The translations under genes and the position numbers were made by a program. Positions 1 to 64,000 of a stretch of 64,000 nucleotides of DNA are shown here, piece after piece (the stretch's first letter is position 1; each line of letters opens with the position of its first letter). Under the pieces are notes generated by a model that was not told the DNA's origin, made no database searches, and saw nothing but the letters and a program-made list of their open reading frames with translations. The stretch is from Weissella bombi (GTDB lineage Bacteria > Bacillota > Bacilli > Lactobacillales > Lactobacillaceae). The DNA is taken from contig NZ_FMAO01000001.1 of NCBI RefSeq assembly GCF_900094835.1, forward strand, positions 1 through 64,000. The letters are read 5' to 3'.

Positions 1-2
1 AT

Positions 3-75
3 GGACGTTTAGCTCAGCTGGGAGAGCACCTGCCTTACAAGCAGGGGGTCACAGGTTCGATCCCTGTAACGTCCA
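3..75 (+). tRNA. tRNA-Val (anticodon TAC)
   Basis: A 73-nt cloverleaf. The acceptor arm GGACGTT (3-9) pairs with AACGTCC (68-74), followed by discriminator A75. The anticodon loop CTTACAA carries TAC, and the T arm has GGTTCGATCC. CCA is not encoded. It is the first of six closely packed tRNAs, so the cluster probably begins upstream of the window. Confidence 0.95.
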
Positions 76-77
76 TC

Positions 78-150
78 GGGTCGTTAGCTCAGTTGGTAGA
101 GCAGTGGACTTTTAATCCATGGGTCCTGGGTTCGAGCCCCAGACGACCCA
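78..150 (+). tRNA. tRNA-Lys (anticodon TTT)
   Basis: A 73-nt cloverleaf beginning two bases after the Val tRNA. Acceptor GGGTCGT (78-84) pairs with ACGACCC (143-149), discriminator A150. The anticodon loop reads CTTTTAA with TTT. CCA is not encoded. Confidence 0.95.
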
Positions 151-163
151 TTATATTTATATT

Positions 164-237
164 GCACCTATAGCGCAACTGGATAGAGTGTCTGGCTACG
201 AATCAGAAGGTTGAAGGTTCGAATCCTTCTAGGTGCA
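164..237 (+). tRNA. tRNA-Arg (anticodon ACG)
   Basis: Acceptor GCACCTA (164-170) pairs with TAGGTGC (230-236), discriminator A237. The anticodon stem TCTGG/TCAGA closes the loop CTACGAA, giving ACG; the first anticodon base is normally deaminated to inosine by TadA. CCA is not encoded. Confidence 0.94.
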
Positions 238-265
238 TTAACAATGGAATATTTGTTAAGTTTTT

Positions 266-339
266 CGGGACGTAGCTCAGTTTGGTAGAGCACCTGGTTT
301 GGGACCAGGGGGTCGCAGGTTCGAATCCTGTCGTCCCGA
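266..339 (+). tRNA. tRNA-Pro (anticodon TGG)
   Basis: Acceptor CGGGACG (266-272) pairs with CGTCCCG (332-338), discriminator A339. The anticodon loop TTTGGGA carries TGG. The C1-G72 pair is usual for bacterial tRNA-Pro. CCA is not encoded. Confidence 0.94.
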
Positions 340-368
340 TTATATGATGATGTGTAGTTATCATAGTT

Positions 369-442
369 CGCGGTGTAGCTCAGCTGGCTAGAGCGTCCGG
401 TTCATACCCGGGAGGTCGAGGGTTCGATCCCCCCCGCCGCGA
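369..442 (+). tRNA. tRNA-Met, elongator type (anticodon CAT)
   Basis: Acceptor CGCGGTG (369-375) pairs along its whole length with CGCCGCG (435-441), discriminator A442. The anticodon loop is TTCATAC. Position 1 is base-paired and the three consecutive G-C pairs of an initiator anticodon stem are absent (stem TCCGG/CCGGG), so I read it as elongator. A tRNA-Ile with modified CAT is less likely. Discriminator A matches the T-box at 41342-41345. Confidence 0.82.
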
Positions 443-454
443 TATTATCATAAT

Positions 455-526
455 GCGGATGTAGTACAATGGCTAGTGCTCCAGCCTTCCAAGCTGGGAA
501 TGCGGGTTCGATTCCCGTCGTCCGCT
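455..526 (+). tRNA. tRNA-Gly (anticodon TCC)
   Basis: Acceptor GCGGATG (455-461) pairs with CGTCCGC (519-525), discriminator T526. The stem CCAGC/GCTGG closes the loop CTTCCAA with anticodon TCC. It is the last member of the cluster and is followed 11 bases later by a terminator hairpin. Confidence 0.94.
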
Positions 527-537
527 TAATTGTGATT

Positions 538-577
538 ATCCTTAAAATTCTCTTCTGAGAGTTTTAAGGATTTTTTT
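538..577 (+). terminator. Rho-independent terminator of the tRNA cluster
   Basis: A 15-bp inverted repeat (538-552 and 557-571) around a TTCT loop runs into a run of seven T. It closes the tRNA transcript before the HAD phosphatase gene. Confidence 0.92.
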
Positions 578-676
578 ATTGCCTTATAATATCAAGAATG
601 TTAAATATTTTACTCGGATGCATGAACCTTATTAGTGTTATATAATGAGTATTATAAATTATTTTTTGGGGGAATT

Positions 677-1306
677 ATGAAAACAATTATTTTTGATATG
701 GACGGTACTCTATTGAGTACTGAAGCAATGTATATGCAATCCCTAATTCAAACATTTAAGGATAGAGGAATTGAAAAATCATATGAAGAAGTATATAAAG
801 TTTTTGGATTGCCTTCATTAGATAGTTTAATTAAACTAGAGGCACCTGAACCAGAAAAAATGCAGTTAGAGTGGCAAAATCATTATCCGGATTTTTGGTA
901 TGAAGTAAAGGTATTTCCAGGTATAAATAAGATGCTATCTGGTCTAAAGGTGAACGACTTTACATTAGGAATTGTCACATCAAATACAAAAGAAGAGTTT
1001 ATGGAAAATACAAGTCAATTTGACTTTCCGAAGTATTTTGAGGATTTTGTGTTTGCTGGGGAAACACCTAAAATGAAACCTGCAGCTGACCCGATTTTAA
1101 AGTCATTAAATGATTTACAAGCTGTTCCACAATCATCAATGTATATTGGTGATTCAATTCATGATATGCAGGCAGCGCATAACGCAGGAATAAAGTTTGG
1201 TATGGCAGCATGGGGTGTTCGTGATCGAAAGGTTTTTGATAATCAAGCGGACTATATTTTTGAAGAACCACAAGAATTATATGATTTTGTGATAAATGAT
1301 AAGTAA
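677..1306 (+). CDS. HAD superfamily (subfamily IA) hydrolase, phosphoglycolate phosphatase-like
   Basis: A 209-residue soluble phosphatase of the haloacid dehalogenase fold. Motif I is DMDGT with nucleophile D7 and acid/base D9, motif II is VTSN near residue 114, the motif III lysine lies in KMKP, and motif IV is GDSIHD near residue 170. The cap lies between motifs I and II, as in phosphoglycolate phosphatases and beta-phosphoglucomutases; the sequence does not settle the substrate. I chose the ATG behind GGGGGAATT; an in-frame start at 635 has no ribosome site. The stop lies 34 bases before murI, so the gene probably heads the murI-rdgB-yfcE transcript. Confidence 0.88.
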   Translation: MKTIIFDMDGTLLSTEAMYMQSLIQTFKDRGIEKSYEEVYKVFGLPSLDSLIKLEAPEPEKMQLEWQNHYPDFWYEVKVFPGINKMLSGLKVNDFTLGIVTSNTKEEFMENTSQFDFPKYFEDFVFAGETPKMKPAADPILKSLNDLQAVPQSSMYIGDSIHDMQAAHNAGIKFGMAAWGVRDRKVFDNQADYIFEEPQELYDFVINDK

Positions 1307-1340
1307 ATTTTAAATAAATTTTTTGAAAGAAGTGATTACA

Positions 1341-2174
1341 ATGGATAACCGAGCAATAGGATATATAGATTCTGGTATAGGTGGTTTGTCTGTTGTTAAA
1401 AAAGCACTAGAAAAATTACCGAATGAGCAAGTATATTATGTTGGGGATACGGCTCGTATGCCATATGGACCTAGAGATCCACGAGAAGTTAAAAAATTTA
1501 CATGGCAATTGGTAGACTTTTTAACTGATAAAAATATTAAACTATTAGTAATAGCATGTAATACAGCAACTGCAGCGGCATTAGACGATTTAGTTACTAA
1601 CTTAGAAATACCTGTTATTGGTGTTATTCAACCGGGTGTGGAAGCAGCAACTGCGGTTACTAAAACGCACAAAGTAGGTGTAATCGCCACCCAAGGTACT
1701 GTTAATTCAAGAGCATATTATGATGGGTTAAAACAGGCTGATCATGATAATCACGTATTACAACTAGCTGCGCCAAAACTAGTAGAAATTGCAGAACAAC
1801 CTCTTAAAGATCCAGTAGTAGTTCAAAAACAGATTACAGATGTTTTGTTGCCAATTAAAGAAGAAAATATTGATACATTAGTTTTGGGATGTACACATTT
1901 TCCATTGTTGGCATCTTATATCCAACATGCTGTAGGTGAACAAGTTAAACTTGTTGACGCTGGTGCAGCTGCTGTTTCTGTTGTTGAAAAAATACTAAAA
2001 GAACAGAATATTCAACATGAACCTACATCAATTGAGTTGCATAATCAAGATGAATACTATACAACTGGTAGTCAAACAACTTTTGCAAAACTTGCGGAAG
2101 CATGGTTACAAAAGTCTAATTTGAATGTACAACATTTAGATATAAAAGATAATCATTTAAAATTAGTAAAATAG
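1341..2174 (+). CDS. murI: Glutamate racemase
   Basis: A 277-residue cytoplasmic enzyme that converts L-glutamate to the D-glutamate used by MurD for peptidoglycan. The Asp/Glu racemase signature DSGIGG is at residues 10-15. The two catalytic cysteines are C73 in ACNTAT and C184 in GCTHFP, with H186 beside the second. Length is normal for the family. The ATG at 1341 is preferred over a TTG at 1323, because family members begin just before the DSGIGG strand. It is followed by rdgB and a YfcE-type gene, the order of the racE-ysnA-ysnB region of Bacillus subtilis. Confidence 0.96.
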   Translation: MDNRAIGYIDSGIGGLSVVKKALEKLPNEQVYYVGDTARMPYGPRDPREVKKFTWQLVDFLTDKNIKLLVIACNTATAAALDDLVTNLEIPVIGVIQPGVEAATAVTKTHKVGVIATQGTVNSRAYYDGLKQADHDNHVLQLAAPKLVEIAEQPLKDPVVVQKQITDVLLPIKEENIDTLVLGCTHFPLLASYIQHAVGEQVKLVDAGAAAVSVVEKILKEQNIQHEPTSIELHNQDEYYTTGSQTTFAKLAEAWLQKSNLNVQHLDIKDNHLKLVK

Positions 2175-2204
2175 AAATTAAATAATAAATAGGAAGTGTT
2201 TAGA

Positions 2205-2801
2205 ATGGCAAAACTAATTTTTGCATCAAAAAATAATGGTAAAATTCGTGAATTCCGTGAATTTTTGGACCCATTTGGCGTTGAAGTAATTTCATTGAAT
2301 GATTTAGAAAGTGTTCCTGAAATTGAGGAAAATGGCGCAACATTTGAGGAAAATGCAACCATTAAGGCACAAACAATTGCTGATTTTTATCAATTACCGG
2401 TTGTGGCTGATGATTCTGGTTTGAGCGTGGATGCATTACAAGGTGCACCTGGCGTTCATTCCGCTCGATACGCAGGTGATCATAATGATTTAGCTAATAA
2501 TCAAAAGTTATTAACTGAATTGACTGATGTGCCACAAAAAGATCGTACGGCAACATTTCATACAGTTATTGTTGGCTTAAAACCTACTGGTGAAAAGATT
2601 GTTGTTGATGGCGCAGTTGATGGTTATATTTTGAAAGAGTTTCGTGGTAATAATGATTTTGGGTATGATCCATTGTTTTATTACGAACCTTTAAATAAAA
2701 CATTTGCGGAAATGACACCTGCAGAAAAAAATGATGTTTCACATCGTGGTAATGCATTACGTAAATTTATAACAGTCTTTAAAGAATGGTGGGAGGATTA
2801 A
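2205..2801 (+). CDS. rdgB: XTP/dITP diphosphatase (HAM1/RdgB family)
   Basis: A 198-residue house-cleaning nucleotide pyrophosphatase that hydrolyses XTP, dITP and ITP to monophosphates and keeps deaminated purines out of nucleic acids. The N-terminal ASKNNGKIREF matches the SxNxxK nucleotide-binding motif. DDSGL near residue 68 is the catalytic acidic signature, and GNNDFGYDPLF is conserved. AGGAAG at 2191-2196 lies 8 bases before the ATG; a GTG at 2196 inside that ribosome site is rejected as a start. The stop is separated from the next ATG by one base, so the two are probably translationally coupled. Confidence 0.95.
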   Translation: MAKLIFASKNNGKIREFREFLDPFGVEVISLNDLESVPEIEENGATFEENATIKAQTIADFYQLPVVADDSGLSVDALQGAPGVHSARYAGDHNDLANNQKLLTELTDVPQKDRTATFHTVIVGLKPTGEKIVVDGAVDGYILKEFRGNNDFGYDPLFYYEPLNKTFAEMTPAEKNDVSHRGNALRKFITVFKEWWED

Positions 2802-2802
2802 A

Positions 2803-3321
2803 ATGGATTATCTAATTGTTTCTGATACACATGGGGATCGTAAAATCTTGGAAGATATTGTAAATCACTATCAAGGACATGTTAAAGCAATGTTTTATAA
2901 TGGTGATTCAGAACTAAACCGTTCAGACGAACTATTTGATACTTTATTGCCAGTTATTGGTAATATGGATAGTGATCCAATGTTTCCTGATGATCGTGAT
3001 TATCAAGATGAATATTTAAAGCTTTATCAAACGCATGGACATCTTGTACATACTGAAATGTCACTCAACCATTTAAGAGAAGTGGCAGCTAAAAAGGATG
3101 TCGATGTTGTTACTTCAGGGCATACGCATATGTTAGGTGCTGAAATGATTGATGGTAAATTATTTGTTAATCCAGGATCAATTTCATTGCCTAAGGGTCC
3201 ATATGCTTATTTAAAGGGAACTTATGCGATTTTGTCAATTGAGCCTGAAGCATTCCATGTTCAGTTTTATACTCGTGATATGCAACCAGTTTCAGAACTT
3301 TCGTTTGATTTTAAACGTTAA
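2803..3321 (+). CDS. YfcE/MJ0936-type metallophosphoesterase
   Basis: A 172-residue binuclear metal phosphodiesterase. Metal ligands appear in order: D8 and H10 in SDTHGD, the aspartate of YNGDSE, the asparagine of IGNMDS, and histidines in QTHGH and SGHTH, with the family ending NPGSIS. Homologues (YsnB, YfcE) cleave model phosphodiesters, and the natural substrate is unsettled. GGGAGGATT precedes the ATG. It is the last gene of the murI-rdgB transcript and stops just before a strong hairpin. Confidence 0.9.
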   Translation: MDYLIVSDTHGDRKILEDIVNHYQGHVKAMFYNGDSELNRSDELFDTLLPVIGNMDSDPMFPDDRDYQDEYLKLYQTHGHLVHTEMSLNHLREVAAKKDVDVVTSGHTHMLGAEMIDGKLFVNPGSISLPKGPYAYLKGTYAILSIEPEAFHVQFYTRDMQPVSELSFDFKR

Positions 3322-3323
3322 AG

Positions 3324-3391
3324 AAAAAGCGGTACGTAGCCATAATGTTATGAGATATATCTCACACGTTATAGCTACGTACCGCTTTTTT
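3324..3391. terminator. Bidirectional terminator between yfcE-type gene and spxH-like gene
   Basis: AAAAAGCGGTACGTAGC (3324-3340) pairs exactly with GCTACGTACCGCTTTTT (3374-3390). A-rich and T-rich flanks make it usable in both directions. The converging minus-strand gene ends 7 bases later, so this one structure probably serves both. Confidence 0.92.
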
Positions 3392-3397
3392 ATAAAA

Positions 3398-4012
3398 TTA
3401 ATTGCTGCCTTCTTCATAATTAATTAAGTGAGGAGCAGAGCTGTCATTGTTTGATTGCTGTACAGGATTAAAAATAAGAGATAATCCGTTAGTTGAGAAA
3501 TCTGACGTTTTAAACGCATATTTGTCCTTATTTGAGTCACATACAATCATTGTTGGATAATTGGTAATATCCATAGTAGCTGCCATGTTTTGATCTGCCT
3601 TTAATGCAGAAATGGTAGCAGAAGTATTGTAATCTTCTAAAAAAAGATTGGTATCTAAGTGTAGCTTAGACAAAGTTGAGAGTACTAATGATTTAGAATA
3701 GGGTACGTTAGCTAATAGTAATTCTTGCATTTTATCATAGAACAATCTAGCAGCCTTTTTACCCTGTGACTGGACAGCTTTGGTATCTAACGCAAGCTGT
3801 GATAAATTTTGAGCCACAATTGCATAATCGACATTTAAGGATTTATGCATCTTTAATTCTTGGTAAGTATCTCGTACAGATTGCATTGTTACAACGGGTA
3901 TCATACGATAAGAAACCAACTGTGAAGTTTGTTTAATATAAGTAATGACTTTCTTTTCTGATATGATACTATCAGCTGAAAGCGGGGTTACGAAGTGGTA
4001 CACTTCTAACAT
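3398..4012 (-). CDS. spxH: DsbA-family ClpXP adaptor, SpxH (YjbH)-like
   Basis: A 204-residue thioredoxin/DsbA-fold protein. In Firmicutes SpxH delivers the redox regulator Spx to ClpXP. Assignment rests on the N-terminal strand LEVYHFVTPLS, length, and position divergent from relQ-nadK-rluD, which matches the yjbH-yjbM-yjbN-yjbO block of Bacillus. The cysteine pair expected after the first strand is absent: TPLSADS occupies that place, and the only cysteine is far downstream (VCDS), so it cannot be a classical thiol oxidoreductase. I chose ATG 4012 behind GGAGG (12-base gap); an earlier ATG at 4039 lies upstream of that site. Adaptor function is inferred. Confidence 0.78.
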   Translation of the reverse strand: MLEVYHFVTPLSADSIISEKKVITYIKQTSQLVSYRMIPVVTMQSVRDTYQELKMHKSLNVDYAIVAQNLSQLALDTKAVQSQGKKAARLFYDKMQELLLANVPYSKSLVLSTLSKLHLDTNLFLEDYNTSATISALKADQNMAATMDITNYPTMIVCDSNKDKYAFKTSDFSTNGLSLIFNPVQQSNNDSSAPHLINYEEGSN

Positions 4013-4357
4013 GACAAGCGACAACCTCCAAAAAAACATTTTTTACATACCAAGTAATGGTACGCTATTATTACTAGTGTGTCTATAATGACTTTACTTA
4101 ATATGACGAAATAAACCACATAAATGAGATTTCACTATTATACAAATAATACTGGCAAGAACCGCATACTAATTGTAAAATTAAGACATTGTGTTATTTG
4201 TTATATCAAGTTGATTTGATTATATAATTTTTAGACTGAGTACGACAATTTTTTTGCTTATAGCTTACTCTTACGGTATTGCAAATTTGGGAATATTGTC
4301 ACAAGCCGTGAAGTTTGTAACGATTAGACACAAAGCAAATGATTTGGGGGATTTAAA
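4013..4357. other. Divergent intergenic region between spxH and relQ
   Basis: These 345 AT-rich bases must hold promoters for both directions. On the spxH side a short inverted repeat TACCA-AGTAA-TGGTA (4048-4062) lies in the probable leader. On the relQ side two weak candidates exist: TTGTTA 4198 with TATAAT 4223, and TTGCTT 4254 with TATTGC 4277. I see no open reading frame or known riboswitch here. Confidence 0.6.
4198..4228 (+). promoter_or_regulatory. Candidate relQ promoter
   Basis: TTGTTA (4198-4203) and a perfect TATAAT (4223-4228) are separated by 19 bases, which is longer than optimal. The -10 is good and the -35 weak. The alternative TTGCTT/TATTGC pair at 4254-4282 has ideal spacing but a poorer -10. 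Confidence 0.35.
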
Positions 4358-4975
4358 ATGACACGTGAAGAATGGGAAAAACTGCTACAACCGTATGTTC
4401 AAACAGTTGATGAATTAAAAGTGAAATTACGGGGGATGCGTTCTGAATTTGAAATTGAAGGCATTCACACACCCATTGAATTTGTAACTGGGCGTGTCAA
4501 AGAAATTTCAGCCATTGAAGAAAAGCTTGTTCGACGTCATATTAGTATGGATCGTATCGAACAGGATATGGAAGATTTAGCAGGTGTCCGTATCATGACA
4601 CAGTTTACTGAGGATATTTATAAGGTAGTTGATTTATTACGTCAACGTAAGGACATAGTAATTTTGGAAGAAAGAGACTATGTGACTAATGAAAAGCCTT
4701 CTGGATATCGTTCATACCATATTGTCATTGAATATCCGGTGCAATTAAGTAGTGGTGAAAAGAAGGTATTAGCTGAAATTCAAGTCCGAACAATGCAAAT
4801 GAATGTTTGGGCAACAATTGAGCATGCTATTAATTATAAGTATGATGGTGAATATACTGAAGAAATGTCTGAAAAGTTGAAAAAAGCGGCTTCATTAAGT
4901 ATGGAAGTAGATAAACTGTTTTCCGAATTACATAATGGTTTGGTACATACGGCAAATGAAGCACAAGATAGTTAA
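4358..4975 (+). CDS. relQ: Small alarmone synthetase RelQ (GTP pyrophosphokinase)
   Basis: A 205-residue single-domain ppGpp/pppGpp synthetase that transfers pyrophosphate from ATP to GDP or GTP. It has only the RelA/SpoT synthetase domain: EFVTGRVKEISAIEEKL, EDLAGVRIM, SGYRSYH, EIQVRTMQMNVWATIEH. Hydrolase and ACT/TGS regions are absent, which defines the small RelQ class; homologues form tetramers regulated by alarmone and RNA. The start follows GGGGGATTTAAA. It leads an apparent operon with nadK (gap 21 bases), rluD and mgtE, an order conserved in lactic acid bacteria. Confidence 0.94.
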   Translation: MTREEWEKLLQPYVQTVDELKVKLRGMRSEFEIEGIHTPIEFVTGRVKEISAIEEKLVRRHISMDRIEQDMEDLAGVRIMTQFTEDIYKVVDLLRQRKDIVILEERDYVTNEKPSGYRSYHIVIEYPVQLSSGEKKVLAEIQVRTMQMNVWATIEHAINYKYDGEYTEEMSEKLKKAASLSMEVDKLFSELHNGLVHTANEAQDS

Positions 4976-4996
4976 AAATAAAGGATGGACTACTAT

Positions 4997-5815
4997 ATGA
5001 AGATTTCTATATATAGTAATAACGTGCCACATTCGCGTGCCGTTGTTTCGCTGTTAAAAGATAAACTCACTGCACGTAGTAATGGTAAAGTCATATTTGA
5101 CGATGATAATCCAGAAGTCGTTATTACAGTGGGTGGTGATGGTACATTATTGGGTGCATTCCACCACTATACTGATCAATTAGATAAAATTAGATTTATT
5201 GGTGTTCACACTGGTCATTTAGGTTTTTATGCTGATTGGCAATATTTTGAACTTGATGATTTAGTTGAAAGTTTAGTTAATCAAGAGACGACAGCTAGAA
5301 CGGTTAAATATCCGTTATTAAACGCAACGCTTCATTATACAGACGGTCACGAGGAAACCATTTTGGCATTAAATGAAGCAGCAATTAAGCGCCCATTGGG
5401 AACATTAGTGGCAGATGTATATATTCAAAATGAATTATTTGAACGTTTTCGTGGGGATGGATTAACAGCCTCGACGCCTACTGGTTCTACTGCTTACAAT
5501 AAAGCAATCGGTGGCGCCGTAATGCATCCTAGTCTACAAGCTATTCAATTAGCAGAGATTGCTTCAATAAACAGTCGCGTATTTAGAACGTTAGGATCAC
5601 CATTAATTATTGGTAATCATGAAGTTATCAAAATTCAATTAGAAAATGATGGTTCGGCAGTTACCTTTAGTTATGATCATTTGAATAAAATTTCTTCTAA
5701 TATTGATTGGATTTCATTTAAAGTTGCAAATCAAAAAATTCAATTTGCTGAGTATCGCCACATGCATTTTTGGCATCGTGTGCAGGCCAGTTTTATTGGC
5801 ACGGAGGTAAAATAA
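4997..5815 (+). CDS. nadK: NAD kinase
   Basis: A 272-residue cytoplasmic enzyme that phosphorylates NAD to NADP. It shows the diagnostic GGDGT at residues 46-50, ALNEAAIKR with the NAD-contacting NE pair, and GLTASTPTGSTAYN. Length matches Gram-positive NAD kinases. An in-frame ATG at 4985 directly abuts AAGG and is less likely than the ATG at 4997, which gives the normal N-terminus MKISIYSN. The stop lies one base before the GTG of rluD. Confidence 0.95.
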   Translation: MKISIYSNNVPHSRAVVSLLKDKLTARSNGKVIFDDDNPEVVITVGGDGTLLGAFHHYTDQLDKIRFIGVHTGHLGFYADWQYFELDDLVESLVNQETTARTVKYPLLNATLHYTDGHEETILALNEAAIKRPLGTLVADVYIQNELFERFRGDGLTASTPTGSTAYNKAIGGAVMHPSLQAIQLAEIASINSRVFRTLGSPLIIGNHEVIKIQLENDGSAVTFSYDHLNKISSNIDWISFKVANQKIQFAEYRHMHFWHRVQASFIGTEVK

Positions 5816-5816
5816 A

Positions 5817-6734
5817 GTGGCCCATTTTAGTTGGCAAAATCAAAGTGATGAAACACTACGAATTAAAAACTTTTTAGCAAAGCGTGGTGTTTCACATCGT
5901 ATGTTTTCTATCATTAAACGTGGTGGCGGACAAGTATTATTAAATCAAAAACCTGTTAGAACCCTAGATGATGTTCATCCGGGTGATTTAGTTGAGGTTA
6001 GTATGCCACCAGAGGAGTCAAATGCAGTTGTTGCTGCATCTGACCTACCAATTACTATTTTATATGAGGATGAAAACTGGTTATTGGTTGATAAGGAAGC
6101 GGGAATGACTTCAGTTCCCGGTAAAGCTGACCGTGAGACGACAATGGTTAATCGGGTTAAAGGATATCTAATTTCTGAAGGTGCTCAAGATTTAGTACCA
6201 CATGTGGTGACACGTTTAGATCGTTTTACGTCTGGGGTGGCTTTGTTAGCTAAACATCGGTTTGCCCATGGTTTATTAGATAAGCAATTACAAACGCACG
6301 CAGTAGATAAGCGTTATTATGCTATCGTGGATGGTGTGTTGTCTGATGATCATGGCTTTATAGATGCGCCTATTGGCCGTATGGATAATGATTTTATTCG
6401 ACGAGAAGTAAGAGAAGATGGTCGTTCATCACAAACCGAGTATTGGGTTATAAAAAGAATGGCTAATCAAACATTGGTTCAGGTGCAATTACATACTGGG
6501 CGTACACATCAGATTAGAGTGCACTTTAACTATATAGGTCATCCATTAATTGGTGATGAAATATATGGTGGCCCAATGGATAGGGGAATTTCACGACAAG
6601 CACTGCATGCTTTTTGGTTGGAATTTTATGATCCATTTGTTCAAATGAAGAGAAATGTAAAAAGCCCAATACCAGAAGATTTAAAGACTGTTTTATCTAA
6701 CGATATGACAGAAGAGGAAATTAACAAATTGTAA
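5817..6734 (+). CDS. rluD: RluA-family pseudouridine synthase (RluD-like)
   Basis: A 305-residue rRNA pseudouridine synthase. An N-terminal S4-like RNA-binding segment (residues 14-64) precedes the catalytic domain; the catalytic aspartate is D135 in TRLDRFTSG, and LHTGRTHQIRVH is the second conserved block. RluD-type enzymes modify helix 69 of 23S rRNA, but this RluA subfamily is broad and the target here is uncertain. The start is GTG, supported by GGAGGT 8 bases upstream. It is coupled to nadK, as for YjbO in Bacillus. Confidence 0.9.
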   Translation: MAHFSWQNQSDETLRIKNFLAKRGVSHRMFSIIKRGGGQVLLNQKPVRTLDDVHPGDLVEVSMPPEESNAVVAASDLPITILYEDENWLLVDKEAGMTSVPGKADRETTMVNRVKGYLISEGAQDLVPHVVTRLDRFTSGVALLAKHRFAHGLLDKQLQTHAVDKRYYAIVDGVLSDDHGFIDAPIGRMDNDFIRREVREDGRSSQTEYWVIKRMANQTLVQVQLHTGRTHQIRVHFNYIGHPLIGDEIYGGPMDRGISRQALHAFWLEFYDPFVQMKRNVKSPIPEDLKTVLSNDMTEEEINKL

Positions 6735-6749
6735 TAGTGTGGGGATAAG

Positions 6750-8129
6750 ATGAAAGAGACGTTACAAGATTTAACAGTACGTGATGAATTATCAGATCAG
6801 GCTAATCATTTAGTGTTTTATATTGAAAATAATGAAAAAAGTGCTTTTTTAGATAGTTTTGATGAACTTCATACGTACGATCAGGCCGTTTTTTATGTGT
6901 CGTTAACAACACAATTAAGGCATCAAATTATTGAATGGTTAACACCGACGGAATTAGCTGATATTTTTGATGAAATTGATCCTGAAGATGTCGACTTTGA
7001 AAATCTTTTATCAGAAATGTCACCACGTTATGCAGCAAATATGTTGGCTGAAATGTATGTTGATAATGCTGTTGATTTATTATCAGAAGTTGAATCAGAA
7101 GAATTGGCCATGTATTTATCTTTGATGCCTAAAGAGAGTGCTGATGAAATTAAGCGCTTATTGAAGTATGAAGATGATACTGCTGGTTCTTTGATGAGTA
7201 CTGAGTTCATTTCAATCAACCAAAAAATGACCATTGGGGAAGCAATGGTTACTGTTAAAGAAGCCGCTCAAGGGGCCGAACAAATTAATTATATTTATGT
7301 ATTAGATGATGATGATGCTTTGGTTGGTGTTATTTCTTTGAAGTCATTAATTATTTGGCCTGATGCTGCGAAAATATCTGAAGTTATGGACACTAATTTA
7401 ATTACTGTTGGTCCGGTAGATGATCAAGAGGATGTTGCTAAGATAATGGCAGATTATAATTTTGTGGCGTTACCTGTTGTGGCAAAGCAACATATGATTG
7501 GAATGATTACTGTTGATGATATTGTTGACGTTATTGATGCCGAAGCTGCCGAAGATTATTCTCGTTTGGCCGGTGTTGACGTGGTCACATTGGAAGATAA
7601 TCCCTTTAAATCAGCACTTAAACGATTACCATGGTTAGTTGGTCTAATTTTTTTGGGTATGGGAACAGCTTCTGTTATTGATGGTTACAACTACTTAGTT
7701 GCTGAAACGTCAATTTTAGCCGTTTTCATTTCGCTCATTACAGGAACAGCCGGAAATGCAGGAACACAGTCATTAGCCGTAGCTGTCAGAAGAATTGCTT
7801 TGAAAGAAAAGAAATCATTAGTTAAATCATTATTAGTTGAAATTTTAATTGGCTTGATGATTGGATTAGTAGCTGGTGTGACAATTTTATTAGTTATTTT
7901 ATTCTGGAAGCACAATTTGTTGTTAGGTGTTGCTGTCGGTTTAGCGATGGGAGTGGCAATTTTAGTTGCCAATGTCGCAGGTGCCTTTATTCCGATGATT
8001 ATGGATAAGGTTGGTGTTGACCCTGCGGTGGCTTCTGGTCCATTCATTTCAACCCTTTCTGATTTGACTTCAGTTATTATTTATTTTAACGTTGCAAAGT
8101 TTTTTATTGATACGTTTACAATGCATTAA
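6750..8129 (+). CDS. mgtE: Magnesium transporter MgtE
   Basis: A 459-residue inner-membrane magnesium channel. Order of domains: MgtE N domain (about 30-135, acidic superhelical repeats), paired CBS domains (about 140-260), then a five-helix pore (about 290-455). TGTAGNAGTQSLAVAVRR and the late PVASGPFIST-like block (DPAVASGPFISTL) are pore signatures. In the family the cytosolic domains sense magnesium and gate the pore. It follows rluD after 15 bases and probably ends this operon, although the nearest terminator-like hairpin may belong to the rimP leader. Confidence 0.95.
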   Translation: MKETLQDLTVRDELSDQANHLVFYIENNEKSAFLDSFDELHTYDQAVFYVSLTTQLRHQIIEWLTPTELADIFDEIDPEDVDFENLLSEMSPRYAANMLAEMYVDNAVDLLSEVESEELAMYLSLMPKESADEIKRLLKYEDDTAGSLMSTEFISINQKMTIGEAMVTVKEAAQGAEQINYIYVLDDDDALVGVISLKSLIIWPDAAKISEVMDTNLITVGPVDDQEDVAKIMADYNFVALPVVAKQHMIGMITVDDIVDVIDAEAAEDYSRLAGVDVVTLEDNPFKSALKRLPWLVGLIFLGMGTASVIDGYNYLVAETSILAVFISLITGTAGNAGTQSLAVAVRRIALKEKKSLVKSLLVEILIGLMIGLVAGVTILLVILFWKHNLLLGVAVGLAMGVAILVANVAGAFIPMIMDKVGVDPAVASGPFISTLSDLTSVIIYFNVAKFFIDTFTMH

Positions 8130-8152
8130 TTTCCTACTCTAATGGCTGTTAC

Positions 8153-8181
8153 TTGCCTACTGGGTAGATTCATGTTAGAAT
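8153..8181 (+). promoter_or_regulatory. Candidate promoter of the rimP-nusA-infB operon
   Basis: TTGCCT (8153-8158) and TAGAAT (8176-8181) are separated by exactly 17 bases. Initiation would fall near 8188, upstream of the hairpin at 8210-8245, which would place that hairpin inside the operon leader. Confidence 0.55.
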
Positions 8182-8209
8182 TAGTTTTGTTATTGAATAT
8201 GCTCTTAAT

Positions 8210-8245
8210 TGAGTGGCCGGAATTTTCTCGGCCGCTCATTTTTTT
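8210..8245 (+). terminator. Terminator hairpin in the rimP-nusA leader (possible attenuator)
   Basis: TGAGTGGCCG pairs with CGGCCGCTCA around AATTTT, followed by seven T. The T run merges with AAGGAG of an 11-codon ORF, leaving no room for a promoter between hairpin and genes. It could end the mgtE transcript, attenuate the rimP operon, or do both. In Bacillus subtilis the nusA operon is autoregulated by a NusA-dependent leader terminator, which makes attenuation plausible. Confidence 0.8.
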
Positions 8246-8257
8246 AAGGAGTTTATT

Positions 8258-8293
8258 ATGTTAATTAGAAAAGATAAACGAAGGGAGGTTTAG
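8258..8293 (+). CDS. Possible 11-residue leader peptide upstream of rimP
   Basis: The ORF encodes MLIRKDKRREV and has a strong ribosome site: AAGGAG (8246-8251), 6 bases before the ATG. Its last codons contain the GGGAGG ribosome site of rimP, and its TAG is one base before the rimP ATG. Translation of the ORF would therefore bear directly on rimP initiation. The peptide is highly basic (K/R at 4, 5, 7, 8, 9). No relative is recognised, and it may be only a coupling device. Confidence 0.4.
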   Translation: MLIRKDKRREV

Positions 8294-8294
8294 A

Positions 8295-8978
8295 ATGGCG
8301 AAAGTTATAGAGGATGTTCAGGCAATTTTAGAACCTGTTTTAGTTAAAAAAGGTTTTGATTTATGGGATGTTCTGTATGAGAAACAAGAAGGTGATTTTG
8401 TTCTTCGTGTACTTGTAGACCGTGTTGAAGGTGAAATTAATATGGATGATTTGGTAATGCTAACCGAAATCATTAGCGAGGAGCTAGATAGTATTACACC
8501 TGATCCATTCCCACAAGCATACCTTCTAGATGTCTCATCACCAGGGGCAGACCGTGAATTGAAACAACCACAAAATTATACGTGGGCAGTTGGAAAGTTT
8601 ATTGAAGTTGAATTGTCAGCTGAACTTTTTGGTGCTGATAGTTATATTGGTCAATTAGTCTCATTTGAAGATGATCAATTAACACTTGATGTATTTTCAA
8701 AGTCTAAACATCAACTAATTGATATACCGCTAGCTAATGTAAAAGTAGCACGTCTCTCAATTAGCCAAGATCGTATATTGGTTAGTGACGAGGATTATGA
8801 TTGGGCACTTAATAAATTGGTGCATGTCTCAACTTATCAAAAAATTGATGGTAAAAAAGAGTTTTCAGGTGAATTAAGTCGTGTAACTGAAGATGATTTA
8901 GTTGTTATAGAAGATGAAAACGAGTTTGTTATTCCACGTCGTGCCGTGGCTCAAGCAAGACAATCAAATGATTTTTAA
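8295..8978 (+). CDS. rimP: Ribosome maturation factor RimP with duplicated C-terminal domain
   Basis: RimP assists late 30S assembly by binding free 30S subunits. The N-terminal domain (1-90) is typical, with DVSSPGADRELK at the junction. The protein has 227 residues where homologues have about 150-160. The excess is a second SH3-like C-terminal domain: 94-154 (NYTWAVGKFIEVE ... IPLANVKVARL) is echoed by 168-222 (DYDWALNKLVHVS ... IPRRAVAQARQ). GGGAGG precedes the ATG. It is the first large gene of the nusA-infB operon. Confidence 0.93.
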   Translation: MAKVIEDVQAILEPVLVKKGFDLWDVLYEKQEGDFVLRVLVDRVEGEINMDDLVMLTEIISEELDSITPDPFPQAYLLDVSSPGADRELKQPQNYTWAVGKFIEVELSAELFGADSYIGQLVSFEDDQLTLDVFSKSKHQLIDIPLANVKVARLSISQDRILVSDEDYDWALNKLVHVSTYQKIDGKKEFSGELSRVTEDDLVVIEDENEFVIPRRAVAQARQSNDF

Positions 8979-8995
8979 AAATACGGAGAAACAAA

Positions 8996-10120
8996 ATGAG
9001 TAAGGAATTAGTATCAGCTCTTGATGCATTAGAAGAAGAGAAAGGGATTAAAGCAGAAGTTTTAATTGATGCCCTTGAAGAAGCTTTGAAAAAGGCTTAC
9101 GAAAAAAATTATGATGAATCACAAAATGTTGAAGTACAATTTGATAATAAAAAGGGAAACATCAAAGTATATGCAGTAAAAACTGTTGTTGATGAAATTG
9201 ATGAACCTTATGAGCAAATTACTTTGGAAGAAGCACTTGAAATTAATAAAGCCTATGAAATTGGTGATGAAATTCGATTTGAAGTGACACCTAAGGACTT
9301 TGGTCGTTTAGCTGCACAAACAGCTAAGCAAATTATTATGCAAAAAGTACGTGAAGCAGAACGTGGTGCCGTTTATGACAACTTTGTCGGTTACGAAGAT
9401 GAAATTGTTACCGGTGAAGTTGAACGTGAAGATTCACGCTACCTATATATTATTTTGCCAGGAAATCAAATGGCAGCTATGAAGCCTACTGATCAAATGC
9501 CTAGTGAATCTTATCAAATGGGTGATAAGATTAAAGTTTTGGTTGCACAAGTGCAAAATGAAAAGAAGGGTCCACAAGTATTTGTATCACGTACACACCC
9601 TGATTTGGTAAAGCGTTTATTTGAAGCTGAAGTACCTGAGGTGTTCGATGGTACTGTTGAAATTAAGTCAATTGCCCGCGAAGCAGGTGATCGTTCAAAA
9701 ATTGCAGTATATTCTCACAATGAGAACCTAGATGCAGTTGGAACGATGGTTGGACAAGGCGGTGTTCGTGTCCAAACTGTTGTAAACGAATTATCTGGTG
9801 AAAATATGGATATTGTGGAGTGGACAGAGGATCCAGCAGAGTTTATTAAGAATTCTTTGAATCCAGCAGAGGTTGTTGAAGTTATCTTTGATAAAAACAA
9901 CGATCGTGCAGCAACTGTTCTTGTACCAGATTATCAATTATCATTGGCTATTGGAAAGCGTGGTCAAAACGCCCGTTTGGCAGCGCGCTTAACTAGTTTT
10001 AAGATTGATATTAAACCTGAATCAGCTCGTGATGAAGTTATTGCAGCATTGAATGAACAACCTGTTCTAGAAGATGTTAATGACGCAGAATTTGAATTAG
10101 ACGACAATTCAGAAGAATAG
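8996..10120 (+). CDS. nusA: Transcription termination/antitermination factor NusA
   Basis: A 374-residue RNA polymerase-associated factor controlling pausing and intrinsic termination. The N-terminal polymerase-binding domain (about 1-125) is followed by an S1 domain (about 130-200) and two KH domains (about 205-345; GQGGVRVQ and GKRGQNARLA are the GxxG-type loops). It has the short Gram-positive form without the acidic repeats of proteobacterial NusA, apart from an acidic tail. It lies 17 bases after rimP and 12 before ylxR. Confidence 0.96.
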   Translation: MSKELVSALDALEEEKGIKAEVLIDALEEALKKAYEKNYDESQNVEVQFDNKKGNIKVYAVKTVVDEIDEPYEQITLEEALEINKAYEIGDEIRFEVTPKDFGRLAAQTAKQIIMQKVREAERGAVYDNFVGYEDEIVTGEVEREDSRYLYIILPGNQMAAMKPTDQMPSESYQMGDKIKVLVAQVQNEKKGPQVFVSRTHPDLVKRLFEAEVPEVFDGTVEIKSIAREAGDRSKIAVYSHNENLDAVGTMVGQGGVRVQTVVNELSGENMDIVEWTEDPAEFIKNSLNPAEVVEVIFDKNNDRAATVLVPDYQLSLAIGKRGQNARLAARLTSFKIDIKPESARDEVIAALNEQPVLEDVNDAEFELDDNSEE

Positions 10121-10132
10121 GAGATACCGTTT

Positions 10133-10432
10133 ATGAAACCACGTAAGATTCCAATGCGAAAAGATATTGTTACTGGAGAAATGGTGCCCAAAAAGGAACT
10201 TGTTCGTATTGTACGAACACCAGAAGGTGAAGTGACCTTAGATCCATCAAATCGAGCAAATGGTCGTGGTGCATATATCTCTCTATCAGTTGAAGTTGCA
10301 GAAACTGCGAAAAAAAAGCGTATTTTTGATAAAGTATTTGAAACAAAACTTGATGACCAATTTTATGATGACTTAATTGCGTATGTTGATCATCAAGCCG
10401 CACGTAAGGAGCTATTCGGAGATGCAAAATAG
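10133..10432 (+). CDS. ylxR: YlxR family RNA-binding protein (RnpM)
   Basis: A 99-residue basic protein of the DUF448 family. KPRKIPMRKDIVTGE and GRGAYIS are the two conserved blocks, the latter at the family nucleic-acid-binding surface. In Bacillus the homologue has been linked to RNase P modulation, hence RnpM. It sits in the invariant nusA-ylxR-ylxQ-infB order, and its 3' end overlaps the ylxQ start by 11 bases. Confidence 0.93.
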   Translation: MKPRKIPMRKDIVTGEMVPKKELVRIVRTPEGEVTLDPSNRANGRGAYISLSVEVAETAKKKRIFDKVFETKLDDQFYDDLIAYVDHQAARKELFGDAK

Positions 10433-10727
10433 ACAAAAATTATTAAACTTATTAGGCCTTGCTAGACGTGCAGGTAAATTAGTGACTGGTGAAGATTTAG
10501 TTCTAAATGCGATTCGTTCTGGCAAAGTAAGTTTAGTTTTTTTTGCAGCTGATGGTGGTGAATCAAGTAAGAAAAAATTCACTGATAAAACAAACAGTTA
10601 TAAAGTTGCGTTTTCAACGACATTTACGCGCCAAGAATTGGCTGATGCGACAGGACAAGCACGAACGGTGATTGCTGTTGCGGACAGAGGTTTTGCGAAA
10701 AAAATGCGAGAATACTTAGATAATTAG
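10422..10727 (+). CDS. ylxQ: YlxQ, L7Ae family RNA-binding protein
   Basis: A 101-residue L7Ae/L30e-fold protein that in homologues binds kink-turn [24 protein letters not shown] and [16 protein letters not shown] are the family blocks. I chose ATG 10422, inside the end of ylxR and 10 bases after AAGGAG. A longer reading from 10377 would add residues not seen in the family. The start overlap implies coupling to ylxR. Confidence 0.92.
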
Positions 10728-10738
10728 GAGGAAGTTAT

Positions 10739-12958
10739 ATGACCAAGCGAGTTTATGAGTTGGCAAAAGATTTAAATATTTCATCAAAGGATCTAGTATC
10801 AATTGCTAATGGTGTGAATATACCAGTTAAAAATCATATGTCTACACTAGATGATAAAACAGTTAAGACATTGACGAATGCAGCAAAAAACAAGAAGAAT
10901 AATCATGCGGCAAAGCCACAATCTGGTGACCAAAAGAAGCCTGTAAAGCGTGAAGAAAACAAGCCATCACATAGTAAGGCAAACGGTTCTCAACCACGTA
11001 GTAATAACGAAGGTAATGGAAACCGTAATAACAATAACCATAAGTCACAAAATAAAAATAATTCACAAAATAAGAATCGTCGTTTTAATAACAATAACGG
11101 TAATAACCGTAATAACAATCGACGTGGTAAAAAGGGCCCAGGACGTAATCGCAACAATAACGAGCACCGTCCAGCACCAACAGTTCGTAAGGAACAACCA
11201 TTACCAGAGACACTTGTTTATTCAATCGGAATGAATGTGCAAGATATTGCCAAGTTGATTCACCGTGATGCAACTGAAATTATTAAGAAGTTGTTCATGT
11301 TAGGTGTTATGGTTAATCAAAACCAATCATTAGATGCTGATACTATTGAATTGTTAGCAGCTGACTACGGTATTGAAGCTGAACAAAAAGTTGAGGTCGA
11401 TATCGCCGATTTGGATAAGTTCTTTGAACCTGAAGAAGATGATAAGGATAACATGGAACCACGTGCACCAGTTGTAACTATCATGGGACACGTTGATCAT
11501 GGTAAGACAACTTTGCTTGATTACCTACGTAATTCACATGTTACTGATGGTGAAGCTGGTGGTATTACACAACATATCGGTGCCTACCAAACTAAGCTAA
11601 ATAATCGTGTTGTAACCTTCTTAGATACTCCAGGTCACGCGGCCTTTACTGCAATGCGTGCTCGTGGAGCTGATATCACTGATATTACTGTTTTAGTTGT
11701 TGCAGCTGATGATGGTGTTATGCCACAGACAGTTGAAGCAATTAATCACGCCAAGGCCGCTGGAACACCAATTATTGTTGCCGTTAATAAGATTGATAAG
11801 CCTGGTGCAAACCCAGATAATGTTATTAATCAATTGATGCAATATGAATTGATTCCTGAAGCTTTGGGTGGAGATACTATCTTTGTTAATATTTCAGCTA
11901 AGTTCGGTCAAAATATCGATGAATTGCTTGAAATGATTTTGTTGACAGCCGATGTTTTGGAATTGGAAGCTAACCCTAACAAGCGTGCAGCAGGTTCTGT
12001 TGTTGAAGCACGTTTGGATAAGGGTCGTGGAACTGTTGCAACTGTTCTTGTGCAACAAGGAACGATGCATGTTGGTGATCCAATTGTTGTTGGTAACACA
12101 TATGGTCGTGTTCGTACAATGACTAACGATCGTGGACGTCGTGTTAAGGCAGCTTTGCCTTCTACGCCGGTTGAAATTACTGGACTAAACGATGTGCCAT
12201 CAGCTGGTGACCGTTTTGTTGTCTTTGAAGATGAGAAGACGGCTCGTGCAGCAGGTGAGGAACGTGCAAAGCGTGCTGTTATTGCAGAACGAAACCGTAA
12301 TAACATCGTTTCAGTTTCAGATCTATTTAATAAGATGGCTGAAAAGCAAATGAAGTCTGTACCTGTTATTATCAAGGCAGATGTTCAAGGTTCTGTTGAA
12401 GCATTAGCTGGATCATTTAACAAGATTGATGTTGAAGGTGTTAAAGTTGACATTATTCACACAGCTGTTGGAGCAATCAACGAGTCTGATGTTACGCTTG
12501 CCGAAGCATCAGGTGCTATCATTATTGGATTTAATGTTCGTCCTACACCACAAGCTAAGCAACAAGCTGATTCAGATAAGGTTGAAATTCGTCTACACAG
12601 TGTTATTTATAACGCAATCGATGAAATTGAAGCTGCTATGAAGGGTCAACTAGATCCAGAATTTGAAGAAAAGGTTGTTGGTACTGCCGAAGTTCGTGAA
12701 CTATTTAAGGTATCTAAAGTTGGTACAATTGCTGGTGGTATGGTAATGTCTGGTAAGATTACTCGTAACGCTTCAGTTCGCTTGATTCGTGATGGTATTG
12801 TTATCTTTGATGGTAAAATCGGTTCACTACGTCGTTACAAGGATGACGTTAAAGAAGTTAAGAACGGTTATGACTTCGGTCTAACTATCGAAAAGTACAA
12901 TGATGAAAAAATTGGCGATATGATCGAAGCTTACGAAATGGTAGAAATTCCACGTTAA
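10739..12958 (+). CDS. infB: Translation initiation factor IF-2
   Basis: A 739-residue GTPase that places initiator tRNA on the 30S subunit and promotes subunit joining. It has an IF2-N domain (1-55), a low-complexity Asn/Lys/Arg linker (about 70-150), a second IF2-N region (about 155-225), the G domain ([21 protein letters not shown]), then EF-Tu-like domain II, IF2 domain 3 and the C-terminal fMet-tRNA-binding barrel. GGAGGAAG precedes the ATG. Lysine is encoded mostly by AAG after the linker, as in other highly expressed genes here. Confidence 0.97.
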
Positions 12959-12997
12959 TCTGTATTGCATGGCAATATTGATAGGAGGAAGTTAATT

Positions 12998-13351
12998 ATG
13001 GCTCAACAAAATTTTCGTGTTGGTCGCTTGGAACAAGAGATTCAGCGAGAAGTAAATGACTTGTTGTTAAAGCGTATTCGTGATCCTCGGGTAGAAGGCG
13101 TAACGGTAACCGGTGTTGAAGTAACTGGTGATTTACAACAAGCAAAGATATTTTATAGCGTATTGTCTGAATTGGCTTCTGTTAATAAAAAGGCTGCGGA
13201 TGGTCTTGATGCTGCAACTGGATTAATTCGTAAAGAATTAGGTTCACGGTTGCGCATTTATAAGACACCTGAGCTTAAATTTGTTAAGGATGAATCTGTA
13301 CAATATGGTGATAAAATTGATGATTTGATTCGTCAATTACACCAAGATTAA
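12998..13351 (+). CDS. rbfA: Ribosome-binding factor A
   Basis: A 117-residue KH-like 30S maturation factor that binds near the 5' helix of 16S rRNA. RVGRLEQEIQREVNDLL, IRDPRV and LRIYKTPELKFVKDES are the family blocks. AGGAGGAAG sits 8 bases before ATG 12998. A TTG-type start at 12965 would add 11 residues and lacks a site. It follows infB as in most Firmicutes. Confidence 0.95.
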   Translation: MAQQNFRVGRLEQEIQREVNDLLLKRIRDPRVEGVTVTGVEVTGDLQQAKIFYSVLSELASVNKKAADGLDAATGLIRKELGSRLRIYKTPELKFVKDESVQYGDKIDDLIRQLHQD

Positions 13352-13398
13352 TCATGGACAAAGTTAGCTAAACTGACTAATCGTATAAATAATTAATT

Positions 13399-13443
13399 AA
13401 AGGGTCTTTCTTTGCTACATAGCTGTGGTATGAGAGACCCTTT
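13399..13443 (+). terminator. Hairpin after rbfA, weak terminator candidate
   Basis: AAAGGGTCT (13399-13407) pairs with AGACCCTTT (13435-13443) across a 27-base loop. Only three T follow before AG, so termination would be weak. It may separate rbfA from truB or act as a processing site. Confidence 0.45.
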
Positions 13444-13487
13444 AGTATACATATAGTAATAATAAGAAAAGAATATAGGAGAATAAG

Positions 13488-14399
13488 ATGGACGGAATCT
13501 TACCAATTTATAAAGAAGCAGGCATGACTTCACATGATGTGGTTTCTAAATTACGTCGTATTTTAAATATGAAAAAAATTGGTCATGCGGGTACATTAGA
13601 TCCGAGTGTTGATGGTGTGTTGCCAATTGCACTAGGTAAAGCTACTAAAACGATTGAATTCTTGCAAGAGGCAGGTAAAACTTATACTGGCTCAGTTACT
13701 TTAGGATTTGCAACAACGACAGAAGATTTGGATGGAGAAGTTATTGCAACTAAAGCCCTAGAGCAACCTTTTTCAATTGATGAAATACAAACCGCTATGG
13801 CTTCATTAACTGGTGAAATTGTACAAATTCCACCTATGTACTCAGCGGTAAAGGTTAATGGTCGTCGTTTATATGATTATGCACGTGCTGGAGAAACAGT
13901 TGAACGTCCACATCGACAAGCAACAATATATGAATTTAAGTTAACCTCTGATCCTATTTTTGATGAACAAAAACAGCAACAATCATTTACATTTATCGCA
14001 AAAGTATCTAAAGGGACATATATTCGAACATTAGCTGTTGATTTGGGCAAAAAATTAGGGGTGCCTTCTGTTATGAGTCAATTGACACGTACTAGTGCAG
14101 GGGGCTATGACTTTGATCATGCTCATAGTATTAGTGATGTTGCTGAGCGAATGGCACAAGATGGAAAATTAGGCGATTGGTTAATGCCAATAGCTACTGC
14201 AGTTGAACAATTTCCACATGTTGAATTAAGTGATTTACAATGGGATCAAGTAAAACATGGTATTGGTCAACCGGCTAGTTTGTGTGAACCATTGCAGGAT
14301 AAAATTGTTTTGACTTATCATGGTGAAGTTAAGTCAGTTTTCCATTGGCGATCAGATAAGAATCAATATCGGGCGTATCGAACTTTTTCAATCGAATAA
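13488..14399 (+). CDS. truB: tRNA pseudouridine(55) synthase TruB
   Basis: A 303-residue enzyme making pseudouridine 55 in the T loop of tRNAs. GHAGTLDPSVDGVLP carries the catalytic aspartate (D of TLDP, near residue 39). Y and KGTYIRTLA blocks follow, then a C-terminal PUA-like segment. TAGGAGAATAAG precedes the ATG. It is followed by ribF, the usual order after rbfA, although a 136-base gap with a hairpin precedes it. Confidence 0.95.
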   Translation: MDGILPIYKEAGMTSHDVVSKLRRILNMKKIGHAGTLDPSVDGVLPIALGKATKTIEFLQEAGKTYTGSVTLGFATTTEDLDGEVIATKALEQPFSIDEIQTAMASLTGEIVQIPPMYSAVKVNGRRLYDYARAGETVERPHRQATIYEFKLTSDPIFDEQKQQQSFTFIAKVSKGTYIRTLAVDLGKKLGVPSVMSQLTRTSAGGYDFDHAHSISDVAERMAQDGKLGDWLMPIATAVEQFPHVELSDLQWDQVKHGIGQPASLCEPLQDKIVLTYHGEVKSVFHWRSDKNQYRAYRTFSIE

Positions 14400-14459
14400 T
14401 AAGGTGATATTATCTTATGTTATGATTGATATATTGAATACAAAGAAAAGAAGGTCTTA

Positions 14460-15401
14460 ATGATGGAAGTTATTCATCTACATCATCCATATAAATCTGA
14501 CCAAATCAAGCAGGACCCAATTGTGTTAGCAATGGGCTTTTTTGATGGTGTTCATGCAGGACATCGTACGGTTATACAAAAGGCAGCACAGGAAGCAAAA
14601 AAGCGTGGCATTAAATTAGCAGTTTTAACATATGACCATCACCCATCAGTGGCATTTAAAACTTATAAAACGCCATTAACTTATTTAACAACTTTACCCA
14701 AAAAGCTGGAAATTCTTGCTTCACTGGGAGTGGACATTGCATATGTGGTAAACTTTACTTCAGAATTTTCACAATTAACACCACAAGACTTTGTGAATCG
14801 GTATATGGTTGGTCTAAATGCTGTAGCAGTTGTTGCTGGTTTTGACCATACGTATGGTACTAAAGATGCAGACATGCTACACTTACCAATCTATGCCGCA
14901 GGTCGTTTTGATGTGATTGAAGTGGAACAAGTTAATGTTGATGGTCAAGAAAGTGCTTCAACACGAACTCGAGCATTGGTTGATCAAGGAGATTTGGATG
15001 AAGCACGTCGTTTGTTGTTACGTCCATATGAAACAACAGGATTAGTTGTTCATGGTGAAGCACGAGGACGTGAATTAGGCTATCCGACAGCAAATATTGA
15101 GACAACGGCTGGTGAACGATTACCAGGAGTTGGTATTTATGTTGTAGAAATGAAAATTGGTGACAATTGGTACCCAGGTATGGCCTCAATTGGTTATAAT
15201 GTTACTTTTGGTGAAAACCGTCCAAAAACTGTCGAAATTAATTTGTTTGATTTTCATCGTGCCATTTATGGTGAAACAGTTCAAATAAAGTGGTATCACT
15301 TTTTGCGTGGTGAAGTAAAGTTTGCTAATGGACAAGAATTAATTGAACAGCTTGCTGAAGATGAACGGCAATCACGATTATTTTTACAAAATAATAACTA
15401 A
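14460..15401 (+). CDS. ribF: Bifunctional riboflavin kinase / FAD synthetase
   Basis: A 313-residue enzyme that phosphorylates riboflavin to FMN and adenylylates FMN to FAD. The N-terminal nucleotidyltransferase domain has GFFDGVHAGH near residue 25 and RTRAL before the linker. The C-terminal kinase domain begins near 183 with GELGYPTAN-like RELGYPTANI. Two adjacent ATG codons (14460, 14463) are both usable after GAAGG. No FMN riboswitch is visible upstream. Confidence 0.95.
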   Translation: MMEVIHLHHPYKSDQIKQDPIVLAMGFFDGVHAGHRTVIQKAAQEAKKRGIKLAVLTYDHHPSVAFKTYKTPLTYLTTLPKKLEILASLGVDIAYVVNFTSEFSQLTPQDFVNRYMVGLNAVAVVAGFDHTYGTKDADMLHLPIYAAGRFDVIEVEQVNVDGQESASTRTRALVDQGDLDEARRLLLRPYETTGLVVHGEARGRELGYPTANIETTAGERLPGVGIYVVEMKIGDNWYPGMASIGYNVTFGENRPKTVEINLFDFHRAIYGETVQIKWYHFLRGEVKFANGQELIEQLAEDERQSRLFLQNNN

Positions 15402-15421
15402 ATAGGAGGTAAGCAGCTAAT

Positions 15422-17116
15422 ATGTCATTTGATGGACTTTTTACACATGCGATGGTGAAAGAATTAAATGAGACACTTTCTGGTGGACGGATAATGAAAA
15501 TTCATCAACCCTACGCTAATGAAGTGTTCTTAGTTGTTCGTAGTAATCGAAAAAATTATCCGGTGTTATTAAGTGCACATCCATCGTTTGCACGTGCACA
15601 AATTTCACGGATTAAATATACAAATCCACAGACTGCACCAAATTTTGCGATGATGTTACGTAAACATTTGGAAGGGTCAAGATTGATACGTGTAGAGCAA
15701 GTTGAAAACGATCGTATTATTCGCTTTGTGACTTCAGGACGTGATGAATTAGGGGATGAGGAACAAACGACTCTAATTCTTGAAATGATGGGAAGACATT
15801 CTAATCTGTTTTTAGTTAATGAGGCTACGCAACAAATTATTGATTTAATTAAGCATGTACCGGCAGATCAAAATCGTGTACGTACTTTAATGCCAGGTGG
15901 AACATATGTTTTACCACCTAAACAGGATGTTATTAATCCATTTAGTAGTTTAGATGGTCTGGCAAATTTAATTTTGGATAATCCAAAAGTTGATGGTTTA
16001 GCTAAAGAAATTCAGCACCATTTTCAAGGATTCGCACGTGATTCGGCCTATGAATTGGCAACTGTTTTGCAAGAATCAGGTAATGCATTAACAATGACAC
16101 AAGATTGGCTAAATAAATTTAACCAACCTAAACCACAGTTAATTACCACTGAAAAGAATATTGCGTTTGCACCATTTGATTGGTTAACGCTTACTGGTAA
16201 AACAGTCACATTTGATACACTCAGTGAAATGTTGGATGCATATTTTTCAGAAAAATCTGAACATGATCGTGTACAGCAGCAAGCAACAATTGTTTTGCGA
16301 ACAGTTCGTAATGAATTAAAAAAGAACAAAAATAAGATTAAAAAACAACGTGCAGAGCTAGAAAATGCGGATCATGCTGATGAGTTCCGTATTAAAGGTG
16401 AATTATTAACGACTTATATGTCACAAATAAAACGTGGTACAACGCAAATTGAATTACCTAATTATTATGATAATAATGAAATGATGACCATTCCGTTGTC
16501 TAATCAATTAGGTCCATCACAAAATGCGCAAAAATATTTTACGAAGTATAATAAGCTAAAAAATTCTGTGAAGTATTTAAATTCACAGATTGATTTAGCA
16601 CAAAAAGAAGTGGATTATTTTGAAACATTACTTGCGCAAATTGATATTGCCTCACCACAAGATATTGCTGAAATTCGTGAGGAGCTTACGCAAGAAGGAT
16701 ACATGCGTGTGCAAAATAAAAAGAAGCAAAAAACTAAGGTTAGTCAACCAGAAAAATTTTATGCGAGTGATGGCACATTGATTGAAGTTGGTAAAAATAA
16801 TTTACAAAATGAACGTTTATCAATGAAAACTGCAAATAAGTCAGACATTTGGTTACATACAAAAGATATTCCGGGGTCACACGTTATTATTCATAGTAGT
16901 GAGCCATCCGATGAAACGTTGTATGAAGGTGCAATGTTGGCAGCATACTTCTCTAAAGCACGTGATTCGGCTAATGTACCAGTGGACTATCTACCTGTAC
17001 GCCGCTTGAGAAAACCAAATGGTAGTAAACCAGGTTTTGTTATTTTTGAAGGTCAAACAACAATTGCAGTAACTCCTGATAGCCAAGTAATTCAAAAATT
17101 ACGTCAAAATAATTAA
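15422..17116 (+). CDS. rqcH: Ribosome quality control protein RqcH (NFACT family)
   Basis: A 564-residue NFACT protein, formerly annotated as fibronectin-binding. RqcH binds stalled 50S-peptidyl-tRNA complexes and recruits tRNA-Ala to add C-terminal alanine tails. The N-terminal NFACT-N domain begins MSFDGLFTHAMVKEL, a coiled-coil arm spans about 275-420, and the C-terminal NFACT-R domain has DIWLHTKDIPGSHVII. AGGAGGT lies ahead of the ATG. It stands alone between ribF and a terminator. Confidence 0.93.
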   Translation: MSFDGLFTHAMVKELNETLSGGRIMKIHQPYANEVFLVVRSNRKNYPVLLSAHPSFARAQISRIKYTNPQTAPNFAMMLRKHLEGSRLIRVEQVENDRIIRFVTSGRDELGDEEQTTLILEMMGRHSNLFLVNEATQQIIDLIKHVPADQNRVRTLMPGGTYVLPPKQDVINPFSSLDGLANLILDNPKVDGLAKEIQHHFQGFARDSAYELATVLQESGNALTMTQDWLNKFNQPKPQLITTEKNIAFAPFDWLTLTGKTVTFDTLSEMLDAYFSEKSEHDRVQQQATIVLRTVRNELKKNKNKIKKQRAELENADHADEFRIKGELLTTYMSQIKRGTTQIELPNYYDNNEMMTIPLSNQLGPSQNAQKYFTKYNKLKNSVKYLNSQIDLAQKEVDYFETLLAQIDIASPQDIAEIREELTQEGYMRVQNKKKQKTKVSQPEKFYASDGTLIEVGKNNLQNERLSMKTANKSDIWLHTKDIPGSHVIIHSSEPSDETLYEGAMLAAYFSKARDSANVPVDYLPVRRLRKPNGSKPGFVIFEGQTTIAVTPDSQVIQKLRQNN

Positions 17117-17126
17117 TAAAACATTT

Positions 17127-17164
17127 AAGGTCAGACTAATCGCGTGTATTAGTCGGCCTTTTTT
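17127..17164 (+). terminator. Rho-independent terminator after rqcH
   Basis: AAGGTC-A-GACTAAT (17127-17140) pairs with ATTAGTCGGCCTT (17148-17160) with one bulged A, then continues into T residues. It separates rqcH from cutC. Confidence 0.88.
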
Positions 17165-17216
17165 AGTATCTTATAGTAGGGTTATAAAAAATAAAAATGC
17201 ATAGCGAGGATCCTTT

Positions 17217-17852
17217 ATGAAAAGAGAAATTGCATTGGGTGACATAGCCACGATGAAAGCAGCAATCGCTGGTGGTATAAATCGTGTTGAATTAAATGCG
17301 CATTTGGAATTAGGTGGATTAACACCAGATTGGCAAATAGTGGCTGAAGCTGTAAAAATAGCACAAGCTGCAAATATTGATTTAGTTGTAATGGTTAGAC
17401 CACGAGCAGGTGATTTTAATTATAATTATGCTGAAATTGAAAATATGCGTCGGTCAATCTTATTGTTTAAAAGCCTAGGGGTTAAGATGGTTACCTTTGG
17501 TGTGGTGGATGAGAAGGGTCATTTAGCAAAAGGGAAAATGGTTAAATTAATTGAAGCTGCAAAACCAATGCATGTCGTATATCATATGGCTTTTGATGCC
17601 ATTGTACCTGCGTATCAACCACAGGCATTACAATGGTTGTATCAGTATGGTGTTATTCGCGTTTTGACACATGGTGGGCAGTTAAATGAGCAAATTGATG
17701 AAACTATCCATCACCTACAAGAAATCGTTGCTATGGCGCCTGAGAAGCTGATTATTATGCCTGGTGGTGGGATTACATATGAGAATGCGACGGATATCGC
17801 TGAAAAGTTAGGTGTTAATGAGGTTCACGGGTCTAAAATTATTGCATTATAG
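17217..17852 (+). CDS. cutC: CutC family protein
   Basis: A 211-residue TIM-barrel protein of the CutC family, named for copper tolerance in Escherichia coli although that role is disputed. VMVRPRAGDFNYN, FGVVDEKGHL, YHMAFDA, LTHGG and IMPGGGI are the family strands in order. The ATG follows GAGGATCC. A MarR-type gene follows after 38 bases; no copper-responsive operator is recognised. Confidence 0.9.
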   Translation: MKREIALGDIATMKAAIAGGINRVELNAHLELGGLTPDWQIVAEAVKIAQAANIDLVVMVRPRAGDFNYNYAEIENMRRSILLFKSLGVKMVTFGVVDEKGHLAKGKMVKLIEAAKPMHVVYHMAFDAIVPAYQPQALQWLYQYGVIRVLTHGGQLNEQIDETIHHLQEIVAMAPEKLIIMPGGGITYENATDIAEKLGVNEVHGSKIIAL

Positions 17853-17890
17853 TTATATTCATTAATAACATATTTATTTTGGAGATTGAT

Positions 17891-18307
17891 ATGAAAACAA
17901 TTTTTGAAGCGCTAAAACAAGCAGAAGCACAACATAAGTCTGTACTATTGACGATAACTAAAAATAATGGCATGACTATTGCCGAATGGAAGTTACTTAA
18001 TTTATTAGAAAAGCAAATTAATACGCAAGATAAATTGTCATCTGATACGGGCTTAGATCATTCAACATTGTCGCGTCAATTACATTCGTTGAATAGAAAA
18101 AAAATGATTATGAGTGAGTCAATTGGTCATAATAATCGGCAATTGCGTTATGAACTAACACTAGCTGGTTCTGATGCGTTGGTAGCAGCTAATACGCAAT
18201 ATTCAACTTTTCAAGACAAAGTTTTTCAATTATGGTCTGATGAAGAATTCAATATGTTACAGATTTTGTTAAATCGTCTAAATAAATCAATGAAAAAGCC
18301 ACTTTAG
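17891..18307 (+). CDS. MarR family transcriptional regulator
   Basis: A 138-residue winged-helix regulator. MTIAEWKLLNLLEK leads into the helix-turn-helix TQDKLSSDTGLDHSTLSRQLHSLNRKKMI, and the wing follows as NNRQLRYELTLAG. GGAG at 17881 lies 6 bases before ATG 17891; a TTG at 17879 overlaps that site and is rejected. Ligand and targets are unknown. No obvious palindrome flanks it, and its closeness to cutC may be only positional. Confidence 0.88.
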   Translation: MKTIFEALKQAEAQHKSVLLTITKNNGMTIAEWKLLNLLEKQINTQDKLSSDTGLDHSTLSRQLHSLNRKKMIMSESIGHNNRQLRYELTLAGSDALVAANTQYSTFQDKVFQLWSDEEFNMLQILLNRLNKSMKKPL

Positions 18308-18472
18308 GACAGTCAATTTAAGAAGTAAAATGAAAACATATTAAATTTATGTTATGATTTATCGAGTGACTAGGTCGTTTTATCTATTAAAATGATTTTT
18401 TGCTGATTTATATAGTCAGTAATTCATTGACGTTGTCTTAAGCGTCAAATGGTTTTGAAAGGATTTAATTAA

Positions 18473-19339
18473 ATGAAACTTGCAGTCGTTACTGATTCAA
18501 CTGCTTATTTGAGTCAGGAAGAAATTGATAAATATGATATAAAGGTTGTTTCTATGCCGGTTATTATTGATGGTGTAACCTATCGAGAGGGCATTGATAT
18601 TACAACTGAAGAATTCTATGATAAATTAATGACATCGTCAGAGTTTCCAACAACTTCGCAACCTTCATTAGGAACTTGGATATCATTAATTGACTCATTA
18701 AAAGAGGCCGGTTATGAAGGGGCCATTATTATCAATTTAGCCTCAACTATTTCGGGTACAGTGAATACTGTTGCAGGCTTAAATGACATGGTTGATGATT
18801 TTAATGTCTATGGTTATGATTCAAAGATTACAGTACGCTTGATGGGACATATGGTCATGAAAGCTGCTGAAATGGCACAATCAGGTCATGACATTACTGA
18901 AATTATTGATACTTTGGATAAGCTATCAGCTACAGTTGATGAGTGTTTTATTGTTGACGATTTACAAAATCTAGTTCGTGGTGGTCGTTTATCAAATGCA
19001 TCAGCATTTATTGGTACAATGTTAAAAATCAAACCACTGTTAACTTTTGATGATGAGACAAACCATATCGTACCTTTTGAGAAGGTACGATCAATGAAGA
19101 AAGCTATGCAACGTGCAGAAACGTTGTTTGCTGAAGCTAAAAACCAAGCTGATTATCCACTTCGTGCCATTGTTATTCAAGGAAATGATGAAGTAACTGG
19201 TAAAGCTTGGCATGATAAATTACAAAAAAAGTATCCGGATATGCGAATTGAGTATTCATATATCGGACCTGTAATCGGTGCCCATTTAGGAAAAGGTGCA
19301 CTTGCATTAGCATGGTTGCGTGATCCAGATTCACTTTAA
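18473..19339 (+). CDS. DegV family fatty-acid-binding protein (first copy)
   Basis: A 288-residue two-domain DegV protein. VVTDSTAYLS at the N-terminus, TTSQPS near residue 62, and VRGGRLS near 165 are the family lipid-binding signatures. DegV proteins (FakB in staphylococci) present fatty acids to the kinase FakA for incorporation of exogenous lipid. A related degV gene follows after 185 bases. AAAGGATTTAATTAA precedes the ATG. No fakA gene lies in this window. Confidence 0.92.
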   Translation: MKLAVVTDSTAYLSQEEIDKYDIKVVSMPVIIDGVTYREGIDITTEEFYDKLMTSSEFPTTSQPSLGTWISLIDSLKEAGYEGAIIINLASTISGTVNTVAGLNDMVDDFNVYGYDSKITVRLMGHMVMKAAEMAQSGHDITEIIDTLDKLSATVDECFIVDDLQNLVRGGRLSNASAFIGTMLKIKPLLTFDDETNHIVPFEKVRSMKKAMQRAETLFAEAKNQADYPLRAIVIQGNDEVTGKAWHDKLQKKYPDMRIEYSYIGPVIGAHLGKGALALAWLRDPDSL

Positions 19340-19348
19340 ACAAAAATT

Positions 19349-19388
19349 AAGCTGTTGCTATCTGCTATGTTGTGGGGTACGGCTTTTT
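19349..19388 (+). terminator. Terminator after first degV
   Basis: AAGCTGT (19349-19355) pairs with ACGGCTT through one G-T pair over a long loop and is followed by seven T. The stem is short, so strength is uncertain. Confidence 0.5.
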
Positions 19389-19455
19389 TTGTCTAAACTT
19401 GATGGTTTACATATGGTTATGGAAACTAGCTTATCGGCTTTTGTATATTACATAA

Positions 19456-19484
19456 TTGAAAAAGCAATTTAAAAATGAGATAAT
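19456..19484 (+). promoter_or_regulatory. Candidate promoter of second degV
   Basis: TTGAAA (19456-19461) and GATAAT (19479-19484) are separated by 17 bases. The start codon at 19525 would have a leader of about 35 bases. Confidence 0.5.
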
Positions 19485-19524
19485 TAGTTATATTGAAATA
19501 GAGAAAAACGGGGAAGTAAATATA

Positions 19525-20370
19525 ATGGCCCAAGTAAAAATTGTGACTGACTCTACGGCAATGCTATTGCCCGATGAGATTAAAAAATATCAAATTACAA
19601 TAATTCCACTAACTATTGTTGTTGACGGTGTGACATATCAAGATGGTGTTACGATTTCACCAGTTGAGTTTATGGATAAGATGGCAGCTGCCAAAAACTT
19701 ACCACAAACATCTCAACCAGCTTTAGGTGTGTTTACTGAATTATATGAACCTTTAGTTGCTGATGGTTCATCAGTTATTTCGATTCATTTGACGAAAGGT
19801 TTGTCTGGATCAGTTGATGCGGCACGTCAGGCAGCGATGATGGTAGATGGGGATATTACTGTTGTTGATTCTGATTTGATTGATCGTTCATTGGGGATGG
19901 TTGTCTTAGCTGCAGCTGAAAAGGCGGCTAGTGGCGCAACACGCGATGAGGTTTTGGCTGAAATTGAAGCAGTAAAAGCTAAAACTGAGCAATACGTGAT
20001 GGTTTCTAAATTAGACAATTTGGTTGCAGGTGGTCGTTTGTCAAAAACGGCAGGCTTGATTGCAGGTATGTTGAATATACGTGTTGGCGCACATGTATAT
20101 TCTGGAAATATTAATGTTGAAACAAAGGGTCGTGGTGCAAAGTCAACGAAGGCTTATATTAAAAAGATTACTGACATATTGCAGGCAGCTCCTAATGGTG
20201 TTCATGCTATTGGTATTTCAACGGCAGGTATTCCTGAAAAGCGTCAAGAATTGGGTGATCAATTGAAAGAAATGTTCCCTGATGCTCAAATTGTTTTGCA
20301 ACAGACAACGCCAATTGTTGCAACGCATACTGGAGATGGTGCTATTGGATTTAGTTATCAATTAAATTAA
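19525..20370 (+). CDS. DegV family fatty-acid-binding protein (second copy)
   Basis: A 281-residue DegV protein beginning MAQVKIVTDSTAML, with TSQPALG near 62 and VAGGRLSKTAGL near 160. It is clearly diverged from the first copy, so the two may prefer different fatty acids, as FakB1 and FakB2 do. The ATG at 19525 follows GGGGAAG. A longer in-frame reading from 19456 would begin within the promoter and is rejected. A strong terminator follows. Confidence 0.92.
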   Translation: MAQVKIVTDSTAMLLPDEIKKYQITIIPLTIVVDGVTYQDGVTISPVEFMDKMAAAKNLPQTSQPALGVFTELYEPLVADGSSVISIHLTKGLSGSVDAARQAAMMVDGDITVVDSDLIDRSLGMVVLAAAEKAASGATRDEVLAEIEAVKAKTEQYVMVSKLDNLVAGGRLSKTAGLIAGMLNIRVGAHVYSGNINVETKGRGAKSTKAYIKKITDILQAAPNGVHAIGISTAGIPEKRQELGDQLKEMFPDAQIVLQQTTPIVATHTGDGAIGFSYQLN

Positions 20371-20387
20371 TTAAAGTTAATAACTAC

Positions 20388-20420
20388 AAAATAGCGGGAC
20401 TCTCTAGTCCCGCTATTTTT
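20388..20420 (+). terminator. Rho-independent terminator after second degV
   Basis: AAATAGCGGGAC pairs perfectly with GTCCCGCTATTT around a TCTCTA loop and continues into T residues. Confidence 0.93.
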
Positions 20421-20484
20421 CGTGTTTTACTAAATATGGTAAAATAATGCATTAGGTTATATTGTTCAGAAAGGGGTTGTCTTT

Positions 20485-21357
20485 ATGTATAAAAAAATTA
20501 TGCGATGCTTAGTAGCAATGGGAACGGTTTTTTTGGTCAATATTTCAACGGTGGATGCAGCCAATAAAAAATCAATTAATTTTGTTGCAGTGGGCGATTC
20601 TTTAACTGAAGGAGTTGGGGATACAACTTCACAACAAGGATACACGAAACGAACGGCCCAAACGCTTACTGATAAATATAATGTTGGCGTTAAGACAGCA
20701 AATTATGGTAAAGCTGGTGATCGCTCTGATCAAATTTTGAAGCGAATTAAAGCTAATCCACGTGCGATTAAGCAATTAAAAAATGCAGACGTTATTACTT
20801 TGACAGTGGGTGGAAATGACCTGCAACAAACTTTATTTAAAGCAATTTTTTCAAAATCTAGGCAAGAAGTTACAAGGTATGTTTCACAAGCAATGCCAGA
20901 CTATACTGAAAATTTGACGTCTTTGGTTCAATTCATAAAAAAGCAAAATAAAGATGCACCAATTTATTTGTTTGGTAACTATAATCCGTTATATGTTTAC
21001 TTAGCTAATCGTGATGATTTAAATGCGGATGTGAAAATATATAATGATATTAATGCTAATTTAGCATCGGCGGATAAACAGGTACGATATGTTTCGACTT
21101 TTAAGACTTTAACATATGGTCAATATACAACCAAAAAAGACCGTGAAAAATTGCGAACATCTGCTAAATTAGCTAATCGTGGTTCTATAAATAATAGTAT
21201 GGTTACAAAAGCATTACAAGATAAAGCCAAAAGTGAGCGTAATCACTATATTACAACACAAGATCACTATCATCCGAATGATATTGGATACGATAAAATG
21301 AGTGATTTGTTGGTTAAAAAAATGGCAGTCAATAAACAGGAGTGGTTAAAAAAATAA
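20485..21357 (+). CDS. SGNH/GDSL-type esterase, YpmR-like, exported
   Basis: A 290-residue protein with an N-terminal signal segment (KIMRCLVAMGTVFLV, cleavage likely after VDA near 25). The GDSL block is VAVGDSLTEG with nucleophile S39. GGND (near 110) gives the oxyanion asparagine and DHYHPN near 265 the catalytic Asp/His. It resembles Bacillus YpmR, whose substrate is unknown. A YpmS-like gene abuts its stop codon. AAAGGGG precedes the ATG. Confidence 0.9.
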   Translation: MYKKIMRCLVAMGTVFLVNISTVDAANKKSINFVAVGDSLTEGVGDTTSQQGYTKRTAQTLTDKYNVGVKTANYGKAGDRSDQILKRIKANPRAIKQLKNADVITLTVGGNDLQQTLFKAIFSKSRQEVTRYVSQAMPDYTENLTSLVQFIKKQNKDAPIYLFGNYNPLYVYLANRDDLNADVKIYNDINANLASADKQVRYVSTFKTLTYGQYTTKKDREKLRTSAKLANRGSINNSMVTKALQDKAKSERNHYITTQDHYHPNDIGYDKMSDLLVKKMAVNKQEWLKK

Positions 21358-21975
21358 ATGACACAAAATAATATGCGATCAAGTACTGATGCATTAATTC
21401 GAACGGCACGTAGGCAAGGCGCTTTTAAAGGTGTTTTTGGGACGTTATTAGTGCTAGTTGTTGTCACAATCGGATTGTTGTTTATGCCACAGAGTCATAA
21501 ACATGTGACAGATACGAGACCAGAGATTGGTCAAGCTTCGTTTGAAGTTAGCATTAGTCGTAGAGAATTAAATGCCTTAGTGGAAAAATATATTAATGCG
21601 GATCCATCTTTGCGCAAGCAATTCCGCTTTGAAATGCAAAAAAAGGGAATGATGGTATATGGAACTTATAAACTGTTTGGGCAATCTGTTGATTTTGGTA
21701 TGCAAATGACGCCAGAGGTCACTAAAAATGGTGGTATTTTGTTACATGCTGATTCGGTTGCGGTAGGTCAGTTACCATTACCCGTGAAGTTTGTCATGAA
21801 CTATTTTGGTAAAAAATTTGATTTACCAAAATGGTTGGTCTTAGATTCACAAAAACGAACTTTATTAATTGATTTGGGTAAAGCACCAAAAGTACAAGGT
21901 GTTCGTGTAAAGGCAGTCCAGATTGATCCTAAAAACGATAAATTTGTATTTAGAGGAGGTTTTTCAGATAGATGA
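21358..21975 (+). CDS. YpmS family membrane-anchored protein
   Basis: A 205-residue protein with one transmembrane helix at about 24-44 and an extracytoplasmic domain with VSISRRELNALVEKYI and YGTYKLFGQSVDF, typical of YpmS/DUF2140. Function is unknown. Its ATG directly follows the TAA of the YpmR-like gene, and its TGA overlaps the next ATG, so the three genes are tightly coupled and probably cooperate at the envelope. Confidence 0.87.
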   Translation: MTQNNMRSSTDALIRTARRQGAFKGVFGTLLVLVVVTIGLLFMPQSHKHVTDTRPEIGQASFEVSISRRELNALVEKYINADPSLRKQFRFEMQKKGMMVYGTYKLFGQSVDFGMQMTPEVTKNGGILLHADSVAVGQLPLPVKFVMNYFGKKFDLPKWLVLDSQKRTLLIDLGKAPKVQGVRVKAVQIDPKNDKFVFRGGFSDR

Positions 21976-22193
21976 GACGATCATTTTTTCAATGGTTAAT
22001 GACGCAACGAAATCCAGTAACAAGTGATGAAGTTGAAAATTTCGCCAATGCAGCGTTTTATGATACACAATTTCCTAAACATACAGATGATTTTGATTTC
22101 GTATCACGATATTTAGAAGAGAACGCTACGTATTTACATAGTATGTCTATTTTTGATCAAGCATGGGCACAATATTTGACATCAGAAGAATAA
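21972..22193 (+). CDS. YozE family (UPF0346) protein
   Basis: A 73-residue protein matching the YozE SAM-like fold: SFFQWLMTQRNP at the N-terminus and FPKHTDDFDFVSRYLE in the middle. Function is unknown. The start overlaps the stop of the preceding gene in ATGA, and AGGAGG lies 11-12 bases upstream. Confidence 0.88.
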   Translation: MRRSFFQWLMTQRNPVTSDEVENFANAAFYDTQFPKHTDDFDFVSRYLEENATYLHSMSIFDQAWAQYLTSEE

Positions 22194-22215
22194 TGATAGT
22201 ATAGAGGAGTTTAGT

Positions 22216-23088
22216 ATGTCGCAAATTATACAATGGTTTCCAGGACACATGGCGAAAGCCTTTCGTTTAATGCGAGAAAACTTAAAGCATGTTGATATTG
22301 TTTTTGAGTTAGTAGATGCACGAATTCCATTATCGTCGCGTAATCCAGAATTAGATGAAGTTTTAGGTGATAAGCCGCGCTTAATTGTCATGACCAAAAC
22401 AGATTTAGCTGATCCAGAAAGAACAAGTGTATGGCGCAATTACTTTGAAGAACAAGGATTAACTGTTGTTTCTCTAGATACTCGTGGTCATAAAACACCA
22501 CAAATTATCACGAAAGCAGCACGCATAGTTTTAGCGGACAAATGGGCTAACTTGGCACAAAAAGGTGTTCAAGACAAAGCGATACGAGCATTAGTTGCGG
22601 GTGTGCCTAATGTTGGTAAATCAACCCTTCTAAATCACTTGGTTACTAAAAATGTCGCCATTACAGGAGATCGTCCAGGAGTTACCAAGAAATTGCAGTG
22701 GTTAAAGACACCAACTAATTTAGAATTATTAGATACGCCCGGAGTATTATGGCCTAAATTTACGGATCAACGAGTTGGTCAACATTTGGCAATGACAGGA
22801 GCGATTAAAGATCAATTAATTAATTTGGATGATATTGCATTAGCTGCTTTAAAATTCTTTAGGGAATATAATCCAGAAGCGATTGTAGCGCGCTATCATT
22901 TAAATGATGGTATTTGGGCAGCACAATCCGATGTAGATGTATTATTAACAATTACTCAAAAATTAGGCTTTAAAGATGATTATGATCGTGCTTCTGAACG
23001 TTTGTTACTTGATTTAAGGCGTGGTAAGTTAGGACGTTATACTTTGGAATTACCAAGTGATAATATTGGTGAAGTAGTAGATGACTAA
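22216..23088 (+). CDS. rbgA: Ribosome biogenesis GTPase RbgA (YlqF)
   Basis: A 290-residue circularly permuted GTPase needed for late 50S assembly. The order of motifs is the permuted one: G4 (TKTD near 58) comes before G1 (GVPNVGKST near 130) and G3 (DTPG near 174). The N-terminal QWFPGHMAKA is diagnostic. A C-terminal ANTAR-like RNA-binding region follows. It overlaps rnhB by 8 bases, a pairing conserved in Bacilli (ylqF-rnhB). Confidence 0.95.
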   Translation: MSQIIQWFPGHMAKAFRLMRENLKHVDIVFELVDARIPLSSRNPELDEVLGDKPRLIVMTKTDLADPERTSVWRNYFEEQGLTVVSLDTRGHKTPQIITKAARIVLADKWANLAQKGVQDKAIRALVAGVPNVGKSTLLNHLVTKNVAITGDRPGVTKKLQWLKTPTNLELLDTPGVLWPKFTDQRVGQHLAMTGAIKDQLINLDDIALAALKFFREYNPEAIVARYHLNDGIWAAQSDVDVLLTITQKLGFKDDYDRASERLLLDLRRGKLGRYTLELPSDNIGEVVDD

Positions 23089-23845
23089 CAAAGAAACAAT
23101 TGGCAACATAAAAGAGCTATTGCTTGATGAACCATCTGCAGAAGATATTGCACGATGGCGACAAGATCAGCGTGTTGGAGTGCAAAAATTACTGACGCAG
23201 TATGATAAACGGCAGGTTAAAAAGCAGCGCCAACAGCAAGCGTTTGAACATCGTTTAATGTTTGAAAAACAAGCTTGGCAACATGGTGCTCGATTAGCTG
23301 GGGTTGATGAAGTGGGCCGTGGACCATTAGCTGGACCAGTCGTTGCGGCAGCTGTTGTAATCGATGATTCGTTTGATATGACGATTGTACATGATTCTAA
23401 GCAGTTAACGGAAAAAACACGCCTAGGTCTTGACCAAGAATTACGTGAAAAAGTGGTTGATTTTGCTTTTGGAATTGTTGATGCATCAGAAATTGATCGT
23501 TTAAACATTTATGAAGCTTCGAGAGTTGCCATGCGTCAAGCAATTGAGGCATTACACACACCTATAGACGGGCTTTTAATTGATGCGATGACTGTTGATT
23601 TACCGTTACCACAGGAAAAATTAATTAAAGGTGATGATCGCAGTATTTCTATTGGTGCAGCATCTATTTTAGCTAAAAATTATCGTGATTCGTTAATGAA
23701 AGATTTTGCTAAAAAATTTCCAGGATATGGGTTTGAACATAATGCTGGTTATGGGACTGCTGAGCATCTAGCTGGTTTGGAAAAATTTGGTGTAACACCA
23801 ATTCATCGACAAACTTTTTCGCCAGTAAAAAAGTATTTAAATTAA
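23081..23845 (+). CDS. rnhB: Ribonuclease HII
   Basis: A 254-residue enzyme that cleaves RNA in RNA/DNA hybrids and at single misincorporated ribonucleotides. After an extension of about 70 residues, GVDEVGRGPLAGPV supplies the first two acidic ligands, HDSKQLT the next block and DAMTVD a further aspartate. The C-terminus has GYGTAEH. The start lies within rbgA. A long inverted repeat begins 6 bases after the stop and runs into dprA. Confidence 0.95.
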   Translation: MTNKETIGNIKELLLDEPSAEDIARWRQDQRVGVQKLLTQYDKRQVKKQRQQQAFEHRLMFEKQAWQHGARLAGVDEVGRGPLAGPVVAAAVVIDDSFDMTIVHDSKQLTEKTRLGLDQELREKVVDFAFGIVDASEIDRLNIYEASRVAMRQAIEALHTPIDGLLIDAMTVDLPLPQEKLIKGDDRSISIGAASILAKNYRDSLMKDFAKKFPGYGFEHNAGYGTAEHLAGLEKFGVTPIHRQTFSPVKKYLN

Positions 23846-23850
23846 TAAAC

Positions 23851-23914
23851 AAATCACGTTGTAAAACGTCTTTCCTATAAACGGAGGATGTTAAATGGAA
23901 CAACGTGATTTTTT
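23851..23914 (+). promoter_or_regulatory. Long hairpin enclosing the dprA ribosome site and start codon
   Basis: AAATCACGTTGT (23851-23862) is exactly complementary to ACAACGTGATTT (23900-23911). Inside, AACGTCTTTC (23865-23874) pairs with GGAGGATGTT (23883-23892) with three G-T pairs around an 8-base loop. The inner stem contains the GGAGG ribosome site. The ATG (23895) lies in the internal loop. Six T (23909-23914) follow the outer stem, as in a terminator. The structure could block dprA translation, end the rnhB transcript inside dprA, or both. Confidence 0.7.
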
Positions 23915-24761
23915 ATTGTGGCTAATGTTAGTACCGGGTTTGACTATTAAAGGTCGATATCGTATTTGGCAATATCTGCATCAAAATAGTTTTACAGTAA
24001 TACCTATACAGATGGTTTTAAAATTAAGTCAACTTAGTCATAAAAAACAACAAATTATTTTTGAGTGGTACCATCAGAGAAATTGGCAGGTAGAATTTCG
24101 GCGTATTAAGAGTTATCACTTTATTACCATATGTGATGAGAAATATCCTAAGTATTTGTCAACATGCATTGATGCACCTATTTGTTTATTTTATCAAGGT
24201 GATTTAGATTTACTATCTCAACCATTAATTGCAATTGTAGGCGCACGTAAAGCTACTGATTACGGTAAAAAAATTTTACACGCATGGGTACCGTATCTGA
24301 TAAAATCAGGTTTAACGACTGTTTCTGGGTTAGCACTAGGTATTGATGAATTAACACATCGTGCCACATTAACTGCGGGCGGTAAAACAATTGGTATTAT
24401 CGGAACGGGACTTGATTGGGCATATCCAAATCGTACTGACCGTCTGCAGGAGCAAGTTGCTATTCAAGGTTTATTAATATCTGAATATTTACCTTGGCAA
24501 AAACCTGAACGAAAAAATTTTCCTGAACGTAATCGTATTATAGCTGGGTTGAGTCATGTATGTTTGATTGTTGAAGCACAAAAAAGGTCAGGTTCTTTAA
24601 TAACGGCTATGATTGCTTTAGAGCAAAATCGCACTGTCATGGCTGTTCCAGGACGTATAGATACCCAGTGTTCAAGAGGAACAAATGAGTTAATTTTAGC
24701 TGGTGCAACACCAGTATTAGTGCCACAACAGATTGTGTTGGAATTTAAGAATTTCTATTAA
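23895..24761 (+). CDS. dprA: DNA-processing protein DprA
   Basis: A 288-residue protein that loads RecA on incoming single-stranded DNA during transformation. The Rossmann-like core has IVGARKATDYG, SGLALGIDELTHR, GTGLDWAYPNR, FPERNRIIAGLS and RSGSLITA, all characteristic. There is an N-terminal helical region but no C-terminal winged helix, as expected for the short Gram-positive form. GGAGG lies 7 bases before the ATG but is buried in the hairpin described separately. It lies between rnhB and topA, the usual Firmicute order. Confidence 0.95.
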   Translation: MEQRDFLLWLMLVPGLTIKGRYRIWQYLHQNSFTVIPIQMVLKLSQLSHKKQQIIFEWYHQRNWQVEFRRIKSYHFITICDEKYPKYLSTCIDAPICLFYQGDLDLLSQPLIAIVGARKATDYGKKILHAWVPYLIKSGLTTVSGLALGIDELTHRATLTAGGKTIGIIGTGLDWAYPNRTDRLQEQVAIQGLLISEYLPWQKPERKNFPERNRIIAGLSHVCLIVEAQKRSGSLITAMIALEQNRTVMAVPGRIDTQCSRGTNELILAGATPVLVPQQIVLEFKNFY

Positions 24762-24788
24762 TTGCTAAAAAAATAAGACTGTGAGCAT

Positions 24789-24818
24789 TTGGCAAATCTC
24801 AGGTTGATAGTGTATAGT
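24789..24818 (+). promoter_or_regulatory. Candidate topA promoter
   Basis: TTGGCA (24789-24794) and TATAGT (24813-24818) with an 18-base spacer. The leader to the ATG at 24885 would be about 60 bases. Confidence 0.45.
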
Positions 24819-24884
24819 ACAATACTGTTAGGTATAAAGACTAATTAAAATAAAAATAAATTATAAGAAAAGAGGTGCACGCAA

Positions 24885-27029
24885 ATGGTTTCACAAACTG
24901 CTGTTAAAGAAAAAAAGGCGCGTGCGGTGAAAAAAACGACCACTAAAACGAAAACGCGAGCGAAGAGCAAGGCCAAGCCTAAGAAAAACTTGGTTATTGT
25001 AGAATCGCCATCTAAAGCAAAAACAATTGAAAAATATTTAGGTAAAAGCTATAAAGTCGTTGCTAGTATTGGACACATTCGTGACTTACCTAAGTCAACG
25101 ATGGGCGTTGATATTGAAAACGATTATCAACCAAAGTATATTAATATTCGCGGTAAAGGGGATGTTATTAAATCCTTGAAAAAGGATGCAAAGGCATCTA
25201 AGCATGTCTATTTAGCTTCCGACCCGGACCGTGAAGGAGAAGCAATTGCCTGGCATTTAGCTCATATTTTAGATTTGAATTTAGATGATAGTGACAATCG
25301 TGTTGTCTTTAACGAAATTACAAAAGACGCTGTAAAAGAGGCTTTTAAGCATCCTCGGAAGATTGATATGGATTTGGTAGATGCCCAGCAGGCGCGTCGT
25401 ATCTTAGATCGCCTTGTAGGTTATTCATTATCACCTATTCTATGGAAGAAAGTTAAAAAAGGATTATCAGCTGGTCGTGTGCAATCAATCGCATTAGGAT
25501 TGGTAATCAAACGTGAACAAGAAATCCAAAGCTTTGAGCCTGATGAATATTGGTCACTAGATACTATGTTTAAAAAGGGCCGGACTAAATTTAAGTCTAC
25601 TTTTTATGGTCTTGATAATAAGAAGACAACGTTACCTGATAATGATGCTGTTCAGAATGTTTTAAAGAAAATCGATAAAACACAGCCGTTTAATGTAACA
25701 AATGTTGTTTCCAAAGACCGTAAGCGTAATCCACAACCTCCATTCACCACATCAACAATGCAACAAGCGGCTAATACACAGTTAAACTTTAAAACACGTA
25801 AAACAATGATGGCTGCTCAACAACTATATGAAGGTATTAATTTAGGCGGAAAGAACGGTACGGTTGGGTTAATTACTTATATGCGTACTGATTCAACACG
25901 TTTGTCAGAGACTGCTAAATCAGAGGCAACGACATTTATTCATGACGAGTATGGTGAAGAATTCGTGGCTGCTAAACCTATCCAAGGTAAGAAGCAGGAG
26001 GGTGCACAGGATGCCCATGAGGCTATTCGACCAACCTCGGTTTTTAGAACACCATCATCAGTAAAAGATAAGTTAACTAGCGAGCAGTTTAAGCTTTATC
26101 AATTAATTTGGTCACGTTTTGTTGCCAGTCAGATGACACCAGAAATTTTAGCAACAATGGCAGTTACCATTGAGCAAAATGGTGTTACTTTTAAGGCCAA
26201 TGGTTCACAAACAAAGTTTGCTGGGTTTACTAAGGCATATCCTGCTGCGAAGAGCAAAGATAATAAATTGCCAGCCCTTGAGATTGGGGACGCGTTAGAT
26301 ATGCTAACAATGTCACCAGAACAACATTTCACGCAACCGCCTGCTCGTTACACTGAAGCAACATTGGTTAGAGCACTGGAAGAAAATGGTGTGGGACGTC
26401 CCTCAACATATGCAGCAACAATTGAAACAATTCAACGTAGAGCATATGTACGACTAGACACTAAGAAATTTGTTCCAACTGAACTAGGCGAATTGGTGCA
26501 AAATACAGTTCAAGAGTTTTTCCCAGATGTTACTAACATCAAATTTACTGCTCAGGTTGAAGCGGATTTGGATAGTGTTGAAGCCGGACAAAAGTACTGG
26601 GTTAAAGTAGTTGATGAATTCTTTACGCCATTTTCTAAGGAGCTAGAAGTAGCTGAAAAAGAAATGGAAAAAGTGGTTCTAAAGGATGAATTAGCTGGTT
26701 ATGATTGTGATATTTGTGGTGCCCCAATGTTAACTAAGTTAGGACGTTATGGTAAGTTCCATGCTTGTTCACGTTTCCCAGATTGTCGCAATACACAAAC
26801 CATCGTCGAAGAGATTGGTTTGTTATGCCCTAAGTGTAAGACAGGTCAAATTGTGGAGCGAAAAACAAAACGTGGTCGCACGTTCTATGGTTGTTCACGT
26901 TATCCTGAGTGTGATTTCGTTTCTTGGGATAAGCCAAATGAAAAAACCTTGCCAGATGGTACAACGCCTAAAGAAGACTCAGAGGAAACGAAGAAGGATC
27001 AAGATAATACAGTAAAAACATCTGATTAA
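24885..27029 (+). CDS. topA: DNA topoisomerase I
   Basis: A 714-residue type IA topoisomerase that relaxes negative supercoils. A Lys/Arg/Thr-rich extension (1-35) precedes the Toprim domain ([26 protein letters not shown]). The catalytic tyrosine is Y332 in [11 protein letters not shown], and GRPSTYA is conserved. Two C4 zinc ribbons end the protein: CDICG...CSRFPDC and CPKC...CSRYPEC. GAGGTG precedes the ATG. xerC follows after 12 bases, as in many Lactobacillales. Confidence 0.96.
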
Positions 27030-27041
27030 AGGGGTCTTATA

Positions 27042-27968
27042 ATGATTTCGAAAGATACTGAGACTGCAAAGCAACTTTTCTTAGATTATCTACGTATTGA
27101 AAGACAATATTCTGTTGAAACACAAAAAGCCTACAAAAGTGATTTGACAGAATTCTTAAATTTTCTATCTAAAACTCAGGATGATCAAGAAATTGATTTA
27201 AATAAAATTACGACGTTTGATGTTCGTGTATTTTTATCTGAATTGTATGAAAAAGGTGACGATGCTAGAACAATTGCACGTAAGGTGAGTTCGTTGCGTA
27301 GCTTTTATCGTTTTTTAATGAATAATGAAATGGTAAAGGATAATCCGTTTGTCGGTATTACTTTGCAGAAATTTGGTAAACATTTACCACGTTATTTTTA
27401 TCAAAAAGAATTAAAAAGTATGTTTGATGTCGTTATGGCCGATCATTCAATTTTGGGTATTCGTAATTGGTTATTGTTGGAAATGTTGTATGGTACGGGT
27501 GCACGTGTTTCCGAAATTGTAAGTATGACACTTCAGACGGTTGACCAGCATGCTCGCGTCGTTACCATTACTGGAAAAGGAAATAAAATGCGAGTGGTAC
27601 CATTTGGGCGTTATGCGCTGGACGCTTTGGAACAATACTTAGCTGCTAGTCGGCCTTTATTGGCAGAAAAGCAGCAGTTACCGAATGATTATTTATTTTT
27701 AAATCAGCGAGGTAATGCGTTGACAACCGCAGGCGTTGAATATATTTTAAAGCAAATTGGCAAAAAAGCTGGTTTGACACAGGATGTAACGGCACACATG
27801 TTTCGGCATACATTTGCAACTGATTTGCTTAATAATCAAGCCGACTTAAGAACCGTACAGCAGTTATTGGGACACAGTAGTTTGAGTACCACACAAATTT
27901 ATACACACGTTACAACCGATGCTTTACAACAAAGTTATCGTAATTTTTTCCCACGCGCTTCAGAATGA
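27042..27968 (+). CDS. xerC: Tyrosine recombinase XerC
   Basis: A 308-residue site-specific recombinase that resolves chromosome dimers at dif. The N-terminal SAM-like core-binding domain (about 8-95) contains ERQYSVETQKAYKSDL. The catalytic domain has GTGARVSEI (first Arg), HMFRHTFATDLL (His and second Arg), LLGHSS and nucleophile Y287 in TQIYTHV. Placement directly after topA is typical for chromosomal XerC and argues against an integrase. The hslV-hslU-codY genes that often follow are absent. Confidence 0.93.
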   Translation: MISKDTETAKQLFLDYLRIERQYSVETQKAYKSDLTEFLNFLSKTQDDQEIDLNKITTFDVRVFLSELYEKGDDARTIARKVSSLRSFYRFLMNNEMVKDNPFVGITLQKFGKHLPRYFYQKELKSMFDVVMADHSILGIRNWLLLEMLYGTGARVSEIVSMTLQTVDQHARVVTITGKGNKMRVVPFGRYALDALEQYLAASRPLLAEKQQLPNDYLFLNQRGNALTTAGVEYILKQIGKKAGLTQDVTAHMFRHTFATDLLNNQADLRTVQQLLGHSSLSTTQIYTHVTTDALQQSYRNFFPRASE

Positions 27969-28047
27969 TTTTTATAATGATAAAATTGGTAAAGACCAAT
28001 TTTATTTGGTATGATGATTATAACGTTAACGAAACTGTGGAGGGCTT

Positions 28048-28929
28048 ATGTCAGTAAAATTAGAAAATGAAAACATTAGTGTTATTATTTCTGAGCTAGG
28101 GGCAGAATTGACTAGTGTTACAAACCGTGAATCTGGTTTAGAATATATGTGGACAGCTGACCCTAATTTTTGGGGAAGACATGCTCCTAACCTGTTTCCA
28201 ATTGTTGGTCGTTTGAAAGGTGATCGTTATAAGTATCGTGATAAAACATATTTTATGACGCAACATGGATTTGCTCGTGATAATGAGTTTGATTTAGTTG
28301 AAAAAACATCAACCTATGCACGTTTCCGATTGGTTGATACTGAAGAAACACATTCAATTTATCCTTTCCATTTTCAGTTAGATGTTATCTATCGACTAAC
28401 GAACCAAGATACTTTAGGTGTAACTTATGTCGTAACAAATACTGACTCACATGAAATTTATTTTTCTGTCGGAGGTCATCCAGGATTTAGGGTGCCGTTG
28501 GAAGAAAATGAAAAGTTTACAGATTATTATGTAAATATTGAGCCTAATCGTATTTATAATCGTTCAAAGTTAGTTGGTCCATATTTAGATAATGATTTGG
28601 ATACAACTTTTAATTCATCTATTCCATTACGTTTACGACGTGATGACTATAAAAATGATGCTATTATTTTGCGATTAGACGGTAACCCAGTATCCGTTGT
28701 TTTAGCTAGATTGGGTGTATCGCATGGTGTTACCATGCACATTCAAGATGCGCAATACGTAGGTATTTGGACACCGTATGGTAAAGAAGCACCATTTGTT
28801 TGTCTTGAACCATGGTGGGGTGTTGCTGATACAGTTAATGCTGATGGTATCATTAATCATAAGTATGGTATTAATGAACTTGCACCGGCACAAACATTTA
28901 CCGGTTCATACTCATTATCATTCTTTTAA
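28048..28929 (+). CDS. Aldose 1-epimerase family protein (LacX-like)
   Basis: A 293-residue galactose-mutarotase-like beta-sandwich. GAELTSVTN, QHGFARDNEF, VGGHPGFRVP and WTPYGKEAPFVCLEPWWG carry the conserved His and Glu residues of the fold. It falls in the LacX/YeaD-type branch, for which the sugar substrate is uncertain. A hairpin AAAATTGGT-AAAG-ACCAATTTT (27982-28003) lies in the 79-base gap upstream, and CTGTGGAGGGC serves as ribosome site. It is monocistronic, ending at a bidirectional terminator. Confidence 0.85.
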   Translation: MSVKLENENISVIISELGAELTSVTNRESGLEYMWTADPNFWGRHAPNLFPIVGRLKGDRYKYRDKTYFMTQHGFARDNEFDLVEKTSTYARFRLVDTEETHSIYPFHFQLDVIYRLTNQDTLGVTYVVTNTDSHEIYFSVGGHPGFRVPLEENEKFTDYYVNIEPNRIYNRSKLVGPYLDNDLDTTFNSSIPLRLRRDDYKNDAIILRLDGNPVSVVLARLGVSHGVTMHIQDAQYVGIWTPYGKEAPFVCLEPWWGVADTVNADGIINHKYGINELAPAQTFTGSYSLSFF

Positions 28930-28938
28930 ATATAAAAT

Positions 28939-28967
28939 TAAAAGCTCTCCCAGATGGGAGAGCTTTT
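28939..28967. terminator. Bidirectional terminator between epimerase gene and plsY
   Basis: TAAAAGCTCTCCC pairs exactly with GGGAGAGCTTTTA around a short loop. A/T runs on both sides suit the converging genes. Confidence 0.93.
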
Positions 28968-28973
28968 ATTATA

Positions 28974-29597
28974 TTATTTTTTTGACAACCAGTAGCCGAA
29001 ACCAAAGGGTACTTTAGATTCAGTACCTTTCAAAATTCGACTGATATTACCACGATGACGATAGAATACAAAAATAGTCAAAACAAGAGCGATAATTGCT
29101 AATAACCAATCATGTAACCAAAAAGCTGACAGTAGTGTAACGACTGTAAAGCCAAGCATTGATCCAATAGATACCATACTTGTTAACAGGATGGATGATA
29201 GAAAGGCAATGACTGCTGCTGTAAACATTGATGGGCTGTACAATAGTAGCACACCTACTGATGTTGCCACAGCTTTACCACCTTTAAATCCAATCCACAT
29301 AGAAAATGTATGACCAAGAATAGCGCCTAGACCGACAACCATATATGACCAATGAGGTGCATTACCCCAAATGTTTGCCATCGAAGCACCCAAAATTCCT
29401 TTACATAAATCAATAATTAATACCATGACACCTGGGAAAACACCTAATGTGCGGAAGGTATTTGTGGTTCCAATATTTCCTGAACCTAGTTTTAAAATAT
29501 CCTTATTGTAAAAGATTTTACCAATCCAATACCCAGAAGGAATTGAACCAAATAAGTAGGCTAATACAAAACTAATGATAAAATGAAAAATCGTCAC
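28974..29597 (-). CDS. plsY: Acyl-phosphate glycerol-3-phosphate acyltransferase
   Basis: A 207-residue membrane enzyme that transfers the acyl group from acyl-phosphate (made by PlsX) to glycerol 3-phosphate, the first step of phospholipid synthesis. It has five or more hydrophobic helices and the three PlsY loops: GSIPSGYWIGK, GSGNIGTTNTFR and GFKGGKAVATSVG. The start is GTG at 29597 with AGGAG 8 bases upstream. It is divergent from parE, as is common in Firmicutes. Confidence 0.95.
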   Translation of the reverse strand: MTIFHFIISFVLAYLFGSIPSGYWIGKIFYNKDILKLGSGNIGTTNTFRTLGVFPGVMVLIIDLCKGILGASMANIWGNAPHWSYMVVGLGAILGHTFSMWIGFKGGKAVATSVGVLLLYSPSMFTAAVIAFLSSILLTSMVSIGSMLGFTVVTLLSAFWLHDWLLAIIALVLTIFVFYRHRGNISRILKGTESKVPFGFGYWLSKK

Positions 29598-29709
29598 AAC
29601 GATGTCTCCTTATATTTTTTTTAATACTTATATGATTATAATTTATCACAAAACCTTCTCTATTTTATCATGTTTCTAAACTTAAGAGCTTTAAATTTTT
29701 TTAATAGTA

Positions 29710-29739
29710 TTGCGTCGGAGGTTAGTTTTGAGATATTAT
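29710..29739 (+). promoter_or_regulatory. Candidate parE-parC promoter
   Basis: TTGCGT (29710-29715) and TATTAT (29734-29739) with an 18-base spacer, placed upstream of the parE ribosome site in the 195-base plsY-parE divergent region. Confidence 0.45.
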
Positions 29740-29792
29740 GAAATTTGAAACGCGTTAAAACGCAGGATAACACAAATGAAAGGAAAACATCC

Positions 29793-31820
29793 ATGGTAAA
29801 GAAAAATGATTATTCGGATGATTCCATTACAGTTTTAGAAGGGCTTGAAGCTGTTCGAAAACGACCGGGGATGTATATTGGTTCAACAGATGGTAAAGGC
29901 TTGCACCATCTAGTGTATGAAATCTTTGATAACGCAGTTGATGAGGCATTGGCTGGGTATGGTGATGAGATTAACGTTACGATTCATGAAAACAACGCAA
30001 TTACTGTCGTTGATCACGGTCGTGGTATGCCAGTTGGAATGCATTCCTCTGGAAAGCCAACACCAGAAGTCATACTAACTGTTTTGCATGCTGGTGGTAA
30101 GTTTGGTCAAGGTGGCTATAAAACATCTGGTGGACTACATGGGGTGGGTTCTTCAGTCGTTAATGCATTATCAAGTGACTTAGTAGTCACGATTGTGCGT
30201 GATGGTATGAAGTATCAAGAACACTTTATTAATGGTGGGCACCCAGATGGAACTCTTAAAAAAATCGGTAAAACAAAAGAAAAGTCTGGGACAACGGTGA
30301 CATTTAAGCCAGATCCAGCCATTTTTTCAACAACGATTTATAATTTTAATACATTAGCTGAGCGATTACGTGAGTCAGCATTTTTGCTACGTGATGTCAA
30401 AATTACGTTAACTGATGAAAGACCTGGTCAAGAGCAAAGTGAGGTTTATCATTATTCTGAAGGAATTAAGGCGTTTGTATCATATCTAAATGAAGATAAA
30501 GATACACTCGGCGATATCATGTACTTTGATGGTACTGCCCAAGGTGTTGAAGTTGAAGTCGCAGCACAATATAACGACGGTTTTTCGGAAACGATGATGT
30601 CATTTGTTAATAATGTGCGTACGCCTGATGGTGGGACACATGAGGCTGGCTTACGTTCAGCCTGGACAAAGGCCTTTAATGAGTATGCCCGTAAGGTAAA
30701 TCTTTTGAAAGATAAAGATAAGAACTTAGAAGGTTCTGATGTTCGTGAAGGATTATCGGCGGTTATTTCCTTAAGAATCCCCGAAAATATTCTACAATTT
30801 GAGGGTCAAACAAAAGAAAAGTTAGGAACACCAGAAGCTCGTACGATTGTTGATAACATCATCACGGAACAATTAGGCTTTTATCTTATGGAGAATGGTG
30901 AATTCTCACAGGGGCTTATTCGTAAGTCATTACGAGCTAGAGAAGCCCGTGAGGCTGCACGTAAGGCACGTGATGAAGCTCGTACAGGGAAGAAAAAAGG
31001 TAAAACGGATCGATTACTTTCTGGTAAGTTAACACCCGCTCAGTCTAAAAATGCAAGTCAAAATGAGTTGTTCTTAGTTGAGGGTGATTCTGCCGGTGGT
31101 TCTGCTAAGCAAGGTCGTAATCGTAAATTCCAAGCAATTTTGCCTTTACGTGGTAAAGTTTTAAATACTGAAAAAGCTAAATTAGCTGACATTATGAAAA
31201 ACGAAGAGATTGCAACTATTATTTATACGATTGGTGCTGGTGTTGGTCCGGAATTTAATGTTGCTGATTCACATTACGATAAGATCATTATTATGACCGA
31301 TGCGGATGATGATGGTGCGCATATTCAAACATTGTTACTAACATTCTTTTATAAGTACATGCGACCATTAATTGATGCTGGTAAGGTTTACATTGCATTG
31401 CCACCGCTATACATGTTGCGTCGTGGTAAGGGTAAGCAGCAACAAGTTGAGTATGCATGGACGGATGCACAGTTAGAATCAGCTGAACAAACAATCGGAC
31501 GTGGATATACTTTGCAACGTTTTAAGGGACTAGGTGAAATGAACGCTGAACAACTTTGGGCGACAACCATGGATCCAAGTCAACGGACGTTAATTCGTGT
31601 CAAAATTGATGATGCTATGTTAGCTGAAAAACGTGTCACGACTTTGATGGGTGATAAAGTAGAACCACGTCGTAAGTGGATTGAAAGCAATGTTGCCTTT
31701 AATCTAGTTGAAGAGGGTGATACATTGCTTGATGAGGCGGAGCAAGCTGAAGAATTAAATACCCAAAGTGAAGAATTTGTGGCGCCAATTATTGAAAGTT
31801 GGCAAGACAAAAAGGAGTAA
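29793..31820 (+). CDS. parE: DNA topoisomerase IV subunit B
   Basis: A 675-residue GHKL ATPase subunit. The ATP-binding region has EIFDNAVDEALAG, DHGRGMPVG and SGGLHGVGSSVVNALS; the Toprim part has EGDSAGGSA and TDADDDGAHI. PLRGKVLNTEKAK and direct linkage to parC favour ParE over GyrB. The ATG at 29793 follows AAAGGAAAAC; an in-frame start at 29745 adds 16 residues before the family N-terminus and lacks a good site. parC follows after 6 bases. Confidence 0.95.
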   Translation: MVKKNDYSDDSITVLEGLEAVRKRPGMYIGSTDGKGLHHLVYEIFDNAVDEALAGYGDEINVTIHENNAITVVDHGRGMPVGMHSSGKPTPEVILTVLHAGGKFGQGGYKTSGGLHGVGSSVVNALSSDLVVTIVRDGMKYQEHFINGGHPDGTLKKIGKTKEKSGTTVTFKPDPAIFSTTIYNFNTLAERLRESAFLLRDVKITLTDERPGQEQSEVYHYSEGIKAFVSYLNEDKDTLGDIMYFDGTAQGVEVEVAAQYNDGFSETMMSFVNNVRTPDGGTHEAGLRSAWTKAFNEYARKVNLLKDKDKNLEGSDVREGLSAVISLRIPENILQFEGQTKEKLGTPEARTIVDNIITEQLGFYLMENGEFSQGLIRKSLRAREAREAARKARDEARTGKKKGKTDRLLSGKLTPAQSKNASQNELFLVEGDSAGGSAKQGRNRKFQAILPLRGKVLNTEKAKLADIMKNEEIATIIYTIGAGVGPEFNVADSHYDKIIIMTDADDDGAHIQTLLLTFFYKYMRPLIDAGKVYIALPPLYMLRRGKGKQQQVEYAWTDAQLESAEQTIGRGYTLQRFKGLGEMNAEQLWATTMDPSQRTLIRVKIDDAMLAEKRVTTLMGDKVEPRRKWIESNVAFNLVEEGDTLLDEAEQAEELNTQSEEFVAPIIESWQDKKE

Positions 31821-31826
31821 AGTTGA

Positions 31827-34286
31827 ATGGCAGAATCTGGAAATATTCAAGAATTAAGCCTTGAAGCGGTAATGGGTGATCGTTTCGGACGATACTCAAA
31901 ATATATTATTCAAGAACGTGCATTACCGGATATTCGAGATGGTTTGAAACCGGTACAACGTCGTATTTTGTACGCCATGAATAAAGATGGTAATACTTAT
32001 GATAAGCAATTTCGTAAGTCAGCCAAATCAGTCGGAAATGTTATGGGTAATTTTCATCCGCACGGTGATTCATCAATTTATGAAGCCCTTGTGCGTATGT
32101 CACAGGATTGGAAATTACGTGCGCCCTTAATTGAAATGCACGGTAATAATGGGTCAATTGATAATGATCCTGCTGCTGCAATGCGTTATACTGAAGCCCG
32201 TTTATCAAAGTTAGCAGGTGAAATGCTACGAGATCTTGATAAAGAAACCGTTGATATGGTCCTTAACTTTGATGATACGGAGTACGAGCCTACAGTTTTG
32301 CCAGCTCATTTTCCTAATCTATTAGTGAACGGAGCTACTGGTATTTCAGCGGGGTATGCAACTGATATTCCACCTCACAATCTAGGTGAAGTTATTGATG
32401 CGTTAATTTATTTACTTTCACATCCTAAAGCTAGCTTAGAGGATTTGATGGGCTTTGTGAAAGGTCCAGATTTTCCAACGGGTGGTATCATTCAAGGTGT
32501 TGATGGTATCAAAGCTGCTTATAAGAATGGACGTGGCCGTATTGTTGTTCGTTCAAAAACTGAAATTGTTAAGCTAAAAGGTGGCAAATCGCAAATTCAA
32601 GTTAGTGAAATTCCTTATGAAGTGAATAAAGCTAATTTAGTTAAAAAGATTGATGAAATACGATTAAATAAAGATGTTGCAGGTATTGTTGAAGTGCGTG
32701 ATGAGTCTGATCGTGATGGATTATCAATTGCTATTGAATTAAGTAAGGATGCAAATGTAAATGGAATTTTGGCTTATTTGCTAAAGAAAACAGATTTACA
32801 GGTAACTTATAATTTCAATATGGTGGCAATCCATAACCTACGTCCAGAGCGAGTTGGCTTAAAGACAGCCCTTGAAGCATTTTTAGAGCATCAAGTTGAT
32901 ATTATTACGAAACGAACAAAGTATGATTTGCGTAAAGCACAAGAGCGTCAACATATTGTTACTGGGCTAATTAAAGCACTTTCAATTTTGGACGAGGTCA
33001 TTACGACAATTCGTGGATCAAAAGATCGTAAAGATGCTAAACAAAATTTGGTTGATCAGTTTGATTTTACCTTAGAGCAAGCTGAAGCTATTGTAACTTT
33101 GCAGTTGTATCGTTTGACTAATACCGATGTGACACAGCTACAGGCTGAATTTGAAGAGTTGTCAAAGAAGATTGAACACTTTAATGAGATTCTTTCTGAG
33201 CCTAAGGTTTTGCGTCAGGAATTGCGTCAAGAGTTAAAGCTGATTAAGAAAAATTATGGTACGCCGCGTTTGACAGAAATTCAGACTGATGTGCAAGAAC
33301 TCAAATTTGATGCAACAGTCACAGTTGCGGATGAGGATGTTGCAGTGTTAGTTTCAAGAATGGGATACGTTAAACGTTCATCACTACGCTCACACAAAGC
33401 ATCTGGGGATGATAACGGTTTGCGTGAAGATGATAGTGCTGTCTTTATTGGTCACGTGAATACATTGCAACATATTTTTATGTTTACGAATAAGGGACAT
33501 GTTATTTATCGACCAATCCATGAGTTGCCAGAGTTTAAATGGAAAGAAGCCGGTGAACACTTATCACAATCGATTACTGGTTTTTTACCTGATGAAGAGG
33601 TTATCCATGTTGAGGTTGTTTCCGATATTGATAAACTAGTTGGTACTTGGCTAACCGCAACTAGCGATGGTTATATCAAACAATTTAAATTTGCAGATCT
33701 TGTACCACGTAGTACTTATAAAAAGCGTAGTATGATTTTCATGAAATTAAAGGTTAGTTCAGCAACTATTGTCGGGTTAGAGAAATTGCAACTCGGTGAT
33801 AATGCTAACCGTACAGTTGTTTTGGCATCTCGGAAGGCTATGGGACTACGTTATGATTTGACAGAAGTCCCTGTATCTGGTAACCGAACGGCAGGTGTTA
33901 AATCAATGAATTTAGCAGCTGATGATGAGATTATTAGTATGGCATCAGCAAGTGATACTCAGGCATTAGCGATTGTTACACAACGCGGTGCTTTTAAGTG
34001 GATGGCAGTTACTGAAATACCAGTTACAAGTCGTGCTCGCAAGGGCGTATTGATTATGCGTGAATTGAAAAAAGATTCACATGAGATTGTTGCAACGCAA
34101 ATTATTGATCAACATTCACCAAAACCGCTATCAATTTATACAACTCGCGGTAAACAGTTTGATGTAATGCCAACTGATCATAATTTAAGCCAACGATACA
34201 GTAATGGTAGTTTTATTATTGATGTATCAACAGCTGGCCAACCCGTGGCTATGCAGATATATGACGTTACAAAGGTAGTTAATTAA
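31827..34286 (+). CDS. parC: DNA topoisomerase IV subunit A
   Basis: An 819-residue DNA-cleaving subunit that decatenates daughter chromosomes. The catalytic tyrosine is Y121 in AMRYTEARL. The quinolone-determining segment reads HPHGDSSIYEA with S82 and E86, the residues usually found in susceptible organisms. The N-terminal cleavage domain is followed by a coiled coil (about 360-490) and a C-terminal beta-pinwheel. AAGGAG precedes the ATG. Confidence 0.96.
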   Translation: MAESGNIQELSLEAVMGDRFGRYSKYIIQERALPDIRDGLKPVQRRILYAMNKDGNTYDKQFRKSAKSVGNVMGNFHPHGDSSIYEALVRMSQDWKLRAPLIEMHGNNGSIDNDPAAAMRYTEARLSKLAGEMLRDLDKETVDMVLNFDDTEYEPTVLPAHFPNLLVNGATGISAGYATDIPPHNLGEVIDALIYLLSHPKASLEDLMGFVKGPDFPTGGIIQGVDGIKAAYKNGRGRIVVRSKTEIVKLKGGKSQIQVSEIPYEVNKANLVKKIDEIRLNKDVAGIVEVRDESDRDGLSIAIELSKDANVNGILAYLLKKTDLQVTYNFNMVAIHNLRPERVGLKTALEAFLEHQVDIITKRTKYDLRKAQERQHIVTGLIKALSILDEVITTIRGSKDRKDAKQNLVDQFDFTLEQAEAIVTLQLYRLTNTDVTQLQAEFEELSKKIEHFNEILSEPKVLRQELRQELKLIKKNYGTPRLTEIQTDVQELKFDATVTVADEDVAVLVSRMGYVKRSSLRSHKASGDDNGLREDDSAVFIGHVNTLQHIFMFTNKGHVIYRPIHELPEFKWKEAGEHLSQSITGFLPDEEVIHVEVVSDIDKLVGTWLTATSDGYIKQFKFADLVPRSTYKKRSMIFMKLKVSSATIVGLEKLQLGDNANRTVVLASRKAMGLRYDLTEVPVSGNRTAGVKSMNLAADDEIISMASASDTQALAIVTQRGAFKWMAVTEIPVTSRARKGVLIMRELKKDSHEIVATQIIDQHSPKPLSIYTTRGKQFDVMPTDHNLSQRYSNGSFIIDVSTAGQPVAMQIYDVTKVVN

Positions 34287-34362
34287 TACATTCTCTATGT
34301 ATCATCGTAAAAAATGGTGTATGATTAACATGATAAAAAATAATGAATTGGAGAATTATCTG

Positions 34363-35289
34363 ATGGCTAAGACATTGGTTTTTGGACACCAAAACCCTGA
34401 TACAGATACAATTGCATCTGCAATTTCTGCATCATATTTCTTAAACAAGGCGTACAAGTTAGAAACGGAAGCAGTAGCTTTGGGAACACCTAATGCAGAA
34501 ACAGAATATGCATTAAACTACTTTAAAGTGGAAGCTCCACGTGTAATTGAAAATGCGGATACAGAAGAAGTTATCCTAGTTGACCATAACGAAGCAAGTC
34601 AGTCAGTTGCTAATTTAGCTGATGTAACTGTTGCTGGTGTTTATGATCACCACAAGATTAACTTTACTTCAGCTGCACCATTATGGTTTATTAATAAGCC
34701 ATTGGGATCAGTTGCAACTGTTCTATATTATGAATATCAAACAGCAGGTATTGAGATACCTGCTGAAATTGCTGGTATGATGCTATCAGCTATTATTTCT
34801 GATACGCTTTTGCTAAAGAGCCCAACTACAACATCAATGGACAAGCCTGCATTAGAAGGATTGGCAAAGATTGCTGGTTTGGATGATTACGAAGCTTATG
34901 GATTAGAAATGTTGAAGGCTGGTACTGATTTATCAACTAAAACTGCTAAGGAATTGATTGATGGCGATGCTAAGTCATTTGAATTGGCTGGTCAAACGAT
35001 TCGCATTGGTCAAGTTAATACAGTTGATGTTAATGATGTATTTAATCGTCGTGATGAGATTGCAACTGCAATTTCTGATGAGTTAGCAAGTGAAAACTAT
35101 GATACGTTTGTCTTTGTTGTAACAAATATTTTGGATTCAGACTCAGACATTTTGGTATTGGGTGATAATCAAGATAAAGTCGCTGCAGCATTCGGTGTTA
35201 CGCTAACTGATGGTCGTGCATCATTGCCAGGTGTAGTATCACGTAAGAAGCAAGTTGTGCCACCATTGACAACTGCATTTGAAGGATAA
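34363..35289 (+). CDS. ppaC: Manganese-dependent inorganic pyrophosphatase
   Basis: A 308-residue family II pyrophosphatase of the DHH superfamily. Metal ligands appear in GHQNPDTDTIAS (H, D, D), LVDHNE and the DHH motif YDHHK. The C-terminal DHHA2 domain ends with SRKKQVVPPL, the family substrate-binding RKK. I chose ATG 34363 with GGAG 9 bases upstream; a reading from 34297 adds 22 unrelated residues. Confidence 0.95.
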   Translation: MAKTLVFGHQNPDTDTIASAISASYFLNKAYKLETEAVALGTPNAETEYALNYFKVEAPRVIENADTEEVILVDHNEASQSVANLADVTVAGVYDHHKINFTSAAPLWFINKPLGSVATVLYYEYQTAGIEIPAEIAGMMLSAIISDTLLLKSPTTTSMDKPALEGLAKIAGLDDYEAYGLEMLKAGTDLSTKTAKELIDGDAKSFELAGQTIRIGQVNTVDVNDVFNRRDEIATAISDELASENYDTFVFVVTNILDSDSDILVLGDNQDKVAAAFGVTLTDGRASLPGVVSRKKQVVPPLTTAFEG

Positions 35290-35338
35290 AAAAATTGCTG
35301 AACAACGCCATAATTGGTTTGTTGTTCAGCAATTTTTT
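35287..35338 (+). terminator. Rho-independent terminator after ppaC
   Basis: A-rich AAAAAATTGCTGAACAAC pairs with GTTGTTCAGCAATTTTTT. The structure also points toward the busR stop and may work in both directions. Confidence 0.92.
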
Positions 35339-35420
35339 GTTTTAAAGCTTTAAATGTAATTAAATGATATCTATATGATAAAATAAGTATTGGAAGGGCT
35401 TACTTACAATAACTAAATGT

Positions 35421-36038
35421 CTATTCATAAAATAAATTATAAACATTTTGGTAACTAAGTTCATCGCCAACGAAATATAATGTATCATTTTGATAAATTT
35501 TTGCATATGGACCTGGTGAAAGTGTAAGATGATTTTCATGTAGAATACCAACTAAGGTTGTGCCAGTTCGATGCCAAAAATTTAATTCACTAATTGTTTT
35601 ATCAAACATTGAGGATTGATTGACTAGTTTCAATTCGTAAGGGGTAAATGGGTTATATTTCTTATAGTATTGTGTTTGTTCAATGAAATCATTGAGTGAT
35701 TGAGTAAGTTTAACTAATCCAATTTGTTGTTCTGCAATTTGGTTAGTTAGATCTGTTTGCAGGTTTTGCAAATTTTGAGCATCACTTTCAGAATTAACAA
35801 ATTCTTGCGCCTTTTCACGAGAAATGACGATAGCTCCGCTACCATGATGTGTTTCTACAATATCTAAATCTTCTAAGATACTAATAGCACGGCGAGCAGT
35901 TTCTGATGAAACGCCGAAATTAGTGGCCAATGTTGAACGAGCATGGATTTTAGTCCCTACTTGTAATTGACCGCTACTAATTTGTTCAGCAATCCTTAAA
36001 GCGATTATACGATATCGGGGTTGTTTAATTGCTGGCAT
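35421..36038 (-). CDS. busR: BusR-like GntR/RCK_C regulator of glycine betaine uptake
   Basis: A 205-residue regulator. The N-terminal GntR winged helix (about 8-75) contains FGVSSETARRAISILEDLDIV. A coiled coil spans about 85-125 and a C-terminal RCK_C (TrkA-C) domain about 135-205 (ELKLVNQSS ... GPYAKIYQNDTLYFVG). This is the architecture of BusR, which represses the betaine importer when bound to cyclic di-AMP in Lactococcus and Streptococcus. Position divergent from busAA-busAB agrees. GGAGG lies 5 bases before the ATG. Ligand binding is inferred. Confidence 0.88.
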   Translation of the reverse strand: MPAIKQPRYRIIALRIAEQISSGQLQVGTKIHARSTLATNFGVSSETARRAISILEDLDIVETHHGSGAIVISREKAQEFVNSESDAQNLQNLQTDLTNQIAEQQIGLVKLTQSLNDFIEQTQYYKKYNPFTPYELKLVNQSSMFDKTISELNFWHRTGTTLVGILHENHLTLSPGPYAKIYQNDTLYFVGDELSYQNVYNLFYE

Positions 36039-36195
36039 AACGTCCTCCTAAAATCAGTCATATGTTTTTAGCATACCATAGATTTGGTTGAACGTGACGC
36101 TTAAAGTATTTTTAAAATAAATTGGTATTTCAATTCAATCCGCTTCCTTATCACTATTTTAGTTAATATGGAACGATTGGTATAGTAGTTTTTAT

Positions 36196-36226
36196 TTGAC
36201 CAAAGTGACAACTTTATGTTTAAAAT
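36196..36226 (+). promoter_or_regulatory. Candidate busAA promoter
   Basis: TTGACC (36196-36201) is followed after 19 bases by TAAAAT (36221-36226); an alternative TTAAAA at 36220 gives 18. The element lies within the inverted repeat at 36203-36239, as expected for a repressed promoter. Confidence 0.5.
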
Positions 36227-36239
36227 AGAATTGTCACTT
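36203..36239. promoter_or_regulatory. Candidate bipartite BusR operator
   Basis: AAGTGACAA (36203-36211) and its exact reverse complement TTGTCACTT (36231-36239) are separated by 19 bases. The left arm starts next to the -35 and the right arm lies just downstream of the -10. BusR is reported to need two spaced half-motifs, which this arrangement resembles. Occupancy is inferred. Confidence 0.6.
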
Positions 36240-36283
36240 AGCGAAAGCCTAAAAACTTTCGAACAAGTAGGAGGAGAAAATAT

Positions 36284-37549
36284 ATGTCAAAGGTAAAAAT
36301 TGAACACCTGACTAAGATTTTCGGAAAGCGTGTAAAGCCAGCCTTACAGATGGTTGAGCAACACGAATCAAAAACTGATATCTTAAAGAAGACAGGCGCT
36401 ACAGTTGGTGTTTATGACGCTAACTTGTCTGTTGAAGAAGGTGAAATATTCGTTATCATGGGACTTTCTGGTTCTGGTAAGTCAACGTTGATTCGATTGT
36501 TAAATCGATTGATTGAACCTACTTCAGGTCATATCTACATTGACGATGATGACGTTTCAAAAATGAATAAAGAAAAGTTACTCGAAGTTCGTCGTAAGAA
36601 GATGAGCATGGTATTCCAGAGTTTCGGCCTTTTCCCACATCGTACGATTTTGCAAAATACTGAGTACGGTTTGGAAGTACAGGGTGTTCCTAAAGCTGAA
36701 CGTCGTGAAAAGGCGGAAAAGGCGTTAGAAAATGCCAACTTGTTGGCATTCGAGAATCAATATCCTAACCAACTATCTGGTGGTATGCAACAACGTGTTG
36801 GTCTTGCTCGTGCCTTAGCGAACGACCCTGAAATCCTACTAATGGATGAGGCGTTCTCAGCACTTGACCCATTGATTCGTCGTGATATGCAAGATGAATT
36901 GTTGGATTTGCAAGAGCAATATAAGAAGACAATTATCTTTATTTCCCACGATTTGAATGAGGCCCTACGTATTGGTGATCGTATTGCCATTATGAAGGAC
37001 GGGGAAGTTGTTCAAATCGGTACTGGTGAGGAAATTGTTACGCAGCCAGCCAATGATTATGTTCGTGCCTTCGTCGAAGACGTTGACCGTTCAAAGGTTT
37101 TGACGGCTGAAAACATTATGATTCCACCATTCTTTACAAACATTGAGGTCGATGGACCTAACGTTGCATTAAAGAAGATGCGTACTGAAGAGGTATCTGG
37201 TCTAATTGCGGTTGACCGTAAGCGTCAGTTCCGTGGCTTTATCTCAAGTGAGGATGCTATTCGTGCCCGTACAGAAGGATTATCACTAGCTGACGTTGCT
37301 AAGAAGATTCCAACGGTTGCACCCGATATGTTAGTTATGGATATTATGCCATTAATTTATGACTCACCTACACCATTAGCTGTTGTTGATGAGGATGGAC
37401 GTTTACGTGGAACGTTAATTCGTGGACGTGTTCTTCAAGCATTAGCTGAAAATGGTGAGATGAGTGAAGAAGAATCTGCTGCTAAGAGTGTTGTTGCAGA
37501 CCAAGCTGAATCCGAAACAGCTCAACTAGAGTCAAAGGAGGAGGTATAA
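36284..37549 (+). CDS. busAA: Glycine betaine ABC transporter ATP-binding subunit
   Basis: A 421-residue ABC ATPase of the OpuAA/ProV type. Walker A is GLSGSGKST (60-68), the signature is LSGGMQQRV, Walker B is [12 protein letters not shown], and the switch His lies in ISHDLNEA. After the ATPase a tandem CBS module (about 280-395) senses ionic strength in OpuA homologues, and an acidic tail ends the protein. GGAGGAG precedes the ATG. The next gene starts one base after the stop. Codon choice is strongly AAG-biased, suggesting high expression. Confidence 0.95.
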
Positions 37550-37550
37550 A

Positions 37551-39281
37551 ATGTTCGTTTTAGCAGATTTGTTTCCTAAATTACCTTTAGGACCATGGGT
37601 AGATAGTGGTGTTGATTGGTTAACTGATCATCTAGGTGGTTTCTTTGATGCATTGCAAAGTGCTGGAAACGCTGTGATGAATACAATGACTAATGGATTG
37701 ATGACAATTCCAGTTTGGTTATTCATTATTGGTATGACAATTTTTGCCATTTTAATGTTTGGTAAGAAGTGGGGTATTCCACTATTTACATTTGTTGGTT
37801 TAATTATTGTTGAAAATCAGAACTTATGGTCTGATTTGATGAACACATTTACGTTAGTTATTATTTCTAGTTTGATTTCGGTTATTATCGGAGTCCCACT
37901 AGGAATTTGGATGGCAAAGAATGAAACGGTTAATAAAATTATTCAACCAATTCTTGATTTCATGCAAACAATGCCTGCCTTTGTTTACTTGATTCCAGCC
38001 GTTGCCTTCTTCGGTATCGGTGTGGTTCCAGGTGTGTTTGCCTCTGTTATCTTCTCATTGCCACCAACAGTGCGTATGTCAAACTTAGGTATTCGTCAAG
38101 TACCTACAGATTTGGTTGAAGCTGCTGATTCATATGGTTCTACTGGAAAGCAAAAGTTGTTTAAGGTTGAATTGCCTTTGGCTAAGGGAACAATCTTCTC
38201 AGGTATTAATCAGACATTGATGCTAGCTTTGTCAATGGTTGTTATTGCCTCAATGATTGGTGCTCCTGGATTAGGACGTGGTGTTCTATCTGCCGTGCAA
38301 AACGCTGATATTGGTAAAGGTTTCGTCAACGGTCTTTCATTGGTTATTTTGGCCATTATTATTGATCGTTTCACGCAACAACTTAACCGTACACCTGCTC
38401 AAAAGTCAGAATCAAAGCCAAAGCATCACTGGAAGGGCTGGACATCTATTGTTGTTGCCGTAGCCATGATCGGTGGTGGTGTGGTTAACTCAGTTACTTC
38501 AGCAAGTTCACAAAAAGAATCAATTAAGTTGGTTTATGTGCAATGGGATTCTGAAGTTGCATCAAGTAACGTATTGGCACAAGCTATGCGCCAACACGGT
38601 TATGATGTTGATTTGACACCATTGGATAATTCAATTATGTGGCAGTCAATTGCTAATGGCCAAGCTGATGCTTCTGTATCTGCATGGTTGCCATTGACTC
38701 ACAAGGCACAATATAACAAGTACAAGTCAGATATTGACTTAGTTGGTCCTAATTTGAAGGGTGCTAAGACTGGTTTGGTTGTACCAAAGTATATGAATGT
38801 AAATTCTATTGCTGATTTGCAAGACCAAGCTGGTAAGAAGGTTACTGCTATTGAACCTGGTGCTGGTGTAACAAGCTCAGCTGAAAAGGCTATGAAGGAC
38901 TACGGTTTGGATAGCAAGGGATGGCAAGTAACACCATCATCATCTGGAGCAATGGCTGTTGCGCTAGGTAAGGCGATTAAAGCTAAGCAAGACATTGTTG
39001 TTACTGGTTGGGAACCACACTGGATGTTCCAAAAGTATGATTTGAAGTACTTGGCAGATCCAAAGAAGACATTCGGTGATTCTGAGACGCTTAACACAAT
39101 GACTCGTAAGGGATTGAAGGAAGACAAGCCTGATGCATACAAGGTCCTTAAGAACTTTAAGTGGACTAAGGATGATATGGGTAAGGTTATGCTTGATATC
39201 CAAAATGGTAAATCAGCCAAGCAAGCCGCAAACGACTGGATCAAGGCACATCAATCAAAGGTTGATGCTTGGTTCAAGTAA
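37551..39281 (+). CDS. busAB: Glycine betaine ABC transporter permease fused to substrate-binding domain
   Basis: A 576-residue fusion. The permease part (about 45-290) has several membrane helices and the coupling-loop region EAADSYGSTGKQKLFKVELP. After a linker with one more hydrophobic segment (about 300-320), an OpuAC-type binding domain (about 325-576) contains VYVQWDSEVASSNV, WQSIANGQADASVSAWLP and GWEPHWMF, whose tryptophans form the aromatic cage for the quaternary amine. The fusion tethers two binding domains to each dimeric transporter, as in Lactococcus OpuA. Coupled to busAA. Confidence 0.95.
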   Translation: MFVLADLFPKLPLGPWVDSGVDWLTDHLGGFFDALQSAGNAVMNTMTNGLMTIPVWLFIIGMTIFAILMFGKKWGIPLFTFVGLIIVENQNLWSDLMNTFTLVIISSLISVIIGVPLGIWMAKNETVNKIIQPILDFMQTMPAFVYLIPAVAFFGIGVVPGVFASVIFSLPPTVRMSNLGIRQVPTDLVEAADSYGSTGKQKLFKVELPLAKGTIFSGINQTLMLALSMVVIASMIGAPGLGRGVLSAVQNADIGKGFVNGLSLVILAIIIDRFTQQLNRTPAQKSESKPKHHWKGWTSIVVAVAMIGGGVVNSVTSASSQKESIKLVYVQWDSEVASSNVLAQAMRQHGYDVDLTPLDNSIMWQSIANGQADASVSAWLPLTHKAQYNKYKSDIDLVGPNLKGAKTGLVVPKYMNVNSIADLQDQAGKKVTAIEPGAGVTSSAEKAMKDYGLDSKGWQVTPSSSGAMAVALGKAIKAKQDIVVTGWEPHWMFQKYDLKYLADPKKTFGDSETLNTMTRKGLKEDKPDAYKVLKNFKWTKDDMGKVMLDIQNGKSAKQAANDWIKAHQSKVDAWFK

Positions 39282-39293
39282 GGAAAATATATA

Positions 39294-39464
39294 ATGTTAG
39301 CCGAAAAAATTGAAGATGCCTGTATCTACCTCGTTGTACTTACACTTGTTATTGCAATTGGTGCAACGGTGATGGCAGACAAATCGTTGTTCGCTCAAGT
39401 TATCATGGTCGTAGGGGCTATGACAGGATCAGTAATGGTCGTGAGGGAATGGCGAAACAATTAA
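39294..39464 (+). CDS. Small two-helix membrane protein downstream of busAB
   Basis: A 56-residue ORF with AAGGA 9 bases before its ATG, starting 12 bases after busAB and ending just before the operon terminator. It has two hydrophobic helices (about 11-28 and 33-50), a short turn MADKS between them, a charged start (AEKIED) and a charged end (REWRNN). No family is recognised. Its place inside the betaine operon suggests a small subunit or modulator of the transporter, which is inference only. Confidence 0.65.
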   Translation: MLAEKIEDACIYLVVLTLVIAIGATVMADKSLFAQVIMVVGAMTGSVMVVREWRNN

Positions 39465-39473
39465 TAAGGTTTT

Positions 39474-39513
39474 AAAGTCATAAAGACTACTAGTAGTCTT
39501 TATGACTTTTTTA
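39474..39513. terminator. Terminator of the busA operon
   Basis: AAAGTCATAAAGACTACT (39474-39491) is directly followed by its perfect reverse complement (39492-39509) and then T residues. The 36-base palindrome is strong. Confidence 0.92.
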
Positions 39514-39534
39514 TTTTATAATTGTGAATTTTCA

Positions 39535-39562
39535 TTGACATTATTGTGAATTAATATACAAT
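39535..39562 (+). promoter_or_regulatory. Candidate nox promoter with TTGTGAA motifs
   Basis: A perfect TTGACA (39535-39540) and TACAAT (39557-39562) are spaced 16 bases apart. TTGTGAA, the half-site of the redox repressor Rex, occurs in the spacer (39543-39549) and again at about 39521 and 39630. No complete TTGTGAA-N6-TTCACAA is present, so Rex control is only possible. Confidence 0.5.
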
Positions 39563-39699
39563 ATAAGTGTGTTAAATAATTTTATTAGTTTGTAAAAGCT
39601 ATTAAATGGGGAATAATAATCATTGTTATATTGTGAACAATAGTTTAATACACTTATGGAAATGATGGATAAGACTAGAAAGTATACGGGGAAAACTAA

Positions 39700-41046
39700 A
39701 TGGTTAAAATTGCAGTAATTGGTAGTACACACGCAGGAACTTTCTCAGCAACACAAATTAAGCAACAAAATCCGGATGCCGAAATAACGGTTTATGAAAA
39801 AGGAACGACTGTTTCATTCCTATCATGTGGGATTGCTTTATGGTTAGGAAATAACATATCAGATGAACAACGTATGTTCTATGAAACACCAGAATCAATG
39901 GTTGAACAAGGCATTACAATGAAGATGCAGCATGAAGTTGTTGAAGCTAACTTGGTAACTAAAACTGTGCGAGTTAAAAATTTGTTAACGGCAGAGATGG
40001 CAACCGAGAGTTTTGATAAAATTGTCATTGCTACCGGTTCGAAGCCAGTGGTACCTGATATTAAAGGAATTGACAGTGAAAACATCTATATGATTAAATC
40101 ATGGGAAGACGCTAAACGTATTAAGGCTGTATCTGATGATATTTCACGAGTAATTGTGATTGGTGCGGGTTATATCGGTGCCGAAGTGGCAGAGCAATAT
40201 TCAGTTAATGGTAAAAAGGTAACTTTAATTGATGCGGCCGACCGTGTGCTACCAAATAACTTTAGTCCAATAATTACGGATCGTATAGCAGCAGCTTTCA
40301 CTGAAAACAATGTCACGTTGGCTTTGTCACAGAGTGTTAATGGTTTTGAAGATTTACCAGATGGCGGTATTCGTGTAACAACAAGTAAAGGTAGTTATGA
40401 CGCAGATATTGCAGTATTAGGAATAGGTTTCGTACCTAATACTGATTTATTTACTGACCAAGTTGAAATGTTGTCTAATGGTGCTATTGTTACAAATAAG
40501 TACATGGAAACTAGTGTGCCTGATGTTTTTGCTGCTGGAGATGCAACGACAGTCTTTTATAACCCAACTCAAGCTCATGATTATATTCCGTTAGCAACTA
40601 ATGCGATTCGACAAGGTATGTTGGTAGGACGCAATATTAATGGTCATAATCTAGCTTATAATGGTACTCAGGCATCTTCTGCAGTTGAGTTATATGGTTA
40701 TGCGATGTCATCAGCTGGATTGAATAAAGTTAGTGCACAATCACGTGATTTAGATGTTGTAGAAACAGTTTATGAAGAAGATTATCGACCTGATTTTATG
40801 TTATCAACCACGCCAGTGCTATCACTTCTTACTTGGGACAAGAAAACACGGCGCGTGTTAGGGGCAGCCTTTATGTCAAAGCATGACACGTCACAGGCAG
40901 CTAATGTGGTATCATTAGCTATTCAAAACCAAATGACGATTGATGATTTAGCAATGGCAGACTTTTTCTTCCAACCAAACTTTACGCAACCGATTAATTT
41001 TGTTGGTGCTGTTGCTCTTAAGGCAGTTAACGATAATATGGCATAA
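39700..41046 (+). CDS. nox: NADH oxidase (water-forming), FAD-dependent
   Basis: A 448-residue flavoprotein that reduces oxygen to water with NADH and regenerates NAD. The FAD fold starts VIGSTHAGT with H11. The redox cysteine is C43 in FLSCGIALW, used as a sulfenic acid in NADH oxidase. The NADH-binding fold is VIGAGYIGAEVAEQY near residue 150, the second FAD motif is FAAGDA, and a dimerisation domain ends the protein. CoA disulfide reductases are close relatives. The start follows ACGGGGAAAAC. It is monocistronic, with a 235-base leader/promoter region. Confidence 0.92.
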   Translation: MVKIAVIGSTHAGTFSATQIKQQNPDAEITVYEKGTTVSFLSCGIALWLGNNISDEQRMFYETPESMVEQGITMKMQHEVVEANLVTKTVRVKNLLTAEMATESFDKIVIATGSKPVVPDIKGIDSENIYMIKSWEDAKRIKAVSDDISRVIVIGAGYIGAEVAEQYSVNGKKVTLIDAADRVLPNNFSPIITDRIAAAFTENNVTLALSQSVNGFEDLPDGGIRVTTSKGSYDADIAVLGIGFVPNTDLFTDQVEMLSNGAIVTNKYMETSVPDVFAAGDATTVFYNPTQAHDYIPLATNAIRQGMLVGRNINGHNLAYNGTQASSAVELYGYAMSSAGLNKVSAQSRDLDVVETVYEEDYRPDFMLSTTPVLSLLTWDKKTRRVLGAAFMSKHDTSQAANVVSLAIQNQMTIDDLAMADFFFQPNFTQPINFVGAVALKAVNDNMA

Positions 41047-41060
41047 AAATGACGAAATCA

Positions 41061-41089
41061 TTGACTTAAAAATAAGAATCGTCTAATAT
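41061..41089 (+). promoter_or_regulatory. Promoter of the methionine T-box operon
   Basis: TTGACT (41061-41066) and TAATAT (41084-41089) with an ideal 17-base spacer. Transcription would begin near 41096, at the 5' end of the T-box leader. Confidence 0.65.
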
Positions 41090-41095
41090 GAAGGG

Positions 41096-41391
41096 TATAA
41101 TTTAAAACAAAGTGATCAGGAAAGTATATATTAATCTAAATTTTAGAGAACTACGGGTTGGTGGAACGTAGTATAAGGATGATGTAGAAAATGGCCTGTG
41201 ATTGGGTATTATGAATGGCAAGATCATGAATAATACACGGGTTGGTCTTCGTTATTAGACACACGTGTAGGTACGGCATCATTTCGCCCGCTGCTTGCAC
41301 GTTTGGAGTTTCTTTTAAGTAATTAATTGGAAAAAATAGAATGGTAACACGATAAGTCGTTTCTAGGTATATCCTAGGGACGGCTTTTTTT
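41096..41391 (+). ncRNA. T-box leader, probably methionine-specific
   Basis: Stem I closes with TGATC (41113-41117) against GATCA (41222-41226). AGAGA and the distal loop GGTTGGTGGAA between ACTACG and CGTAGT are standard stem I signatures. An ATG at 41211-41213 sits where the specifier codon is expected. The antiterminator bulge is TGGT (41342-41345), pairing with an ACCA tRNA end. A 14-bp terminator (41354-41386) and T run follow. Uncharged tRNA-Met would favour readthrough into metQ-msrA. The tRNA-Met at 369-442 has discriminator A, as required. Confidence 0.87.
41354..41391 (+). terminator. Regulated terminator of the T-box
   Basis: AAGTCGTTTCTAGG pairs with CCTAGGGACGGCTT around TATAT and is followed by seven T. 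Its 5' side overlaps the antiterminator region. Confidence 0.9.
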
Positions 41392-41413
41392 GTTGGGAAA
41401 GATGGGTGTTTTA

Positions 41414-42247
41414 ATGAATAAATTTTTAATCGGTACAATCGGTTTGTTGGGAGCTACGACAATTGGGTCAACAATATTGACACAACAGGTTTCTGCGGAC
41501 AGTAAGCCTAAAACAGTAACTGTTGGGCTAGTTGGTGACTCTGATCGCCAATTGTGGAATTATGTTAAAAAGGATGCTGCAAAAAAATATAATATTAATA
41601 TCAAATTAAAGTTATTTACGGATTACGTTAAGCCAAATCAAGCATTAGTTGATAATTCAATTGATTTAAATGCAATGCAAACGATTGATTATTTTAATGA
41701 ACAGAATAAGCATTTGGGTAATAAACTTGTTGCAATTGGTAAGACATATGTTACGCCAATTCGGATGTATTCCGAAAAGCATGATAGTCTAAAAGAACTC
41801 CCTAAGGGTGGAACTATCATTGTTCCAAATGATGGTTCAAATGAAAAAAGAGCACTGGATGTTTTAGAAGAAGCTAAATTGATTAAATACGATCATTCTA
41901 AGAAGGTGCCTGGCGTTGCAGACATCACACAAAACAAGAAGAATTTTAAGATTAAAGAAGTTAATTCTGAACAAACGGCGTCAGCACTAAAAGGGGTTGA
42001 TGCAGGTGTTGTTAATACTAATTATGCTTTGGATGCCAAATTAGATATTGATAAGGCGCTTTACACAGAACCTGTTAATAAAGCTAATAAAGGGTACATT
42101 AACATTATTGTTGCTCGTAAGGATAAGCAAAACAAGAAGGTTTACAAGCAAGTCGTTAAAGCTTATCAGACTGAACAGACCAAGAAACATATGCACGATT
42201 TGTATGGTTCAGCTGAAAAAGCAGCATGGGATATTAAATTGAAATAG
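41414..42247 (+). CDS. MetQ/NlpA-family methionine-binding protein, non-lipidated
   Basis: A 277-residue extracytoplasmic binding protein. Family blocks are TVGLVGDSDRQLWNYV, IKLKLFTDYVKPNQAL, DLNAMQTIDYF, VPNDGSNEKRAL and VNTNYALDAKL. The signal segment ends in QQVSADS, a signal peptidase I site, and there is no cysteine lipobox, unusual for MetQ. No metN or metP permease genes adjoin. The methionine T-box upstream supports methionine as ligand. ATG 41414 follows the partial site GATGGGTG; ATG 41402 is an alternative. msrA follows after 13 bases. Confidence 0.87.
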   Translation: MNKFLIGTIGLLGATTIGSTILTQQVSADSKPKTVTVGLVGDSDRQLWNYVKKDAAKKYNINIKLKLFTDYVKPNQALVDNSIDLNAMQTIDYFNEQNKHLGNKLVAIGKTYVTPIRMYSEKHDSLKELPKGGTIIVPNDGSNEKRALDVLEEAKLIKYDHSKKVPGVADITQNKKNFKIKEVNSEQTASALKGVDAGVVNTNYALDAKLDIDKALYTEPVNKANKGYINIIVARKDKQNKKVYKQVVKAYQTEQTKKHMHDLYGSAEKAAWDIKLK

Positions 42248-42260
42248 GAGATGAATTATT

Positions 42261-42791
42261 ATGGCAGAAGAAACGGCAATATTTGCAGGCGGGTGCTTTT
42301 GGTGCATGGTTGAACCTTTTGAAACGTTACCTGGTATTTTAAAGGTACGCTCAGGTTATACAGGCGGTTTTAAAGATAATCCAACGTATGCTGAGGTGAA
42401 GGCGCATGAAACGGGCCATACTGAAGCAGTTAAAGTCTGGTTTGATAATGATGTTGTTAACTATAAAGATTTAGTAAATCTTTATTGGCAAACGGCTGAT
42501 CCAACTGATGCTATGGGTCAATTTCAAGATCGTGGTGATAATTATCGACCTGTTATTTTTGTCAATTCAGATGAACAATTAGCGATTGCTGAAGAATCAA
42601 AACAACAATTAGTTGCATCAGGTATCTTTGGTGATGATCCAATTGTAACTAAGATTGAAAAAGCAGCAACTTTCTGGGATGCTGAGGAAGAGCACCAGCA
42701 GTTTTATCGTAAGCATGCGGATATTTATGCTGATGAAAAACAAGATAGAGATGCTTATAAAAAGAAGTATTGGGGTGCTGAAAGTAAATAA
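42261..42791 (+). CDS. msrA: Peptide-methionine (S)-S-oxide reductase
   Basis: A 176-residue repair enzyme that reduces methionine S-sulfoxide. The catalytic motif is GCFWC with nucleophile C12, and GYTGG, GHTEAV and [16 protein letters not shown] are conserved. C15 may act as the resolving cysteine, since no C-terminal cysteine is present. TAGGAGATG precedes the ATG. It lies behind metQ with no terminator between them, so it is probably under the methionine T-box. Confidence 0.95.
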
Positions 42792-42816
42792 TGGTTAATT
42801 GGAAAATTGTTGTCTC

Positions 42817-43755
42817 ATGAAGTATAGATTTTTAGTAAATCCAGTTGCTGGTCAGGCACAAGAAAAATGGCGACTGTTAAAGAGATATTTAACTGAACAA
42901 TCATTTGATTATAATGTTTGTTTCTCGAAAAAATCTGGGGATATTCAGCAATATTTAACTGAGAAGTATGAAGATGTAGCGCAACAAATTGTTATTATAA
43001 TGGGTGGTGATGGGACACTACATGAAGCAATTAATGGCGTATTAAAAAATACTGAAGTTAAACGTCAAATACCGATTGCTTATATTTCTGCAGGGTCGGG
43101 AAATGACTTTGCCCGATTTTATAATTTATCCAATAATCCGGTAGTTGCGTTTAAACAGATTAATCAAAAAATTAAGCAACAACAATTTCGCTTGATTGAT
43201 ATTGGAAAATATGTCGATGAACGTACGAAACTAATAACTTACTTCGTGAATAACATGGGGATTGGTATTGATGCAATGACCGTTAACTTTGCTAACGTGT
43301 CGCAGACAAAACGTTTGTTAAATAAATTACACGTTGGTAATTGGAGTTATTTGTTAGCAGTATTTAAGAGCCTTGTTAAGCAAGACGCTTTTGATGTGAT
43401 GATAACTACTCCTGATAAGCAACGTATTCATACACAAAAAGGTTATTTGGTGACAGTTGCTAATAATCCTTACTTTGGTGGTGGTGTTAAAATACTGCCA
43501 GGTGCGGATCCAACTGATGGCATATTAGATGTTATTGTTGTTGATAAACCAAAAAATATTTTTCGACTTATTTGGCTCTTGGGTGCTTTATTTCGTGGTA
43601 ATCATTATCGATATCCGGAGGTTAATCACATCAAATCAGCACAAGTGATTTTGAAAACAAAAGCGCCTGAATACAGTCATCTAGACGGTGAATCTTTTCC
43701 TGCGCAATCCTATAATGCACAAATTCAGGTAACTAAATACCCATTAATTTTTTAA
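42817..43755 (+). CDS. Diacylglycerol kinase family (YegS/DgkB-like) lipid kinase
   Basis: A 312-residue soluble lipid kinase. RFLVNPVAG opens the catalytic domain, and MGGDGTLHEAINGV is the ATP site. SGNDFARFY and the C-terminal HLDGE are conserved as in Bacillus DgkB, which recycles diacylglycerol from lipoteichoic acid synthesis. Upstream ribosome sites are weak. I chose ATG 42817; a TTG at 42799 would add six residues. It follows msrA after 25 bases and may share that transcript. Confidence 0.88.
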   Translation: MKYRFLVNPVAGQAQEKWRLLKRYLTEQSFDYNVCFSKKSGDIQQYLTEKYEDVAQQIVIIMGGDGTLHEAINGVLKNTEVKRQIPIAYISAGSGNDFARFYNLSNNPVVAFKQINQKIKQQQFRLIDIGKYVDERTKLITYFVNNMGIGIDAMTVNFANVSQTKRLLNKLHVGNWSYLLAVFKSLVKQDAFDVMITTPDKQRIHTQKGYLVTVANNPYFGGGVKILPGADPTDGILDVIVVDKPKNIFRLIWLLGALFRGNHYRYPEVNHIKSAQVILKTKAPEYSHLDGESFPAQSYNAQIQVTKYPLIF

Positions 43756-43763
43756 AAACATAT

Positions 43764-43818
43764 AAAAAAGGCACCTTAGCTTAATCACAGTTTCTGTAAC
43801 AAGCTAAGGTGCCTTTTT
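43764..43818. terminator. Bidirectional terminator between lipid kinase and rnjA
   Basis: AAAAAAGGCACCTTAGCTT pairs with AAGCTAAGGTGCCTTTTT across a 19-base loop. It serves the two converging genes. Confidence 0.92.
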
Positions 43819-43826
43819 ATTGTTTA

Positions 43827-45506
43827 TTAAATCATGATAAACATTGGTAAAATCAATGGACGACGTTTTGTTTGTTCAAACAAGAAACGTTGTAATTGAG
43901 AAACAACTGCATTCCGAATGGTGTGCTCAGAAGCGTTTGTTTCATGCATTGCCGATAGGATAGCATGGAAAATAACTTTGCGACCTTCGTTGATTAATTC
44001 TTCAGATTCACGCATATAGATAAAACCACGTGAGAGAATGTCTGGTCCTGCAGTGATTTCTTTATTTTTTAAATCAATCGTTGCAACAACCACAACTAAG
44101 CCGTCTTCTGATAGCATTTGACGGTCGCGCAAAACAGCAGTACCAACGTCTCCAATACCATTACCGTCGACGTAAGTATCTTGTGCTGGAACGTGCCCAA
44201 CCACATGAGCTTCTTCAGGTGAAACAGCTAAGACATCACCATTGTCTAAGACAAATGTGTTTTCTTCTGGAACACCAATATCGTGACCTAAGCCTTCGTG
44301 AACTTTAAGCATACGATATTCACCGTGAATAGGCATAAAGAACTTTGGCTTCATCAATGATAACATTAGTTTCTGTTCTTCTTGACCACCGTGACCAGAA
44401 GCGTGAATGTTATTAATCTTACCATGAATAACATTAGCGCCAGCTTCTTCAAGTTCATTAATAACACGGTTAACTGATTGTGTATTACCTGGGATAGGAG
44501 AACTTGAAAAAATGACGGTATCATTAGGTTGAATAGAAATTTGACGATGAGTTCCATTAGCAATACGAGCTAGCGCAGCCATCGGTTCACCTTGAGATCC
44601 CGTTGACATAATTAAGGTCTTCTCTGGTGGGAGACGATTAATTTCATGTGCATCTACAAGCATATCATCAGGAATGTCTAAGTATCCCAAAGCGCGACCG
44701 TTGTTAATGGCACTTTCCATTGAACGACCAAAGACGGCAATTTTGCGACCGTGTTCGATTGCTGCTTCAGTAGCCATTTGAATACGCGACATGTTTGACG
44801 CAAAGGTTGCAAAAATAATGCGACCATCTATTTCGTTAAATAACTTGTCAATGGTTTTACCAACCCAACGTTCAGACTTTGAAAATTCTGGACGTTCAGC
44901 GTTGGTTGAATCAGACATAAGTAGAAGGACGCCTTCTGAACCAATACGCGCCATTTTTTGTAGATTAGGCGGCTGCTTGGTCGTGGGCGTCAGATCGAAC
45001 TTAAAGTCACCGGTTTCCACGATTGTTCCTGAGGGGGTGTGTACTGCAACACCGTAAGTATCAGGGATAGAGTGGGTTGTACGGAAGAATTCAACACTCA
45101 TCTTGTCAAATTCTAGGACAGTATCTTCATTGATTTCATGAAGTTCTGTACTATTAAGAAGTCCATGTTCGTCCAACTTGTTTTTAATTAAAGCAATTGC
45201 AAGTGGACCGGCATAGACCGGCACGTTAACAGCATTTAGGAAAAAGTGAATTGCCCCAATGTGATCTTCGTGCCCGTGTGTAATAACAAGGGCCTTAATC
45301 TTGTCTTTATTTTCTTTGAGGTAAGAGTAATCTGGAATGACATAGTCAATTCCTAAAAGTTCATCTTCTGGAAATTTGACACCAGCATCAACAACGATGA
45401 TTTCATCGCCATATTCAATACCGTACGTATTTTTCCCGATTTCTCCCAAACCACCCAAAGCATAAACTGCTGTTTCATCAGGCCGAATAGTAAAATCAGT
45501 CGTCAT
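43827..45506 (-). CDS. rnjA: Ribonuclease J1
   Basis: A 559-residue metallo-beta-lactamase nuclease with 5'-to-3' exonuclease and endonuclease activity, central to mRNA turnover and rRNA maturation. The zinc site is THGHEDHIG (near 75), ETGDFKFD follows, SGHGG lies in the beta-CASP region, and a conserved C-terminal domain ends PMFIMI. It starts 3 bases after rpoY, from which the minus-strand transcript comes. Confidence 0.95.
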   Translation of the reverse strand: MTTDFTIRPDETAVYALGGLGEIGKNTYGIEYGDEIIVVDAGVKFPEDELLGIDYVIPDYSYLKENKDKIKALVITHGHEDHIGAIHFFLNAVNVPVYAGPLAIALIKNKLDEHGLLNSTELHEINEDTVLEFDKMSVEFFRTTHSIPDTYGVAVHTPSGTIVETGDFKFDLTPTTKQPPNLQKMARIGSEGVLLLMSDSTNAERPEFSKSERWVGKTIDKLFNEIDGRIIFATFASNMSRIQMATEAAIEHGRKIAVFGRSMESAINNGRALGYLDIPDDMLVDAHEINRLPPEKTLIMSTGSQGEPMAALARIANGTHRQISIQPNDTVIFSSSPIPGNTQSVNRVINELEEAGANVIHGKINNIHASGHGGQEEQKLMLSLMKPKFFMPIHGEYRMLKVHEGLGHDIGVPEENTFVLDNGDVLAVSPEEAHVVGHVPAQDTYVDGNGIGDVGTAVLRDRQMLSEDGLVVVVATIDLKNKEITAGPDILSRGFIYMRESEELINEGRKVIFHAILSAMHETNASEHTIRNAVVSQLQRFLFEQTKRRPLILPMFIMI

Positions 45507-45509
45507 AGA

Positions 45510-45722
45510 TTAAAACTCCGTTAGTTTAAAGTTTGGGCTTTGTTGCTCGTAAGCAAGAGCCTTTTCTGATAATTGCTCAATGTGTTCAACATTGTATTCC
45601 GTGTTTGATTCAACTGCTAAACGAGCTGCAGGTAAGTCAACGGCATCTAGATATAGAGAGTGTGTATTTTCACGCTCTGGACTTTGAAATGTATTAGGTT
45701 GATAGTAAACTTTAAAAATCAT
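45510..45722 (-). CDS. rpoY: RNA polymerase epsilon subunit
   Basis: A 70-residue small subunit found in Firmicute RNA polymerase (formerly YkzG). The N-terminal [22 protein letters not shown] and [10 protein letters not shown] are typical. The ribosome site AGGAG (45736-45740) lies 13 bases before the ATG, somewhat far. It leads the rpoY-rnjA operon, an order conserved in Bacilli. Confidence 0.93.
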
Positions 45723-46036
45723 AATAATAAAGTATCTCCTTGTATTTTATTCCGAATTTTCGTATAGAGTAAGTTTAGCAGAAATTTGTGTTATCTGCTA
45801 CTTAACTGTCAAGTGATGTTTATACTATTGTAAATATTTTATATATTTAATAGCAAGGCTAAATTAGGATGACAGGGAGAGTAAATGGTATAATGGTTAG
45901 TCTTAAAATTTAAATAGCTTTTATTATTAGCTTGAATTAATGTCTAAAAAACAGTTTGCTTCATCGTTTTTTGATTTGAATTCGGGTACACTAGATATAG
46001 TGAGTAGTTAAAATTTTTATATTAGTGGAGGATATC
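45723..46036. other. Divergent intergenic region between rpoY and the unknown membrane-protein gene
   Basis: These 314 bases are AT-rich. For the minus direction a TTGACA lies at 45813-45808 without a clear -10, and an inverted repeat TAGCAGA/TCTGCTA (45776-45782, 45794-45800) lies in the rpoY leader. For the plus direction TGG-TATAAT (about 45889-45897) is an extended -10. No ORF with a ribosome site is seen. Confidence 0.55.
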
Positions 46037-46519
46037 ATGTGGTTTTTGTGGCTTATTTTAATTATTATGTGTATTGTAATTGCCGTAACTATCTACCGAC
46101 GTTATGGTCGCCGCTTGACAGAACGTCAAATCATTACTTCACAACAAGTGGTTAATCATGCATTAACTTATGCATTGAAAGATTTAAAAGATGCTTTATA
46201 TCTAGTCCCGGATAAGCAAATATCGTCAACTTTGGTTGCTAATGTTTGGGGACATGAAGTAATGGCGTTTGAATTTGTGTTGCCAGTATCTGATTTGCAA
46301 GAAGTTGTTGTAGTTAGACAAGCAATTAATAATGCACTAAGAGAATATGCTGAGAAAAATAATCTGCAAAGCGCGTCCGATTCTGATATGGCTTTGTTAG
46401 TAACTGATGTTTGGTATGATGCTCGAGTACCGGAATTGCATGTTGATATTGCACATGTGACAAACGAAGAAACAGCAGCATATATCAGAGACTTAAGGAA
46501 ATTAAATCAACCAGTATAG
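46037..46519 (+). CDS. Membrane-anchored protein of unknown function
   Basis: A 160-residue protein. Residues 1-22 (WFLWLILIIMCIVIAV) form one membrane helix, followed by a basic stop (YRRYGRR), so the remainder is probably cytoplasmic. The soluble part is mixed alpha/beta with ALTYALKDLKDALYLVPD and VTDVWYDARVPELHVDIAHVT; I do not recognise a family. GGAGG lies 5 bases before ATG 46037. It is next to def, with 44 bases between, and may share its transcript. Confidence 0.8.
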   Translation: MWFLWLILIIMCIVIAVTIYRRYGRRLTERQIITSQQVVNHALTYALKDLKDALYLVPDKQISSTLVANVWGHEVMAFEFVLPVSDLQEVVVVRQAINNALREYAEKNNLQSASDSDMALLVTDVWYDARVPELHVDIAHVTNEETAAYIRDLRKLNQPV

Positions 46520-46563
46520 AGTTTGGTATACTAAATATAAATAAAAAACAGGAGATTCTAAAG

Positions 46564-47154
46564 ATGTATTTGATGAATGAAATTGTACGTGACGGTGATA
46601 AAGTATTGCGTGAACGCGCAACTAAAGTTGAGTTTCCTTTGTCTGATGAAGTAAAAGAAGTTTCAAAAAATATGATGGAATACCTAGTCATCAGCCAAGA
46701 TGAAAAGGAAAATGAAAAGTATGGGTTGCGTCCAGGTGTTGGTTTGGCTGCACCGCAAGTTGGTGTATCACAACAATTTGCATCTATTTTAATTCCAACT
46801 GATGATGTTGAAGAATTACAAGAAAAGGCTGACCATAATGATGGTAAATACTACTTTAAAGGTACAATCTACAATCCAGTTATTACACGTCAATCAGTAA
46901 AGCAGGGGGCATTATCTATGGGTGAAGGTTGCCTTTCTGTTGATGAAGACTTACCTGGATACGTTAATCGTTCATACCGAATTACAGTAAAGTTCCAAGA
47001 TGAGCAAGGGGAACAACAAGAACTACGTTTGTCAGGTTATCCAGCAATTGTGTTCCAACATGAAATTGATCATCTTCGTGGTGGATTGTATTATGATCAC
47101 ATTAATCAAAAAGATCCATGGGCTCAAACGGATAATACACGTTACTTGGGGTAA
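46564..47154 (+). CDS. def: Peptide deformylase
   Basis: A 196-residue metalloenzyme that removes the formyl group from nascent peptides. The three motifs are GVGLAAPQVG, EGCLSV and QHEIDHL, the last two providing the cysteine and two histidine metal ligands. The insertion between motifs 1 and 2 and the length mark a type 2 (Gram-positive) deformylase. CAGGAG precedes the ATG by about 10 bases. The next gene begins 6 bases downstream. Confidence 0.96.
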   Translation: MYLMNEIVRDGDKVLRERATKVEFPLSDEVKEVSKNMMEYLVISQDEKENEKYGLRPGVGLAAPQVGVSQQFASILIPTDDVEELQEKADHNDGKYYFKGTIYNPVITRQSVKQGALSMGEGCLSVDEDLPGYVNRSYRITVKFQDEQGEQQELRLSGYPAIVFQHEIDHLRGGLYYDHINQKDPWAQTDNTRYLG

Positions 47155-47160
47155 TTTGAT

Positions 47161-47448
47161 ATGACACAATCAGATAAAAATTTTGCCTATCCAATTTTAC
47201 CAGGATGGAATAAAGCAGATATTATCGCAGCTAGTAAATTGTACTCAGCAATTTCAAATGCGTATGAAACTGGTATTGGTCGTCAAGAACTACTAGATGC
47301 ATATACAGATTTTAAAAAGGTCGTTCCTAGTAAAAGTGAAGAAAAACAAATAGGTCGAGAATTTGAAAAGGATTCCGGCTACAGCATTTATCAAACGATG
47401 AAAGTTGCTCGTCAAACCACTAGTCAGCGTATTAAAATGGAGGACTAG
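47161..47448 (+). CDS. UPF0223 family protein (YktA-like)
   Basis: A 95-residue protein with the UPF0223 blocks YPILPGWNKADIIAASKLY, FKKVVPSKSEEKQIGREFE and SGYSIYQTMK. Function unknown. It lies between def and an inositol-phosphatase-like gene with gaps of 6 and 3 bases, similar to the yktA region of Bacillus. Confidence 0.88.
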   Translation: MTQSDKNFAYPILPGWNKADIIAASKLYSAISNAYETGIGRQELLDAYTDFKKVVPSKSEEKQIGREFEKDSGYSIYQTMKVARQTTSQRIKMED

Positions 47449-47451
47449 CGT

Positions 47452-48237
47452 ATGGATCAAACACAATTACAGAAGTTAGATACGACAGTGTTAAAATGGT
47501 TGGATCAAATTCATCATTTGGTTTCACAACGTGTCCAGCAACGCATGCAAATTGATACAAAGTCTAGTCGACGAGATTTAGTAACAAATGTCGATCGTGA
47601 GGTCGAACAATATTACGTGCAACATATTCGTAATTTTGATCCAGAGGCTAAAATTTTAGGCGAAGAAGGTTTTGGGGATGCTGTTAAATCAATGAAGGGG
47701 CGTATCTGGTTTGTTGACCCCATTGATGGCACAATGAATTTTGTTAAACAACAGGCTGAATTTGCCACGATGGTTGCCTTATATGAGGATGGTGAACCAT
47801 TGATGGCATGGATTATGGATATTACACAACATGATGTTGTTCATGGTGGACCTGATTATGGTGTTTATCATAATGATGAAAAATTAAAGTTGTCTGATGA
47901 TATTGGCTTAGCAGATGGTTTAGTTGCATTATCAGGTGCACGTCTATTATATGAAGAACCAGGTTTCCCACAAATAGCCAAAGCAGCAATTGGTTACCGT
48001 GTTTACGGATCAGCTGGTATTTCGTATTTGCATGTTTTAACAGGGAAAGCGGTTGCTTATTTAAGTCGGATGCGGCCCTGGGATTTTGCAGCTGGAGTGG
48101 CTTTAGCAAAATCTTTGGGATTGCGTGTCGGAACAATTGACGAGCAACCTGTAAATATGTTAGTATCAGGTTCAGTACTTGTCGCGACAGACAAAGCATA
48201 TGCAGACATTATGGCGCTTTTGGGAAAAAAGGGGTAG
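47452..48237 (+). CDS. Inositol monophosphatase family protein
   Basis: A 261-residue magnesium-dependent phosphatase of the IMPase fold. TNVDREVE, GEEGFG, the metal-binding DPIDGTMNF and the C-terminal WDFAAGVALAKSLG appear in order. The Bacillus equivalent beside yktA is YktC. The natural substrate (inositol phosphate, histidinol phosphate or other) is not determined. Gene overlap and spacing place it last in the def transcript. Confidence 0.9.
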   Translation: MDQTQLQKLDTTVLKWLDQIHHLVSQRVQQRMQIDTKSSRRDLVTNVDREVEQYYVQHIRNFDPEAKILGEEGFGDAVKSMKGRIWFVDPIDGTMNFVKQQAEFATMVALYEDGEPLMAWIMDITQHDVVHGGPDYGVYHNDEKLKLSDDIGLADGLVALSGARLLYEEPGFPQIAKAAIGYRVYGSAGISYLHVLTGKAVAYLSRMRPWDFAAGVALAKSLGLRVGTIDEQPVNMLVSGSVLVATDKAYADIMALLGKKG

Positions 48238-48310
48238 TGTTGTTATTATAATTTATGTTTGTTACACCGGTTAAGAAAAAAGTGACGTATTCGTCAAGGA
48301 GAAGAAGATT

Positions 48311-50155
48311 TTGGCAAAACGCGAAAATATCCGAAATATTGCAATTATTGCCCACGTCGATCACGGAAAGACCACGTTGGTTAATGAATTGTTGAAGCAA
48401 TCTGATACGCTAGATTTACGTACAGAGTTAAGTGATCGAGCAATGGATACTAACGATCTTGAAAAAGAGCGTGGTATTACCATCTTATCAAAGAACACAG
48501 CCGTTAAGGTTGGTGATAAGCAAATCAATATCATGGACACACCAGGACACGCGGACTTCGGTGGTGAAGTTGAACGTATCATGGGTATGGTTGATGGTGT
48601 TTTGCTTGTTGTTGACGCCTTTGAAGGTACAATGCCTCAAACTCGTTTCGTGTTGAAGAAGGCCTTTGAGCAAAACTTGACACCAATCGTAGTTGTTAAT
48701 AAGGTTGATCGTCCTGGTGCACGTCCATCTGAAGTTGTTGATGAAGTTTTGGACTTGTTTATTGAGCTAGGTGCTGATGAAGAACAATTGGACTTCCCGG
48801 TTGTTTATGCTTCAGCTATGAACGGAACATCATCATACGATCCAGATGTTGCTTCTCAAGAGCACACTATGACACCAATCTTTGATACTGTTTTCAAGAC
48901 TATTCCAGCACCAGAAGATACTTCAGCAGAACCATTGCAATTCCAAGTATCACTTTTGGATTACAACGATTTCGTTGGTCGTATCGGAATTGGTCGTGTC
49001 TTCAATGGTAAGATCAAAGTTGGTGATTCAGTCGCTGTTATGAAGGCTGATGGTTCAACTCCTAATTTCCGTGTTACAAAGCTATTTGGTTACATTGGTT
49101 TGGATCGTATCGAAATTGATGAAGCACAAGCTGGTGATTTGATTGCCGTTTCAGGTATGGATGATATTTCAGTTGGAGAAACTGTTGTTGATCCTGCACA
49201 TCCTGAAGCACTACCATTGCTACACATTGATGAGCCTACTTTGCAAATGACTTTCCGTACAAATGATTCACCATTTGCTGGACGTGAAGGTAAGTTTGTT
49301 ACTGCTCGTCAAATTGAAGATCGTTTGAACCGTGAGTTACATACTGACGTTTCATTGCGTGTTGACCCAACTGATGAAGCTGGTGCATGGCTAGTTTCTG
49401 GTCGTGGTGAGTTGCACTTGTCAATTTTGATTGAAAACTTACGTCGTGAAGGCTTTGAATTACAAGTTTCACGTCCACAAGTTATTATTAAAGATATTGA
49501 CGGCGTTCAATCAGAACCGTTTGAAGCTGTGCAAGTCGATACTCCAGATGAATACTCAGGGGCAGTTATTGAATCATTGAACCTACGTAAGGGTGAAATG
49601 CGTAACATGGAACCAACTGGTACTGGAACAACACGTATGGACTTCCTTGTACCATCACGTGGTTTGATTGGTTACTCAACTGAATTTATGTCATTAACTC
49701 GTGGTTATGGTATCTACAACCACACATTTGAGACATACGCACCAGTTGTTAAGAACTGGAATCCTGGTCGTCGTAATGGAACGCTTGTTTCAATTAACCA
49801 AGGTCAAGCAACTACTTATGCTATCATGGGTGTTGAAGATCGTGGAACAATGTTTATCCATCCAGGTGATGATATTTATGAAGGTATGGTTGTTGGTATG
49901 AATAGTCGTGACAATGACATTTCTGTCAATGTTACAAAGGCTAAGAACCAAACTAACGTTCGTTCATCAAACAAGGACCAAACTGCTTCTATCAAGACGC
50001 CACGTGATATGACGCTTGAAGAATCATTGGAATTCTTGGATGATGATGAGTACGCCGAAGTAACACCTGAAAACGTTCGTATCCGTAAGCAAATTTTGGT
50101 TACGAGTGAACGTGAGAAGGCTGCTAAACGTCGTAAGATGTCACAACAAGGCTAA
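48311..50155 (+). CDS. typA: Ribosome-associated translational GTPase TypA/BipA
   Basis: A 614-residue translational GTPase resembling EF-G and LepA, linked to 50S assembly and stress or cold growth. G1 is AHVDHGKTT, switch II DTPGHADFGG, and NKVDRPGAR gives G4; domains II, III and V are followed by the BipA-specific C-terminal domain. The start is TTG with AAGGAG 8 bases upstream; no nearer in-frame ATG fits the family N-terminus. AAG-rich codon use suggests high expression. Confidence 0.95.
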   Translation: MAKRENIRNIAIIAHVDHGKTTLVNELLKQSDTLDLRTELSDRAMDTNDLEKERGITILSKNTAVKVGDKQINIMDTPGHADFGGEVERIMGMVDGVLLVVDAFEGTMPQTRFVLKKAFEQNLTPIVVVNKVDRPGARPSEVVDEVLDLFIELGADEEQLDFPVVYASAMNGTSSYDPDVASQEHTMTPIFDTVFKTIPAPEDTSAEPLQFQVSLLDYNDFVGRIGIGRVFNGKIKVGDSVAVMKADGSTPNFRVTKLFGYIGLDRIEIDEAQAGDLIAVSGMDDISVGETVVDPAHPEALPLLHIDEPTLQMTFRTNDSPFAGREGKFVTARQIEDRLNRELHTDVSLRVDPTDEAGAWLVSGRGELHLSILIENLRREGFELQVSRPQVIIKDIDGVQSEPFEAVQVDTPDEYSGAVIESLNLRKGEMRNMEPTGTGTTRMDFLVPSRGLIGYSTEFMSLTRGYGIYNHTFETYAPVVKNWNPGRRNGTLVSINQGQATTYAIMGVEDRGTMFIHPGDDIYEGMVVGMNSRDNDISVNVTKAKNQTNVRSSNKDQTASIKTPRDMTLEESLEFLDDDEYAEVTPENVRIRKQILVTSEREKAAKRRKMSQQG

Positions 50156-50171
50156 TTCAAAACAAATAATT

Positions 50172-50213
50172 AAAAAGTTGTTGTCCATAGATATACGGGC
50201 AACAACTTTTTCT
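50172..50213 (+). terminator. Rho-independent terminator after typA
   Basis: AAAAAGTTGTTG pairs with CAACAACTTTTT, extended by CC/GG, around ATAGATATAC. T residues follow. Confidence 0.92.
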
Positions 50214-50313
50214 TTTGTATCATAAAATATGTTATTTGTTAATGATAAAGGTAGCTAGGCTGTTAGATGTGATAAAATGGAAAAAGCTATTTATAAAAGA
50301 GGAGCTTATTAAT

Positions 50314-51537
50314 ATGGAAGCAACAAAAACCCATTCGCCTAAAAATGGGGAAAATAAAACTAGCCTGATTAACCGAATAAAAAATAGGTTGCGCTATTTA
50401 GATTTGTGGTTGCTTATTCCTATTATTGCAATCATGATTTTTGGTGATGCTATGGTTTATACGGCAAGTACCAACATGGCTACAGGATCGGCACTTAGTT
50501 TTTTGAAAAAACAGGCAACATTTGGCGTATTAAGTTTGACGGCCATGCTGTTTATCTTTATTTTTAAAATTAAATGGGAATCTAGATTTATCAATCGCGT
50601 GGTGCTAGCTGCTAATGTTACGGTTTTGGTTGTAATGGTTATTACGTTATTGGTAGGACCGGTTACTTCTGGTGCAAAGGGGTGGATTTATATTGGTTCT
50701 TTTGGAATACAGCCATTGGAGTATTTTAAAATTAGTATGATTCTATATGTTGCCCATCGTTTTGCTAGGAAAATGCCTCAAAAAAATGTGTTGTTTCCAA
50801 AGATTAAAATATGGGATCTTATGATTCCGGTTGTGGGAATATTGTTGACCATGCGCATGCCCGATTTTGGTGGTGCTATCATTTTAATTCTGATATTGTT
50901 GTTTATGGTGGTAACATCCGGTGTCAGAAAAGGAACCTTCGTAGGCTTGGTTACAATGATACTAATTATGTATGTAGCAATTCCATTTTTATTACCTGTT
51001 TTAGCAAAGTTGCCATTTTTTCATTACCAATTAGCAAGATTTGAAGCATATGTTAATCCCTGGTTGGCTGGAGATTCGGGACATCAATTAATTAATTCTT
51101 ATTATGCAATTAGTAATGGTGGTTTGTTTGGTCGCGGACTAGGAAACAGTATTCAAAAAACGGGTTATCTACCTGAGCCTAATACTGATTTTATCATGGC
51201 GATTGTTGGTGAGGAGTTAGGTGCAATTACGATTTGGCTTGTGTTGGCTGTGTTTGCCATTATTATTTGGCGCCTGATTGTAATGGGTGTTCGGGCCCGT
51301 TTGATGCACCAGAGACTTATTTTATATGGTATTGCAACTTATATTGTTGTTCAAATTTTTATTAACTTAGGTGGTGTTGTAGGTGCCTTGCCAATTACGG
51401 GTGTGACATTCCCAATGATTTCATATGGTGGTTCTTCATTGCTATCATGGGGCTTAACATTTGGTGTTGCACTAAATGTTATTGGTCAAATTAAAGCAGA
51501 TACAAAGCATCATACACCTAGAAAGGAAAACGCATGA
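50314..51537 (+). CDS. ftsW: FtsW/RodA family peptidoglycan glycosyltransferase, probably FtsW
   Basis: A 407-residue SEDS protein with about ten membrane helices that polymerises lipid II. GAKGWIYIGSFGIQPLEYFKI, RMPDFGGAII, NSYYAISNGGLFGRGLGNSIQK and GVTFPMISYGGSS are the family motifs. FtsW rather than RodA is chosen from synteny (typA before, ylbG-rsmD-coaD after); sequence alone does not exclude RodA. GAGGAG precedes ATG 50314; an upstream reading from 50215 overlaps the terminator and is rejected. Confidence 0.85.
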   Translation: MEATKTHSPKNGENKTSLINRIKNRLRYLDLWLLIPIIAIMIFGDAMVYTASTNMATGSALSFLKKQATFGVLSLTAMLFIFIFKIKWESRFINRVVLAANVTVLVVMVITLLVGPVTSGAKGWIYIGSFGIQPLEYFKISMILYVAHRFARKMPQKNVLFPKIKIWDLMIPVVGILLTMRMPDFGGAIILILILLFMVVTSGVRKGTFVGLVTMILIMYVAIPFLLPVLAKLPFFHYQLARFEAYVNPWLAGDSGHQLINSYYAISNGGLFGRGLGNSIQKTGYLPEPNTDFIMAIVGEELGAITIWLVLAVFAIIIWRLIVMGVRARLMHQRLILYGIATYIVVQIFINLGGVVGALPITGVTFPMISYGGSSLLSWGLTFGVALNVIGQIKADTKHHTPRKENA

Positions 51538-51845
51538 CATTTAAGATTCAACCAAGGCGAAGCGTTATTGTTTATTTAAAAAACGTGCGCCAAGCTCGTC
51601 AGTTACGCCGCTTTGGTGTCGTTAATTATATTTCGGAAAAAATGAAATATGCTGTAATTTATATGAATGAAGAAGATATTGAAACTAAAAAGAAATTAAT
51701 TGAAAGATTGGGCTTCGTTTCTTCAGTCAGCGTTTCTCACTGGCCAGAAGTTGATACAACTGTTGGTGGTGAAGGTGATCTGTTTGAACTAACAATTGAT
51801 CCAAATGAATTAGCTGATGAGCCTATAGATGAAGAGGAATTATAA
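51534..51845 (+). CDS. ylbG: YlbG family (UPF0298) protein
   Basis: A 103-residue cytoplasmic protein of the YlbG/DUF2129 family. RSVIVYLKNVRQARQLRRFG and YAVIYMNEED are family blocks; an acidic tail follows. Function is unknown. It overlaps ftsW by 4 bases (ATGA) and shares one base with the rsmD start, so the three are translationally coupled. Confidence 0.9.
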   Translation: MTFKIQPRRSVIVYLKNVRQARQLRRFGVVNYISEKMKYAVIYMNEEDIETKKKLIERLGFVSSVSVSHWPEVDTTVGGEGDLFELTIDPNELADEPIDEEEL

Positions 51846-52399
51846 TGCGAATTGTAAGTGGTGATTTTGGTGGTCGTCCATTGAAGGCTGTACCTGGTAC
51901 TGCTACACGACCAACAACCGATAAAGTAAAAGAAGCGTTGTTTAATATAATTGGACCTTATTTTGATGGTGGTCGGTCGTTAGACTTATATGCTGGATCT
52001 GGTGGCTTAAGTATTGAGGGAGTATCTCGAGGTATTTCTGAGGCTGTTTTAGTCGATCGGCAATACGCAGCAATCAAAACAATCAAAGAAAACATTGCTA
52101 TTACAAAACATGCCGAACAATTCAAAATTATTAAAAGTACAGCGGAAACAGCTATTCAACGTTTGAAAGGTGGGTTGCCCTTCGACGTGCTATATTTTGA
52201 TCCACCATATGCTAAACAAACAATTGTCAAAGATATAGAGGCATTACAAGCAGCTAAACTTATTAATGATGATGCCTTAGTTATTGCGGAAACTGATCAA
52301 TTTGCTGATTTACCAGAAAATTTACCTGGATTTGAATTGATTAAGCAAAAAGATTACGGTATTACTGTCATAACGGTATACCGTTATGTAAAGGAGTGA
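51845..52399 (+). CDS. rsmD: 16S rRNA (guanine(966)-N(2))-methyltransferase
   Basis: A 184-residue SAM-dependent methyltransferase acting on G966 of 16S rRNA. RIVSGDFGGRPLKA, RPTTDKVKEALFNII, the SAM motif LDLYAGSGGLSIE and catalytic FDPPY are diagnostic. It starts within the ylbG stop (TAATG). coaD follows after 4 bases, the standard Firmicute pair. Confidence 0.95.
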   Translation: MRIVSGDFGGRPLKAVPGTATRPTTDKVKEALFNIIGPYFDGGRSLDLYAGSGGLSIEGVSRGISEAVLVDRQYAAIKTIKENIAITKHAEQFKIIKSTAETAIQRLKGGLPFDVLYFDPPYAKQTIVKDIEALQAAKLINDDALVIAETDQFADLPENLPGFELIKQKDYGITVITVYRYVKE

Positions 52400-52403
52400 G
52401 ACG

Positions 52404-52880
52404 ATGGTTAAAGCATTATTTCCAGGGAGTTTTGATCCATTTACAAATGGTCATCTAGATATGGTAGTACGTGCTGCACAGTTGTTTGATGAGGTCATTA
52501 TTGGTGTGGGTACTAATTTAAGTAAAAACTACTTATTTGATGCCAATGAAAAAATTACCTTGATCAAACGAGCAACTGATAATTTACCAAATGTAAAAGT
52601 TGTTGAAATGAGTGGTTTAACTGTATCATTTATGCATGAAATTAATGCCAACGTTTTAGTGCGTGGAATTCGCAATGAAAAAGATTATCTGTATGAACGT
52701 GATATTGCACAAATGAATTCAGATTTAGATTCAGCTGAGACAATCTTTTTATTGGCGAAACCCGAGCATCAATTTATTTCAAGTTCTTTGTTAAAGGAAA
52801 TTGCAAGTACTGGTACTGATATTTCAAAATATGTACCTGATGATGTGTATGAAGCATTAGTGAAAAAATTAGGTAAATAA
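52404..52880 (+). CDS. coaD: Phosphopantetheine adenylyltransferase
   Basis: A 158-residue enzyme that adenylylates 4'-phosphopantetheine to dephospho-CoA. The nucleotidyltransferase motif FPGSFDPFTNGHLD carries the TxGH element, and LVRGIRNEKDYLYE and ISSSLLKEI (the ISSTxxR-like block) follow. AAGGAG lies 11 bases before the ATG. It is coupled to rsmD and to the ylbL-like protease gene. Confidence 0.96.
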   Translation: MVKALFPGSFDPFTNGHLDMVVRAAQLFDEVIIGVGTNLSKNYLFDANEKITLIKRATDNLPNVKVVEMSGLTVSFMHEINANVLVRGIRNEKDYLYERDIAQMNSDLDSAETIFLLAKPEHQFISSSLLKEIASTGTDISKYVPDDVYEALVKKLGK

Positions 52881-52883
52881 TAT

Positions 52884-53942
52884 ATGGCAGAAACGAAAAA
52901 CAAGCAAAAAAAGAAACGCTTAAAAATAATTGGTTTAGTTAGTCTTATTATCATCTTAATTGGGTTATTTGTTCCCTTGCCACTATACTCAGAGACACCG
53001 GGTGAAGCAGATGACTTAAAGTCGTACATTAAGGTTGATGGTAAAAAGCCTAAAGTTGATGGTCAGTACATGATTACGGCCGTGTATTTATCGCAAGTTA
53101 ATGGGCTAGGCGCAATTATTGCTGCAGTAAATCCAACTGCCTCTCTGATGACTAGTCGCGAAGCTAATGGTGGATCTAGTGCAACAGATAGTAAAGAAAT
53201 TAACCGTGTCTACATGGATTCAGCATTAAATGAAGCTAAAGTTAATGCGTATAAAGCAGCTAAAGTACCTTACAAGCGGACCTTTAATGGTATCTATGTG
53301 ATGTCAGTTCAAGATAACTCGAATTTTAAAAACCATCTAAAAGTTGGTGACACAGTTACAGCTGTTGATAATAAGAAATTTACTTCTGCACAAGGCTTTC
53401 AAAAGTATATTCGTGCGCGCAAGGTGGGTACTAAGTTAACGATTACATATAAACACCAAAAGCAAGTTAAAGAGGCAACTGGTAAGTCGGTGGCTCTTGA
53501 TGGTACTAAAAAGTTACCTGGTATGGGTATTAGTTTAACTGATTCTGTTTCTGTCTCATCACCACGTAAGATTAGTGCCGATATGGGTGAGATTGGTGGA
53601 CCATCTGGTGGTTTGATGTTTGCGCTAGAAATGTATGATAGTTTATCAAATGAGAATTTGGCGAATGGTCGTAAAATAGCTGGTACAGGTACCATTGATA
53701 AAACAGGACGTGTTGGTGAAATTGGTGGTATTGATAAAAAGGTGATTGTTGCTCATGAATCCGGTGCTAAGATTTTCTTTGCACCGTACATTAAACCAAC
53801 AAAGCAAAATCTGAAATATGAAGTTGATGGCCAAACTAATTATCAGCAAGCTGTCAAGACGGCTAAGAAATATGCACCTGGTATGAAAATCGTACCTGTT
53901 AAGACATTTAACGATGCAGTCACGTATTTGCGTCATAATTAA
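52884..53942 (+). CDS. YlbL/SepM-like membrane-anchored PDZ-Lon (S16) protease
   Basis: A 352-residue protease. One membrane helix at about 12-34 anchors an external region with a PDZ domain (about 130-205, GIYVMSVQDNSNF ... GDTVTAVDNKKF) and a Lon-type catalytic domain with nucleophile serine in GGPSGGLMF and lysine in GGIDKKVIVA. SepM of streptococci trims competence pheromone; the substrate here is unknown. It ends the ftsW-ylbG-rsmD-coaD transcript, the ylbL position in Bacillus. Confidence 0.9.
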   Translation: MAETKNKQKKKRLKIIGLVSLIIILIGLFVPLPLYSETPGEADDLKSYIKVDGKKPKVDGQYMITAVYLSQVNGLGAIIAAVNPTASLMTSREANGGSSATDSKEINRVYMDSALNEAKVNAYKAAKVPYKRTFNGIYVMSVQDNSNFKNHLKVGDTVTAVDNKKFTSAQGFQKYIRARKVGTKLTITYKHQKQVKEATGKSVALDGTKKLPGMGISLTDSVSVSSPRKISADMGEIGGPSGGLMFALEMYDSLSNENLANGRKIAGTGTIDKTGRVGEIGGIDKKVIVAHESGAKIFFAPYIKPTKQNLKYEVDGQTNYQQAVKTAKKYAPGMKIVPVKTFNDAVTYLRHN

Positions 53943-53980
53943 GGTATAGTTTCATATACGGAACAACCGATAAATAAATA

Positions 53981-54028
53981 AAAAAAGGCGATATAAGAGC
54001 GTAAAACATGCTTTTATATCGCCTTTTT
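53981..54028 (+). terminator. Rho-independent terminator after ylbL-like gene
   Basis: AAAAAGGCGATATAAG pairs with CTTTTATATCGCCTTTTT with a small extension, and the T run follows. Confidence 0.92.
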
Positions 54029-54128
54029 ATTTTAAAATATTTAATTTAGTCAATTTTTTTATGAAATAAAATATTCAAACATATCATAATTCATATTTCG
54101 ATAACGTTTTTCATTGATTAAATATAAG

Positions 54129-54137
54129 TGCTATAAT
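54129..54137 (+). promoter_or_regulatory. Extended -10 promoter of the lplA-pdh operon
   Basis: TGC-TATAAT (54129-54137) is a perfect extended -10. No good -35 lies at 17 bases, consistent with an extended -10 promoter. Initiation would fall near 54144. Confidence 0.6.
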
Positions 54138-54152
54138 AAACGCGTAGGGAGT

Positions 54153-54166
54153 TGTAAGCGCTTTCT
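54153..54166 (+). promoter_or_regulatory. cre-like CcpA site
   Basis: TGTAAGCGCTTTCT closely matches the catabolite-responsive element consensus, with the central AAGCGCTT palindrome. It lies about 10 to 23 bases after the expected transcription start, where bound CcpA normally represses. Confidence 0.65.
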
Positions 54167-54186
54167 TTTATAAAGGGGGGATGGTC

Positions 54187-55185
54187 GTGAGATACATTAA
54201 TTACTTAGGCACAGATGCCTACCAGAATATTGCAATGGACAGCTGGTTACTATACAACTTGAAGCCAGATGAACCGGTTTTCACGCTATGGCAGAATAAA
54301 AAAGCTGTTATTGTGGGACAAAATCAAAATACGTTTGGTGAAGTTAATCAGGAATATGTAGACAAAGAAGGCGTACAAGTTGTCCGACGCATGTCTGGTG
54401 GTGGTGCTGTATATCACGATTTAGGAAATATCTGTTTTACATTTTTTGTGCCAGTTGAGAGTAGTAGTCAAGTAAACTTTAAGCAATTTGTGGAGCCTAT
54501 GTATAACGCACTACAATCAATTGGGATAGATGCTAAGATCACAGGTCGTAATGACCTGGAAGTAGATGGCAAGAAGGTGTCGGGTAATGCACAACGTTAT
54601 GCTGGTGGTTATTTAATGCACCATGGTACGTTGATGTGGGACACCGATGTTGATGCAATGGTACGTTCATTGAACGTCGCCGATGAAAAATTTATTTCGA
54701 AAGCGGCTAAGTCAGTGCGCGCACGTGTTGGTAATATTAAGAATTACGCACCAGAGGATCAAACTTTAGAAGGATTTATGGATGCACTTCGTTATTACTT
54801 ATCTGATCAAGGTAAGGATGGCGAATTGGTTCTAACTGACGAGCAGATCGCTGACATTAAGCGTTGGCGTGATGATCGTTTCTCAACTTGGGAGTGGAAC
54901 TACGGTAAGAGTCCTGACTTTGATTTCGTTAACCATGCAAAATATGCTGGTGGAAGCGTCGATGTTAAGGCAAACGTTCAGAAAGGTAAAATCATGGATA
55001 TTGATTTTACAGGGGATTTCTTGGGCGTGCGCGATTGGCGTGAAATGAAGGATAAGTTTATTGGACAGACTTTCTCACCGGATTCAATCTTACAAGTTTT
55101 AGATGCTAATAAAGATGGTCAATATTTTGGTGGTATTACTAACGAAGAGTTAGCGGTATTGTTTACTGGGGACAGTGATAAGTAG
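54187..55185 (+). CDS. lplA: Lipoate-protein ligase A
   Basis: A 332-residue enzyme that activates lipoate with ATP and attaches it to lipoyl domains such as that of PdhC. RRMSGGGAVYHDLGN is the lipoate-binding loop, KVSGNAQ carries the conserved lysine, and a C-terminal accessory domain (about 245-332) follows. GTG 54187 gives the family N-terminus MRYINYLG and lies 6 bases after GGGGGG. An ATG at 54181 abuts that site. It leads the PDH operon, 15 bases before pdhA, linking modification to its target. Confidence 0.93.
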   Translation: MRYINYLGTDAYQNIAMDSWLLYNLKPDEPVFTLWQNKKAVIVGQNQNTFGEVNQEYVDKEGVQVVRRMSGGGAVYHDLGNICFTFFVPVESSSQVNFKQFVEPMYNALQSIGIDAKITGRNDLEVDGKKVSGNAQRYAGGYLMHHGTLMWDTDVDAMVRSLNVADEKFISKAAKSVRARVGNIKNYAPEDQTLEGFMDALRYYLSDQGKDGELVLTDEQIADIKRWRDDRFSTWEWNYGKSPDFDFVNHAKYAGGSVDVKANVQKGKIMDIDFTGDFLGVRDWREMKDKFIGQTFSPDSILQVLDANKDGQYFGGITNEELAVLFTGDSDK

Positions 55186-55200
55186 AAAGGGGCTACACGC

Positions 55201-56337
55201 ATGGCAAGTATCGCAGATGCAAATAAGAAGGTTTTAGATTTTGATGGACAGTTGCAAGCGCAAGATGATTTTTTCCCAACACTAAAGTTATTGGATAATG
55301 ATGGAAAGTTGTTGGATAAGGCTGCTTACAAGCGTTCAGAATTAACAGATGAGGATTTAGTTGAGATTATGAAGCGGATGTTATTTAGCCGTCAGCTAGA
55401 TATTCGCTCAACGAAATTAGCAAAGCAAGGTCGTTTTGGTTTTTTTGCACCGACTGCAGGACAAGAAGCTTCACAAATGGCATCAGCTTATGCATTTGGT
55501 AAGGAAGATTGGTTGTTCCCAGGATACCGTGATATCCCTGAAATTGTTGATAAGGGTTGGCCAGTTTGGAAGGCTATCCTTTGGTCACGTGGACACGCTA
55601 AGGGTAACGAGTTTACGACTGAAGAAGGTGAGCCAGTTAACTCATGGATGCCACAAATCATCATCGGTGCGCAATATGTTGAAGCAGCAGGTGTTGCTTT
55701 GGGATTAAAGAAGCGTAAGCAAGACGCTGTCGCATATGCTTACACTGGAGACGGTGGAACATCACAAGGTGATTTCTACGAAGGTGTTAACTTTGCTTCA
55801 GCTTATAAGGCAAATGCCGTATTCTTTGTTCAAAATAATGGTTATGCTATTTCAACACCACGTGATTTGCAAACAGCTGCACCACATTTGGCTGCTAAGG
55901 GTTGGGGTTCAGGAATTCCAAGTCTAGTTGTTGATGGAAACGATCCTTTGGCAATGTACTTAGCTTCTAAGGAAGCACGTGCTTGGGCAGTTGCGGGTAA
56001 TGGACCAGTCTTGATTGAGACATTGACTAACCGTTTGGAACCACACTCAACTGCTGGTGATGATCCATTACGTTACCGTACTAAGGAAGACATTGCTGAG
56101 TGGTGGAAGAAGGAACCATTGATTCGTATGCGTAAGTTCATGACAGAAAAAGGTGTCTGGGACGAAAAGCAAGAAGAAGATTATATTGCTGAAGTAGATA
56201 GTTATATCGATGAGCAAATTAAGATTGCCGATAATATCGAAAAGCAAAAGATTTCTGACTTCCTAAAGAACACATTGGAAGTTCCAGGACAAGCTATGCA
56301 AGAACAAATTGAGCACTTCGAGAGCGAGGGTAAGTAA
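55201..56337 (+). CDS. pdhA: Pyruvate dehydrogenase E1 alpha subunit
   Basis: A 378-residue thiamine diphosphate-dependent subunit decarboxylating pyruvate. [17 protein letters not shown] and QNNGYAIST form the ThDP/magnesium motif, and the phosphorylation-loop equivalent is [24 protein letters not shown] and FPGYRD place it among PdhA rather than branched-chain E1. AGAAAGGGG precedes the ATG. Two bases separate it from pdhB. Confidence 0.95.
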
Positions 56338-56339
56338 TT

Positions 56340-57320
56340 ATGGCTAAGAAAACATATATTGCAGCAATTCAGGATGCTTTAGATTTAGCTTTGGAGAAAG
56401 ATGAAGACACCCTAATTTTTGGTGAGGACGTTGGTGAAAATGGTGGTGTGTTCCGTGCAACCGATGGATTGCAAGCAAAGTACAGTGAAGATCGTGTCTT
56501 CAATACACCATTGGCCGAATCAGGAATTGGTGGATTAGCAATTGGTTTGGCAACAACAGGTTACCGTCCAATTATGGAAATTCAATTCTTTGGATTCTTG
56601 TTCGAAGTAATGGATTCAATTGCTGGTCAAATGTCACGTGCACGTTACCGTTTTAATGGTACACGTAACATGCCAATCGTTGTTCGTTCACCATATGGTG
56701 GTGGAACTAAGACACCAGAAATGCACGCTGATAATTTGGAAGGAATTGTTGCACAAGTTCCCGGTTTGCGTGTTGTAATGCCTGCTAATCCGGCTGATGC
56801 TAAGGGATTGTTGCTAAGTTCAATTGAATCAAATGATCCAGTTGTCTTCTTGGAGAACTTGCACCTTTACCGTTCTATGAAGGGTGAAGTCGCAGATGGT
56901 TACTACACAACACCATTAGATAAGGCTGCAGTTGCTCGCGAGGGATCTGATGTAACCATTATTTCTTATGGTGGTGCTGTACCACTATCATTAAAGGCTG
57001 CTGATGAATTGGCTAAGGACGGTATTGAGGCTGAAGTAATTGACTTACGTACTGTATCACCAATTGATATTGAAACAATCGGTGAATCAGTTAAGAAGAC
57101 TGGTCGTGTTGTGGTTGTTCAAGAAGCACAACGTATGGCTGGTGTTGCTTCAACAGTTATGTCTGAAATTTCAGAACGCTTTATTTTAAGCTTAAAGGCA
57201 CCAATCGGCCGTGTGGCAGCACCGGATACAGTTTATCCGTTTGCACAAGCTGAAAACGATTGGATGATTAAGGCCGATGATGTTGTTGCTAAGGCCAAGG
57301 AGGTTGTAAACTATGACTGA
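56340..57320 (+). CDS. pdhB: Pyruvate dehydrogenase E1 beta subunit
   Basis: A 326-residue partner of PdhA completing the ThDP site. [41 protein letters not shown] and DLRTVSPID are typical. The C-terminal region binds the E2 subunit. Its stop overlaps the start of pdhC by 8 bases, so the stoichiometry of the complex may rest on translational coupling. Confidence 0.95.
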
Positions 57321-58626
57321 GATTTTTAAAATGCCGGACATCGGTGAAGGAATGGCCGAAGGTGATATCACTAATTGGTTAGTCAAAGTTGGTGATAAGG
57401 TAGCTGTTGATGATTCAGTTGCTGAAGTACAAAATGATAAGTTAGTACAAGAAATTTTGTCACCATACGCTGGAACGGTAACAAAGCTCTTTGTTGAACC
57501 AGATACAACTGTTGCTGTTGGTGATCCATTGATTGAGTTTGATGGGGATGGTTCTGGTAGTGCTGCTGGTGAAGAGTCAGCACCTGCTGCCAAGGAAGAA
57601 GAAAAGCCAGCTGAACCAGAAGCAGCACCAGCACCAGCTCCGGAGGCTCCGGTAGAACCAGCATCTGCAGGTAATGTTGTTGCAACTAACGGTCAAATTT
57701 TGGCAATGCCATCTGTACGTCATTACGCATTTGAAAATCAAATTGATTTGAACCAAGTACCTGCTACTGGTCGCCATGGTCATATTACAATGAACGATGT
57801 TGTTGGCTTTACTGGTTCACAATTAGGTGTTGAAGAGCCAGCAGCACCAGCTCCTGAAGCTCCAAAGCCGGAGGCACCTGTTGCTCCAGCCGGACCAGCT
57901 CCAAAGATAGAACCAGCTGAGATGAAGTCTGGTCGTCAGCCAATGAGTGGTGTTCGTAAGGCAATTGCTAAGGCAATGTCAGTGCAAAATGCTACGATTC
58001 CAACGGTTACGAACTTTGATAGTGTTGAAGTATCAAAGTTGGTTGCACACCGTTCACAATTCAAGGAATCAGCTAAGGAACAAGGCGTTAAGTTAACTTA
58101 TCTAGCATATGCAGTTAAAGCATTGGCAGCAATGGGTAAGAAGTTCCCAGAGCTTAATGCATCAATTGATATGGATAGCAATGAAGTTATCTATCATGAT
58201 ACTGTAAATGTTGGTGTTGCCGTTAACGCACCATCAGGTTTGTATGTACCAGTTATTGCACATGCTGAGAGCAAGTCAATTATGGCTATTGCAACCGAGA
58301 TTGCAGACCTAGCAACAGCTGTTCGCGAAGGTACTATTAAGCCAGCACAAATGCAAGGTGCAACAATTACTATCTCTAACTTGGGTTCAGCTCGTGGAAC
58401 TTGGTTCACACCAATTATTAATGGTAAGGAATCAGCTATCCTAGGTCTTGGATCAATTCTTAAGGAGCCAATCGTTGATGAAAATGGTGAATTGGCTGTC
58501 GGACAGAATATGAAGTTATCACTAAGCTACGATCACCGTTTGATTGATGGTATGTTAGGTCAACAATCAATGAATTACTTTAAGAAGTTGTTGGCTGATC
58601 CTAGCTTTATGTTGATGGAGGTATAA
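57313..58626 (+). CDS. pdhC: Pyruvate dehydrogenase E2, dihydrolipoamide acetyltransferase
   Basis: A 437-residue core subunit. One lipoyl domain (1-78) has the lipoylated K43 in QNDKLVQE. An Ala/Pro/Glu linker (about 80-115) leads to the peripheral-subunit-binding domain (about 128-168, [11 protein letters not shown] ... [11 protein letters not shown]). A second Ala/Pro linker (176-205) precedes the catalytic domain, which ends with the active-site [10 protein letters not shown]. The single lipoyl domain is the usual Gram-positive form. GGAGG within the end of pdhB serves as ribosome site. Confidence 0.95.
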
Positions 58627-58628
58627 AA

Positions 58629-60035
58629 ATGGTTGTTGGTGCAGAAGCAACGGATGTTGGTACAGTAATTATTGGCTCAGGCCCTGGTGGTTATGTTGCC
58701 GCAATTCGAGCAGCTGAATTAGGCCAAGATGTTACCATCATTGAGCGTGATAATATTGGTGGTGTATGTTTGAATATTGGATGTATCCCATCAAAGGCAT
58801 TGATTAATGTTGGTCATCATTATCGTGAATTACAAGAAGAAAACCCATTTGGTTTGTCACTGACTGGTAAATTAGACTGGGCAAAGGCACAAGATTGGAA
58901 GCAACACAAGGTTGTTGAACAACTTACGGGCGGTGTTGCGATGCTTTTGAAGAAGCACCATGTTCAAGTAATTAAAGGTGAAGCAACATTTACTGATAAT
59001 GAGACTTTAAACGTCGTGCAAGAAGATGGTCACCAATTGTTGCGTTTTGAAAATGCAATTGTGGCTGCTGGTTCACGACCTGTTGAGATTCCAAGCTTGA
59101 AGTTTGGTGGTCGTATTGTTGATTCGACTGGTGTTTTGAGCTTGCCAGAAGTACCTGAGCGTCTAATTGTTGTCGGCGGTGGTGTTATTGGTTCTGAATT
59201 AGGTGGCGCATATGCCAACTTAGGATCAAAGGTCACAATTGTTGAAGGTCTTGATCACACATTGAATGGTTTTGATAAAGAAATGACAAAACCAGTGTTG
59301 AATGACTTCAAGCAACACGGCGGTGAAATCATCACGTCAGCAATGGCTAAGGGTGCTACTCAAACTGATAAAGAAGTCACATTGACTTATGAAGTTGATG
59401 GTAAGGAACAAACGGTTACCGGTGATTATCTTTTGGTATCGGTTGGACGTAAAGCTAATTCCGATACGCTTGGATTAAACAACACTGATATTAAAGTTGG
59501 TGATCATGGTTTGATTGAAGTAAATGATCAGATGAAGACGAGTGTATCTCACATTTACGCAATTGGTGACATTGTTGCCGGTCCAGCCTTGGCTCACAAA
59601 GCAAGTTTTGAAGGTAAGGTCGCAGCAGCAGCTATTAGTGGCGCTGCGAATGCACGTGATTTGCACTACTCATTACCAGCTGTTGCTTATACACAGTATG
59701 AACTTGCTACTACAGGAGAAACGCCAGATTCTGTTAAAGAAAAGGGCTTGAATGCTAAGATTAGCAAGTTCCCATTTGCAGGTAATGGACGTGCATTAGC
59801 TATGGATGCAGGTGTCGGCTTTATTCGCTTGATTACCGATAAAGAGAGTAATGCAATGCTAGGAGCTCAAATTGTCGGTCCATCGGCTTCAGATTTGATT
59901 TCTGAGCTTTCATTGGCAATTGAGAATGGTTTAACTTCAGAAGATATTTCTTTGACTATCCATCCACATCCAACTTTGGGTGAAGCAATTATGGATGCAG
60001 CCGAAGTAGCGGATGGTTTGGGTATTCATGTATAA
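58629..60035 (+). CDS. pdhD: Dihydrolipoyl dehydrogenase (E3)
   Basis: A 468-residue flavoprotein that reoxidises dihydrolipoamide with NAD. FAD fold IIGSGPGGYVAAIRAAELG, redox disulfide GGVCLNIGCIPSK, NAD fold VVGGGVIGSELGGAYANLG, second FAD block YAIGDIVAG, and C-terminal catalytic TIHPHPTLGEA all appear. It begins 2 bases after pdhC and completes the PDH complex. Confidence 0.96.
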   Translation: MVVGAEATDVGTVIIGSGPGGYVAAIRAAELGQDVTIIERDNIGGVCLNIGCIPSKALINVGHHYRELQEENPFGLSLTGKLDWAKAQDWKQHKVVEQLTGGVAMLLKKHHVQVIKGEATFTDNETLNVVQEDGHQLLRFENAIVAAGSRPVEIPSLKFGGRIVDSTGVLSLPEVPERLIVVGGGVIGSELGGAYANLGSKVTIVEGLDHTLNGFDKEMTKPVLNDFKQHGGEIITSAMAKGATQTDKEVTLTYEVDGKEQTVTGDYLLVSVGRKANSDTLGLNNTDIKVGDHGLIEVNDQMKTSVSHIYAIGDIVAGPALAHKASFEGKVAAAAISGAANARDLHYSLPAVAYTQYELATTGETPDSVKEKGLNAKISKFPFAGNGRALAMDAGVGFIRLITDKESNAMLGAQIVGPSASDLISELSLAIENGLTSEDISLTIHPHPTLGEAIMDAAEVADGLGIHV

Positions 60036-60069
60036 TAGATAGAAATAACTAAATTGAGGTGGGTAAGCA

Positions 60070-60867
60070 ATGTCTTTCTTTAAAACAAATGACGGTGTGC
60101 GATTACATTACCAATTTGATGGTAATTACGATCAACCGGTAGTTGTACTGCTAGGTGGGTATACAAGTATGATTACGACCTGGACGGCACAAGTTGATGA
60201 TTTTAAACAAGCTGGTTTTCGTATTTTACGTTTTGAATATCGTAATCATGGTCAAAGTGAGCAAACGGACAAAGGTTTACGCATTTCACGGTTAGCGATG
60301 GATTTACAAAATCTGTTGGAATATCTACATGTTGAAGATTTTAGCTTAGTTGGTCACTCAATGGGAGCAATGGTGGCTAGTCAGTATATTTCTTTGTTTG
60401 GTGACCGGCATGTTAAAGCTTTGGTAACTGAAGATCAGACGCCTAAAATGTTAAATGAAGATGGTTGGCAGTATGGTATTGCTGATTCTTCATTTAAAGA
60501 AATTAGTCGAATTGCTGATGATTTTTCCAAAACGAAGTTAATTCGCCAAACCATCGATAAAGAATTGAAACAACAAGTTTCAGCTGGTTACGTGCCATTT
60601 AATTTCAAAAAGAATCGGCCATTAATGGTTGATGGTATTGTTCAGGACTGGCGAGATGTTGTTGTAAATGAACGTATACCACATTTGTTTTTAGCTGGTT
60701 CGGAGTCACCTTTGTACCCATTTGCACATGCGCAAGCTGCAAATGATTTGCACAAACAAGCAGATTCTGCCGTGTACGTATTTGAGGGTGCGGGTCATAT
60801 TCCACACTTAGAATTTTATAATGAATTTAATCGTATTGTTATTGAGTTCATTAAGAAAGCGCAATAA
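60070..60867 (+). CDS. Alpha/beta hydrolase
   Basis: A 265-residue soluble hydrolase. The nucleophile elbow is LVGHSMGAMV (serine near 98), the oxyanion strand LLGGYTSMITTW is near 30, and a late GAGHIPHLEF supplies the catalytic histidine. It resembles esterase or haloperoxidase-type members; substrate unknown. It starts 34 bases after pdhD with GAGGTGGG as ribosome site and no terminator between, so it is likely cotranscribed with the PDH genes. Confidence 0.87.
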   Translation: MSFFKTNDGVRLHYQFDGNYDQPVVVLLGGYTSMITTWTAQVDDFKQAGFRILRFEYRNHGQSEQTDKGLRISRLAMDLQNLLEYLHVEDFSLVGHSMGAMVASQYISLFGDRHVKALVTEDQTPKMLNEDGWQYGIADSSFKEISRIADDFSKTKLIRQTIDKELKQQVSAGYVPFNFKKNRPLMVDGIVQDWRDVVVNERIPHLFLAGSESPLYPFAHAQAANDLHKQADSAVYVFEGAGHIPHLEFYNEFNRIVIEFIKKAQ

Positions 60868-60900
60868 AAGTTGGCATTCAGCTGTTAGCTTGTATGTTAT

Positions 60901-60933
60901 AAAAGGTCAAAGCCTAGTGCTTTGGCCTTTTTT
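60901..60933 (+). terminator. Terminator after the PDH operon
   Basis: AAAAGGTCAAAGC pairs with GCTTTGGCCTTTT (one G-T pair) around CTAGT, followed by T residues. Confidence 0.92.
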
Positions 60934-61030
60934 ATTACCTGAAAATAAAATTAAAAAATAATTAGACTAAATGAGGGTTATATGGTAATATAATGAAACA
61001 TTAACAGATAGGATGTAGAAGGTGGCAATT

Positions 61031-62662
61031 ATGAGAAATATTGGAAAAATTACTGCATTAGCGGCATCAGTTACAATGATTGGTAGTGTTGCATTACCGA
61101 CTGTTACGGCTTCGGCGGCAACAACTGGTAAAACGATTAATTGGTCAGAAGTAGCGGCATTGCCAACAATGGATCCAGCTAAATCAACTGATACTGTGTC
61201 AGCTGATGCAATTGGTGCTACGGGGTTACCATTAGTGCAATTTGGTAAGGGAAATAAGTTAGAGAACGAAGCAGCTAAAAGTTATGATAAATCATCAGAT
61301 GGACTAACCTATACATTCCATCTACGTTCAGGTTTGAAGTGGGAGAATGGGGATGATTTAACTGCTAAGGATTTTGTTTACGGATGGCAGCGCTCAATTG
61401 ATCCTAAGACGGCATCGGAATATGCTTACTTGCTTGATAGTGTAAAAAATGCAAAAGCTATTCAAGATGGTGATAAGCAACCGACTGATTTAGGAATTGA
61501 AGCAGTCGATGATCATACATTGAAGGTAACATTAGAGTCACCTTCTTCATATTTCTTACAGGAAATTACGATGCCTGTTTTCTTCCCACAGAATGAAAAA
61601 TTCGTCAATGAGCAGGGAAGTAAGTATGGAACATCTGCTAAAACTTATTTGTCAGCAGGACCTTACAAGTTAAAGGGATGGTCTGGATCAAACAACAAGT
61701 ACTCATTTGTAAAGAATGATAAGTACTTTGATGCGAAGAAAGTTAAGACTAAGAAGATTGCTGTTCAGACTATTAAGGACCAAAACACAGGTTATAATTT
61801 GTATCAAGGAAAGAAATTAGATTTTACACCGCTCTCTCCTGATCAGGTTAAAGCATCAAAGAATAAGAAGGGCTATGAAGAAATTAAAACTGGTGCAACG
61901 CAAGCTTTGCAGATGAACCAAGAAAAAGTTCCTGAGTTTAAAAATGCGAAGATTCGTCAAGCGGTCTCTTATGCAATTAATCGTAAGACATTATCAGATA
62001 AAATTGTTACAGGTTCAGCTATTCCGGCAACAACTTATACACCTAAGGGCTTAGTTAAGAATCCAAATAATAATAAGGATTTTGCTACTGATGCTGAAGT
62101 AAAGGGTGCAATTAAGTTTGATAAGAAGAAAGCAGCAACGTTATTTAAGCAAGGCTTGAAAGAGGAAGGTAAGTCTAAGTTATCTGTACAATTGTTAACC
62201 GATGATGATGACACTTCAAAGCGTGTTTCACAATTCTTGCAAGAGCAATTAGAGCAGAACCTAAAGGGAATGGATGTTTCAATTAAGACTGTGCCAAAGA
62301 AGCAACGTTTGAAGTTGAGTACTGATGGAGACTTCCAAATGTTGAACTTTGGTTGGTTAGCCGATTATCCTGATGCTTCATCATTCTTGGATTTGTATAA
62401 GGCTGATGCATCATATAACTACGGTAAGTGGAAGAATGCTGACTACGATGCTGCATTAGAAAGCGCCGAAGTTAAGAATGCTAATAATAAGAAGCCACAA
62501 TATGATGACTTCAAGAAGGCTGAACAAATATTAGAGAAGGAAGCTGGTGTGGCACCGCTATACTATCGTTCAACAGCTTCAATGTTGAATCCAAGCGTTA
62601 AGGGTGTCATTGCTAACCCAACAGGTGCACCATTTAATTTCAAGTATGCTGTTAAGCATTAA
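61031..62662 (+). CDS. OppA-family peptide-binding protein, non-lipidated
   Basis: A 543-residue solute-binding protein of the SBP_bac_5 family. After a signal peptide with cleavage likely at TASA-AT (near 32), LPTMDPAKSTDTVS, FHLRSGLKWENGDDLTAKDFVYGWQR-type blocks and AVSYAINRKTL define an oligopeptide-binding protein. There is no lipobox cysteine, so it is predicted to be released or held by other means. GAAGGTGG lies 6 bases before ATG 61031. No opp permease or ATPase gene adjoins, so it is an orphan component. Codon use is AAG-biased, suggesting high expression. Confidence 0.9.
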   Translation: MRNIGKITALAASVTMIGSVALPTVTASAATTGKTINWSEVAALPTMDPAKSTDTVSADAIGATGLPLVQFGKGNKLENEAAKSYDKSSDGLTYTFHLRSGLKWENGDDLTAKDFVYGWQRSIDPKTASEYAYLLDSVKNAKAIQDGDKQPTDLGIEAVDDHTLKVTLESPSSYFLQEITMPVFFPQNEKFVNEQGSKYGTSAKTYLSAGPYKLKGWSGSNNKYSFVKNDKYFDAKKVKTKKIAVQTIKDQNTGYNLYQGKKLDFTPLSPDQVKASKNKKGYEEIKTGATQALQMNQEKVPEFKNAKIRQAVSYAINRKTLSDKIVTGSAIPATTYTPKGLVKNPNNNKDFATDAEVKGAIKFDKKKAATLFKQGLKEEGKSKLSVQLLTDDDDTSKRVSQFLQEQLEQNLKGMDVSIKTVPKKQRLKLSTDGDFQMLNFGWLADYPDASSFLDLYKADASYNYGKWKNADYDAALESAEVKNANNKKPQYDDFKKAEQILEKEAGVAPLYYRSTASMLNPSVKGVIANPTGAPFNFKYAVKH

Positions 62663-62700
62663 TCATTAAAAACTAGATAGAAAAAATTTCAGACTCATAT

Positions 62701-62750
62701 AAGGATGTCATATATTTTGATTATATATCGAAATATGTGGCATCCTTATT
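62701..62750 (+). terminator. Terminator after the oppA-like gene
   Basis: AAGGATGTCATATATTT (62701-62717) pairs with AAATATGTGGCATCCTT (62731-62747) with two G-T pairs. The following T tract is broken (ATTTG), so efficiency is uncertain. Confidence 0.65.
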
Positions 62751-62904
62751 TGTATTAAATGGGGTATATGAGAATTATTAAAAAATATTTTTAAATATTC
62801 ATAATTATATAAATTAATAAAATGAAATGCCTTACATTATTACACATACCATTTTTATCATGACTTATTTATTTATTTTCAACATATACAAATTGGTATA
62901 GGTA

Positions 62905-62933
62905 TTGACTTGGAAAACTTTACTTTGTATTAT
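62905..62933 (+). promoter_or_regulatory. Promoter of the GT2-GtrA gene
   Basis: TTGACT (62905-62910) and TATTAT (62928-62933) with a 17-base spacer. Confidence 0.6.
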
Positions 62934-62977
62934 ATTAAAGCTAAGTGCTAAAATAATAAATTCGTGAGATAAGAGTT

Positions 62978-64000
62978 ATGAAAAATAATAATTTATGTAA
63001 TATTGGTATACTAATTCCTGCTTTTAATCCTGATATGAAATTATTACAGTTAATTGATAATTTATATCAGCAAAGTAATTTTGATCAAAGAATCATTATT
63101 ATAGATGATGGATCAGATGGACAAGATATTTTTAATCAAATTAAAATGAATTTTTCAGATATTGTTGTGCTACACCATGTGGTTAATGAAGGAAAAGGGG
63201 CAGCATTAAAAACTGGATTTAAGTATATTGTTGAGAATTATCCTGATATTTTAGGGATTGCGACTATGGATGCAGATGGACAACATTTGGTTGAGGATCT
63301 TCGAGCGGTTGAAAACACATTTATCAAAAATATGACGGCGTTAGTTATTGGCAGTCGTACATTTGGAGATGATGTACCCCTAAGGAGTCGATTCGGAAAT
63401 TTGTTGACCAATAAATTAGTTAGCTTGTTAGTAGGAATTAATATAAATGATACACAAACTGGATTACGTGTGATACCAATAAAATATGTAAAGCAATTAT
63501 TGTCGTTCAAATCAAATCGTTACGAATTTGAATTTGAAATGCTCTTGTCAGCAAAGCAATCAAATGTCGAACTTATTGAAGTACCAATTCAAACAGTTTA
63601 TTTAAATGATAATGAAACATCACATTTTAGAGTGATTGCAGATTCAATATCAATTTATAGTCGTTTTTTTAAATTTGCTTTTAGCGGATTAGGTTCGTTT
63701 CTAATTGATTTTGTTAGTTTCTACATATTAGTTAATTTTATGATGAATGCAACTTCATCCAACTTCATTTTATTAACTACAATCATAGCGCGCTTATTAT
63801 CAGCTATTTTTAATTACGGTGTTAATAAAAAAATTGTATTTCAAGATCAAGGATCAAGAACGTTATTAAAGTATGTCACATTAATGTTTGTACAAATGAT
63901 AACATCTGGTTTGATGACTACTTTAATGAGTGAACTAACAGGCCAGCTACATTCAACATTTTGGATAACGTTTATTAAATTATGGATAGATTTCTTATTG
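62978..64000 (+). CDS. GT2 glycosyltransferase fused to GtrA-like membrane domain (3' end outside window)
   Basis: An open frame of 341 codons still open at 64000. The N-terminal GT2 domain (about 1-215) has LIPAFNP, IIDDGSDG, EGKGAALKTGF and the metal-binding MDADGQH, as in polyprenol-phosphate sugar transferases. From about 228 a GtrA-like domain begins (FFKFAFSGLGSFLIDFVSFYILV) with several membrane helices and NYGVNKKIVF. Such proteins load a sugar onto undecaprenyl phosphate for wall glycosylation. The ATG follows AAGAGTT. Codons are strongly AT-rich, unlike the neighbouring core genes. Confidence 0.88.
   Translation, partial: MKNNNLCNIGILIPAFNPDMKLLQLIDNLYQQSNFDQRIIIIDDGSDGQDIFNQIKMNFSDIVVLHHVVNEGKGAALKTGFKYIVENYPDILGIATMDADGQHLVEDLRAVENTFIKNMTALVIGSRTFGDDVPLRSRFGNLLTNKLVSLLVGININDTQTGLRVIPIKYVKQLLSFKSNRYEFEFEMLLSAKQSNVELIEVPIQTVYLNDNETSHFRVIADSISIYSRFFKFAFSGLGSFLIDFVSFYILVNFMMNATSSNFILLTTIIARLLSAIFNYGVNKKIVFQDQGSRTLLKYVTLMFVQMITSGLMTTLMSELTGQLHSTFWITFIKLWIDFLL

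Follow-up and report, generated by a model that had tools for sequence, protein, structure and literature searches.

The nested hairpin at the rnhB-dprA junction of Weissella bombi is, on the comparative evidence below, real and conserved, and it probably serves as an insulating terminator and ribosome-site block wrapped round a competence promoter. According to this model, RNA running on from ylqF-rnhB would include both 5' arms of the hairpin and would fold so that the dprA ribosome site is paired; the outer helix, together with the U run, would then halt the polymerase within codons 6-8 of dprA. When a SigH/ComX-type sigma factor is active, transcription would start inside the hairpin, downstream of both 5' arms. 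Because this start would lie near 23880, the competence RNA would be without both 5' arms; it would have a freer ribosome site, no terminator would be possible, and dprA would be made. We infer the start site, the termination and the identity of the promoter at dprA. In its features, it resembles an insulator more than a sensor.

The window, which is the whole 64,000-nucleotide stretch of DNA analysed, belongs to a genome of 1.82 Mb (G000; genomes are numbered with G and loci with L). Its named relatives, as compared by DprA, are W. hellenica, at 78%, followed by W. sagaensis, at 76%. The gene order in the window is ylqF-rnhB-dprA-topA-xerC; the names of rnhB and dprA are supported by NCBIfam equivalog models above cut-off, and topA comes next. 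The positions of the features are listed in Table 1. The outer 5' arm begins 5 nt after the rnhB stop codon (23843-23845), and the outer 3' arm starts at the third base of codon 2 of dprA and ends with the second base of codon 6, the ATG being located at 23895-23897. Direct reading of the sequence agrees with the initial annotation, which had described exact 12-base outer arms and a 10-bp inner stem with GGAGG: the outer arms are exact reverse complements over 12 bp, and the inner stem is composed of 10 pairs, three of which are G-U. The annotation had also placed the 3' outer arm in the dprA coding sequence, followed by six T. This too is correct, with the first three T of 23909-23914 being part of the arm, so that three T come after the 12-bp stem. 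In the predicted fold of the junction, A+T pairing extends further outward.

Table 1. Features at the rnhB-dprA junction of the window and downstream of it
Feature	Position	Strand	Evidence or remark
rnhB (ribonuclease HII)	23081..23845	+	ORF; NF000594 314 bits, cut-off 243; co-directional, upstream of dprA
Candidate -35 region AAACAAATC	23847..23855	+	Weak in this species; shares bases with the outer 5' arm; the -10-like motif follows at 20 nt
Outer 5' arm AAATCACGTTGT	23851..23862	+	Sequence, fold, covariation
Inner 5' arm AACGTCTTTC, anti-ribosome-site strand	23865..23874	+	Fold
CGTCTTT, -10-like element, in inner 5' strand	23867..23873	+	comGA+comEA matrix score 6.3
Putative competence transcript start	23879..23882	+	Inference only; about 6-9 nt after the motif
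Inner 3' arm GGAGGATGTT	23883..23892	+	Sequence and fold; includes ribosome site GGAGG, 23883-23887
dprA	23895..24761	+	TIGR00732 231.5 bits, cut-off 191
Outer 3' arm ACAACGTGATTT	23900..23911	+	Within dprA codons 2-6; sequence, covariation
T run, six T, of the embedded terminator	23909..23914	+	Sequence
Sigma-70-like site before topA	24789..24818	+	Consensus match only; 3 sites versus 7.2 in shuffles

Folding of the region, which had been named as a check, gave -25.6 kcal/mol for 23830-23930, compared to -13.5 ± 3.3 kcal/mol for shuffled sequences (z -3.71; 1 of 200 shuffles was as good). By our rule for embedded terminators (at least six T in eight, at most one mismatch), dprA of the window carries one, with -21.5 kcal/mol for -44..+17 and a T-rich tract directly behind the hairpin. 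The A+T richness of the stem and the shortness of the free U run count against the preferred reading. The 37-nt loop encloses the promoter-like motif, the ribosome site and the start codon, and the 3' arm is coding. A simple terminator scan (loop 3-8) did not report the dprA hairpin, the loop of which carries the nested inner stem. The Rfam covariance-model search gave nothing over the gathering score at 23851-23914. On the + strand between 23000 and 25000, the site before topA was the sole match of the sigma-70 scan, and 23000 to 24788 was empty. Elsewhere in the window, 41103-41367 (+) matches the T-box leader family with 107 bits (RF00230), and there are six tRNA genes at 3-526.

A dprA match is present in 28/28 genomes of the genus examined. 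Viewed on the coding strand, the junctions of most species fold into an equivalent nested structure, with differing letters. Compensatory changes in the two arms had been proposed as a further check, and they are present. Alignment A1 contains 23 of the 28 dprA junctions (21 distinct sequences); it omits L006, L023, L024, L025 and L029, the junctions of which are different or poorly aligned, and retains L019 despite its absent helix. In A1, 86.5% of the cells of the outer 12-pair helix are paired, compared to 73.4 ± 1.5% in shuffles (0/500 as high). Two-sided changes occur at 9 of the 12 outer pairs (1/500 shuffles as high), and the number of cells with such changes is 23, versus 6.5 in shuffles. 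The covariation of the outer helix is 0.305, versus 0.110 ± 0.021 in shuffles (0/500 as high); the Weissella rows share kinship, which makes p values of this kind too small. When the partner was slid by 1-3 columns, 39-59% of the cells were paired and the covariation was at most 0.161.

The arms of each species also fit one another. For 16 of the 22 dprA with an embedded terminator, the duplex energy of the own 3' arm with the 5' region was unmatched by foreign arms, which were counted if they differed at 5 or more of 24 bases. The exceptions are L009, L010, L018, L022, L026 and L028, for which 1-10 foreign arms pair equally well. The outer pairing is no better than with shuffled 5' regions in 5 of the 28 dprA (L006, L019, L024, L025 and L029).

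These comparisons bear on two rival readings. A chance hairpin might be kept through conservation of the DprA N terminus (RDFLLW) and of the promoter; the 3' arm does lie in coding sequence, with conservation of the R-x-F region. However, the two-sided changes and the preference for the own arm disfavour it, and we regard it as very improbable. The same very low probability is given to a DNA operator, i.e. a 12-bp inverted repeat bound by a dimeric regulator. The exact inverted repeat does surround a promoter-like region, but it varies by species with compensating changes (for example in L013, L027 and L028), and the arms that pair in L016, L017 and L020 have a quite different sequence, whereas a binding site should keep its sequence.

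The initial annotation had expected a coding constraint on codons 2-6 of dprA. All 22 dprA that carry the embedded hairpin use TTT as the F codon, as do 4 of the 6 that lack it. TTC is found only without the embedded terminator (2/6 versus 0/22), in L024 and L029, which also speaks against the chance hairpin; L025, likewise without the embedded terminator, reads GAG TTT CTG. The rows are few, and the direction is as expected for a codon constraint, of which this is a sign.

Some junctions depart from the common form. L019 and L023 have a tight rnhB junction and no terminator by the rule; L023 still has a strong single hairpin, and L020, the sister of L019, still has a nested one. The dprA of G006 (L014) contains an in-frame TGA and its frame ends after 183 aa; the hairpin is nonetheless intact. 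The comGA of G006 (L102/L104) is broken in two, with a stop. Judging from these frames, the competence genes of G006 are decaying.

To describe the state of the ribosome site, we computed its mean unpaired fraction in the 22 embedded dprA, with the motif position hand-picked for each species. It is 0.10 in the read-through RNA and 0.52 in the RNA from the putative start. The site is more open from the putative start in 21 of the 22, and L018 is reversed; the release is partial. In the read-through RNA, the median unpaired fraction is 0.02 for the 28 dprA versus 0.44 for 106 controls, and it is 0.20 for both comGA and comEA. The initial interpretation is supported in part. At the level of sequence, there is one structure at the rnhB-dprA junction in which the ribosome site is paired and which ends in a T run, with the covariation and the sign of codon constraint in its favour; termination and repression by it are predicted.

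Two ways out of the block had been offered, opening of the hairpin or use of a different promoter. The first would correspond to a sensing leader, in which the hairpin of the read-through RNA is opened by temperature, by a metabolite or protein, or by coupled translation of rnhB, so that dprA is switched on. The nested helices do conceal the ribosome site, and with the rnhB stop only 5 nt from the arm, a stalled ribosome could disturb the hairpin. However, there is no invariant ligand-type loop: A1 has five invariant columns, all T, which belong to the T run and to codons 6-8. The arm letters vary while the pairing is kept, and no Rfam match was obtained. Opening of the hairpin is unsupported here and a sensing leader appears improbable; the different promoter is favoured by a shared competence motif inside the hairpin. 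The initial annotation had missed that a promoter-like element appears to lie inside the hairpin, and that other competence genes have an ordinary terminator or an embedded one of their own.

The upstream regions of comGA and comEA have a common CGTCTTT-like motif. In most cases, it is found 15-35 nt ahead of the start, and TTTTGGA(C)A(T)TTTT precedes it by 20 nt. The -35-like element is clear in comGA, comEA and the dprA of the G004-G010 group; it is degenerate in most dprA, including that of the window. The motif changes by species in step across genes: it is CGTCTTT in the species of the window and CTCTTT in the G004-G010 group, and G010 has TTGGAAAAAT at the -35 position of both dprA and comGA. 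A matrix built from comGA and comEA (trained without dprA; comGA L078, with a wrong start, was absent from the scoring) gave 22 of the 28 dprA starts a score beyond the 95th percentile of the 39 window starts, and the remaining six a score below it. The dprA of the window ranks second of these 39 starts, which include dprA itself. The sole start above it is 54187 (+), with GCTTTCTTT and a score of 7.4.

The motif is also carried by coiA (ACTCTTTAT) and comC (CGTCTTTCT) of the same genome. Across eight whole genomes, the pattern CGTCTYTNTT..AGGRGG gave 9 matches in 7 genomes, which precede comEA (3), comGA (2), dprA (3) and a radC-like gene (1); the reversed pattern gave no match in these eight genomes. 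This strict pattern has no match in the genome of the window, where dprA reads CGTCTTTCC. An earlier promoter pattern with a strict -35 was too strict, matching only comGA of the window's genome. The radC-like gene follows the CGTCTTT motif at L141 1440-1520 (G018) and encodes a protein of 144 aa, which matches two RadC models, both below cut-off; it is a probable competence-controlled radC.

A candidate for the sigma factor is a SigH-like ORF of 185 aa at G000:C23, between rlmB and rpmG-secE (neighbours named by eye), which was located via TIGR02937 and then with the protein of a congener as query. Similar sigma-like ORFs of 180-208 aa are present in eight congeners. The protein of a congener is above cut-off for the sigma-70 superfamily and scores 18.5 bits with the curated SigH model, far below the cut-off of 208 bits; the name SigH-like comes from the locus position. 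The one match of PF04542 in the genome of the window is a 390-aa frame, which was taken as the housekeeping sigma factor; a 142-aa frame at G000:C6, considered as a sigma candidate, was set aside. CGTCTTT would be the -10 element of the SigH-like factor. In L. sakei, the qPCR values of PMC3364868 give a 2163 ± 1242 fold increase of dprA upon sigH overexpression, with a wild-type Ct of 32.9, near background.

One fixed terminator rule was applied to dprA, comGA, comEA and controls. Among 28 dprA, 22 have an embedded terminator, four an ordinary one and two neither. Compared to dprA, comGA is mostly ordinary (25 of 27, with one both and one neither; 27 of 30 loci, excluding the fragments L103-L105 and including L078). 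The 25 comEA comprise 19 ordinary, four embedded, one both and one neither (25 of 27 loci, the start being unclear in L117 and L132; L133-L135 are other proteins). Of 106 controls, 19 are ordinary, 87 neither and none embedded. With the both-cases included, embedded terminators are thus found at 28/80 dprA, comGA and comEA starts versus 0/106 controls, and at none of 38 other starts of the window. At the 80 starts, embedded and ordinary terminators are mutually exclusive (26 and 48, with two both and four neither; Fisher p 1.2e-14, which is too small, the rows being related). For coiA, 20 of the 26 counted are ordinary, one is embedded and five are neither.

The orientation of the upstream neighbour was assigned by a heuristic. 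This analysis used 21 of the 26 coiA (the start is unclear in L166, L182, L184, L188 and L189). Over the five genes taken together, a co-directional neighbour lies before 97 starts. Of these 97, 63 are ordinary, 25 embedded, one both and eight neither, giving 89/97 insulated starts. The eight are dprA L019 and L023, comGA L091, comEA L122 and four coiA. Of 22 divergent starts, 17 have neither terminator, two an ordinary and three an embedded one. The three are comC of the window's genome (L207, weak), coiA L168 and comEA L123, which was called divergent, reads co-directional and is probably mis-oriented. In 20/20 comC loci, the neighbour is divergent, in most cases rpsL-rpsG (identified by eye), and 17/20 are without either terminator. 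Need therefore predicts presence: co-directional starts are mostly insulated, whereas the divergent comC is mostly without a terminator. A conserved CCGGGCGT stretch is located upstream of comC (L190-L209); it could be part of the promoter or the leader of rpsL.

Embedded terminators are found where the gap to the upstream gene is 37-74 nt, and ordinary ones where it is 57-260 nt. This fits an alternative that we consider unlikely, though less so than the others, namely an ordinary terminator of the rnhB operon that overlaps dprA because the rnhB-dprA junction is short, with dprA expressed from read-through and with the motif and the ribosome-site pairing incidental. It also has a precedent, in that B. 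subtilis dprA depends on sucCD read-through limited by a terminator and Rho, according to PMC12350095. However, at co-directional gaps of 30-80 nt, embedded terminators are found at 25/31 competence starts versus 0/16 controls. The motif, moreover, is also present at competence genes with ordinary terminators or divergent neighbours.

Each of the four dprA with an ordinary terminator has an embedded sister in the DprA tree: L006/L005, L024/L021, L025/L028 and L029/L027. L006 lies 152 nt from the contig end, so its upstream gene is not visible, and its ordinary terminator is weak (-7.6). Embedded comEA are located in G020 and, in another clade, in G001, G024 and G011, which suggests that they arose at least two times; on the tree, comEA are labelled 'conv' by default, even where they are 'both', 'neither' or unclassified. 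At the comEA start of G020 (L123), the overlap is extreme, the -35-like GGACACCTCC itself forming the arm opposite the ribosome site GGAGGTGT.

Beyond Weissella, the other-genus set consists of 40 genomes of the 301 among the matches listed, one region of which has no readable frame (L042); the starts assigned to L060 and L062 are doubtful. Of the 39 readable dprA starts, which represent 24 of 39 other genera, 14 from eight genera have an embedded terminator by the strict rule, 20 have neither and five an ordinary one only; two of the 14 are both. These 14 also speak against an ordinary rnhB terminator. A T run is found just before the ATG in 11 of them. A CGTA-type match is present upstream of 13 of the 14; the pattern, a loose one, also occurs at most of the other starts.

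The preferred reading, an insulating terminator round a competence promoter, has partial counterparts in known systems. For T4 gene e, soc, 49 and I-TevI, PMC3014915 describes long early transcripts in which the ribosome site is paired; the late promoters of gene e are just upstream of the ribosome site, and their transcripts, without the 5' strand of the hairpin, are translated. Like that of gene e, the Weissella dprA ribosome site is computed to be paired in the longer transcript. In place of the alternative promoter of gene e, Weissella has the candidate motif CGTCTTT in the inner 5' arm, with a predicted start. Different from gene e, the Weissella case concerns a cellular competence regulon, with more cases at comEA, and its outer helix and U run resemble an intrinsic terminator that enters the coding sequence.

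As for sucCD-dprA of B. subtilis, growth-phase dprA would be kept off by halting upstream read-through. However, B. subtilis dprA is without its own promoter, driven by read-through and subject to Rho (PMC12350095), whereas Weissella has a promoter-like element inside the terminator. Compared to ordinary intrinsic terminators, the Weissella hairpin has the same stable stem followed by T, but its loop is 37 nt and its 3' arm coding.

In the leaders of the IS10 and IS50 transposases, read-through RNA hides the ribosome site and the element's own transcript does not; unlike Weissella dprA, these belong to mobile elements and have no terminator round the promoter. The late-competence element of streptococci is TACGAATA; the Weissella element differs from it, being CGTCTTT and overlapping the hairpin arms.

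Activation of dprA and com genes by an alternative sigma factor of the SigH/ComX type is described in PMC3364868 (L. sakei) and PMC6560143 (S. pneumoniae), and the pneumococcal late set includes radC, coiA and dprA (PMC6560143). The pneumococcal srf-29 ends at a terminator inside the late gene cbpD, its role being left open by the authors of PMC6560143. Our searches of open-access literature turned up no report of a competence promoter enclosed by a terminator.

Taken together, about 64 bp would carry four overlaid functions, promoter, ribosome site, protein start and terminator, including codons 2-6 of dprA. The arrangement would provide a simple rule for silencing a competence gene beside a housekeeping gene, and would make a prediction at the level of sequence: where there is room, a separate terminator; where there is none, a fold round the promoter; where the neighbour is divergent, none. 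If so, RNA 3' ends just inside genes with promoters for alternative sigma factors may represent insulation and not unknown riboregulators. It is possible, though we hold it only tentatively, that a promoter within a terminator is a general and repeatedly evolved means of silencing regulons in crowded genomes, as at dprA of the Lactobacillaceae, anew at comEA, and at srf-29. Transcripts from outside would then stop themselves, and those started inside would not, which would explain why srf-29 ends inside cbpD.
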